Assembly: GCA_026396275.1 (NCBI GenBank)
Contig: JAPLXC010000018.1
Location: 1-36,726 of the forward strand
Origin: Candidatus Moraniibacteriota bacterium
GTDB taxonomy: Bacteria > Patescibacteriota > Minisyncoccia > Moranbacterales > JAPLXC01
DNA length: 36,726 nucleotides
Reading direction: 5' to 3'
In this document: in pieces, positions 1 through 36,726 of the stretch
How the letters are laid out: each line of letters begins with the position of its first letter
How positions within the stretch are numbered: position 1 is the stretch's first letter
The notes under the pieces: generated by a model
The model's input: the letters and a program-made list of their open reading frames with translations, nothing else
What the model was told of the DNA's origin: nothing
The model's database searches: none
Position numbers and translations under genes: made by a program

Positions 1-1764
1 GATATAGTTGTCAGTCTTGGAAGGGGCGCAATTGAAGCAATGGCTTGTGGCAGAAATGTTATTATCTATGATATTCATGGGGGAGACGGCTTAATTAATG
101 AAGATAATTTTTTTGAAATAAGAAAAAATAATTTTTCGGGAAGAAGGTTTAGAATAAATTATAATGTGAATAAATTTAAAGAAGAAATTTTAAAATATAA
201 TCCTAGAATCGGAGAAAAATTAAGGAAGTTGGTTTTAAGGGAAAATTCAAAAAATGCGATTTTGAAAAAAATTGAAGATATATATAGAGATGCCTTGTAT
301 TATGATATTGAAAAAGCTGTGGAAATTAAAAATGTGTGCAATTACGAGAAAAAATTAAAAGAACTTCTAGAAATTTCTAAACAAAAAGATCAAAAAATTA
401 GTGAACTTTATCAAATAATCCGACAAAAAGTTCAGGAAATAGCTAGTTCTAATCAAGTAATACAGAAAAAAGACAGAGACATAAAGGTTATGAAATCATC
501 TAAATTTTGGAAATTAAGAGAAAAATATTTAAAGCTGAAAAAAATACTATTATTTGCTGACAATACTAGACAAATGGTGACTAAACCAGCGTCTAATTAT
601 CTGACTTCTGTTATTATCACCGCTCACAATTATGGCAAGTTTTTGAAGGATTGTATTGATTCGGTTCTAGAACAGACAGTGAAACCCAAAGAAATAATAG
701 TAGTTAATGATGCTAGTAATGACAATACTGATGAAATAGTAAAAATTTACGAAAACAAAGTGCAATATTTTAAGGTTGATTTTAAAGATGCACAAAAAGC
801 GAGAAATTTTGGCTTTTCCAAGGCAATCGGAGAATATGTAGTTTTTTTGGATTCAGATGACTATTTCTATGAAGACGCTATTGAAAAAATGCAGTCAGAA
901 ATGGAAAGTAATCCAGAATTGAACCTCGTTTATTCTGACAGGACAAATTTTGGCGATGAGACAATTTTAAAAAACATAAATCAGGCATCTAAGTGGTCTT
1001 CCGAAAAATTTAATTATGGTAACCTAAAAACTCATAATTATATTCCCCTGCCATCACTCATAAGGAGAAAAAAATTTAAAGGGTTTGATGAAAGAATAAA
1101 AAGATTTCAGGATTGGGATGCTTGGCTTACGCTTTTGAAGAATGGTAAGGCCAAGAGAATTACTGAACCACTATATTTTGCCAGATTTCATGGAAAGAAT
1201 AAAACTTTCACCGTAAATAAGTATATAGAGAAATTGAAAATTTTGCATAAGCACAACATTATCAAAATGGCAAGGGTAAAGGATAAGCGCGAGAAATTGA
1301 TCCTGGAGAGAACAGTAAATTTATCAAAAAGTAGGATAATTTTCCTAATTTCTATCCAAATTGATATTTCGTCCATTAAAAAATTTCTTTATTCCGTAGA
1401 TAAATATCATCAAAATAAGAATTTTCTTTTCTATTTAATAAAGAACAATCAGGAAGAAAGTAACATTTTAGAAATAACACACGTCTTAGAAAGGACTGGA
1501 ATAGAATATCGTATAGTAAGAAAGTATAATATTGACCAAGTCGTCAAGTTTGTTAAAGAAAACAGCATCATTCCCCTTTATGACGCTGATTATCTCGTGA
1601 TGTTTCGCCGAAGTAACAATCCAGATTTAGCTAATTTTATTCCTGGCAAAGAGATCCACGCCCTTTACGATTGTGAAAAAGATATATTGTCAGTTAATTC
1701 CCTGGACGAAATAAATGCCCTTGTCCTTAATAAAAGGGGAATCGGAACTTTAATTGGTTTGTAA
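1..1764 (+). CDS. Glycosyltransferase, GT-B C-terminal part fused to coiled coil and GT2 domain (5' end outside window)
   Basis: The frame is already open at base 1, so the first in-frame ATG (40) is internal and the gene starts upstream. The first residues (VSLGRGAIEAMACGRNVIIYD) are the donor-binding end of a GT-B glycosyltransferase, where E-A-M-A-C-G is the usual nucleotide-sugar contact loop. A charged Lys/Glu-rich stretch at about nt 340-560 looks like a coiled coil. A GT2 (GT-A fold) domain follows from about nt 600, with the VIITAHNYG entry strand, VVNDASNDNT, and D-S-D-D at 850-861 as the metal/nucleotide motif; QDWDAWL near 1110 is the usual acceptor-side helix. The last 150 residues match no domain I recognise. 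It is clearly more AT-rich than the genes after 1832. Role inferred: two-step sugar addition in surface polysaccharide synthesis. The fusion is visible; the specificity is not. Confidence 0.85.
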   Translation, partial: DIVVSLGRGAIEAMACGRNVIIYDIHGGDGLINEDNFFEIRKNNFSGRRFRINYNVNKFKEEILKYNPRIGEKLRKLVLRENSKNAILKKIEDIYRDALYYDIEKAVEIKNVCNYEKKLKELLEISKQKDQKISELYQIIRQKVQEIASSNQVIQKKDRDIKVMKSSKFWKLREKYLKLKKILLFADNTRQMVTKPASNYLTSVIITAHNYGKFLKDCIDSVLEQTVKPKEIIVVNDASNDNTDEIVKIYENKVQYFKVDFKDAQKARNFGFSKAIGEYVVFLDSDDYFYEDAIEKMQSEMESNPELNLVYSDRTNFGDETILKNINQASKWSSEKFNYGNLKTHNYIPLPSLIRRKKFKGFDERIKRFQDWDAWLTLLKNGKAKRITEPLYFARFHGKNKTFTVNKYIEKLKILHKHNIIKMARVKDKREKLILERTVNLSKSRIIFLISIQIDISSIKKFLYSVDKYHQNKNFLFYLIKNNQEESNILEITHVLERTGIEYRIVRKYNIDQVVKFVKENSIIPLYDADYLVMFRRSNNPDLANFIPGKEIHALYDCEKDILSVNSLDEINALVLNKRGIGTLIGL

Positions 1765-1831
1765 TAATGGCTACAAATGACTATGTCGCTCTCGTTCTAA
1801 GAAATAAATAACAATTTATTCAATAGGAAAA

Positions 1832-2809
1832 ATGAAATTAGAAACATGCATTGTCACGCCAACTTATAACCAAGAGGATTTTACCATCCGCTGTTTTGAC
1901 AGCATTCGCCGGAACACTGGCGTTCCCTACAAAATTATCTGGATTGATAATGGTTCCACTCCTAAAAGCCGGGAAAAGGTTAAAAAATTTCTTGAAGAAA
2001 ATAAAATTCCGTATGAGGCGATCCTTAATGAAAAAAACCTCGGCTTCGTCAAGGCCACCAACCAAGGAATGAAAAAAGCGCTGGAATTAGGCACACCCTA
2101 CATTGTGCTTCAGAACAACGACACGGAGGTCTATGAAGGATGGCTGGAAAGAATGATTGAAGTAGCAGAAAGCGATCCTCACATTGGCATCGTCGGTCCT
2201 ATTACCTCGCCCTGTAAAAGCTGGCAGTCAATTATTAACTTACAGATAAAAGTCCCGACTTTTTCAAATCTTCCTGAATATAATAATAATTCTGAAGAAT
2301 ATGCTAAGAAAATAGAGAGGTTGTATCAGAAAGAGGAAATGGAGGTAAAACACATGGTAGCATTTTTTTGTACCTTGATAAAAAGTGAATTAGTAAGACA
2401 AGTGGGACTGCTTTCTGAAGAATATGGAACGGGATTTGCTGATGATGACGATTATTGTTATAGAGCACGGCAATCCAATTGGAAAATAATGCTGGCTATG
2501 GACGTTTTTGTTTTTCATAACCATAGAACCACCTTTAAATCAAGGTTTAACGAAGAAGAAATTAAAGAAATGATAATGAAAAATGTCACTCTCTTCAGAA
2601 GTAAATGTAACAACGAAGAAGACCGTTCTGGTAAAGTGTTTAAATTTTGGAAAGTGATCAATAGATATAATAAGTTAAAATGTTTTGATCGACATTATTT
2701 TTTTAGTTTATTTCGCAAAGCGTATTGGGTGCTTCATCAACAGGGACTGAAAACCTTTCTTCGCTATACTTGGAAATACCTTATTTATGGAAGAAAGTAT
2801 TTTAGGTAA
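1832..2809 (+). CDS. GT2 family glycosyltransferase (rhamnosyltransferase-like)
   Basis: A 325-residue soluble GT-A enzyme. CIVTPTYNQEDFT opens the fold, WIDNGSTP is the nucleotide-binding loop, LGFVKATNQGM is the typical GT2 helix and LQNNDTEV (about residue 93-100) replaces the DXD motif, as in the rhamnosyltransferase branch of GT2. DDDDYCYRAR from residue 204 is the catalytic-base region (ED-like motif). The basic C-terminal 60 residues may bind membrane or acceptor. The start is preceded by AGGA four to seven bases upstream; a TTCAAT box seven bases upstream could also serve as a -10. It lies 67 bp after the preceding glycosyltransferase on the same strand, and a strong terminator follows at 2863. 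Likely adds a deoxysugar or hexose to a surface glycan; the exact sugar cannot be read from sequence. Confidence 0.88.
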   Translation: MKLETCIVTPTYNQEDFTIRCFDSIRRNTGVPYKIIWIDNGSTPKSREKVKKFLEENKIPYEAILNEKNLGFVKATNQGMKKALELGTPYIVLQNNDTEVYEGWLERMIEVAESDPHIGIVGPITSPCKSWQSIINLQIKVPTFSNLPEYNNNSEEYAKKIERLYQKEEMEVKHMVAFFCTLIKSELVRQVGLLSEEYGTGFADDDDYCYRARQSNWKIMLAMDVFVFHNHRTTFKSRFNEEEIKEMIMKNVTLFRSKCNNEEDRSGKVFKFWKVINRYNKLKCFDRHYFFSLFRKAYWVLHQQGLKTFLRYTWKYLIYGRKYFR

Positions 2810-2862
2810 TGTTCTGTTATTGACTGATTTGTAAGTCATCAAGTTTAGCGGTTTATTGCAAC

Positions 2863-2888
2863 AAAAAACACCCGGGAGGGTGTTTTTT
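2863..2888 (+). terminator. Bidirectional rho-independent terminator
   Basis: An 11-bp perfect stem (AAAAAACACCC pairing with GGGTGTTTTTT) with the loop GGGA. The A-tract and T-tract make it usable on both strands: it ends the glycosyltransferase unit on + and originally ended a leftward gene of which only the last part remains at 2922-3005. The 127-bp repeat copy at 3978 reproduces only one arm of this stem. Confidence 0.85.
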
Positions 2889-3005
2889 ATGTTTCAGAAG
2901 ATTTCTTTTTACTCCGTTTCTAATTAGTTTTTATTTGAGTCCTCGTCTAAAATTTCTTCGGTAATTCTGTTTTTACAGGTTTCTTTAACTGTGGCATTTT
3001 TGATT
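2879..3005 (-). pseudogene. Duplicated 3' end of the Cys-rich membrane protein gene (left copy)
   Basis: These 127 bases match 3978-4104 with about five substitutions (roughly 96% identity, offset 1099). Read on the minus strand they encode the tail KNATVKETCKNRITEEI and then DEDSNKN followed by a stop, one base change truncating the ELETE tail of the intact gene. There is no start or upstream part. The left copy still has the complete terminator, so it appears to be the original gene end, cut off from its gene by the transposase/REP block. Confidence 0.85.
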
Positions 3006-3263
3006 GTAGAGCAATAGCTGCTGGAAAAATTCATAAGTTTTTGCATAAGATAAAAAGCCGCTTTATTCATTAATCATAAAATCGAGATTCGACCTCGATT
3101 ACTTGCCTTTTTAACGCCACTTTTTAATATCCGCTACCATCAAGCCCCCGATTTGAGGACCGTCCTCGAATTCGAAGTCCTCGAATTCGAATTATCCGAA
3201 TTGACTCAGATTCGAGGACCGTCAGATTCGAGGACCGTCCTCGACTGGAAATCAGGTTAATGG
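3006..3263. repeat. REP palindrome cluster upstream of the transposase
   Basis: A gene-free stretch. It has a first imperfect palindrome at 3082-3099 (ATCGAG...CTCGAT type), a REP TTGAGGACCGTCCTCGAA at 3153-3170, the partial repeat CCTCGAATTCGAA twice around 3165-3190, a truncated copy at 3212-3226 and a full REP TCGAGGACCGTCCTCGA at 3228-3244. The same palindrome recurs at 3448-3464 inside the transposase gene and at 3933-3949 just after it. A palindrome cluster around a RAYT gene is the expected arrangement of REP elements with their mobilising enzyme. Nothing coding was seen in it. Confidence 0.85.
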
Positions 3264-3275
3264 TATTATAGAAAC
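3264..3275 (+). promoter_or_regulatory. Extended -10 box directly before the transposase ATG
   Basis: TGGTATTAT (3261-3269) is an extended -10 with six bases to the ATG at 3276, which would place transcription start on the initiator codon. No Shine-Dalgarno sequence is present. The final REP ends 19 bases before the box. Confidence 0.5.
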
Positions 3276-3926
3276 ATGCAAAGAAGAGAACCTCTTGTTT
3301 TGGATGAGTATTACCATATTTATAATCGAGGCGTTGAAAAGAGACAAATTTTTTCCAGTGCGAGGGACTACTCCAGATTTTTAGATTCGCTGGTCAATTT
3401 CAACACCAATCTTCCCAGCTGGAAAGTAGGAGGACCCGCCCCGAAAATCGAGGACGGTCCTCGAATTATCAAGCCGGAGGAAAAACTGGTTGATATTGTT
3501 TCATATTGTCTAAATCCGAATCACTTTCATTTAATTTTGAAGCAAAGAAAAGATCAGGGAATTACCACGTTTATAAAAAAAGTTTGTACCGGCTACGCAA
3601 TGTATTTCAATAAAAAATATGATCGCTCCGGTGTTTTGTTTCAAGGAAGGTTTAAATCTGTTTTGATAACTTCCAATGAACAATTGCTCTATGTGTCCGC
3701 TTACGTAAATTGTAACAGCGAGATTCATGAGCTTTCCCAAGCAGAAAATTACCCTTGGAGCAGCTTCAGGGTTTATCTTGGAGAAAAGGACAGGATAGGA
3801 TTAGAAAAAGAAATCGTTCTGGGTCAGTTTAGTGATCCTGCTGAATACAAAAAGTACGCAGTCGAACAGATTAAAATAATAAAAGAAAATAAAAAAGACC
3901 GCGAGGCGGATGTGGAACTTGAGTGA
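3276..3926 (+). CDS. REP-associated tyrosine transposase (RAYT, Y1/IS200-like)
   Basis: A 216-residue single-strand transposase of the HUH/Y1 superfamily. YYHIYNRGVEKR near the N-terminus is the family signature; N-H-F-H-L-I-L carries the metal-binding HUH pair (His83, His85); TGYAMYFNKKYDRSG holds the candidate nucleophile (Tyr107 or Tyr110), followed by LFQGRFKS and the YVNCN/YPWSS blocks. Known family members cut and move REP palindromes as single-stranded DNA, and REPs lie upstream, downstream and inside this gene. The internal REP (3448-3464) is in frame and encodes I-E-D-G-P-R, in the variable linker before the HUH motif, so the enzyme may still fold. The start is ATG 3276, apparently leaderless. 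All expected motifs are intact, so activity is plausible. Confidence 0.92.
   Translation: MQRREPLVLDEYYHIYNRGVEKRQIFSSARDYSRFLDSLVNFNTNLPSWKVGGPAPKIEDGPRIIKPEEKLVDIVSYCLNPNHFHLILKQRKDQGITTFIKKVCTGYAMYFNKKYDRSGVLFQGRFKSVLITSNEQLLYVSAYVNCNSEIHELSQAENYPWSSFRVYLGEKDRIGLEKEIVLGQFSDPAEYKKYAVEQIKIIKENKKDREADVELE
3448..3464 (+). repeat. REP palindrome inside the transposase coding sequence
   Basis: TCGAGGACGGTCCTCGA, a near-perfect palindrome identical to the outer REPs apart from the centre, lies in frame and is read as EDGPR. It is the third REP in the locus and sits in the spacer between the N-terminal signature and the HUH motif. Confidence 0.85.
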
Positions 3927-3980
3927 TTACACTCGAGGACCGTCCTCGAATATATCTTCCGTCACGCGGTTTTCGCAGGT
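3927..3980 (-). pseudogene. Diverged 3' remnant of a Cys-rich protein paralogue, ending in a REP
   Basis: On the minus strand this reads TCENRVTEDIFEDGPRV and stop, which lines up with ETCKNRITEEILDEDS of the intact gene at 4008-4547. The last codons (EDGPR) are the REP 3933-3949. It is therefore the tail of another, older copy of that gene into which a REP was inserted; nothing upstream of it survives except the nearly identical duplicated segment. Confidence 0.6.
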
Positions 3981-4104
3981 GTTTTTTATGTTTCAGAAGA
4001 TTTCTTTTTACTCCGTTTCTAATTCGTTTTTGTTTGAGTCCTCGTCTAAAATTTCTTCAGTAATTCTGTTTTTGCAAGTTTCTTTAACTGTGGCATTTTT
4101 GATT
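3978..4104. repeat. Right copy of the 127-bp direct repeat
   Basis: Matches 2879-3005 at about 96% identity. It covers the 3' end and stop of the Cys-rich gene. The two copies bracket 972 bp that contain the RAYT and its REPs. The match begins inside one arm of the terminator stem of the left copy. Confidence 0.85.
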
Positions 4105-4547
4105 TCATCGCAAATCTTAAAATCCATTTTGGTGACAGCCATATCTTTCAGGCAATAGTCCTTTTCCAATCCATTCGTATTTTGGCAGTCATCGGTTATT
4201 TTTTTAATTTCCGTAAATCCGCAAACTTGCCGGCAGTAGTCCAGATTTTTCCCTTCAAAGCCGGCGCACTCATTATCGCAATCTTCCGAGTCAATTTGAG
4301 GCAGAGCTTCTCCGTTTTCGGAAGAAGCTTTTTCCTTCTCCATTGAAGGCGATTCGGTTGTTCCATCCGGACTTGTTTTTTCTCCCTCTGTGTTTTTTTG
4401 CACTTCCGCTTGAGGAATGGCGGATTTTTCCTCAACAACAGTTGGGGAAGGGAAATAGCGAACCCTCACGACTTTATAAGCCCAGTAGGAAACAGCAAGA
4501 AATAAAATAATAAAAAATCCTAAAATTATTTTAGAGCGTCTACGCAA
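4008..4547 (-). CDS. Membrane-anchored Cys-rich protein of unknown function
   Basis: 179 residues. Basic start, one membrane segment at about residues 8-24, then a Pro/Ser/Glu-rich linker (about 35-85) and a C-terminal domain with eight Cys in pairs (DCDNEC, DYCRQVC, DDC, DYC, IC, TC), probably forming disulfides outside the membrane. The Cys-x(n)-Cys pattern with short helices looks like a small repeated module, but I cannot name a family. The start codon is TTG at 4547; an in-frame stop a few codons upstream leaves no ATG alternative. The 3' end is duplicated at 2879-3005 and a diverged copy lies at 3927-3980, so this gene family has been copied locally. It is followed by the SpoIID-like gene upstream on the same strand, 48 bp away. 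Confidence 0.7.
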   Translation of the reverse strand: MRRRSKIILGFFIILFLAVSYWAYKVVRVRYFPSPTVVEEKSAIPQAEVQKNTEGEKTSPDGTTESPSMEKEKASSENGEALPQIDSEDCDNECAGFEGKNLDYCRQVCGFTEIKKITDDCQNTNGLEKDYCLKDMAVTKMDFKICDEIKNATVKETCKNRITEEILDEDSNKNELETE

Positions 4548-4595
4548 AGTGTTTGTTTCCGATTAATTTATTAACCCGCTAAACCCATTAACTGC

Positions 4596-6131
4596 TTAAT
4601 AAATCTTCGCGATATTTACTCCCGTGAGATAGTATTTGATAATCCTGTCCCATCCCCAGTCATGCTCGCCGGCGACATGCAGCGCTCCATGGGCGCTGAT
4701 GCCGACCATATGATTGCCAGCCGCCACCAATTGAGATGTAGTCATGGTAGGATGCTTGCCATAAGGATCTTTGACTGACTGGCACCAGGGGTAGTCATCG
4801 GAGCCCCAGCGTTCCTCAAAGCTTCTGGTTCTGCCATCAGTCCAAGAGCTGTAGGGCGACAGGGCGATTTCGTCTTTGTATTTACTGATCTTGCCTTTGG
4901 TTTCCTGGACCGCCTGCTTTATTTTCGGATGATCCTCCTCCCATTCGTAGCCGGAGTAAATCTGGCTGGAAGAAGTGGAAGTGACTTTAAATCCCTCGGT
5001 GGCGTATTTGGTGCTGTATTTGATTTTCCAGTAGCCGTAGGTGCGGTAAACCGTTGCCATAGCGCGGTTGTAATCCGCGTCTCCCGTGCCGGTAATTTCT
5101 CCATTGCCCCAGGCATATTGCTCAAGCGGCAAATTATTTATTATCCAAATTTTCTTGGTTGTGCTGCTGTAGCGAACTTTTATTTTTCCCCGGTATTTGT
5201 CAAAAGACGAGGAAGGACGGTGGGCGTCGAAAATCATGGAAGAATTGTTACCGTCTACCGCGTCAAAGCGAATCTCTTTATCCACGATGGTAGATGAGAT
5301 TGAATTATAAATTTTCAGTTTTCCGTCGCCATTATATTTGACTCTGGTTTCCGCACCAGCTGAAACCTTGGCGATTATTTTTCCATCTTTGTTTTTAATG
5401 TTGTAGTTTTTATTAGCGTGGATCCTAAAGGCCTCGTCCTCAAGTTCGCTCCTTGAATGACTCCAGAGCCCCACGCTTATTTCGGGGCCGTAAGTTACGC
5501 CACAAGAAGTTTCGTCGGCGGACAAGTCGGCGCCTTCTTCCGGCACCCACCAGGCGGTGCCCTCGTCTTTCCATTGTCCGCTAAAATTATTAAGAAGGCA
5601 GTTTCTCTCGCCGGGGCTGGTGGTGAAAAAGTGTTTGTGGTATTTGGAATCGTAGAGACGGTAAACGGCGGTTAAACTGTCGCTCTTTTCGGTGTAAGCG
5701 TAAAAAGCGATTCCCTCGTATTTCCATTCATAATCGGAGTAGTTTGAAATCAATTTGTCTTTCTCCGTTTGAGAAATTGTGTAGAAATGAGATCGATTTT
5801 TGCTGCTCCAAAAACGGTAAACGGGCTTAAGATCGCCCTCCTGATTTTTGTAGGCATAAAATTTAATTCCTTCATACTTCCATTCGTTGTCTGAATAATT
5901 AGCGATTACTTTATCTTTCTCGGTTTGCGAAATGGTGTAAAAATACGCCTTATTATTTGAGCTGTAAAAACGGTAAACAGGGGATGATTCAGCGGCTTGA
6001 ACGTTTTTTAAAGGCAAAGAAAGACCCAAAAAACAAAACAGTGACAAAAAAACCGGCAAGAAAAGCATAATCTGGACTCTCTTGCCAGCTGTTATTAGTG
6101 AAAATAAGTTGTTTTTTTGTTTTAATTCCAT
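4596..6131 (-). CDS. Secreted SpoIID/LytB-domain protein with three DUF5648-type repeats
   Basis: A signal peptide (hydrophobic LFLPVFLSLFCFLGLSL, probable cleavage after VQA) is followed by three repeats of about 48 residues with the pattern VYRFY-S-N...HFYT-S-E...W-EG-FY(A)Y, as in DUF5648 (lectin-like repeats). The C-terminal half is a SpoIID/LytB domain: LPLEQYAWG, then GD-DYNRAMATVYRTYGYWKI, matching the family block around LPLEDYL and A-AVAARTYA. SpoIID homologues cut glycan strands or enhance amidases in the cell wall. The frame is open to 6242, but I chose ATG 6131 because a strong promoter (6139-6167) overlaps the extra codons and would start transcription at this ATG. A wall-modifying role is inferred. 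Confidence 0.85.
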   Translation of the reverse strand: MELKQKNNLFSLITAGKRVQIMLFLPVFLSLFCFLGLSLPLKNVQAAESSPVYRFYSSNNKAYFYTISQTEKDKVIANYSDNEWKYEGIKFYAYKNQEGDLKPVYRFWSSKNRSHFYTISQTEKDKLISNYSDYEWKYEGIAFYAYTEKSDSLTAVYRLYDSKYHKHFFTTSPGERNCLLNNFSGQWKDEGTAWWVPEEGADLSADETSCGVTYGPEISVGLWSHSRSELEDEAFRIHANKNYNIKNKDGKIIAKVSAGAETRVKYNGDGKLKIYNSISSTIVDKEIRFDAVDGNNSSMIFDAHRPSSSFDKYRGKIKVRYSSTTKKIWIINNLPLEQYAWGNGEITGTGDADYNRAMATVYRTYGYWKIKYSTKYATEGFKVTSTSSSQIYSGYEWEEDHPKIKQAVQETKGKISKYKDEIALSPYSSWTDGRTRSFEERWGSDDYPWCQSVKDPYGKHPTMTTSQLVAAGNHMVGISAHGALHVAGEHDWGWDRIIKYYLTGVNIAKIY

Positions 6132-6138
6132 TTTCCCC

Positions 6139-6167
6139 ATTATAGCACTTTTTGGCATTTTTTGCAA
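6139..6167 (-). promoter_or_regulatory. Promoter TTGCAA-17-TATAAT, start-deciding
   Basis: Read on the minus strand: -35 TTGCAA (6167-6162), 17-base spacer, -10 TATAAT (6144-6139). The ATG at 6131 lies seven bases after the -10, so the mRNA would be leaderless; upstream ATGs in the same frame could not be transcribed from it. Confidence 0.7.
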
Positions 6168-6189
6168 AAGGCCTGTTATCGCCGAACCA

Positions 6190-6218
6190 TTGATTATTCT
6201 TAATTTTTCTGATATTAT
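6190..6218 (+). promoter_or_regulatory. Promoter TTGATT-17-TATTAT for the DUF4012 unit
   Basis: TTGATT at 6190-6195 and TATTAT at 6213-6218, spacer 17. The ATG at 6248 is about 23 bases after the expected start. It is divergent from the minus-strand promoter at 6139-6167. Confidence 0.55.
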
Positions 6219-6247
6219 ACTATTATTGGTTAAATTTTTCAAGGCCG

Positions 6248-7624
6248 ATGATGGGAAATAAAAAGAAATTAGCGCTGATGGTTTTTGCGGCTCTTTTGAT
6301 CCTGGGAAGCGGCCTTTTTGTTTTTTTGCAAAGGCAGGGATATTTCAGCAAAGAGCGGCTTATTGTCGGATCGCTGTCCGCCTTTGAAAAAATGGCGAAG
6401 CTTTTGCCTATCGGGAATGACACGAAAAAAGAAATAGAAACCGTAAATAATCTGGTTCAGGAAGTCACAAAAAAGGACAATGTCAAGAGAAGATATCTTC
6501 TCCTGCTTCAGAATAACATGGAATTGCGCCCTGGGGGAGGATTTTTAGGCCAGTACGCCGTTATCACGGTGGAAAATGGGGTGGCGTCTTCGCATTTCGT
6601 GGAGGATGCCAATCTGCTTGACCAGAGAATAAGCGCCAAAATAACGCCTCCTTATCCGTTCCAAAGAATGATGGGTCTAAAAAAATGGAAATTCAGGGAC
6701 TCCAATTTTTCCCCGGATTTTCCGACTAATGTTGAAAAGGCCAAATATTTCTTCCGCCTGGCAGGAGGAAACAGCAATTTTGACGGGGTTATCGCGGTGA
6801 ACGCGACGGTGCTCAATGATATTTTGGCTATCACCGGACCGATAACCGTCGGAGGAATTGAATATAACAGCCAGAACGGATTTTTGAAGCTGGAGGAGCA
6901 GGTTGAAAAAGTGTACATCTATAATACGGATTTAGACACCCAAAACAGAAAATGGGTAATGAAGAAGCTCGCCGACGCTGTTATGGCGAAGCTTATGAAG
7001 CTCAATAATATTCCCAAAATCGCCGATTTAGTGCTGGAAGAACTGCGCAACAAGGACATAATGATTAATTTTACGGATTCGGATTTGCAGAAATCAGTGG
7101 AACAGGTTCATTGGGACGGAAGGGTCTCCCAGGACTGGGGAGGCGATTATCTTATGGTTGTTGATGCCAATATGGGAGCTTTGAAATCGGATTATTACAT
7201 CAAAAGGGAAATTTTTTACGAAGTTGACCTGACGGGGGAAAAGCCGACGGCCTATCTTAAAATAAATTACACCCATACCGCGACGCACGGCGACTGGAGG
7301 ACCAGTGATTATCATTCATATCTTCGGGTTTACGCTCCCAAGGGCGCGAATCTTTTGGAAAACAAAATGGTAAGCTATCCGATCGTTAAAGATGAACTGG
7401 AAAAGACCTCCCTCGGCTTTATCTGTCACGTACTTATTGCCCGTGGAACTCCCGCTGAAATCAGATATGAGCTTCCGGAAAGCGTGAGGGAAAATTACAA
7501 GCTTCTTGTCCAGAAACAGTCCGGTGTCGGAGATGTTCCCATCCACATAAAAGTGAAGACCAGAGACGGGGAGGTTGCGCACGACGGAATCCTTAAAAAA
7601 GACCTAAAATTGGAGTTTAACTAG
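6248..7624 (+). CDS. DUF4012 domain membrane-anchored protein
   Basis: 458 residues. One N-terminal membrane segment (about 8-27), then an extracellular DUF4012 domain beginning RRYLLLLQNNMELRPGGGF, the diagnostic signature of that family (usually LLFQNNAELRPTGGF). The following blocks (FRDSNFSPDFPTNVEKAKYFF, DGVIAVNATVLNDILAITGPI) are also typical. The family is common next to polysaccharide genes of Gram-positives and CPR bacteria, where it may attach or handle envelope glycans; its biochemical function is not established. The two in-frame ATGs at 6248 and 6251 are both possible; AAGG at 6241 fits 6251 slightly better. Confidence 0.88.
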   Translation: MMGNKKKLALMVFAALLILGSGLFVFLQRQGYFSKERLIVGSLSAFEKMAKLLPIGNDTKKEIETVNNLVQEVTKKDNVKRRYLLLLQNNMELRPGGGFLGQYAVITVENGVASSHFVEDANLLDQRISAKITPPYPFQRMMGLKKWKFRDSNFSPDFPTNVEKAKYFFRLAGGNSNFDGVIAVNATVLNDILAITGPITVGGIEYNSQNGFLKLEEQVEKVYIYNTDLDTQNRKWVMKKLADAVMAKLMKLNNIPKIADLVLEELRNKDIMINFTDSDLQKSVEQVHWDGRVSQDWGGDYLMVVDANMGALKSDYYIKREIFYEVDLTGEKPTAYLKINYTHTATHGDWRTSDYHSYLRVYAPKGANLLENKMVSYPIVKDELEKTSLGFICHVLIARGTPAEIRYELPESVRENYKLLVQKQSGVGDVPIHIKVKTRDGEVAHDGILKKDLKLEFN

Positions 7625-7640
7625 GATTTCCAGCAGCGCC

Positions 7641-7669
7641 TTGTAAAAAAGGGAAATATCTAATAAAAT
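7641..7669 (+). promoter_or_regulatory. Promoter TTGTAA-17-TAAAAT
   Basis: TTGTAA at 7641-7646, TAAAAT at 7664-7669, spacer 17, about 25 bases of leader to ATG 7701. It lies in the 76-bp gap after the DUF4012 gene. Confidence 0.45.
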
Positions 7670-7700
7670 TAAATTACTATTCAATTTTTTACTGATAAAT

Positions 7701-8639
7701 ATGCCGGAAAATCCTTATTTATCAATAATAGTTCCTCTTTACAATGAGGAGGAAAACGTCAAAGAGCTCCATCGCCGGATCGTGGCGGCTTGCCGGAAAA
7801 TTGGTGGGGATTTTGAAATTGTGTTCGTGGATGATGGTTCGACCGACAATACCACTGGCGAGTGCCGGGATCTTTCTCCCCTCAAGTTTATTCAGTTCCG
7901 CAAGAATTTCGGACAGACCGCCGCTTTTGACGCTGGAATAAAAAACAGCCGGGGAGAAATCATCGTGACTATGGACGGCGATCTGCAAAACGATCCGGAA
8001 GATATCAGGTTGCTGCTGGAAGAGCTGGGAAAGGGCTACGACGTTGTTTCCGGCTGGCGCTGGCGCAGACATGACCCGCTGGCGAAAAAGATATTTTCCC
8101 GGGGAGCCAATTTACTTCGCAAAATTTTTGTCAAAGACAAAATCCACGACTCGGGCTGCTCTCTCAAGGCCTATCGGAAGGAGTGTTTTGAAAATGTGGA
8201 TCTTTTCGGAGAAATGCACCGTTTTATTCCGGCGATTTTAGAACTGCAGGGATTTAAGATAGGAGAAGCGAAGGTCTCTCACCATCCCCGCCTTCACGGA
8301 AAAACCAAATACAACTGGAAACGGGCCATCAAAGGGCTGGTAGATATGATTTCCATCTGGTTTTGGAGAAAATATTCCACAAGACCCCTGCATCTTTTCG
8401 GGGGAGGAGGAATTATTTTTTCTTTTGCGGGAACGGCAATTCTTATCTGGATGGCGATTGAAAAGATATTTTTCGGGGCATCGCTTTCAGAAAAGATCTG
8501 GCCCCTCATCGGCATCTTTCTGATTTTGGTTGGCATCCAGCTTTTTGCTTCCGGACTTCTGGCTGACATTTTGATCAAAAATTATTACAAAAACAGAAAT
8601 CAGATGAATTATTCGATAAAAGCAATCATTGAGTCATGA
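7701..8639 (+). CDS. Polyprenyl-phosphate glycosyltransferase, GT2 (GtrB/ArnC/DPM1-like)
   Basis: 312 residues: a cytosolic GT-A domain followed by two membrane helices. Visible motifs are IVPLYNEEENV at the start, FVDDGSTDNT (D44, D45), FRKNFGQTAAFDAG, MDGDLQNDPE (D92, D94, the metal site), and SGCSLKAYR. The C-terminal helices at about 234-257 and 265-290 match the GtrB architecture. Such enzymes transfer a sugar from a nucleotide donor to undecaprenyl phosphate on the inner face, providing donor substrate for GT-C enzymes such as those encoded at 15023-21814. The stop codon overlaps the left inverted repeat of the following cassette. Confidence 0.9.
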   Translation: MPENPYLSIIVPLYNEEENVKELHRRIVAACRKIGGDFEIVFVDDGSTDNTTGECRDLSPLKFIQFRKNFGQTAAFDAGIKNSRGEIIVTMDGDLQNDPEDIRLLLEELGKGYDVVSGWRWRRHDPLAKKIFSRGANLLRKIFVKDKIHDSGCSLKAYRKECFENVDLFGEMHRFIPAILELQGFKIGEAKVSHHPRLHGKTKYNWKRAIKGLVDMISIWFWRKYSTRPLHLFGGGGIIFSFAGTAILIWMAIEKIFFGASLSEKIWPLIGIFLILVGIQLFASGLLADILIKNYYKNRNQMNYSIKAIIES

Positions 8640-9063
8640 AACATATAACATGAAACATGAAACAAAATAAAGCAAATTTTCACAAAATACTAAAAAATAA
8701 ATTAGACGAATTTGCCTATCTGATATATAAAACTACAAAAGAATTCCCAAGGGAAGAAATATACGGAATTATTTCACAATTGCGTCGAGCGGCACTTTCA
8801 ATAGTCCTTAACTATATAGAAGGATATGCAAGGATTGGAGACAGGCAGTTGAAAAATTTCTTACAGATGTCTTACGGTTCTCTAAAAGAAACAAAATACT
8901 TGTTGTATTTTTCAGAAAGAGAAGGATATATTAAAGATGAAGATTATAAAAAATTAATTAATTTGTCTGAAGAAATAGGAGCGATGTTGTGGACAACGAT
9001 TAAGGGCATAAAGAATAAATGCGAATAGTTGTTGTTACATGTTAAATGCTTCATGTTTCATGA
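8634..9063. mobile_element. IVS-like cassette: four-helix-bundle gene between inverted repeats
   Basis: TCATGAAACAT (8634-8644) and its exact complement ATGTTTCATGA (9053-9063) bound a 430-bp unit with little else than one gene. Further in, the left side has repeats of ACATGAAAC and the right side ACATGTTAAATG, giving an imperfect longer inverted repeat. The left end overlaps the stop of the upstream glycosyltransferase and the right end lies six bases before the next start, so the unit was fitted between two genes without breaking either. Confidence 0.7.
8657..9028 (+). CDS. Four-helix-bundle protein (23S rRNA intervening-sequence type, TIGR02436)
   Basis: 123 residues. Typical signature: Y-KTTKEFPREEIYGIISQLRRAALSIVLNYIEGYAR, and the second half NFLQMSYGSLKETKYLLYFSEREGYI; four amphipathic helices are evident. 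These proteins were named after genes in insertions within 23S rRNA of Leptospira and relatives, but most are found elsewhere, and their role (RNA/DNA binding, mobility or a toxin-antitoxin-like partner) is unproven. The ATG is inside the left inverted repeat; another ATG at 8650 in a different frame is not used. Confidence 0.85.
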   Translation: MKQNKANFHKILKNKLDEFAYLIYKTTKEFPREEIYGIISQLRRAALSIVLNYIEGYARIGDRQLKNFLQMSYGSLKETKYLLYFSEREGYIKDEDYKKLINLSEEIGAMLWTTIKGIKNKCE

Positions 9064-9069
9064 ACTAAC

Positions 9070-10377
9070 ATGAAAATTGGAATTATTGGCACTGGTTACG
9101 TCGGCCTTGTTAGCGGAACTTGTTTCGCCCAGTTTGGCAACGAGGTTGTTTGCGTTGATAAGGATAAGGATAAAATAGAAGCGCTGAAAAAAGGAAAGAT
9201 TCCCATTTACGAGCCGGGTCTTGAAGAAATGGTGAAAGAAAATGTTTCGGAAGGGCGGTTGTCTTTCACGACTGATTTAGCGGAGGCGGTGCCGGAAGCC
9301 CAAGCCGTTTTTATCGCCGTTGGGACTCCAACTTCCCGAAGAGGAGATGGCTATGCCGACCTCTCTTATGTTTACGCCGCCGCCAAGGAAATAGCGCCGC
9401 ATATCAAAAATTACATGGTGATAGTCGACAAGAGCACCGTGCCGGTGGGAACTGCCAGGCAGGTGAAAAGAATAGTGAAAGAAGAAAATCCCAAAGCGGA
9501 TTTTGATGTGGCATCAAACCCCGAATTTTTGCGAGAAGGCGCCGCCATTGATGATTTTATGCATCCTGACAGAGTGGTAATCGGGGTGGAAAACGATCGA
9601 GCGGCTGAAATACTTCGCGAACTTTACAAGCCGCTGTATCTGATTGAGACGCCGATGGTGATAACGAATCTGGAAACAGCCGAACTCATAAAATACGCCT
9701 CCAATGCTTTTCTGGCGACCAAAATCAGCTTTATAAATGAAATAGCCAATCTATGTGAGAATGTCGGAGCGGACGTGATTGCTTTAGCCAAGGGAATGGG
9801 TCTGGATAAGCGAATTGGATCGAAATTTCTTCACCCGGGACCGGGCTATGGCGGTTCCTGCTTTCCCAAAGACACGCTGGCGTTGATGAGAATTGCTCAG
9901 GAGCACGGCTCACCAACCAGAATCGTGGAAACCGTAGTGGAGGTTAATTCCGCTCAAAAGGCGAGAATGGTAAGGAAAATCAGGAAAGTCCTGGGCGGCG
10001 ACGAGTCCGGAAAAACCATTGCTGTTCTTGGCCTTACCTTTAAGCCCGAAACCGATGATATGCGTGAAGCCCCGGCTATTACGATTCTTCCGGCCCTCCT
10101 TGAAAAAGGAGCGAAGATCAAAGCTCATGATCCGCACGGGATGGAAGCGGCTAAAGGGCTTATGCCGGATGTAGAATACGTGAGCGATCCTTATGAGGCG
10201 ACTAGAGATGCTGACTGCGTAGTGCTCCTGACTGAATGGAACGAATACCGGGCTCTCGATCTGGACAAATTGAAAAAATTAATGAAGAGCCCTCTTTTTA
10301 TTGACCTTCGCAATGTCTATGAGCCCGAGGCGCTTAAAGAAAAAGGATTTGAATATTTTGGGGTGGGAAGAAATTAA
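9070..10377 (+). CDS. ugd: UDP-glucose 6-dehydrogenase
   Basis: 435 residues, normal length. NAD-binding GTGYVGL at the N-terminus, then VGTPTSRRGDGYADLSYV, KSTVPVGT, SNPEFLREGAAIDDFMHPDRVVIG, and the catalytic G-G-S-C-F-P-K-D with Cys264; the C-terminal UDP-binding domain carries LGLTFKPETDDMREAP. The enzyme oxidises UDP-glucose to UDP-glucuronate in two NAD+-dependent steps, a precursor of acidic surface sugars. It begins six bases after the mobile cassette and sits in the polysaccharide operon that the cassette interrupts. Confidence 0.95.
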   Translation: MKIGIIGTGYVGLVSGTCFAQFGNEVVCVDKDKDKIEALKKGKIPIYEPGLEEMVKENVSEGRLSFTTDLAEAVPEAQAVFIAVGTPTSRRGDGYADLSYVYAAAKEIAPHIKNYMVIVDKSTVPVGTARQVKRIVKEENPKADFDVASNPEFLREGAAIDDFMHPDRVVIGVENDRAAEILRELYKPLYLIETPMVITNLETAELIKYASNAFLATKISFINEIANLCENVGADVIALAKGMGLDKRIGSKFLHPGPGYGGSCFPKDTLALMRIAQEHGSPTRIVETVVEVNSAQKARMVRKIRKVLGGDESGKTIAVLGLTFKPETDDMREAPAITILPALLEKGAKIKAHDPHGMEAAKGLMPDVEYVSDPYEATRDADCVVLLTEWNEYRALDLDKLKKLMKSPLFIDLRNVYEPEALKEKGFEYFGVGRN

Positions 10378-10399
10378 TAACTGAAAAGTTTTTTTAAAG

Positions 10400-11509
10400 A
10401 TGGTTAGTTATCACAAGCGTTTGGCGAAACAATTTAGAGTGATGATGACAGCCGTTTTTTTTCTGGTTGCTGTTTTTTTGTTGGCCGGCTGCCAGCCAAA
10501 CGATAGCCAGATAGGAAGTTACACGCCGTCTCTATCAATGAAGGACTTAAAATCGTTCGGCGAGAAATTTTATCAGTCAATTTCTTTCGGGAAAAAAGAG
10601 ATAAAAAACGAAGAGCCGGCTATTAAAGTAACACCTATTGAAGCGAAAACAGAGAAAGCTCCAGTCGATGAAAGCGTCGATAATAGCGCTAGCGGAGAAA
10701 ACAATGACGCGACAGGAGAAACAGCCCAAAGCCAGGCCGGCCAAGAGAATCAAAATAAGCAAGATGAGCAGTCAACTCCTTCCGAAAATCCATCCAGAAC
10801 TGCTGACCTGATAATCGGCATTATGGCCGACGCCCATAGCAGCCCGGAAAAAGGATTTGGGAGCATCTTCACGTTTGGGCAAAGAATGAAAGCCACTAAA
10901 CCCGATTTCGTGGTGCAACTGGGCGATTTTATTGAAAGCCGAATTGGCTACGCGCCTAAAAAAAGAGAGCCGGCATTAGCCGACTTTAGGAAGGCAAATG
11001 CTAATTTGGAATACACGCCCAAATATCATGTCATTGGCAACCACGAGATGCTAAGTTTCAACAAGAAGGATTTTGAGAATTTAACCGGGCGCAATAACTA
11101 CAACTCATCAGTGGTGAATGGATATCAGATTATAATTCTGGACTCAATGTATGAGTGTGACGGCGGAAAAATAGAATCGGACGACGACAAACCGGGGGCT
11201 TACATGGGTTGTCTTCCGGAGGTAGAACTTGACTGGCTGGCCAAGAAAATAAAAAGCAGTGATCGCAATATTATTTTTGTTCATCACCCTCTTTATAGTA
11301 TTCGCGGAAAGGAAGGAGTATTGGAAATTCTGGAAAAATACAAAGACAAGATATTGCTTATTGTCAGCGGCCATAAGCATCGAGCCCGCAAGTCGAAACT
11401 CGAAGGAATAACTTACATTGACACTCCCTCTCTGAATTTTCAGCGGCAATACGTGATAGTGGAAATTAACGGCGAGAAACCATCCGTTTCTTTCAGAAAT
11501 CTTTACTAA
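10400..11509 (+). CDS. Lipoprotein metallophosphoesterase (calcineurin-like)
   Basis: 369 residues. Signal peptide with lipobox LAGC (Cys31), then a Ser/Glu/Asn-rich spacer to about residue 135, then a calcineurin-like domain with the full metal set: A-D-A-H (D144, H146), G-D (D176), G-N-H-E (N214, H215), H-H-P (H295-296), and G-H-K-H (H325, H327). Members hydrolyse phosphomono- or diesters with two metal ions. Outside attachment suggests action on envelope substrates, for example teichoic-acid-like polymers or polyprenyl phosphates, but that is inference. A paralogue with a transmembrane anchor is encoded at 21787-22803 and shares the segment DLIESRI/DFIESRI after the GD motif. Confidence 0.85.
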   Translation: MVSYHKRLAKQFRVMMTAVFFLVAVFLLAGCQPNDSQIGSYTPSLSMKDLKSFGEKFYQSISFGKKEIKNEEPAIKVTPIEAKTEKAPVDESVDNSASGENNDATGETAQSQAGQENQNKQDEQSTPSENPSRTADLIIGIMADAHSSPEKGFGSIFTFGQRMKATKPDFVVQLGDFIESRIGYAPKKREPALADFRKANANLEYTPKYHVIGNHEMLSFNKKDFENLTGRNNYNSSVVNGYQIIILDSMYECDGGKIESDDDKPGAYMGCLPEVELDWLAKKIKSSDRNIIFVHHPLYSIRGKEGVLEILEKYKDKILLIVSGHKHRARKSKLEGITYIDTPSLNFQRQYVIVEINGEKPSVSFRNLY

Positions 11510-11523
11510 AAAGAGGTTAAAAA

Positions 11524-11557
11524 GGAGGTTGAACCTCCAATTGGAGGTTCAACCTCC
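11524..11557. repeat. 34-bp perfect palindrome
   Basis: The 34 bases are their own reverse complement; each half is itself a hairpin (GGAGGTTgAACCTCC, then AATT, then GGAGGTTcAACCTCC). The motif AACCTCCAAGTAA is repeated at 11551-11563 and 11565-11577 directly before the next start at 11584. It may be a REP-type element of another family than the RAYT-linked REPs; no T-run follows, so a terminator is unlikely. Confidence 0.85.
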
Positions 11558-11583
11558 AAGTAAGAACCTCCAAGTAAATTCAA

Positions 11584-12729
11584 ATGGTCAGAATTTTATT
11601 TTTGAATTATGAGTATCCACCGCTCGGCGGCGGAGCGGGAAACGCCACCTATTATATTCTCAAGGAATTAGCCAAAAATCCAGATCTTCAAATTGACCTG
11701 GTAACTTCTTCGGTTGGAAAATATAAGACTGAAAAAATCAGCCCAAATGTGGCCGTCCATTACCTTGATATCGGAAAAACCGGAGATCCGCATTATCAAA
11801 AAATAAAAGATCTTATTTATTATTCGATCAGATCATATTTTTATGCGAAAGATCTAATTAGAAAAAATAAATACGACCTTATCCATGCCTTTTTTGGCAT
11901 TCCTTGCGGATTTATCGCCATGCTTCTCGGACTTCCGTATATTGTGAGCTTGCGGGGAAGCGACGTGCCCGGCTACAATGAAAGATTTCGTTTGTTTGAC
12001 AGGATATTTTTAAAAACAATCAGCCGGCGGGTCTGGAAAAAAGCTCAAATAGTAACGGCTTTGAGCCAGGATCTGTTGAATTTAGCGAGATTCACTGATA
12101 AAGATAAAAAAATAGAAGTTATTTATAACGGGATTAACACCGATGAATTTTATCCCGATGAAATCGCCCTTAATAAAGAAAAAAATTTTAATATCCTTTT
12201 TGTCGGGAGGTTGATTAAGAGAAAAGGATTGATTTATCTTCTCGATGCTTTTATAAATCTGCAGAAAGTTCATCCTCATATAAGGTTGATTGTGGCGGGA
12301 AGCGGACCGCTTATGGATTGTTTTAAAAATTATTGCATTAAAAATAATATTTCAGAAAAGGTGAATTTTTTAGGAGTGCTGGGGCATAAAGAATTGAATA
12401 AGGTTTACCAAAAATCGCATGTTTTCGTCATATCCTCGCTCAATGAAGCGCTGGGAAATGTGACGCTTGAAGCTCTCGCGGTTGGTCTTCCGGTTATAAC
12501 CACCAAAACCGGCGCAGCCGAATTGATTTCAGATAACGGAATTATTGTCGAAAAAGGATCATCCGCCCAGATAGCGCAAGCTTTGGAAAAATTAATAAAC
12601 GATGAAAGTTTAAGAAAAAATATGGGTGCCAAAAGCCGGAGAATCGCTCTTGGCATGGGGTGGCATAATGTTGCTTCGAAGTATTTGAAAATATATGAGA
12701 CAATTGCTAGGAAAAATGAAAATAAATAA
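11584..12729 (+). CDS. GT4 family glycosyltransferase
   Basis: 381 residues, GT-B fold. N-terminal half begins ILFLNYEYPPLGGGAG, the usual acceptor-side loop; SLRGSDVPGY and VIYNGINTDEF follow; the C-terminal half has FVGRLIKRKG, V-A-G-S-G-P and SSLNEALGNVTLEALAVGLPV, the E-x7-E donor motif. Retaining transfer of a sugar from a UDP/GDP donor to a lipid-linked glycan is the general reaction; substrate unknown. There is no Shine-Dalgarno sequence; the 34-bp palindrome lies 26 bp upstream. The stop codon is followed in the same frame by the relic of a second GT4 C-terminus. Confidence 0.92.
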   Translation: MVRILFLNYEYPPLGGGAGNATYYILKELAKNPDLQIDLVTSSVGKYKTEKISPNVAVHYLDIGKTGDPHYQKIKDLIYYSIRSYFYAKDLIRKNKYDLIHAFFGIPCGFIAMLLGLPYIVSLRGSDVPGYNERFRLFDRIFLKTISRRVWKKAQIVTALSQDLLNLARFTDKDKKIEVIYNGINTDEFYPDEIALNKEKNFNILFVGRLIKRKGLIYLLDAFINLQKVHPHIRLIVAGSGPLMDCFKNYCIKNNISEKVNFLGVLGHKELNKVYQKSHVFVISSLNEALGNVTLEALAVGLPVITTKTGAAELISDNGIIVEKGSSAQIAQALEKLINDESLRKNMGAKSRRIALGMGWHNVASKYLKIYETIARKNENK

Positions 12730-12900
12730 AACGGCAAAAATAATTTTGAAAAGCTGATTGTGAACGCGGAGTTACACCAAAAAATGACGCAAAATAGCCG
12801 AAAAAAGGCAAAGTCAATAAGCTGGAAAAAAATTTCACAAGAATATGCGGAGTTGTACGAAAAGATAAAGCGTGAGCGTCAAGACCACCATGATAAATAA
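12730..12900 (+). pseudogene. Relic of a second GT4 C-terminus, in frame after the stop of the previous gene
   Basis: Directly after the stop at 12727-12729, the same frame stays open for 56 codons and contains FEKLIVNAELHQKM, then NSRKKAKSISWKKISQEY and AELYEKIK. This is the common GT4 tail (L-I-N-PELRQKMG-NARKRAE-FSW-KIAEEYLELYEKL). It is similar to, but not a copy of, the tail of 11584-12729 (LEKLINDESLRKNMG...). An in-frame GTG at 12760 exists, but a 46-residue piece could not be a working enzyme. It probably marks a deleted tandem glycosyltransferase whose end remains. Its last bases overlap the ATG (12890) of the next gene. Confidence 0.7.
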
Positions 12901-13876
12901 AATTTATAATTCATTTCGCCCTGAATCGGCAAAATCTTCTTTGGTCTCCAAAAAGAAAAGGGTTTTTAAATTTTTTCTGAAACTGGCGGTCAGCGCGGGC
13001 CTGGTTGTGTGGATTATCTTTAAAGTTAATTGGAGCGAGGTCTTGATTTATGTAAAAGAATTGATGGTTTGGCAGATCCTGCTTTACGCGAGTATATTCA
13101 TAATCGGAGTCGTTATCTCCAGCTATAAATGGAAACTGCTGGCGGAGACCAAGGATATTCGTCTTCCTCTTTGGAGTTATTTCAAATTTTATCTCACTGG
13201 CGCTTTCATTAACAATTTTATGCCATCTTTCATTGGGGGAGATACCTACCGGTCCTACCAGACAGGGAAGGCCTCCAATGATCGTTACATCGAAGCGGCT
13301 TCAACCGTACTAGCGGACCGGATCACCGGGTTCATCGGAGCGGTAATTTTGGCAGTAGGATTCAGTATCATTAATGCCAAGACGGTCTTAAACAATCCGC
13401 TGCTGATTATTATAAATGTCCTGCTGGTGGCTTCGTTTGCTACTGATATTATCATTCTCGGAATCAGAAAGTTGCCTGTCTGGCCGACGATAAAGAAATA
13501 TATTCCCGGAATTATTTTGCGGGTGGCCAGAGAAATCAAAAGCTTTGATCGACATTCCAGTGTCTTAAAAAAGGCAATTTTTTGGGGAGTTATTTTCAAC
13601 GTTGTCGGCGTGGGGATAGAAAACTACATTCTTTTTTACGCCTTGGGAATTAAAATCGGCCTGATTAATTACTGCACGGTGATATTTCTCATTAGTATTG
13701 TTTCCGCTCTTCCCATCAGCATCAACAACATTGGGATCAAAGAATGGGCTTACATTACTTTTTTTGGCATTTTCGGAATCGGGGCTTCGGCGGTAGTAAC
13801 AGTGGCCATTATCAGCCGCTTTCTTCAGATGATCATAACTTTTGCGGCTTTACCTATTTACCTAAGAAATAAATAA
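12890..13876 (+). CDS. Flippase-like integral membrane protein, LPG-synthase TM family (UPF0104)
   Basis: A polytopic protein with about seven to eight membrane helices and the family pattern FKVNWSEV near the first helix, YKWKLL, then F-YLTGAFINNFMPSFIGGDTYRSY, and SINNIGIKEWAYI-FFGIFG near the C-terminus. This is the membrane domain of lysylphosphatidylglycerol synthase/AglD-type proteins (PF03706); stand-alone forms accompany polysaccharide genes and are annotated flippase-like, without a defined substrate. The frame also opens at GTG 12872, but I prefer ATG 12890, which still leaves the positively charged N-terminus. No Shine-Dalgarno was seen. It overlaps the GT4 relic by 11 bases and is followed by a tandem paralogue after one base. 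Confidence 0.85.
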   Translation: MINKIYNSFRPESAKSSLVSKKKRVFKFFLKLAVSAGLVVWIIFKVNWSEVLIYVKELMVWQILLYASIFIIGVVISSYKWKLLAETKDIRLPLWSYFKFYLTGAFINNFMPSFIGGDTYRSYQTGKASNDRYIEAASTVLADRITGFIGAVILAVGFSIINAKTVLNNPLLIIINVLLVASFATDIIILGIRKLPVWPTIKKYIPGIILRVAREIKSFDRHSSVLKKAIFWGVIFNVVGVGIENYILFYALGIKIGLINYCTVIFLISIVSALPISINNIGIKEWAYITFFGIFGIGASAVVTVAIISRFLQMIITFAALPIYLRNK

Positions 13877-13877
13877 G

Positions 13878-14882
13878 ATGATGATTAATAGTTTCAAACA
13901 ATTTATTAAAACAAACAAGCGAAAGTTCCAGTTCATCGCTGTTTTATCCGTTACCATCATTTTGGTGCTGCTTATTATCCTCAAAGTTGATTGGGGAGAA
14001 GTTAAACTTAATATTATAAAGATAACCTGGTGGCAAGTGGCGCTCTATTTCATTGTTTCTATTTTTTCAATTGCTATTGCGGCCTACAAGTGGCGATTTT
14101 TGGCAAAGTACAAAAGCATAGACCTGCCCTACAAGGACTTTTTTAAATATTATCTTACCGGTTCTTTTATTAACAATGTCACGCCGTCCATAATCGGCAG
14201 TGATACTTACCGGGTATATGCCATGGGAAAAAAAGAGAAAAAGTACATTGAGTCGGTCTCGGTGGTTCTTATGGACAGAATAACCGGATTAGCCGCCCTG
14301 ATGATTTGGGCAGTTTTTTTCAGCGTTTTAAATTACAAGGAAGTTGCGGACAGGCCAGTTTTATTGATGGTTAACGCATCACTGATATTATTATTTTTCG
14401 TATTCTTTGCGGTTTTAAAATCGCAAAAATTCATTTTTTGGCAAAAATTAAAAAAATATCTTCCCAATATAGTAATGAAGATTTTAAGAGAAATAAAACA
14501 CTTTCGCAGTGGTGGCGGGGTATTGCCCAAATCAATTTTTTTGGGAATGGCTTTTAACTTGGTCTGGGTTGGCTTGGCCAATTACGTAATTGTCAGGGCG
14601 CTGGGAATTAATTTGGGACTTCTTAATTATTGCTCGGTAATTTTTTTGATTAATATCTTGTCTTTGGTGCCGATCAGTATTAACAATATTGGAGTCAAAG
14701 AATGGGCATATATCGCCCTTTTTGGCTGTTTTGGCGTGCCGGTAACAACCGCCGTGACAGTGGCTATCATTTCCCGGTTTCTAATGATGCTGGTAAGTTT
14801 TTTGGCGCTGCCGGTGTATTTTAGAGAAAAGGGAAGCTGGGCTGCTTCGCCGGTTGAAAAAAATGAAGCTCCTCGCAGTTAG
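13878..14882 (+). CDS. Flippase-like integral membrane protein, tandem paralogue
   Basis: 334 residues, the same family and helix pattern as the preceding gene. Paired blocks include FKYYLTGSFINNVTPSIIGSDTYRVY against FKFYLTGAFINNFMPSFIGGDTYRSY and SINNIGVKEWAYIALFG against SINNIGIKEWAYITFFG, so the two arose by tandem duplication and then diverged. It begins one base after the previous stop, so the two are very likely co-translated. The last codons overlap a hairpin (14871-14890). Confidence 0.85.
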   Translation: MMINSFKQFIKTNKRKFQFIAVLSVTIILVLLIILKVDWGEVKLNIIKITWWQVALYFIVSIFSIAIAAYKWRFLAKYKSIDLPYKDFFKYYLTGSFINNVTPSIIGSDTYRVYAMGKKEKKYIESVSVVLMDRITGLAALMIWAVFFSVLNYKEVADRPVLLMVNASLILLFFVFFAVLKSQKFIFWQKLKKYLPNIVMKILREIKHFRSGGGVLPKSIFLGMAFNLVWVGLANYVIVRALGINLGLLNYCSVIFLINILSLVPISINNIGVKEWAYIALFGCFGVPVTTAVTVAIISRFLMMLVSFLALPVYFREKGSWAASPVEKNEAPRS

Positions 14883-14890
14883 CTGCGAGG
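14871..14890 (+). terminator. Hairpin at the end of the + operon
   Basis: CCTCGCAG, loop TTAG, CTGCGAGG: an 8-bp perfect stem overlapping the stop codon of the second flippase-like gene. No uridine tract follows directly (CTTTTATT comes 25 bases on), so it is a weak terminator or a palindromic repeat. The rest of the gap to 15023 contains an inverted pair CTCCGC (14958)/GCGGAG (14985), otherwise nothing. Confidence 0.45.
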
Positions 14891-15022
14891 TATCTAGCGA
14901 AATTCGCCGAAGCCCTTTTATTATCACTGGAACTTTCTTAATATATTTTGCTTTCATCTCCGCGACAAGCTGCTGAGTATTTAAGCGGAGGAGAATGAGA
15001 TCGGGTAATTGACAAATGAAGT

Positions 15023-16942
15023 TTAATTCTCTGCTTTGAATATTTTGATATAATTTCCCGGACGGCCGTCAATGTCAAGTTCCCAGACGGGATTGGACTT
15101 TTCGTAATACTGGCCAGCCGGGACATAGCGTTTTTCACAAATTCTTTTACGGCGGTTGCACCAATAATCGTATTTTATTTTTCCCTGTTTAGTAAGAATA
15201 AAATAGTCAATACGATTGGCTCCCTGCGCTAGCGCGTAATTATCATAAGTTGTTCCCTTGAAAAAGTTGCTGAAGCCGTAGTAATCAGTCCAAGCGGTAA
15301 GATTTTCAGCGTTGGGGAGAGAATTAAGGAACTGGGCGGCTTCATAGCCGCCATACCCCCAAGCGCCGGTTACAGCGTATTTTTTGGGTAACAAATCACT
15401 TGTGTAATTGAGATAAAACGGTCTGATTTGCCACAGACCTATGAAGCTCGCTCCCAGAAGAACCAAAGAAATCCATATTTTTTTGACTCTTTCCAATTTT
15501 TTAAGAGAAAAAAATTCATAAATTCCAATAGCAGCAAGAATTGAAGCCGCTGGATAAAGCGCAATGCTATAGCGAATAGTCGCGGGAAGACCTTTAGCGA
15601 CCAAAGCCAAAAAGTAGACGACGATAAAAAGCGACAAGATTATTATCAGAAAAAAATTATTTGTCTTTTTAAAAACACATTTAATCCAGAGAAAAATAAT
15701 TGAAATCAGCACCAATGGGGTTAGGGAAAAAACAAAAGGATAAAACTGATAAAATAACCTTTCGTAAATCCGGGAACTTTCAAAAAATTGCTGTTCATAG
15801 GCCGCGTAATCTATTATTTTGTCCGGGTTAAGGATAAACTGATTCGCATTCCAGTTGACTATTACTATCGCAAAAATGACAACTAAAAAAATAGGAACAA
15901 TTTTAAACACTTTTTCTGAATAACTGGAAACGCCGGCTAAAATTTTTCTCAATATCCGGCTTTTAAATATTAGTGCGTCTCCGGCAAGCATCAATAGAGC
16001 CGCGAGAATCGTCAATATTATTTTTTTCATACCGGGATATCCAATGGTGTAATCCAAAAAGACCTGGCGGTCGGCAAAAACCGCCGGCATAAAAACGGAA
16101 AAGACAAGAAGCGATCCGACAAGCGTCACCAGGTAAAAAAAAGATATTTTTAATATTTTTTTGTGGATTTCAATTTTCTCTTTCTCCCAGCGGGGAAAGT
16201 TAAACAAAAAAAAGATAAAAATGGAAAGAAACAGAAAAGGGAAAAATACAACACTTACGAATTTAGTAAGAAGCGAAAGTCCGAGAAAGAAAGGGGAAAA
16301 AATAATAAATTTTTTTTCCTCTGTTTTTAAGTAAGCCAAAAAAGAAAGCAGTGCCGCTGTTGAGAAAAGCCAAAAGAGGGCGTCAGCATTGACGATCTGG
16401 GATATTCCAACAAGGATGGGGGAGAGAAGCATTAGTGAAAATGACCAAAAAGAAATCCAAAAATTGCCGGTAAGTTTTCTGATAATCCAGAAAAGGTAAA
16501 GTGAAAAAATACCGGCAAATATTAGGATAGGCAGGCGAAAAGCAGTAAATATTGATTTGATTTGGTCCGGACCGCTTCCCGCCATATCTTTTTTGGCGGA
16601 AAGAATATGCTTGAAAGGATTGTTTTCCTTAAAAAGCGCAACGCCGGAAATTAAAGCCACCGTAACGCCGGGCTTGTTGCTAAGTATCGTATTTTTCCAT
16701 TCATGGGGAGAAAGGCTGTGCCAGTATTGGTAGACCCGATAGTAAACCCAAAAATGCTCATCAGCCGTGACGAATTCTGACAGATGATAAAATCCGAAAG
16801 AAAAGTAGATGACGTAAACGGCAAAAATCAAAAATAAAAAAGCAGCTTTAGCGCGGAAGCCGGATTGCCCGGACTTATTTTTTGTTAAGTTGATGATATT
16901 TTTGTTGTGGTTTATAATTAATTTATCCCAAAAATCCTCCAT
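15023..16942 (-). CDS. GT-C fold membrane glycosyltransferase (PMT/ArnT-like)
   Basis: 639 residues with about twelve membrane helices. The first outer loop carries T-A-D-E-H-F-W-VYYR, the acidic pair that marks GT-C enzymes of the GT39/GT83 type (D-E in ArnT), followed by NKPGVTVAL as in PF13231 proteins. The last 100 residues are a soluble outer domain (WGYGGYEAAQFLNSLPNAENL, then a WYxxG-like region with NRIDYFILTKQGK). Such enzymes use polyprenyl-phosphate sugars on the outer face. The gene stands alone on the minus strand, convergent with the flippase-like pair and divergent from the GT-C array (59 bp between starts). Confidence 0.85.
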   Translation of the reverse strand: MEDFWDKLIINHNKNIINLTKNKSGQSGFRAKAAFLFLIFAVYVIYFSFGFYHLSEFVTADEHFWVYYRVYQYWHSLSPHEWKNTILSNKPGVTVALISGVALFKENNPFKHILSAKKDMAGSGPDQIKSIFTAFRLPILIFAGIFSLYLFWIIRKLTGNFWISFWSFSLMLLSPILVGISQIVNADALFWLFSTAALLSFLAYLKTEEKKFIIFSPFFLGLSLLTKFVSVVFFPFLFLSIFIFFLFNFPRWEKEKIEIHKKILKISFFYLVTLVGSLLVFSVFMPAVFADRQVFLDYTIGYPGMKKIILTILAALLMLAGDALIFKSRILRKILAGVSSYSEKVFKIVPIFLVVIFAIVIVNWNANQFILNPDKIIDYAAYEQQFFESSRIYERLFYQFYPFVFSLTPLVLISIIFLWIKCVFKKTNNFFLIIILSLFIVVYFLALVAKGLPATIRYSIALYPAASILAAIGIYEFFSLKKLERVKKIWISLVLLGASFIGLWQIRPFYLNYTSDLLPKKYAVTGAWGYGGYEAAQFLNSLPNAENLTAWTDYYGFSNFFKGTTYDNYALAQGANRIDYFILTKQGKIKYDYWCNRRKRICEKRYVPAGQYYEKSNPVWELDIDGRPGNYIKIFKAEN

Positions 16943-17001
16943 ATTCTCTTAGTCCTAATTTTATAATATCCGATTGTTATCGTAAAGCGTCGCCTTTTAG
17001 T

Positions 17002-18534
17002 ATGAAAAAAACAAGAATTTTTGCCATATTGATTTTGATAATCCTAATCGGAGGCGCACTCCGATTTTACAAGATTGGCGCCAATTCTTTTTATAAAGAT
17101 GAGTTTTTTGAACTTAATGCTTCATATGGCTATTTCAAGGCAGGTAAATGGCTGGCCTGGGATTTTAACAATAACCAGCCGCTGGGTAATGAGTTTCAAG
17201 AAGGTAAGGAGTGGAGCAATCAACGCGCCCAATCCTACCGAATACAACTAGCCACCCTTTATCGCTTTGCCGAACCCACAGAGGCCAATACCAGAGCGAT
17301 AAGCGCCATCTGGGGGGTCTTGAGCATTATCATTGTCTATTTCATAACCCTTTCGTTCACTGGCAACGTTTATGTCGCACTTCTGGCGGCGTTTTTGACA
17401 GCCGTGGGAGAATCAGAAATACTGTTTACCCGTCGGCTGCGGATGTATGCCATGCTTTTTCCCATTTATCTCATTTTTTCGTGGACGGTGTATAAACTAT
17501 ACGAGTCACACTATCGGGGAAAATTTTCTTTTTTCCGGAAAATTTACCAGAAATTGGAAATCAATCCGGCCTATCTTCTGCCAGCGGCGGTTGCCGGACT
17601 GGTGTCTTATGAGATCCACGAACTTGCAACGAGTATTATTGTGGCTCTCACTGCTTATTGCGCCATTTTCGCGGTAAAATCATTATTTAAGGGAAAAATA
17701 ATAAACAAATACTCACTTACTCTGCTGGCTGCCTTCATTGCCTATCTTATCGCCAATGTTTTTTTCAATGACGCCATTAGGTTGCTCAAAGAATCGGTGA
17801 GTTTTCTCAATCGAAGGGATTATGATTACGTCAAATTTTATTTTACTGATTTCAGGTATTTGCCTGCCGGCGCGGCTTTGATGGTTTTGGGTTTCTGGTT
17901 CCTGGCCAGAAAATTGGGAAAAGCTAGAGAAGCGATTTTTATCGCGGCCTCCGCCTTTGCCCCGCTGGCCTTTGCCGTTTCATCCTGGACTAGGGAACCG
18001 GCGCATCGCTATGTCTATTTTATCCAGTCGTTCGGGATAATTTTGGCGGCCGCCGGAGTTTTCTCGCTGATCAGTTTTTTTTCCAATAAATTTCCGAAAT
18101 ACAAAAAAGCGCTGGCAGTGGTTATAATAATTTTATTCTTGGCGGCACTGGACTTTTCCTATATTTATGGAAAAGAAAATTTTTATAAAAAGATGGAAAA
18201 CGCGACACATGTCGATTTCAGGCAACTGTTTTCCTACGTAAAAGAAAATCGCCAGCCCCAAGACGTTATGATTACCCGGGCCTATCGCAGCTACTATTTC
18301 CCGGGAGAAAAAATACCGGTCTATGATATCAAAGGAATGGATTTTGAAAAAGGAAACTGCCGGCAATTATTCCAGAAAATAATCAGTGAAAATAAAAGCG
18401 GCTGGATAATCCTGCCGGAAATCGACAATCTCTCGGTTTGCAAAGACGGGAAGCAGTATTTATACAATGAGTTAAAAGGTCTGAAATCAAAAGAAATTCC
18501 CGATCGAGTGTTTGTTTACCGGTGGGGAAATTAA
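17002..18534 (+). CDS. GT-C fold membrane glycosyltransferase, paralogue 1 of 3
   Basis: 510 residues with about ten membrane helices. The first helix is followed by YKIGANSFYKDEFFELNASYGYF with the acidic pair D33-E34 of GT39/GT83-like enzymes. The middle has RRLRMYAMLFPIY and HRYVYFIQSFG; the C-terminal outer domain includes TRAYRSYYFPGEKIPVYD and ends YRWGN. It has no visible Shine-Dalgarno or clear promoter. The three tandem copies share this layout end to end, so they are local duplicates with probably different acceptor or donor preference. Confidence 0.85.
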   Translation: MKKTRIFAILILIILIGGALRFYKIGANSFYKDEFFELNASYGYFKAGKWLAWDFNNNQPLGNEFQEGKEWSNQRAQSYRIQLATLYRFAEPTEANTRAISAIWGVLSIIIVYFITLSFTGNVYVALLAAFLTAVGESEILFTRRLRMYAMLFPIYLIFSWTVYKLYESHYRGKFSFFRKIYQKLEINPAYLLPAAVAGLVSYEIHELATSIIVALTAYCAIFAVKSLFKGKIINKYSLTLLAAFIAYLIANVFFNDAIRLLKESVSFLNRRDYDYVKFYFTDFRYLPAGAALMVLGFWFLARKLGKAREAIFIAASAFAPLAFAVSSWTREPAHRYVYFIQSFGIILAAAGVFSLISFFSNKFPKYKKALAVVIIILFLAALDFSYIYGKENFYKKMENATHVDFRQLFSYVKENRQPQDVMITRAYRSYYFPGEKIPVYDIKGMDFEKGNCRQLFQKIISENKSGWIILPEIDNLSVCKDGKQYLYNELKGLKSKEIPDRVFVYRWGN

Positions 18535-18542
18535 AAAACCGA

Positions 18543-18643
18543 ATGTCATTCCGGACTTCCTGCCCGTCCAGCAGGCGGGGATCCGGAATCCAGAATAAAA
18601 ATAAGGATTATTTGCTGGATTCCCGCTTCCGCGGGAATGACAT
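18543..18643. repeat. Palindromic element of the GTCATTCC family, intergenic copy
   Basis: A 101-bp inverted-repeat unit bounded by ATGTCATTCC (18543-18552) and GGAATGACAT (18634-18643). Inside are a second pair, ATCCGGAATCCAG and CTGGATTCCCG, and a GCCCGTCC...GGCGGG arm. It fills most of the 153-bp gap between the first two GT-C paralogues. A shorter, related unit lies inside a gene at 24654-24718. Confidence 0.8.
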
Positions 18644-18687
18644 AAAAAGCTAGTATTTTATCGGAATGTGTAAGTCCTAATAACATT

Positions 18688-20214
18688 ATGAAAAAATTTT
18701 TTTTAATTACACTTTTTATCATCATCCTTCTTGGCGCCGGATTGAGATTTTATAAGCTGGGCGCAAGATCATTTGACCGGGACGAATTTTTTGAACTCAA
18801 CACCTCTTATGGATATTTCAAGACGGGAAAATTTCTGGCCTGGGACTTTAATAATGAAAAGCCGTTTGAAGGGAACTTACAGGACGATACCAGCACCGAG
18901 CGGGCCGAGATATTCCGCTGGCAGTTGGCTCAATCATATAGATTTTTCGAACCTTCAGAGACAAATACAAGAGCGGTAAGCGCCGTCTGGGGCATTATCA
19001 GCATAATTCTCGTCTACTTTATCACTCTTTCTTTTACTGGAAATAAATATATAGCGCTTATTGCTGCTTTTCTTGTCGCGGTTGGGGAGTCGGAGATAAT
19101 TTACAGCCGGCGGCTGCGAATGTATTCAATGTTTTTCCCAGTTTATCTCTTTTTTTCCTGGCTGGTTTTTAAATTTTACGAAGCAAAATACGGGGGAAAA
19201 ATAAAATTGTTCCGGATGATTTCAGAAAAAATAGGCTTTAATCCGGTTTATTTCCTCCCGGTTCTTGCAGTCGGTATTGCAAGCTACAATACCCAGGTTC
19301 TTACCGCCAGCATTGTCGGCACTATTTTCGTTTATTCCTTGGTCAATCTCACTGCCTCCATAAGAAAAAAGTCCTATTTCAATAATTATTCTATCACCCT
19401 TATCGCTATTTCAGGCGCTTATTTAGCAGCGAGCCGCCTTCCTGCTCTCCATAAGTTTTACAAATTAGCCAAGAAAAATCTGAAGCTTTTCGTGGAAAAT
19501 TATAGTTACTTCAGTGGTTATTTTACGGATATGGTCTTTCCAGCCGTTGGTTTTATTTTGCTGCTCATTGGCGTCTGGTTTTTGGCAAAGAAACTGGATA
19601 GAAAAAAAGAAGCGGTTTTTCTTTTTTTGTCAGCCGCTGTTCCGCTGGCGGCGGCGGTATTCACCTGGTCGCGGGATCCGGCTCACCGCTATATCTATTT
19701 TCTTCAATCATTCGGAATAATCCTGATCGCCGTCGGCATTTTTGCGGCAATTTATTTCATTTCCGGTAAATTTTCAAAATATCGGAAACCGGTAATTGTG
19801 ATTACGCTAATTGTTTTTACGGCTTTGATTAGTTTTAAGTATTTGGCAAAAAACAGCGAGGTTTACGGTCATACCAAAAATTCTTATTATCCTGATTTTA
19901 CCAAAATATTTTCCTATATTTTGGCAAACAAAAAACCGGAGGATGTTTTTGTCACCCGGGCTTACCGCAGCTACTACTTCCGGAGCCAGAAAATCCCGGT
20001 TTATGACACTCAGGTACTTCCTCTTGAAAAAAGCGACTGCCGGGAGGTCCTTGAAGATATAATCAGTGAAAACAAAAGCGGCTGGGTGATTATTCCCAAA
20101 GTGGACTATGTCTCGTTGTGCAAGGACGGCCGGCAATACTTGAGTGAAAATCTTTCTCGGGTGAGGGCTGACGCGATACCGACTTCAGCGCCCGTTTACC
20201 GGTGGGGAGAATGA
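18688..20214 (+). CDS. GT-C fold membrane glycosyltransferase, paralogue 2 of 3
   Basis: 508 residues, clearly the closest relative of the preceding gene: YKLGARSFDRDEFFELNTSYGYFK (acidic pair D32-E33), ETNTRAVSAVWGIISIILVYFITLSFTGN, RRLRMYSMFFPVYLFFSW, HRYIYFLQSFGIILIAVG and a tail TRAYRSYYFRSQKIPVYD ... PVYRWGE match it block by block. The insert between the two genes is the 101-bp palindromic element. Catalysis as for paralogue 1; substrate unknown. Confidence 0.85.
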   Translation: MKKFFLITLFIIILLGAGLRFYKLGARSFDRDEFFELNTSYGYFKTGKFLAWDFNNEKPFEGNLQDDTSTERAEIFRWQLAQSYRFFEPSETNTRAVSAVWGIISIILVYFITLSFTGNKYIALIAAFLVAVGESEIIYSRRLRMYSMFFPVYLFFSWLVFKFYEAKYGGKIKLFRMISEKIGFNPVYFLPVLAVGIASYNTQVLTASIVGTIFVYSLVNLTASIRKKSYFNNYSITLIAISGAYLAASRLPALHKFYKLAKKNLKLFVENYSYFSGYFTDMVFPAVGFILLLIGVWFLAKKLDRKKEAVFLFLSAAVPLAAAVFTWSRDPAHRYIYFLQSFGIILIAVGIFAAIYFISGKFSKYRKPVIVITLIVFTALISFKYLAKNSEVYGHTKNSYYPDFTKIFSYILANKKPEDVFVTRAYRSYYFRSQKIPVYDTQVLPLEKSDCREVLEDIISENKSGWVIIPKVDYVSLCKDGRQYLSENLSRVRADAIPTSAPVYRWGE

Positions 20215-20230
20215 TCGCATTTAAAAAATA

Positions 20231-20255
20231 ATAGTATATACGTAGTATATACTAT
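20231..20255. repeat. AT-rich hairpin upstream of the third GT-C gene
   Basis: ATAGTATATAC, loop GTA, GTATATACTAT: an 11-bp perfect stem within an AT-rich stretch (20226-20274) with more TATAC repeats. It lies 17 bp after the stop of paralogue 2 and 54 bp before the next ATG. No T-run follows. It may be a regulatory or pausing structure; nothing else was seen in the gap. Confidence 0.5.
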
Positions 20256-20308
20256 GATATATACGACACATATACTTCATTTCAGGGTCTAAAACACGTT
20301 GACATTTT

Positions 20309-21814
20309 ATGTCTAATAAAAAAATTTTTATTATTCTGCTGGCAATCCTTATTCTTGGAGGATTTCTTCGCTTTTACAAACTCGGCGAACAGCCGTTTGT
20401 CACTGACGAGTTTCTGGACATTAATGCCGCCTATGGCTACTACCAGACAGGAAAATGGCAGGCCTGGGATTTTAATCTCGGCCAGGTAAGTCAGGACCTT
20501 TATGGCCTGCGCGATGAAAGGACTTGGCTTTATCGCTGGCAGGTGGCGCAACTTTTCCACTGGTTTTCGCCCACGGAGGTGGCGGCTCGTTCGGTAAGTG
20601 CTGTTTGGGGGCTAATTAGCATCGTTGTCTTATATTTTGCCGCCACTTATTTTACCAAAAGCAGGACTGTTGGACTGATATCCGCTTTTTTGTTTTCTGT
20701 CAGTATTTCGGGAATTGTTTTTGACCGTATGCTTCGGATGTACTCTATGTTTTTCCCGGTATTCTTGCTTTTTTCCTGGTTTCTTTTTCGCTTTTTGGAA
20801 GAAGAATATAAAGGAAAAATTGCGCTGGTAAAGAAAATTCAGACCGTTGCGGGAATAAATGCGATTTGGCTGGTGCCGGCGATAGTAGCGGGCCTTGCAA
20901 GCTGGCATCTTCACCCGCTAACCATTAACATATTTATTATTTTGGTTTTGTACTTTATTATCCAAGCTGGAGCAAATTGGTATCAAAAGCGGTCATATGT
21001 AAATAAATATACCATTATGCTTCTGCTGATGCTGGCTGGAGCCGCGGGATATTATCTTTATAATCCGAAAAATTTTCTTTTTTATTTCAATTTGCTTGAT
21101 TTTTTAAAGAATAATCTGAGTTATTTTTCAGCGGCGGTTTCTGATTGGAGTCATTTGATTTTGTCCTACAGTTTTATTTTACTCGGGCTGTTCTTTCTTG
21201 TTAAAAATTCCGAAAGCAGAAAAGGAGCCGTCTGGCTGGCCGCGTGTTTTTTATCAATTGTTGGCATGGCCGCTTTTTTTTGGAAAATGAGCTTTGGGCC
21301 CCGGTTCATTTTTTTCGCCAAGTCATTCGGAATCATTCTTCTTTCGTCAGGAATTTACGCGCTGGCGATTTTCCTCAAGGAGAATTTAGCGCGTTATAAA
21401 AATCAGATTTTTGCGGCAGTAATGACCAGTGCGCTCTTAGTGGTTCCCAATTGGGCATATTTTTTCAGCCAGGAAAACTCGTACAGTCGATCGGAAAATA
21501 GCCCGGATTACCGAAAGGCCTTCCAATATTTTCTCAAGAAACGCGGGGCTCAAGATATGCTTGTAACCAAAAATTTTCGAAGCTTCTACTTTCGAGATGC
21601 CGGCGCCAAGGTCTACAATATAAAATCAAGAAAAATTGATCTGGCAGAACTTCACGATATACTTGCCGCCAATCGCAGCGGATGGGTCGTAACAGGTGAT
21701 GTCAAAGGCGATTTCGAAAAAGGCGCGATTGACTTTATGGAAAATAATTTTAAGAAAAAGGAGACAGGGGGCGTCAATTTATACCGATGGCAAAGTCCAG
21801 AAGAAAAAAATTAA
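20309..21814 (+). CDS. GT-C fold membrane glycosyltransferase, paralogue 3 of 3
   Basis: 501 residues, the most diverged of the three. YKLGEQPFVTDEFLDINAAYGYYQTGKWQAWDFN keeps the acidic pair (D33-E34); RMLRMYSMFFPVFLLFSWF, GPRFIFFAKSFGIILLS and the tail TKNFRSFYFRDAGAKVYNIKS ... VNLYRWQSPEEKN follow the common plan. It overlaps the next gene by 28 bases, so the third GT-C enzyme and the phosphoesterase are probably made together. Confidence 0.85.
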   Translation: MSNKKIFIILLAILILGGFLRFYKLGEQPFVTDEFLDINAAYGYYQTGKWQAWDFNLGQVSQDLYGLRDERTWLYRWQVAQLFHWFSPTEVAARSVSAVWGLISIVVLYFAATYFTKSRTVGLISAFLFSVSISGIVFDRMLRMYSMFFPVFLLFSWFLFRFLEEEYKGKIALVKKIQTVAGINAIWLVPAIVAGLASWHLHPLTINIFIILVLYFIIQAGANWYQKRSYVNKYTIMLLLMLAGAAGYYLYNPKNFLFYFNLLDFLKNNLSYFSAAVSDWSHLILSYSFILLGLFFLVKNSESRKGAVWLAACFLSIVGMAAFFWKMSFGPRFIFFAKSFGIILLSSGIYALAIFLKENLARYKNQIFAAVMTSALLVVPNWAYFFSQENSYSRSENSPDYRKAFQYFLKKRGAQDMLVTKNFRSFYFRDAGAKVYNIKSRKIDLAELHDILAANRSGWVVTGDVKGDFEKGAIDFMENNFKKKETGGVNLYRWQSPEEKN

Positions 21815-22803
21815 TCCGTTTTTTAAAGGCCGGATTTTGGAGGCGAGGCCTTAAAAAAGTCAAGGCGGTTATTTTTCCTAAAAAATTGTCGGGCTTTCGC
21901 GCGAGGATTTTGGGAATTTCCATTGTCTCTTTTTTAGCGCTGACAGTAATTGTTTATGGCGAATATTCATTCTGGAGCGGACTTGAAATGCCGGAAAAGG
22001 GGAAGGATTATTATTTCATTAACGCTTACGCTCGGCAAGCCGTGTCGATCAAAAAGCCGGTGCCGGAAAATCAGGAGAAAAAGATGCCGCCGCCCGATCT
22101 TAAACTCACCGTTGTGGCGGACGCCCACGTTGGGATAGAAATCGGTTATTCAGGCCTTCAGAAATTTATGAATGCTATGGCCAAAGAGAAGCCCGATTTA
22201 GTAATTGATGCCGGGGACCTTATTGAAAGCCGGATAAGATATGAAATAATCCCACCGCTAAGCGCGCAAAACGAATTTGAAATGGCACTGGGAGCAATCG
22301 GAAGAAAATATCCCGTTTATCACGCAGTAGGAACTCATGAGCTGTTCAGCTTGAAGAAAATTGATATCAAAAGCATTACCGCCAGCGAAAGCTATTATAA
22401 TTTTAATTTCAAAGGATATAATATAATTATTTTAGACGCCAATTTTACCCGGGACGGAAGAGACGTTGAACCGGCAAATGCCGTGCCAGGCGCCTACACG
22501 GGCTTTATTCCCCAAAAAGAAAAGGACTGGTTGGAGTGCCAGCTCCGGAGTCACAATCAGAATATTATTTTTAGTCACCATTCGCTTTATAATATTAAAA
22601 ACTTGGCGGAACTGGAAAATATTCTGAAAATGTATAAAAAAAGAATCATTATGACAGCCAACGGCCACAAGCATAGAGCCGAAATAAGAAAATTCGGTGG
22701 AGTTACAAATTACGACCTACCTTCGCTTAAGTGGCAGGAAGCATATAGCATTATTGAAATTTACGGAATGAGTGAGAAAGTGTCGTTTGTTGATCTTGAG
22801 TAG
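21787..22803 (+). CDS. Membrane-anchored metallophosphoesterase (calcineurin-like), paralogue of the lipoprotein
   Basis: 338 residues. Very basic N-terminus, one membrane segment at about 41-63, then the outer catalytic domain: VVADAHVG, IDAGDLIESRI, G-T-H-E (residues 182-185) where the family has G-N-H-E, SHHSLYN and NGHKHRAE. It aligns with the lipoprotein at 10400-11509 over the whole domain, including GAYTGFIPQKEKDWL against GAYMGCLPEVELDWL. The Asn-to-Thr change hits a metal ligand, so the enzyme may be altered or weak; the other ligands are intact. The start lies in the end of the GT-C gene; the next downstream Met would remove the membrane segment. Confidence 0.8.
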   Translation: MAKSRRKKLIRFLKAGFWRRGLKKVKAVIFPKKLSGFRARILGISIVSFLALTVIVYGEYSFWSGLEMPEKGKDYYFINAYARQAVSIKKPVPENQEKKMPPPDLKLTVVADAHVGIEIGYSGLQKFMNAMAKEKPDLVIDAGDLIESRIRYEIIPPLSAQNEFEMALGAIGRKYPVYHAVGTHELFSLKKIDIKSITASESYYNFNFKGYNIIILDANFTRDGRDVEPANAVPGAYTGFIPQKEKDWLECQLRSHNQNIIFSHHSLYNIKNLAELENILKMYKKRIIMTANGHKHRAEIRKFGGVTNYDLPSLKWQEAYSIIEIYGMSEKVSFVDLE

Positions 22804-22843
22804 AAATGTCCGGCTTATCGCGATGAATAACTACGGTATGACT

Positions 22844-22871
22844 CACTACCATATTACGTAATATGGTAGTG
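22844..22871. terminator. 28-bp perfect palindrome between convergent genes
   Basis: CACTACCATATTACGTAATA followed by TGGTAGTG: the 28 bases are fully self-complementary. On + it is followed by TTTTAAT, on - by GAGTC, so it may terminate the phosphoesterase transcript or both converging units. Its CAC...GTG edges resemble the 30-bp palindrome family (AACAC...GTGTT) at 24906, 28606 and 30316. Confidence 0.6.
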
Positions 22872-22895
22872 TTTTAATATGGCTGATAAATACGA

Positions 22896-24362
22896 TTATT
22901 TTTTTCTAGGCAGAAGTATTTTTTTGAATGTAAGGATATCTTCTTTAGTGAATTCTCCTATGATATAAAGAAATAAAACGTAAATTCCACTAAGGATTAT
23001 TCCCCAAAGGATAAAAATCCATTTTAGCGGGGGGAAAAGGAGCGAGGCGGCGAGCATTACCGAGGCGGCCAGAAGAAACTTAAGGAAATGGCCTAGTTCC
23101 ATAAGTTTATTAAAATGCTTTAGCACGTAATATATGATAATCGCCGTTATAAAGATTGACGTTATAGTCGTCGCAGCAGCCGAGCCGCTGATACCGTATT
23201 TGAGAACCAAAATATAATTTAAAATTCCGTTTAAAACCATGCCGGCAAAAGATATCCACATCGGTATTTTTATTTTTCCGGCCCCGTTCAGGGCAAAACT
23301 CATAACGTAAAAAATTGTCAAGAATCCAATGCCCGCGGCGAGAATTTGAAGCGGTAAAACTGCGTCAAGATATCTATTCCCGTAAAATAATTGGACCAGC
23401 GGCTTGGCATAAACAGCCATTAAAATTACAAGCGGAAGAAGAATCATAATCATCATTCGGAAGGTTTGGATAATTATTTTACTTGTTTCCTCGTGTTTAT
23501 TCTGGGAAGTGGTGCGTGATATTGAAGGCAGCATTACCATGGTCAAGGCGTAAAAAAGATAGTAAGGAATGCGGGCGATAGTAAGCGAACCGTTATAGAT
23601 TCCGGTTAAACGGTCATCGCCCAAAAGCGCTTTTACGAAATAAAGGTCGAGGGAAATAAGAATTTCGTAAAAAAGCATAAAGAGCGTAACCGGCCAGGCA
23701 TAATCCAGAAGTTTTTTCCAGTCAAAAGATAAGTCAAATTTTTTTGGAAACTCTTTATTGATTCTCGTTTTATCTATCAACCAAGCAGTGATAAAAACCG
23801 ATGCCGGAGCCAGAATATAAGCCGATACCGAGCCCTTGAGACCGAAATAATAAGCCAGCCCTATGACGAATATAATTCGGGCGAATGACCGGACAATTTT
23901 CAAAGTGGCCTGGAGGTTAAAGCGGTGGATGCCGATGTAATAATAAAGATAAAAAGAAGCGGCGGCAAAAGACGGGATAATGAGCGATGAAATTCTGAAA
24001 AGGGGAGTGAGCGTCGGATCGCCGAGAAGCAGCGAAATTAGCGGAGCGGTGAGGAAAAAAACGATAGTCACGGCGCCAATGAGAAAGAACTGGAGATATG
24101 CGGCTTTTCTTTTAATCACCAGGACAAACTCGGGCTTTGTCTCGAAAATCTCGCTTATGTATTTGCTCATAGCGGTGGGAATGCCGTTTCCGATAAGCAT
24201 GATTATCATGGTGGTGAGCGTCACCACAAGCCCGTAGCGCCCGTAATCGGAAGGGCCTAGCATCCGGCCGAGAACGGAGTGGATGATATAGCCGGAAAAG
24301 TTAAAAAAAATTTCCGCTATGGTAAGAAAAAGCAGTGAAGATGTAACGGATTGTCTTCTCAT
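22896..24362 (-). CDS. Polysaccharide flippase, Wzx/MOP superfamily
   Basis: 488 residues with about twelve to fourteen membrane helices. LGRMLGPSDYGRYGLVVTL near the N-terminus is the classic Wzx signature; MSKYISEIFE, the repeated paired helices, and a late FALNGAGKIKIPMWISFAGMVLNGILNYILV block complete the pattern. It moves lipid-linked oligosaccharides from the inner to the outer leaflet. ATG 24362 is preceded by AGGAG four bases upstream (TAGGAGCTTATG), one of the few canonical ribosome-binding sites outside 34.7-36.1 kb. A 66-bp gap with four TACAAA repeats separates it from the kinase-like gene. Confidence 0.92.
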   Translation of the reverse strand: MRRQSVTSSLLFLTIAEIFFNFSGYIIHSVLGRMLGPSDYGRYGLVVTLTTMIIMLIGNGIPTAMSKYISEIFETKPEFVLVIKRKAAYLQFFLIGAVTIVFFLTAPLISLLLGDPTLTPLFRISSLIIPSFAAASFYLYYYIGIHRFNLQATLKIVRSFARIIFVIGLAYYFGLKGSVSAYILAPASVFITAWLIDKTRINKEFPKKFDLSFDWKKLLDYAWPVTLFMLFYEILISLDLYFVKALLGDDRLTGIYNGSLTIARIPYYLFYALTMVMLPSISRTTSQNKHEETSKIIIQTFRMMIMILLPLVILMAVYAKPLVQLFYGNRYLDAVLPLQILAAGIGFLTIFYVMSFALNGAGKIKIPMWISFAGMVLNGILNYILVLKYGISGSAAATTITSIFITAIIIYYVLKHFNKLMELGHFLKFLLAASVMLAASLLFPPLKWIFILWGIILSGIYVLFLYIIGEFTKEDILTFKKILLPRKK

Positions 24363-24369
24363 AAGCTCC

Positions 24370-24412
24370 TACAAAATTACAAATCATACTACAAATCTAC
24401 AAATTTTTGTAA
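24370..24412. repeat. TACAAAT short repeats
   Basis: TACAAA at 24370, 24378, 24390 and 24398 on +, with a reverse-complement-like TTTTTGTA at 24404-24411. It is a short AT-rich repeat between the flippase and the kinase-like gene, possibly providing the flippase promoter (TATGAT on the minus strand). Nothing else is there. Confidence 0.5.
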
Positions 24413-24428
24413 ATTCATTAGACTCAAA

Positions 24429-25100
24429 TTAATATGTCTTATCTTTTATTACAAGGTTTTTTATTTCATCAAATATTTCTTCTTGATTACGATTTCCGTT
24501 AATTATAGTTAGGTTAAATTCTCTAGCGAAATTATCATACAGGTCCTTTTTCTTTTTTAAATACTCAATTCCCTGATCAGGAATTCTTTCCCGCTGCATT
24601 ATGATTTCCGGATCGGATTGAAGGTAGATTGCCAGAGCAGATTTTACGATATTGTCATTCCGCACTTGATGCGGAATCCAGGAAAATTTTTCTAGATTCT
24701 TGCTTTCGCAGGAATGACGTTGCTGCACAAGGTATGCGATATTCACCACGCTGTCATAAAAATACCGGTCGCTTAAAATATAATCGAAACCCTGATTTTC
24801 CAGTTTTTTAACCAATCTTTTGAATCTTGCCAAATCAATAGATAAAAAAATTTTTCTTAACTGAACAGTGATCCAACCTGCGCTGGTATTACTTTTTTCT
24901 TTTATAACACTTATTTGCGGCCGCAGTAATGTGTTATAAAATATTTTGAAACGATTCGCTATTTTATTCCCGAAAGAAAATTCAACCGCGTGAAAATAAA
25001 AAACGCGTTTTTTTTGCGCTTCCAAGTAATTTTTCAGCAGTTCAGTTTGGGTGGACTTTCCCGATCCATCCAGACCGGAGATAGTAATAATTTTCAGCAT
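24429..25100 (-). CDS. Thymidylate-kinase-like P-loop kinase carrying two in-frame palindromic insertions
   Basis: 223 residues. GLDGSGKST (9-17) is the P-loop of dTMP kinases; SDRYFYDS (about 110-117) is the DRY block; ALAIYLQSDPEIIMQRER corresponds to the family's LTIYLDVDPE. dTMP kinase or a related nucleotide kinase in the thymidylate superfamily is likely, but the usual arginine-rich lid is partly replaced. Two stretches look foreign: NTLLRPQISV, encoded by the 30-bp palindrome at 24906-24935, and RHSCESKNLEKFSWIPHQVRND, encoded by the GTCATTCC-family element at 24654-24718. Both stay in frame. TATAAT lies five bases before the ATG, so the mRNA may be leaderless. It lies between the RtcB-like and Wzx genes. 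Confidence 0.75.
   Translation of the reverse strand: MLKIITISGLDGSGKSTQTELLKNYLEAQKKRVFYFHAVEFSFGNKIANRFKIFYNTLLRPQISVIKEKSNTSAGWITVQLRKIFLSIDLARFKRLVKKLENQGFDYILSDRYFYDSVVNIAYLVQQRHSCESKNLEKFSWIPHQVRNDNIVKSALAIYLQSDPEIIMQRERIPDQGIEYLKKKKDLYDNFAREFNLTIINGNRNQEEIFDEIKNLVIKDKTY
24654..24718. repeat. GTCATTCC-family palindromic element inside the kinase-like gene
   Basis: 65 bp bounded by GTCATTCC (24654-24661) and GGAATGAC (24711-24718); GCGGAATCCAG is shared with the intergenic copy at 18543-18643. It is read through in frame, on the minus strand, as RHSCESKN...WIPHQVRND. The insertion lies in a loop between the DRY block and the last strand region. Confidence 0.8.
24906..24935. repeat. 30-bp AACAC...GTGTT palindrome inside the kinase-like gene
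   Basis: AACAC at the left edge, TGCGGCCGCA at the centre, GTGTT at the right; outer arms TTTATAACAC/GTGTTATAAA (24901-24910/24931-24940) are perfect. It is read on the minus strand as ten codons, NTLLRPQISV. The intergenic copy 28606-28635 matches it at 26 of 30 bases. Confidence 0.85.
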
Positions 25101-25105
25101 AACGC

Positions 25106-25111
25106 ATTATA
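25106..25111 (-). promoter_or_regulatory. -10 box TATAAT, five bases before the ATG of the kinase-like gene
   Basis: TATAAT on the minus strand (25111-25106), then GCGTT and the ATG (25100). A weak CTAACA at 25133-25128 could be the -35. No Shine-Dalgarno is visible. Confidence 0.5.
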
Positions 25112-25129
25112 TTGGCTACTTAATACTTG

Positions 25130-26599
25130 TTAGTATGTCAGCATTACCACTGGTTCCAATGCCGCAACTGTGTTCATAATATTATTACTGGCTAAATCCT
25201 CCACGATTTTTTCAGCATATTGCTGATATAACGTATTCTGATTCCCTATGGTTTTCTTCCTGCCTCGATAAATGTCAAAAGTGTAGTCATTATTTTGCGG
25301 GGAAAGTTCATCGGATCTTATTGTCTCCAGATTAATCGCATCCGCCTTTCCAATTTCATGATTGGCTGAAAAGAAAGTTGATTCGTTTTTATCAGTGCCA
25401 ACCCCAACATAGGCAAGGGTATTAACAAGAGGAGCAATGAGTATTGGTTCTCCGAATAAAGCTCTTGTGGCGCCGTTGCGATGCACCCAAACGTTCTTTC
25501 CAAAATGATTTTCTTGATTAATGTAAACATGAGGCGTATCGTAAAGAAGCTGCAAATCAACCGGCCGCTGGAAAATCTGCTCCAGCGCCAGATCCAGCTG
25601 ATGGGTGATAACGGCCCGATTGGCAAATCCGTAATTGCTGGCGGCTTGGAAAGCGGCAATAAACATCCGGCCCTCAATGCTTTGATCTTCATAGGAAAAC
25701 AATTCTTTCTTTTGTTCTGCCAATTTTATTTTTTTTCTTAAGTTGTTAAACACCGGCCTCATTTGGCTGTCAAAGAAAGTTTGCCCAGTCCGCAAAATGG
25801 TTTTTCCCAGAAAACGATTTTCAGAAACGGGAGTGTAGAGAGAGGCGATATAGCGGCCGATGATTCCCGATCCGGTGTGCATAAGAAAAGCATACTGGTC
25901 GGCGCGGATATTTAATTTTTTGGAAGTTTCATCATTGAAAATTTCCTTTACTTTCATTAGAGAGAGAAAATGGCTTTCGGTGGCTCCCAGAATTCCCAGT
26001 CGGTAGCGTCCCATTTTGATGAATAATGACGGAATAACATCGCGAATTTCTCGTTTAGTGGGGCAATCTTCCTCGGTATTACAGGTAAACGCATTTCCGT
26101 TTTTAAAAGTATTTTCCAGCTCATTCCTTGTCCGCACGGAGAAATAATCAGTAACTGCCTTGCTTCCCTTGCGAAATACATCCATTGATACTTCAGAAGG
26201 AATGGCTTTTCCAATGTATTTTTTAGTAGGAATAGCAGAAACTAGTGCCCGGAATAGTTGATCAACTTTTTCTGGTTTCATTTCTTGCTCACTAAGATCA
26301 GTGAGAATTAGGCGCATCCCGCAGTTGGGGGCGGCATCAACAAGCTGGGGAAACAAGTAATTTTCTGATGCCGCGACTACTCCAGCAGGAGTGCGGAGTC
26401 CTTTTTTGGAATGAGCATCGCTTAGCGCCGCAACGTGGTTGAAAAGCTGTTCATTTTGAGCCAACTCCTCAAGTTGTTTGAACACTTCCTCTTTCGGCAA
26501 AAGATCTTCGGAAGCGTGAAAAATTACCGGCACCTTCATTGTGTCGGCTTGAAGTTCCTTTTTAAATGGTGATATATTCTTCAGGTTATAATTCTTCAT
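25130..26599 (-). CDS. RtcB-like protein (RNA ligase family) with a divergent metal site
   Basis: 489 residues from ATG 26599. Family motifs are recognisable in order: VAALSDAHSKKG (RtcB: V-MPDAH-GKG), A-P-N-C-G-M-R at Cys93 (RtcB: D-V-G-C-G-M), GATESHF (G-GNHF), HTGSGIIGRY (HSGSRGIG), ANRAV, then YDTPHVYINQENHFGKNVWVHRNGATRA (close to the RtcB HRKGATRA block) and FFSANHEIGKADA with His414 where RtcB carries its guanylylated His in the HGAGR motif. RtcB seals 2',3'-cyclic phosphate RNA ends with GTP and Mn2+. Here the first metal Asp and the Asn before the second His are replaced, so true ligase activity is uncertain. I preferred ATG 26599 (overlap with the stop of the upstream GT4) over the more upstream 26638. 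Confidence 0.75.
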   Translation of the reverse strand: MKNYNLKNISPFKKELQADTMKVPVIFHASEDLLPKEEVFKQLEELAQNEQLFNHVAALSDAHSKKGLRTPAGVVAASENYLFPQLVDAAPNCGMRLILTDLSEQEMKPEKVDQLFRALVSAIPTKKYIGKAIPSEVSMDVFRKGSKAVTDYFSVRTRNELENTFKNGNAFTCNTEEDCPTKREIRDVIPSLFIKMGRYRLGILGATESHFLSLMKVKEIFNDETSKKLNIRADQYAFLMHTGSGIIGRYIASLYTPVSENRFLGKTILRTGQTFFDSQMRPVFNNLRKKIKLAEQKKELFSYEDQSIEGRMFIAAFQAASNYGFANRAVITHQLDLALEQIFQRPVDLQLLYDTPHVYINQENHFGKNVWVHRNGATRALFGEPILIAPLVNTLAYVGVGTDKNESTFFSANHEIGKADAINLETIRSDELSPQNNDYTFDIYRGRKKTIGNQNTLYQQYAEKIVEDLASNNIMNTVAALEPVVMLTY

Positions 26600-27716
26600 A
26601 AATTTTCTTGTACTGCTCGGCGATTTTCTGGATGTCAAAATTTTTTTCTACATACTCTCTGGCATTTTTTCCTATCTTCTCCCTTTTTTCCTTATTTTGA
26701 TAAAGGTCAATAATTGCGCTGAATAGTTTTCCAGTATCACCACTTTTTATTGTAACAGAATTCGTTTCATTTGCGAATTCTTGAAGGATGGGAAGATCGG
26801 AAATTATGACCGGTTTGACGCAAGCCATCGCTTCAACCACGGCTAAGGGAACATCAAATTTTCCTTTCATATCACGGACAGGAAATATGACTAAATCTGA
26901 GGTATTGAATAATTTCTCCAATGTCGTAAAAGTTTCAGGAAATCGTGCTAATCCTAACAGATTTTTATCTCTTAGCTTTTTTTGGACCTCCTCTTTTTTT
27001 CTTAGGTCATTCTTGTTTTTTATCCGGCAAGCGAAAATAATTTTAATTTTGTTTTTATCCAAAAGGCCATAATGCCTTATTATCATATCAACAATGTCAT
27101 CGGTGGCGCCAAGACGGGTGAATTCGCCGGGATAAGTTAAAATAAAATCTCCGGGTTGCAAGTTGAGTGTGGTAAGTAATTGATTGTCTTTCGGGGCGGG
27201 AGAGTAGAGATTGAGATCAATACCAGGATAAATTCTTTGAACATTACTAAATCCAAGTTTATTTAGCTTATTTTTTGCACAATCAGAGTAGGTGACGATT
27301 GAGTCGCCGAATATCAGGCCTTTAATTTCCTTGTCAGAAAAAAGATCTTCTCTTAGCGTGGCGACGGTTTGAATACTTTTGGCTTTTTTACTTCCAGCCA
27401 GTTTTTTTATAAGAAAAGTGTTTTGTTTGGTAGGAGTGAAAATGTAGTGGAGAACATCGAAATCATTTCGCATTTTGCGAAGATGCTTAAGTAGTCGCAG
27501 TTTTTGCAAGTAGCTGAAATTATTGGAAGTGTAAATCGGTTTCTGGTGAATGTTTTCGGGAAGATCCGGAATTATTCCGTTCGTCAGAAGGTAAAAATCA
27601 AAACCACCTGTGTTTTTGGCAAGGTTGTAAGCGAAATTCTTTGACGCTTCGTCCCAGGGAGGAGCGATCGGCCGGGTGACTAGCAGTATTTTTTTTCTCC
27701 GATTCTCTTTTTCCAT
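26586..27716 (-). CDS. GT4 family glycosyltransferase
   Basis: 376 residues, GT-B fold. ILLVTRPIAPPWDEASKNFAYNLA is the acceptor-side entry, RIYPGIDLNLYSP the inter-domain loop, ILTYPGEFTRLGATDDIVD starts the donor domain, and FDVPLAVVEAMACVKPVIISDLPILQEF carries the E-A-M-A-C donor motif. The tail ARE YVEKNFDIQKIAEQYKKIYEEL is the usual GT4 end. It overlaps the RtcB-like start by 14 bases, suggesting translational coupling. A small hairpin (GGCTTTAATAAGCC, 27721-27734) lies four bases upstream of the ATG and may influence initiation. The substrate is unknown. Confidence 0.9.
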   Translation of the reverse strand: MEKENRRKKILLVTRPIAPPWDEASKNFAYNLAKNTGGFDFYLLTNGIIPDLPENIHQKPIYTSNNFSYLQKLRLLKHLRKMRNDFDVLHYIFTPTKQNTFLIKKLAGSKKAKSIQTVATLREDLFSDKEIKGLIFGDSIVTYSDCAKNKLNKLGFSNVQRIYPGIDLNLYSPAPKDNQLLTTLNLQPGDFILTYPGEFTRLGATDDIVDMIIRHYGLLDKNKIKIIFACRIKNKNDLRKKEEVQKKLRDKNLLGLARFPETFTTLEKLFNTSDLVIFPVRDMKGKFDVPLAVVEAMACVKPVIISDLPILQEFANETNSVTIKSGDTGKLFSAIIDLYQNKEKREKIGKNAREYVEKNFDIQKIAEQYKKIYEEL

Positions 27717-27720
27717 TTTT

Positions 27721-27734
27721 GGCTTTAATAAGCC
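27721..27734 (-). promoter_or_regulatory. Hairpin just upstream of the GT4 start
   Basis: GGCTT, loop TAAT, AAGCC, four bases before the ATG (27716) on the minus strand. A TATTAA eight bases before the ATG lies within the loop region, so the structure would overlap either the -10 box or the 5' end of the mRNA. Confidence 0.4.
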
Positions 27735-27761
27735 AATAGATAGATTTTCAGGTTCTAGCTA

Positions 27762-27790
27762 TTGACAAACATTTAGTTATATGCTAGGTT
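27762..27790 (+). promoter_or_regulatory. Promoter of the candidate RNA: TTGACA-17-TAGGTT, extended -10
   Basis: Perfect -35 TTGACA (27762-27767), 17-base spacer, -10 TAGGTT (27785-27790) preceded by TGC (extended -10). The seventh base after the -10 is G27797, exactly the first base of a 10-bp helix. No open frame of value begins downstream on +. Confidence 0.65.
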
Positions 27791-27796
27791 ATTATA

Positions 27797-28101
27797 GTGA
27801 AATTGGGAGATGGGATCAGAATACAGACTCTGCAAAGAGTATAAATCTGTCCAAGGCCTCAGTGCAGATCCGTTCCAATTTCACCTAAAAAAGTTCTTTT
27901 GAAACAAATCTTCGCATCGCGCATATATGTTATTTGTAGGGCTATTCGTATAGAAGTAAAAAGTCCAGTACCTTGCCCACGGTCCTGGCATGCGCGGTGC
28001 GATATAAAAGCCCAAGAGGATAAATTAAGAACGTATTGGGAAGTTTTTCTCATCAAGAGATTAATAAATCCATTACACTTAATTTTCCCCGGGCTTTTTT
28101 T
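27797..28101 (+). ncRNA. Candidate stand-alone structured RNA, no known family
   Basis: A roughly 305-nt transcript is predicted from a strong promoter to a U-tract. Helices visible by eye: GTGAAATTGG (27797-27806) with CCAATTTCAC (27875-27884), 10 bp; GGATC (27813-27817) with GATCC (27867-27871); ACAG..ACTC/GAGT..CTGT around a TGCAAA loop (27823-27850); a 13-bp helix with one G-U, 27912-27924 with 27990-28002; inside it CCAG-ACC/GGT-CTGG hairpin (27965-27988) whose loop GCCC (27975-27978) can pair with GGGC (27939-27942), a pseudoknot; TCTC/GAGA hairpin (28048-28060); and AAAAGCCC (28006-28013) with GGGCTTTT (28091-28098), followed by more T. It is not recognisable as tmRNA, RNase P, 6S, SRP or 5S RNA. 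Two open frames here overlap the helices and lack any signal of a gene. Confidence 0.55.
28091..28101 (+). terminator. 3' end of the candidate RNA: GGGC plus T-tract
   Basis: GGGCTTTTTTT closes the helix with AAAAGCCC at 28006-28013 and has the form of a rho-independent end, though the enclosed loop is long (about 77 nt, itself containing a TCTC/GAGA hairpin and GGGAA/TTCCC). Confidence 0.45.
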
Positions 28102-28123
28102 ATTTTTCAAAAATCTTCCCCTT

Positions 28124-28219
28124 ATGTCATTGCGAGGAGCCAGGCGACGCGGCAATCTCATAGTTAGTGAATAAAATTCCGGGATTGCTTCTTCTGCCAA
28201 GGCAGGATCGCAATGACAA
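28124..28219. repeat. GTCATTGCG-type inverted-repeat element
   Basis: Outer arms GTCATTGCGA (28126-28135) and TCGCAATGAC (28208-28217); inner arms GCAATC (28152) and GATTGC (28183). About 96 bp, gene-free, next to the candidate RNA and 7 bp before the stop end of the small membrane protein. The same motif type is widespread in many unrelated bacteria as intergenic palindromes. Confidence 0.75.
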
Positions 28220-28225
28220 ATATTA

Positions 28226-28585
28226 CTATTTTTCAAAATTTTTGTAAATCTCTTTCTTTTCCTCGCCACTTGTAATTGAAACAGTGATTTTGCCGGCAAT
28301 AGAATTGTCGATATTTAATTTGATAATTTCTCTTACTCCTTTGGCAATATTAACATCACCTTCTTTAACTTTATCTTTTTCTGCCAGAACTTCCCAGTGA
28401 AAATTGTTTTGACTGCTGTGGTTTTCAATGACAAAATCTAGCAAATCACCTTTGGGATTTTCAAAATATACCACCCACCAGTTTTTCTGGTAGTCGTAAT
28501 CAGCTTGCCTTTGCTCGACATAAGCAAGATAAAAAAAGCTAGCGAGCAGGATTATTATGAATGATAGTATGATTTTTCGCTCCAT
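28226..28585 (-). CDS. Small membrane-anchored protein with an outer beta-rich domain
   Basis: 119 residues. One membrane segment at about 6-23 and then a domain of about 90 residues with a beta-strand pattern (WWVVYFENPKGDLLDFVIENHSS, then FHWEVLAEKDKVKEGDVNIAKGVREIIKLNI and KITVSITSGEEKKEI), resembling an Ig-like or DUF1616-type outer domain. No catalytic motif is visible. TATTAT lies eight bases before the ATG, so this too may be leaderless. It follows the large membrane protein gene 62 bp downstream on the same strand, separated by a 30-bp palindrome. Confidence 0.75.
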   Translation of the reverse strand: MERKIILSFIIILLASFFYLAYVEQRQADYDYQKNWWVVYFENPKGDLLDFVIENHSSQNNFHWEVLAEKDKVKEGDVNIAKGVREIIKLNIDNSIAGKITVSITSGEEKKEIYKNFEK

Positions 28586-28605
28586 ATAGGCGTATAATAG
28601 CCAGT

Positions 28606-28635
28606 AACACTTTACTGCGGCCGCAGTATTGTGTT
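28606..28635. repeat. 30-bp AACAC...GTGTT palindrome, intergenic copy
   Basis: AACAC, core TTTACTGCGGCCGCAGTATT, GTGTT; the inner TACTGCGGCCGCAGTA is a perfect palindrome. It lies in the 62-bp gap between the large membrane protein and the small anchored protein and matches the in-gene copy 24906-24935 at 26 of 30 positions. Confidence 0.85.
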
Positions 28636-28647
28636 GCCGGATTAGAA

Positions 28648-30618
28648 TTATTTCCTGTGGAATATTGCTATTTCATCAGCGGAATAAACCTGATCGAACT
28701 GCTGGCTTTTTTGAAATTGAGCGCTGTCAAAAGCAGGATTTATTACCACAAAATTAGTCCCGGTTTCTGCAAAACATTTTTTCCCCTCATCAGTGTTAGG
28801 AGAGGAAATCATCTGAAAAGTACACTGCTCGCGCTTTTTATTTTCTTCATAGCGGAAAAAAAAGCTTCGCGTGAAAGGATAATTGTAATCGCGCATAAAA
28901 AACAATTTCATCCAGGCATCGGCGGCAATGTAATAGTGATCCTTGAGAATTATATCTGATTGAGAGGTTTTTTCTGCAAGATACTGCGCCGCGCGGAAAG
29001 TTTGAAAGGTCTGCTGAGCACCACTCGCTTTTAGTGATTGGGCATTGTCAAAAAAGCCATTAGTGGTTACAAATGTGAAAAGCACGACAAAAGTTGACAG
29101 TGCCAGTTTTGAAGAGATATAGACCTTTTTCAGTGCCGGTTCCCGAAACTGGAAAAAAATCCAAGCGAGCGCAACTGCCCCAGCTGCCGCGAGGGGATAA
29201 GAAAGATAATTGGCAATACGGATAGAGGGAATATTAATATGCAGCCATTGGGGCTTCCACGACATAATGAAAATTGTCGCGATCCAGCTTGCAAGAAGCG
29301 CCGCCGGGTAAGGTTTTTTGCGCAAAAAGAGCATGATAATAAACGCGCCGAAAATTCCCAGCACCATCCGCGCTTCACCGGAAATTATGGAAATTTGCGA
29401 AAAGGAAAATCCTTCCTTGGTTGACTTTGATGGCGCTCCCACGACTGTCTCAAGAGCGTTTATTTTAATATAACTGGGAGTGTAGACAAAAAGTAAAAAG
29501 GATAAAGTAAAAAGTAAAAAGATGGTTACGGAGGGAGAAAAAATGAGCTTGCGCCAGATGCGAAAATGATCGAGGAGCGCTTTTCTGTCAGTGATGCTTA
29601 AAATGATAAATAAAATTAGAAATAAAAATAAAACGAAGATGAAAATTAAAGCGCTCAAATGATGAGTGTAAAAAAGGGTAGCGGTTAGGAAAAGAGCCAG
29701 CGTGAAAAAGGTGGGCCTTTTTTCCTGCACGGCGCGGTAGAAAAAATAAATTGCCAGCGGAATAAGAAGATTTCCAATGATATTGCCGATCACGCCGCCG
29801 CTTACGAATTTCGCCTGCGAGGAAGAAATGGCATAAAGCGGGCCAAGAAGGAAAAGCGCGAAGATAGCGGCGTTTTTCCCCCAGGGATATTCTCCAAAAA
29901 GGCGAAGAACAAGGATAAAAACCGCTCCAATCCCGATGATGTTGATTAACAGCAGTACCAGTGGGGGAAAGGCGGAAATTGCATTTGCTCCTGAAATAAG
30001 GGCAATGGCGGCGAATACAAGATGTTCTCCGATTATGAAGTCGGCTATTTTTTGCGGCTGGCTGATGCTATAATGTTCATCTGTTTTAATAATGTCTACT
30101 TTCTCGTATTCCGGAAGCACCCCTTTTTGGACAATCAAGTTAGTCCAGTACATATGGTGCCCCAGATCAGTGGCAGAAGGCGTGATCGTGTCTCGGAGAT
30201 AAACAGTCCGGATAAATACGGAAAGAAAGAAAATAAGTATAACAAGAATTACCTGATTTTTTGAAAAAGAAAATAAGCCGCTGGCACCTTCTTCCTTTTT
30301 CTCTGCTTTCTCTGTGACACTATCCGCCGGCCGGCGGATAGTGTTATACGAGTATTTTATTAAAATGCAAACTAGGAAGAATATTGCTAGTGCAAGCAAA
30401 ATTGAAAATCGAGTAATGGGGATTTTAAATTTTCCTAGCAGAATAAGAAGCACGTCAACAATTCCGATGCTTAGGGCAACAGAGATAATAAATTTCTCAA
30501 GTTCTGAAAATATTTTGCCCTTGCCCCAAATTGCCACCAGCAGGAGATACCCGGGGAGAAAAAGGATTACGGCGATGGCGGCATAAAGCAGTAATTGGTT
30601 TTGGATGAATAAAAGCAT
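28648..30618 (-). CDS. Large polytopic membrane protein, GT-C-like, with in-frame palindrome
   Basis: 656 residues with at least twelve hydrophobic segments, a first outer loop with TPSATDLGHHMYWTNLIV, and a C-terminal outer domain (HYYIAADAWMKLFFMRDYNYPFTRSFFFRYEENKKREQCTF ... NFVVINPAFDSAQF). The layout resembles uncharacterised GT-C-fold proteins (an Asp in the first long loop, then many helices and a soluble tail), but no motif proves a glycosyltransferase. NTIRRPADSV is encoded by the 30-bp palindrome 30316-30345, in a cytoplasmic loop before KAEKKEEG, where an insertion is tolerable. It starts 16 bp after the GT4 upstream, probably in one transcript. Confidence 0.75.
   Translation of the reverse strand: MLLFIQNQLLLYAAIAVILFLPGYLLLVAIWGKGKIFSELEKFIISVALSIGIVDVLLILLGKFKIPITRFSILLALAIFFLVCILIKYSYNTIRRPADSVTEKAEKKEEGASGLFSFSKNQVILVILIFFLSVFIRTVYLRDTITPSATDLGHHMYWTNLIVQKGVLPEYEKVDIIKTDEHYSISQPQKIADFIIGEHLVFAAIALISGANAISAFPPLVLLLINIIGIGAVFILVLRLFGEYPWGKNAAIFALFLLGPLYAISSSQAKFVSGGVIGNIIGNLLIPLAIYFFYRAVQEKRPTFFTLALFLTATLFYTHHLSALIFIFVLFLFLILFIILSITDRKALLDHFRIWRKLIFSPSVTIFLLFTLSFLLFVYTPSYIKINALETVVGAPSKSTKEGFSFSQISIISGEARMVLGIFGAFIIMLFLRKKPYPAALLASWIATIFIMSWKPQWLHINIPSIRIANYLSYPLAAAGAVALAWIFFQFREPALKKVYISSKLALSTFVVLFTFVTTNGFFDNAQSLKASGAQQTFQTFRAAQYLAEKTSQSDIILKDHYYIAADAWMKLFFMRDYNYPFTRSFFFRYEENKKREQCTFQMISSPNTDEGKKCFAETGTNFVVINPAFDSAQFQKSQQFDQVYSADEIAIFHRK
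30316..30345. repeat. 30-bp GACAC...GTGTT palindrome inside the membrane protein gene
   Basis: Edges GACAC and GTGTT around the perfect 20-base palindrome TATCCGCCGGCCGGCGGATA (30321-30340). It is read on the minus strand as NTIRRPADSV, the same frame and length as NTLLRPQISV of the kinase-like gene at 24906-24935. Confidence 0.85.
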
Positions 30619-30634
30619 TTTTTATTTGCTAAAA

Positions 30635-31708
30635 TTATGCGCTAGCAACTACTTTTTTAATTTCTTCTAAATACTTCCTGGATATGATATCCCAGCTGTA
30701 ATTGTCAATCACGAATTGTCGGGCTCGGACGCCAAAATTTTTTCTGAAACTTTCATCGGCTAAGAGTTTATTAATCTTATCAACATAACCTTGAATGTCG
30801 TATGGCTCAACTAGGAAACCATTTTGGCCATCTTTAATCGCATCTTGTAATCCCTCCAGCCGCGAAGCAATTACCGGAAGGCGGCAAGAGGCAGCTTCAA
30901 TAACGGAAATGCCGAAACCCTCCATATCCCCGGGCACTTTGATGTTGGGCTGAATAAAGAGATCGCAGGTGTTGAATAAAACGTTTCTCGCCTCGTCAGT
31001 CACGTATCCAAGCGCTTTGACCTGGCCGCGCAAATTATTTTTTTCAATCGCCATTCTTACTTTTTCCCTGTCCGGGCCATCGCCGGCAACGACGTAAATA
31101 ATGTTTCCGCCTAATTTCGGCATAACGTTTTCAATAAACCAGGCAACCCCTTTTCTTCTGGCCAGCCGTCCGGAAGTGAGAATAACTTTTTTATTTTCCA
31201 GTTTTTCTCCTAAAATTTTTTCCAAATCTTCTCTCGAATAACTGCCGATAAGTTTTTGGGTATCCACGCCATTAGGAATGAAGGCAAATTTTTCCCGCGG
31301 AATTCCCCGCGAGACACTTTCCCGAATGGTTTCGTTTCCGACAGCGATTAATTTATCCAGCTTTTTAATAAAAATCCCGACCCAGAATTTCTGGTACAGT
31401 TTCATTTTATAAGTCAGGTCTAATCCGTGAACAACGCCAATGACCGGTTTTTTGTAAAATAATTTCAGAATCCAGCCGACAATTCCCAAAACGCCGTCGC
31501 CCAAAAGCAAAACGTCGTAGTTTTTAAATAAAAACAGCGCCTTTATGAGAGAGTAGGGAAGAAATAAGGGAAGAAATTTTTTACCGTGCTTATTGGCGAT
31601 AGTTTTCACTTTTGCCAGCTTCGACAGCCAGACAGAAAGCTCGTAGTTTTGATTTTCAATCCCGCCGACAATCGGCGGATAAGCGCGGGAAATGAATAAA
31701 ATTCTCAT
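30635..31708 (-). CDS. GT4 family glycosyltransferase
   Basis: 357 residues, GT-B fold. FISRAYPPIVGGIENQNYELS is the acceptor-side loop (GG-IE), GVVHGLDLTYK, FIPNGVDTQKLI, then the donor half ILTSGRLARRKGVAWFIE, VVAGDGPDREK and P-GDMEGFGISVIEAASCRLPV with the E-x7-E motif. The tail NYSWDIISRKYLEEIKKV is normal. It is the first gene of a short minus-strand unit with the large membrane protein and small anchored protein downstream, from a promoter six bases before the ATG. Confidence 0.92.
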   Translation of the reverse strand: MRILFISRAYPPIVGGIENQNYELSVWLSKLAKVKTIANKHGKKFLPLFLPYSLIKALFLFKNYDVLLLGDGVLGIVGWILKLFYKKPVIGVVHGLDLTYKMKLYQKFWVGIFIKKLDKLIAVGNETIRESVSRGIPREKFAFIPNGVDTQKLIGSYSREDLEKILGEKLENKKVILTSGRLARRKGVAWFIENVMPKLGGNIIYVVAGDGPDREKVRMAIEKNNLRGQVKALGYVTDEARNVLFNTCDLFIQPNIKVPGDMEGFGISVIEAASCRLPVIASRLEGLQDAIKDGQNGFLVEPYDIQGYVDKINKLLADESFRKNFGVRARQFVIDNYSWDIISRKYLEEIKKVVASA

Positions 31709-31714
31709 AAGTTA

Positions 31715-31743
31715 AGTTTACTTCAAAAATGACTTTCTTTCAA
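31715..31743 (-). promoter_or_regulatory. Promoter TTGAAA-17-TAAACT, leaderless start
   Basis: On the minus strand: TTGAAA (31743-31738), 17-base spacer, TAAACT (31720-31715), six bases, then ATG 31708. No Shine-Dalgarno. It is the clearest leaderless arrangement in the window. Confidence 0.65.
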
Positions 31744-31745
31744 GT

Positions 31746-31769
31746 AAAAAAGGATACAAAACGTATCCC
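31746..31769 (-). terminator. Rho-independent terminator of the GT2 unit
   Basis: On the minus strand GGATAC, loop GTTTT, GTATCC, then TTTTTT and ACTTG. It is 28 bp after the stop of the GT2 gene and next to the promoter of the GT4. Confidence 0.8.
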
Positions 31770-31796
31770 TTACTTGCTTTATCTCGCTCGGCAATG

Positions 31797-32750
31797 TCAT
31801 TTCCCGTATTTCTCTTTTTTTAAAAAATACATCTGGTCTTCGGTAAGCTTGCGGTTGGATTTTATCATATCAGCGATCAGGGCGAAAACGAGAAATTGAA
31901 GACCAACCAAAAGAAAAGTAATTGCCGCCAAAAGATAATTCCGAAACGGCGTTATCTTAAAGTCCTGGAAATACATCGCTAAAAAGTAAACGAAAAAGCC
32001 GAGGGAGATAAGAATAAGAATGAGCGCCGGAATGCCGAAAAATTTCATCGGCCGGACATCGCGAACGGCCTTGAGAATTATTCTGGCGCTGTTATTTACA
32101 TATTTGAAGATGCTTTTTACCACTCTGGATTTCCTCTCGGGAAAATAGGTGACTTCAACTGGTATCCATTTGATCTTTAGGTTCTTCCCCAGCGCGTCAA
32201 TAATCACTTCCTGAGTATAAGTGAATGCCCCCGGTAAATTAAGGCGAAGAAGCGTCTCCCGGTTATAGGCCCGGAAACCGCAAGTAAGATCGTCAATTTT
32301 GTAATTTAAGAATTTTCCGATAATCCAGGCGGCGATCAGATTAAGGTAATACTTTGTTTTCGGCATATCTTTGGCTTTCTTGTCGCCAAACCGGCTGGCG
32401 CTTACCAGATCAGCTTCGCCGGAAAATATCGGCTTAATGAGTTTTTCAATATCATTTGGGTCAAACTGTCCGTCAGCGTCCATATTGACCATAATATCGG
32501 CTCCGTTTTCCAGAGCTTTTTCCACAGCGGTGCGGAAAGTGATCCCAATTCCGCGGTTTACTTCATGAGAATGAATGAAATTTACTCCGGCATCGCGGGC
32601 GACTTGTACAGTCCTGTCGATTGAGCCGTCGTCAATAATCTGAATGAAAACCTCATCCACACCCGGAATCTGCCGGGGGATCCTTTTTATAGTTTCACCT
32701 AATTTTTGTTCTTCGTTAAAAGCGGGGAGGTTGACTACTAGCTTCATCAT
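31797..32750 (-). CDS. GT2 glycosyltransferase with two C-terminal membrane helices (DPM/ArnC-like)
   Basis: 317 residues. NLPAFNEEQKLGETIKRIP, IIDDGSIDRT (D40-D41), VNRGIGITFRTAVEKAL, NMDADGQFDPNDIEKL (the DXD metal site), SASRF, then DLTCGFRAYNRETLL. The helices at about 241-260 and 272-295 anchor the enzyme. Such enzymes make polyprenyl-phosphate sugars, donors for GT-C transferases. ATG 32750 overlaps the upstream stop as ATGA; ATG 32747 is an alternative. It ends 28 bp before a clear terminator. Confidence 0.9.
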   Translation of the reverse strand: MMKLVVNLPAFNEEQKLGETIKRIPRQIPGVDEVFIQIIDDGSIDRTVQVARDAGVNFIHSHEVNRGIGITFRTAVEKALENGADIMVNMDADGQFDPNDIEKLIKPIFSGEADLVSASRFGDKKAKDMPKTKYYLNLIAAWIIGKFLNYKIDDLTCGFRAYNRETLLRLNLPGAFTYTQEVIIDALGKNLKIKWIPVEVTYFPERKSRVVKSIFKYVNNSARIILKAVRDVRPMKFFGIPALILILISLGFFVYFLAMYFQDFKITPFRNYLLAAITFLLVGLQFLVFALIADMIKSNRKLTEDQMYFLKKEKYGK

Positions 32751-32977
32751 TTTTTCTTAATTATTAGTTTTGGATTAACGCAGTTAAAATCGCATTTGGC
32801 GTTATTCAATCCTTGATGGATAAGTTCTTTTTTGCACTCGCTTAATCTATTTTCACACTTGGCCTTGCTTTCATTGAAATAATTCCGGTTAACTTCATAT
32901 CCGAAATATCCCAGCACAAAATAGGCGACTACCAGAATGCCAGCGATCCAAATAATTAATTTTATAATACTGAACAT
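32747..32977 (-). CDS. Small membrane protein with a Cys-rich tail
   Basis: 76 residues. One membrane helix (about 4-26) and then a short outer tail with four Cys (AKCENRLSECKKEL, NAKCDFNCVNP) likely to form disulfides. The pattern of Cys pairs recalls the 4008-4547 protein, but I saw no real sequence match. It overlaps the next gene by four bases (ATGA), so both are translated together. A promoter TTGATT-17-TATAAT lies upstream. Confidence 0.7.
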   Translation of the reverse strand: MFSIIKLIIWIAGILVVAYFVLGYFGYEVNRNYFNESKAKCENRLSECKKELIHQGLNNAKCDFNCVNPKLIIKKK

Positions 32978-33017
32978 GCTTTTTCATTCAAAAATAAAAG
33001 GCACAACACCTGCCAGT

Positions 33018-33046
33018 ATTATACCTTTGTTTATTCTTCAAATCAA
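33018..33046 (-). promoter_or_regulatory. Promoter TTGATT-17-TATAAT
   Basis: On the minus strand: TTGATT (33046-33041), 17 bases, TATAAT (33023-33018), about 34 bases to ATG 32977. It lies in the gap before the small membrane protein. Confidence 0.6.
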
Positions 33047-33050
33047 GGTC

Positions 33051-34436
33051 TTATCTTCCGATACCGACATAAATTATTCCGGCCTCACGGATAGCTTTTT
33101 TATCCAGGCAATTTCTGCCATCAACTATCACCTTAATGCCATTTTTCACAAAATCTTCCACCGGAATATTTTTAAATTCATTATGCATGGTAACCAAAAC
33201 CAGAGCTTCTGATTTGGATAAAATCTCTTCCAAACTGTTTGTATTTGAGAGTTGGGGAACAAACGGATCGAATGTTAAAAGATCGGCTCCCAAATTTTTA
33301 ATTTTGTCTATAATTCTAAGAGCAGGGCTTTCGCGCAAGTCACCAACATTTTCCTTATAAGAAATCCCCAGCACGCCAATTTTTGTGCCTTTGACGGATT
33401 TTTTTATTTCATTTAATTTGTTTTGCAATAATTCAACCGTGTAATCGGCCATTCCATCATTGATTACTCTAGCTGCTGTCAGAAATTTGTGTTCAAATTG
33501 ATTTTCCTTGCCTTTTTCAATCATATAGTAGGGATCAACCGGGATGCAGTGTCCGCCGACTCCGCAACCGGGCCGGTGAGCCATGAACCAGTATGGCTTA
33601 GTGGAAGCTCCTCTCAAAACATTTGTTATGTCAATTCCGATTCGCGCGAAAGACATTGCCATCTCATTGACAAAGGCGATATTAACGTCGCGGAAAGCGT
33701 TTTCCAGGATCTTTACCGCTTCCGCCTCGCGGATATTATCCATTGGCAAAATTTCCGCGTCAATTATGCTTTCATAAAATTCTTTCGTTTTTCTTAGCCC
33801 TTCTTCATCAAATGATCCGATAACTCTCGGGATATTGGAAACATTCCATTTCTCGTTCCCCGGATCAACGCGCTCCGGACTGTGTGAAATAAAAACATCT
33901 TTTCCCACAGTATAGCCGGCTTTTTCAAAAATCGGCTTAACAACCTCTTCGCTCACTCCAGGATTAACGGTGGATTCCAAAATAACCAAAGAACCCGGCT
34001 TCATGTTTTCTGCTATTGTCCGGGAAGCGTCAGTGACATGCTTCAAGATCGGATTATGTTTCTCGTCAACCGGTGTCGGAACGGCGATAATGAAAATGTC
34101 CATAATACGCATCAGGCGGGGATCATGAAAGGTCTGAATTTTAACTTTCGGCAGGATAGCGTCTAAAAATTTTTCGTTGAATATATTTTCTCCGTTTTCA
34201 ATGCGCTTTAGTCTCTCAATGTCCGTGTCAAACCCATAGACCTCATAGCCCTTGCTGGCCGCGATAGCCGCCAATGGAAAGCCGACATAGCCCATACCCA
34301 CAATACAAACAACCGGCTTTCCAGAGGAAGCCGCTTTAGCACCGCCGGCGGGCTTTGTTTCGCCCTTTTCCTGAAGCAATTGGTCCAGTTTGGCGTTAAT
34401 TTCTTCTATTTCATTTTTCTCAATATTTTGAAACAT
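33051..34436 (-). CDS. Nucleotide-sugar dehydrogenase, UDP-HexNAc type (WbpA/WecC/TviB-like)
   Basis: 461 residues. After an unusual N-terminal extension (about 40 residues: charged helix NEIEEINAKLDQLLQEKG and a Gly/Ala/Lys linker) comes the NAD site VGMGYVGFPLA. Then VPTPVDEKHNPILKHV, ESTVNPGVSEEVV, SPERVDPGN, and the catalytic GVGGHCIPVDPYY with Cys297; LGISYKENVGDLRESPALRI ends the domain. The HCIPVDPYY form with SPERVDPG is typical of UDP-ManNAc/UDP-GlcNAc dehydrogenases rather than UDP-glucose dehydrogenase. It makes a UDP-HexNAc uronate for an acidic glycan. TAATAT lies six bases before the ATG. It is the second sugar dehydrogenase of the window. Confidence 0.9.
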   Translation of the reverse strand: MFQNIEKNEIEEINAKLDQLLQEKGETKPAGGAKAASSGKPVVCIVGMGYVGFPLAAIAASKGYEVYGFDTDIERLKRIENGENIFNEKFLDAILPKVKIQTFHDPRLMRIMDIFIIAVPTPVDEKHNPILKHVTDASRTIAENMKPGSLVILESTVNPGVSEEVVKPIFEKAGYTVGKDVFISHSPERVDPGNEKWNVSNIPRVIGSFDEEGLRKTKEFYESIIDAEILPMDNIREAEAVKILENAFRDVNIAFVNEMAMSFARIGIDITNVLRGASTKPYWFMAHRPGCGVGGHCIPVDPYYMIEKGKENQFEHKFLTAARVINDGMADYTVELLQNKLNEIKKSVKGTKIGVLGISYKENVGDLRESPALRIIDKIKNLGADLLTFDPFVPQLSNTNSLEEILSKSEALVLVTMHNEFKNIPVEDFVKNGIKVIVDGRNCLDKKAIREAGIIYVGIGR

Positions 34437-34442
34437 AACTCC

Positions 34443-34448
34443 ATATTA
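34443..34448 (-). promoter_or_regulatory. -10 box TAATAT six bases before the dehydrogenase ATG
   Basis: TAATAT on the minus strand (34448-34443), then six bases GGAGTT and ATG 34436. GGAG sits only two bases from the ATG, too close for normal Shine-Dalgarno use. Confidence 0.4.
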
Positions 34449-34622
34449 AAACTTAAGCCTTTATATTCTACACCGCGCCCAAGAAGGCCGTCAAATTCAA
34501 AAAATAATGTATTTCTCCCAAACAAAGCAATTTAGCACACCTGCTTTATTCTGTCAAGAATCTTCCAAGACAATTAAGAATTTTCGGGCCATATTTAAAT
34601 TCTCCAAGGTTTTTAGAAGTTT

Positions 34623-34650
34623 CCAAAAGCCTTAAATAAGCCTCTTTTGG
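34623..34650. promoter_or_regulatory. Hairpin/operator candidate upstream of the SD-rich unit
   Basis: CCAAAAG (34623-34629) pairs with CTTTTGG (34644-34650), with an inner CTTA/TAAG. It ends 20 bases before the -35 of the promoter at 34670. The rest of the 341-bp gap 34437-34777 is AT-rich with no gene-like frame; it also contains near-repeats TTAAATAAGCC and ATTTAAGCC. Confidence 0.4.
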
Positions 34651-34669
34651 CAAATTTAAGCCAAAGTCC

Positions 34670-34698
34670 TTGACAAAAACTAGATTATGCTATATTCT
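34670..34698 (+). promoter_or_regulatory. Promoter TTGACA with TATATT/TATTCT -10
   Basis: Perfect TTGACA at 34670-34675. The -10 is either TATTCT (34693-34698, spacer 17) or TGCTATATT (extended, spacer 15). About 75 bases of leader precede the ATG at 34778, unlike the leaderless units elsewhere. Confidence 0.6.
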
Positions 34699-34766
34699 AG
34701 AAAGTCCTAAAAATGGGCAATTGTAACTTGAAAATTTAAATCCCGGCCGTCAGGCTAGACAAAAGA

Positions 34767-34773
34767 AAGGAGG
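34767..34773 (+). promoter_or_regulatory. Strong Shine-Dalgarno AAGGAGG
   Basis: AAGGAGG four bases before ATG 34778. Similar sites are AAAGGAGG (35171-35178) before ATG 35183 and AGGAAG (36079-36084) before ATG 36092. Such full Shine-Dalgarno sequences are rare in the rest of the window. Confidence 0.8.
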
Positions 34774-34777
34774 ATGT

Positions 34778-35104
34778 ATGAACCCTTTAACAATTCCTTT
34801 ACCAGGATCCCAAAAATTTGAAAAACAAGGAGGTGTTGTAAAAAAAATTAGAACCTTATTTCAAGTTTTTTCAACTCTGCGTTTGTGTGATGAAGAGATA
34901 ACTACGGAATATCTCCGGGGTAAACTTTTAATCCGCCTCGATAAAATAGAAAAGGACTATGCGCAAGGTGTTGATTCCTATTCGGTCGCTTGTGATGAAA
35001 TGTATGCGGTGCTACCGATACATATAAAAATCAGAGCAAAGATCAATAGAGCGAAAAGTAGTTCAGAGCTATTGGTATTAAAAGTTCTAATAGACATACT
35101 TTAA
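34778..35104 (+). CDS. Small protein of unknown function
   Basis: 108 residues, not recognised. Predicted mainly helical (LCDEEITTEYLRGKLLIRLDKIEKDYAQG; IKIRAKINRAKSSSELLVLKVLIDIL), no membrane segment or signal peptide, slightly basic. Preceded by a promoter and an AAGGAGG site; next to a putative glycosyltransferase on the same strand. A regulatory or accessory role is possible, but nothing in the sequence says which. Confidence 0.65.
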   Translation: MNPLTIPLPGSQKFEKQGGVVKKIRTLFQVFSTLRLCDEEITTEYLRGKLLIRLDKIEKDYAQGVDSYSVACDEMYAVLPIHIKIRAKINRAKSSSELLVLKVLIDIL

Positions 35105-35182
35105 ACTTAAAAAAGAAGGTCGAGTGGAACTTAGGTATATTGGATTGAAACTTGACATTAATGTTTTTTGAAAGGAGGAAAC

Positions 35183-36067
35183 ATGAAAGGAAAGACAAAA
35201 AAGTTATTGCTTTTTATGCCAACGGTTAACCAAAAGCCAGAAAAGCTTTTAGCCAAGACCGAAGAAATCCTCAATCTTAAAATTTTGCTTGAACGCAGGA
35301 AAATGGGATTGAGAGTATTGGTCGCTTGTGACGGAAGCAAACCGGAGTTCAATACTCTGGAAACGCTCCAGCAGATGAAGGACAAACTCGGTGATATATT
35401 TGAATTCACCTGCTATCCCGAGAATGTCGGCAAGACCGTCACGGTAGTAAATGGTCTGAAAAAACTCATGGAAGGATCTGGTCCGGACGACTTAATCGGT
35501 TGTCTTGACGATAACGAGCATTTTTTCTTGGATGCGCTTGATTTGATTGACCGGATTGACGAGGGATACCTCGGTGCCATCGGCACCATCAGTTATCCCA
35601 GTGATATCTTAAACAATATAGATCGTCACGCAATGCCGGCAGTTGGTGCTATTGAGTCACAGATCATGAATCTCAAGGGTAGTCTGTGCATTTATGCGTC
35701 AGGCTATTGGATACAGCATACGGAGATAGTTCGGGTAGCTCTAAAAATCTATCCGCTCTATCAAAATATGTTCAGGGAAATGTTTCCTAATGAGATTATC
35801 AAAATACCCAAATGGGGAACACCGACGCTCTTTCAAGAGCTTATGACTTGGGCTATCCGGACGCAGGAACCATGGGTCAATACTCCTGAAGAATACCGAC
35901 GACTGGCAGTTTGTTATCTGCCATGCAAAGAAATTCCAGCCATGACGCCTCTTGGCAGGAGTTTAAACAAAGCACTTAATCAGTTGCGGGCACTCGTCCT
36001 TAATGGACTTGTTCTTGATGAGCTTATGGGTAGAGAGCGCAACAAGAAAATCACCCTTCCGGCATAA
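35183..36067 (+). CDS. Putative GT-A fold glycosyltransferase
   Basis: 294 residues from ATG 35183, chosen because AAAGGAGG lies four bases upstream; the frame also opens at TTG 35168, which is itself next to the site. LRVLVACDGSKPEF could be the first nucleotide-sugar loop (compare DDGS of GT2), FTCYPENVGKTVTVVNGLKKL looks like the usual N-x-G-x-x-A-N-G helix, and DDLIGCLDDNEHFFLDALDLID may be the DXD motif. The C-terminal half (WIQHTEIVRVALKIYP onward) is not family-specific. There are no membrane segments. I rate it as a divergent GT2-like transferase, with real doubt about the function. Confidence 0.55.
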   Translation: MKGKTKKLLLFMPTVNQKPEKLLAKTEEILNLKILLERRKMGLRVLVACDGSKPEFNTLETLQQMKDKLGDIFEFTCYPENVGKTVTVVNGLKKLMEGSGPDDLIGCLDDNEHFFLDALDLIDRIDEGYLGAIGTISYPSDILNNIDRHAMPAVGAIESQIMNLKGSLCIYASGYWIQHTEIVRVALKIYPLYQNMFREMFPNEIIKIPKWGTPTLFQELMTWAIRTQEPWVNTPEEYRRLAVCYLPCKEIPAMTPLGRSLNKALNQLRALVLNGLVLDELMGRERNKKITLPA

Positions 36068-36091
36068 CCGGTATAATGAGGAAGTGAACAA

Positions 36092-36367
36092 ATGCCAAGA
36101 CTTGATTGGAAAGAAACACGCTCGTTACAGTCTGGCGATTCAATACTTGCCATCAGTTTTATTGATGGCACAGTCACAAGAATTGAGTTGTCTGGTAAAG
36201 ATAATGTGCGTGTAGAAGTTGGATCAGAGGAATACTTAATAGATAAAAACAGAGTTATTGGTTTAAGCATTCCAATAGGAGGACACATAAGAGGATTCCT
36301 TATTGCATATGCTATTCCAGATGAAGGTGCTACTGTATTATATTTTAATGATTTCCATCCCGTATAA
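36092..36367 (+). CDS. Small protein of unknown function
   Basis: 91 residues, beta-rich in pattern (SGDSILAISFIDGTVTRIELSGKDNVRVEVGSEEYLID...), no signal peptide, no known motif. Its start has AGGAAG seven bases upstream. It lies 24 bp after the putative glycosyltransferase and ends 25 bp before a strong terminator, so it is the last member of that unit. Confidence 0.65.
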   Translation: MPRLDWKETRSLQSGDSILAISFIDGTVTRIELSGKDNVRVEVGSEEYLIDKNRVIGLSIPIGGHIRGFLIAYAIPDEGATVLYFNDFHPV

Positions 36368-36392
36368 CAGACATAACATTGTTATAGTCTAT

Positions 36393-36428
36393 GACCCCCA
36401 AGCGGAATGTTGCTTTGGGGGTCGTTTT
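36393..36428 (+). terminator. Rho-independent terminator of the SD-rich unit
   Basis: GACCCCCAAGC (36393-36403) pairs with GCTTTGGGGGTC (36412-36423), with a single bulge, followed by GTTTTTATTTT. A smaller hairpin ATAACATTGTTAT lies just before it. It separates the unit from the next gene. Confidence 0.85.
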
Positions 36429-36447
36429 TATTTTCGTAAATTTGCGA

Positions 36448-36453
36448 TACAAT
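36448..36453 (+). promoter_or_regulatory. -10 box TACAAT, six bases before the EamA-like ATG
   Basis: TACAAT (36448-36453) then TAAAAC and ATG 36460. The only -35 candidate is TTTTTA at 36425-36430 (spacer 17), inside the terminator T-run. No Shine-Dalgarno. Confidence 0.45.
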
Positions 36454-36459
36454 TAAAAC

Positions 36460-36726
36460 ATGTGGATCATATATTCATTATTCGGAGCGTTTTTTCAGGC
36501 CAGTGAGATGGCTATCAAGAAAAAAGCGTTGCAGACAAGAGGAGTAAATAATTTCATTGCCTTCATCGCGTTTACATTCGCGGGGCTTTTGCTGTGGGGT
36601 GTTTATTTTTGGCAGGGAGGAAGTTTGTGGCCAATTTACGAACTTTCGGACAAGTTTTGGCAGGGCATGTTTTGGGGAGTGACTCTCAATATCCTAGCCG
36701 TTTATTTTCTTTATAAGGCCTTGGAT
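36460..36726 (+). CDS. EamA-family (DMT) transporter, N-terminal part (3' end outside window)
   Basis: 89 codons open to the window end. MWIIYSLFGAFFQASEMAIKKKAL with a following NNFIAFIAFTFAGLLLWGVYFW and a third helix WGVTLNILAVYFLYKALD are the first three helices of an EamA-type drug/metabolite exporter. The substrate cannot be read. Its ATG apparently lies at the transcription start. Confidence 0.7.
   Translation, partial: MWIIYSLFGAFFQASEMAIKKKALQTRGVNNFIAFIAFTFAGLLLWGVYFWQGGSLWPIYELSDKFWQGMFWGVTLNILAVYFLYKALD

Follow-up and report, generated by a model that had tools for sequence, protein, structure and literature searches.

How does one and the same short palindrome come to lie in the open frame of two unrelated genes, and once more between genes, along 5.4 kb of a single genome? 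The question is raised by the window, i.e., the whole 36,726-nucleotide stretch of DNA that was analysed, which is contig C18 of an 810-kb genome in 22 contigs that we read as being of small-genome, Patescibacteria/CPR character. The original prediction described three 30-bp palindromes, took the two in-gene copies to share one reading frame and one orientation, and likened them to the Rickettsia palindromic elements (RPEs). The palindromes are there, and their distribution across related genomes points to another kind of system, in which the repeat is paired with a gene for a winged-helix, Cas2-like protein.

Palindromes in the window

The three palindromes were confirmed at 24906-24935, 28606-28635 and 30316-30345, each 30 bp long as delimited, beginning with RACAC, ending with GTGTT and centred on CGGCCG; the two in-gene copies lie in open frame and are read NTLLRPQISV and NTIRRPADSV, and the third copy is intergenic. 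The features are listed below, with the palindromes (PALs) at the 34 bp derived in the next section and with their results in the two models, R1 and R2, that are described there.

24429..25100, minus strand: thymidylate-kinase-like gene (PF02223, E=2.1e-9), host of PAL copy 1
24904..24937 (inner 30 bp = 24906-24935), no strand: PAL copy 1, inside the kinase-like gene; R1 40.0 bits; R2 place
28604..28637, no strand: PAL copy 2, intergenic; R1 44.6 bits; R2 place
28648..30618, minus strand: DUF6541 membrane-protein gene (PF20176, E=4.9e-14), host of PAL copy 3
30314..30347, no strand: PAL copy 3, in open frame inside the DUF6541 gene; R1 45.3 bits; R2 place

PAL copy 2 ends 12 bp short of the stop-codon end of the DUF6541 gene (28648). 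The window has 5 strand-hits to the pattern RACAC-N20-GTGTT; in 100 dinucleotide shuffles the mean is 0.01, and none reached 5. The chance of any cluster such as that of the three copies in 5.4 kb, among 16 copies, was estimated by hand at roughly 0.08, and the clustering is therefore not argued.

The kinase-like gene has homologues in 103 of the 124 genomes of the order, and a search of named genomes returned one Candidatus Moraniibacteriota contig at 53% identity, which is so distant that no empty sites came from that comparison. Rfam models gave no match in positions 22000-31000 of the window at E up to 0.1, and viral contigs gave none. The ACGT centre that the original prediction admitted beside GGCC does not belong here: the ACGT-centred palindrome at 22844-22871 is of a different family, an exact copy of which occurs in a genome from another family.

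The conserved unit and its copies in the genome

Further matches to R1, a covariance model built on the first copies, are nearly all 30 bp as modelled. When the copies are aligned at the dyad, base pairing extends outward by another 2 bp on each side, so the length of 30 bp holds for the element as first delimited, and the conserved unit is a palindrome of about 34 bp in total, roughly GTnnCA-n8-CGRYCG-n8-TGnnAC with the dyad between R and Y. The gapless 34-bp alignment of copies from this and other genomes, which reads nTAnCATnATnnnACGG to the left and CCGTnnnATnATGnTAn to the right of the dyad, has an invariant CGnnCG and a nearly invariant C-A at -13,-12. The arms vary yet stay complementary, with changes on both sides in 14 of 15 pairs. 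Of the alignment cells 92% pair, a share that falls to 60% after shuffling and to 50% or less when the partner is slid; the level of pairing is itself partly due to selection because PALs were picked as palindromes. As a phylum-wide rule the C-A at -13,-12 was rejected by eye on loci L292-L320, and therefore only the centre and the bracketing of a gene are claimed at that scale. A tight GGCC-core pattern run on 130 other genomes of the order gave one single-mismatch match, which was judged chance because the arms differ between genomes.

R2, the model made from the 34-bp alignment, to which 23 genomes contributed, finds 16 places in the 810-kb genome at E<=1, five of which interrupt or extend ORFs and eleven of which are intergenic by approximate gene calls. 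The three copies of the window are thus all real but belong to a larger set, and the genome-wide search did find copies in excess of chance. Two copies on different contigs (L018 and L019) are identical over 30 bp and have unrelated flanks, which argues for copying. The flanks of PAL copies show no consistent direct repeat of the target-duplication kind and tend to prolong the palindrome; among separated half-sites, as ends of an insertion sequence, none was convincing within the half of the genome covered.

Copies inside genes and the reading frame

The five in-gene copies lie in the kinase-like gene, the DUF6541 gene, an O-antigen-ligase-like ORF (at the C-terminus, two codons ahead of the stop), uppP and thrS. 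The extra residues of the kinase and of UppP are each absent from 29/29 homologues, as is to be expected of an insertion. In both proteins they fall in loops that are hypervariable and differ in length, and that hold unrelated inserts in other species. ThrS, compared with its E. coli counterpart, also has extra residues at the PAL copy.

A frame that reads R-P is common to the copies in the kinase, DUF6541 and ligase-like genes. The uppP and thrS copies follow other frames, so that two of the five in-gene copies deviate from the predicted rule, no frame is shared genome-wide, and a reading-frame preference was rejected. Stops close one or two of the three frames in the common PAL arm types, and some sharing of frame is therefore expected by survival alone; the common orientation has no meaning, since the element is dyad-symmetric. 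Nor do 11 intergenic copies out of 16, and loops open to unrelated inserts elsewhere, fit a length and frame designed for insertion into proteins. The in-frame copies inside genes are what a frame-adapted intragenic element of the RPE type would produce, but with copies that are mostly intergenic, frames that differ, 34 bp instead of the about 150 bp of RPEs (PMC10969869) and PALs that bracket a gene of their own kind, we consider this explanation highly improbable.

The gene between the palindromes

Both genomic copies of an HTH and Cas2-like gene (PF20803, PaaX_M) are bracketed by PALs:

L057:2667-3248: paralogous Cas2-like gene 1, PALs on both sides
L049, ending at 5665: paralogous Cas2-like gene 2, PALs on both sides

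The product of the two paralogues has about 193 residues and combines a winged helix with a PaaX_M/Cas2-like domain (PF20803, E=3.7e-17). It also weakly matches the Cas2 models TIGR01573 and PF09827 and stays below threshold with the PaaX equivalog TIGR02277 (31 bits vs a cut-off of 265); the Pfam search of the protein returned the winged-helix and PaaX_M/Cas2-like domains and no Y1_Tnp. An AlphaFold2 model (mean pLDDT 84.7) has as its best Foldseek match the PaaX of E. coli W (8a39, E=2.7e-5), with Cas2 structures lower down at weaker E-values, and the Cas2-type aspartate, D128 of FDIPE, does not vary among 36 sequences. Elsewhere, proteins of the PaaX fold are known as regulators, which counts against a role in mobility.

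In the genome G014, from another family, comparison of flanks showed the homologue bracketed by its own, different palindromes. In many of these genomes a matching pair of PALs brackets at least one gene for such a winged-helix and Cas2-like protein of about 190 residues, and other PALs lie dispersed, for the most part in intergenic DNA. The left half-site of PAL copy 1 in the window, AACACTTATTTGCGG, is 1 of 15 bases off a half-site adjoining the C19 Cas2-like gene; the similarity of the window PALs to those of the two Cas2-like genes of their own genome is 0.59 and 0.62, and to other loci 0.51 at the median and 0.59 at best, which weakly indicates that they are slightly closer to the gene-flanking PALs of their own genome than to most other loci.

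Association of palindrome and gene across genomes

The PALs bracket the gene, occur together with it and track its protein in sequence, as computed in several ways. Within the order, a CGNNCG-centred palindrome lies within 300 bp of 40 of the 71 Cas2-like loci, and on both sides of 17 of the 71, whereas among control loci of same-order genomes it was found at 1 of 58 (uppP 1/29, kinase 0/29). At phylum-wide loci, none of which was used to define the motif, a palindrome lies within 200 bp of the gene in 15/29 cases and on both sides in 11/29. By the chosen criterion 31 of the 71 order loci and 14 of the 29 phylum loci are without a palindrome. The phylum-wide PAL places (n=69) divide into at least 21 that adjoin a listed gene and at most 48 that are not beside one.

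The gene is present in 39/41 PAL-positive genomes vs 56/124 overall (p=2e-16, Fisher, kinship ignored); minus the 23 genomes that contributed to R2, the comparison is 16/33 vs 2/68 (p=7e-8, kinship likewise ignored). A second set of 380 genomes, which includes that of the window, has the gene in 25/27 PAL-positive genomes vs 120/380 (p=9e-12, Fisher, again ignoring kinship). Half-site similarity of PALs tracks protein identity (Mantel r=0.40, p=2e-4, kinship ignored), also for pairs below 0.6 protein identity (r=0.29, p=4e-4), and the signal fades for distant proteins (r=0.12, p=0.08 below 0.45). PAL similarity is 0.82 between the two sides of one gene and 0.41 between loci, and in the genome G045, where there are two paralogues, two PAL types lie alongside them and both types are also dispersed.

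Placement of the palindromes and the segments between them

The dispersed PALs with resolvable context lie in 39 tandem, 25 convergent and 6 divergent gaps and in 11 genes, counts that follow approximate gene calls; the 11 may include unrelated palindromes. This placement favours gene ends over promoters, and it counts against a plain operator or regulon reading, according to which PALs would be operators of a PaaX-like regulator, the bracketing copies being autoregulatory and the dispersed ones its regulon. Such a role would agree with the winged helix, with a best structural match that is the repressor PaaX, and with dyad-symmetric PALs that co-vary with the protein; we find it unlikely, given that dispersed PALs avoid divergent promoter gaps, some lie inside genes, PALs also flank the 3' side of the gene, and perfect palindromes of 34-54 bp exceed what an operator needs.

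The 3'-end bias would suit terminators. In five species of genus g31 a PAL of AAAA-hairpin-TTTT form, with arms that differ in sequence, stands after one and the same stop codon and could serve as a terminator there. Downstream of uppP in this genus one genome (G047) is without the PAL; divergence of its right flank keeps this from being a clean empty site. To see in PALs generally terminators, or neutral palindromes that some unrelated process has dispersed, with the gene merely insulated by them, is improbable in our judgement, because the CGRYCG centre is common across the phylum, PALs track and co-occur with the gene and its protein, and copies exist inside genes.

Several comparisons concern the DNA between PALs. 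At a syntenic site of genus g15, the genome G054 has PAL-gene-PAL and in G014 the PALs enclose an additional ~2.7 kb that includes a reverse-transcriptase gene; in G053 homology stops exactly at a PAL, the missing flank being on another contig that ends near a PAL; a stretch of G004 has genes separated by PALs; and a PAL-rich segment of about 3 kb distinguishes G044 from G045. Together these sequences hint at an exchange of PAL-bounded segments, within the limit that contig breaks fall at repeats. The differing content of the g15 site, the homology end in G053, the reverse-transcriptase gene of G014 and the separated genes of G004 would all suit attachment sites of an integron-like cassette or other site-specific recombination system, with the genes between them as exchangeable cargo. 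This alternative appears quite unlikely to us: solitary PALs lie inside genes of the genome of the window, contig ends at repeats weaken the comparison, no recombinase was identified, and homologous recombination between repeats would look alike.

A proposed mobile repeat with a Cas2-like partner

We conclude, with a probability of about 0.6, that PALs are a dispersed, non-autonomous REP/MITE-like family of Patescibacteria-type genomes, and that they form a REP/RAYT-like system in which a non-homologous protein of PaaX/Cas2 fold would bring about their mobilisation. What the computations establish is the link of PAL with gene, their correlated sequences and the scattering of copies; that the protein moves them is inferred. 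The protein would bind the PAL dyad as a dimer, each winged helix on one half-site and the paired Cas2-like domains above the CGRYCG centre (CGR and YCG on either side of the dyad), and would copy or insert PAL DNA; at times what lies between two PALs, be it the gene of the protein or cargo, may move as well. Copies inside genes may survive where they lengthen a tolerant loop by residues without a stop. The copy number, 16 in the genome of the window, is low in comparison with REPs.

We would put it at a little short of even odds that this is an unreported class of minimal mobile DNA, in which PALs are copied or integrated by a winged-helix Cas2-fold enzyme whose gene they bracket, and which has spread through Patescibacteria and is capable of carrying cargo. 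Were that true, it would be the Cas2-type counterpart of RAYT/REP and perhaps informative about the route of Cas2 into DNA integration. If the protein moves PALs, the REP/RAYT way of life would have been reached a second time with an unrelated protein, and the odd ten-residue inserts in the essential UppP and ThrS of these genomes would be explained. The link between gene and PAL gives a directly testable function, the recognition of a defined site of ~34 bp.

Ultra-small bacteria possess many genes with a Cas2- or PaaX-like annotation, in multiple copies, and the open-access literature searched, which leaves aside subscription journals and preprints, yielded no role for them and no paper tying PaaX/Cas2-like proteins to palindromes, CPR included. 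We rate the pairing of this protein with this repeat as new and its way of life as resembling REP/RAYT; the novelty of the pairing would be lower if the protein proved to be only a regulator.

Comparison with known systems

With CRISPR Cas2 the protein shares the Cas2-type ferredoxin-like domain and the invariant Asp in FDIPE, and it differs in its N-terminal winged-helix fusion and its link to dispersed palindromes; no CRISPR array was noticed at the loci examined. It resembles the PaaX repressor in its winged helix and Cas2-like middle domain, but it has only ~190 residues without a matched C-terminal PaaX domain, is multi-copy in many genomes and palindrome-bracketed, and no link to phenylacetate genes was noticed.

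RPEs are elements of ~150 bp that often lie in frame in ORFs (Ogata et al. 2000, as described in PMC10969869). The likeness to them holds as far as PALs are interspersed palindromic repeats that enter unrelated protein-coding genes with the frame unbroken, and ends with a unit of ~34 bp that is mostly intergenic, occurs in several frames and is associated with a bracketed gene. REP/RAYT is the closer analogy, because palindromes of the same design bracket and co-occur with the PaaX/Cas2-like gene across the phylum. RAYTs are flanked by two REPs, with which they co-diverge and co-occur (Nunvar et al. 2010, PMC2817692); these proteins belong to the Y1 HUH transposases, and a GTAG-type head marks the REPs (PMC2817692). 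The system described here differs in its protein, a winged helix with a PaaX_M/Cas2-like domain in place of a Y1 HUH (IS200/IS605-type) transposase, in a PAL that is dyad-symmetric over 34 columns without an asymmetric GTAG/GTGG-type tetranucleotide head, and in its low copy number (16). What it has in common with REP/RAYT is a gene between two palindromic repeats, extra copies of the repeat between genes, co-divergence of repeat and protein, and the correlated presence of both.

Palindrome families and accompanying repeats

The window's own genome (G000) is rich in several palindrome families: half of it (L040-L059 and the window) holds 51 zero-loop palindromes, some counted with overlapping centres, vs none in one Markov control. 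PAL denotes the palindrome of about 34 bp with a CGNNCG centre.

Palindromes and repeats (window coordinates unless a stretch is named)
11524-11557: perfect 34-bp palindrome GGAGGTTGAACCTCCAATTGGAGGTTCAACCTCC
20231-20255: palindrome ATAGTATATACGTAGTATATACTAT
L059:10368-10405: related palindrome, elsewhere in G000
22844-22871: perfect palindrome CACTACCATATTACGTAATATGGTAGTG, gap between convergent genes
24651-24720: second repeat insert in the thymidylate-kinase-like gene, GTCATTCC...GGAATGACG type, read RHSCESKN...WIPHQVRND
28128-28222: GTCATTGCGAGGAGC...GCAATGAC repeat, gap adjoining PAL copy 2

ATAGTATATACGTAGTATATACTAT and its L059 relative are perhaps another family, and CACTACCATATTACGTAATATGGTAGTG has an exact match in L007 of G008, a genome of another family. 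The insert in the kinase gene is additional and unrelated to the PAL which that gene carries; the O-antigen-ligase-like ORF in L001, also a PAL host, contains a related insert.

Gene arrangements

Beyond the window, a reverse-transcriptase gene (L242:799-1854; RVT_1, E=1.5e-25) adjoins a PAL-bracketed Cas2-like gene in G014. In G004 (L241:6583-9646) PALs lie between single genes, one encoding an Mrr-type restriction nuclease, in a run closed by a Cas2-like gene. Two distinct CGGCCG-centred palindromes alternate three times within about 1.6 kb at L220:1402-3013. Repeats of the GTCATTGCGAGGAGC...GCAATGAC kind are frequent in many bacterial genomes.
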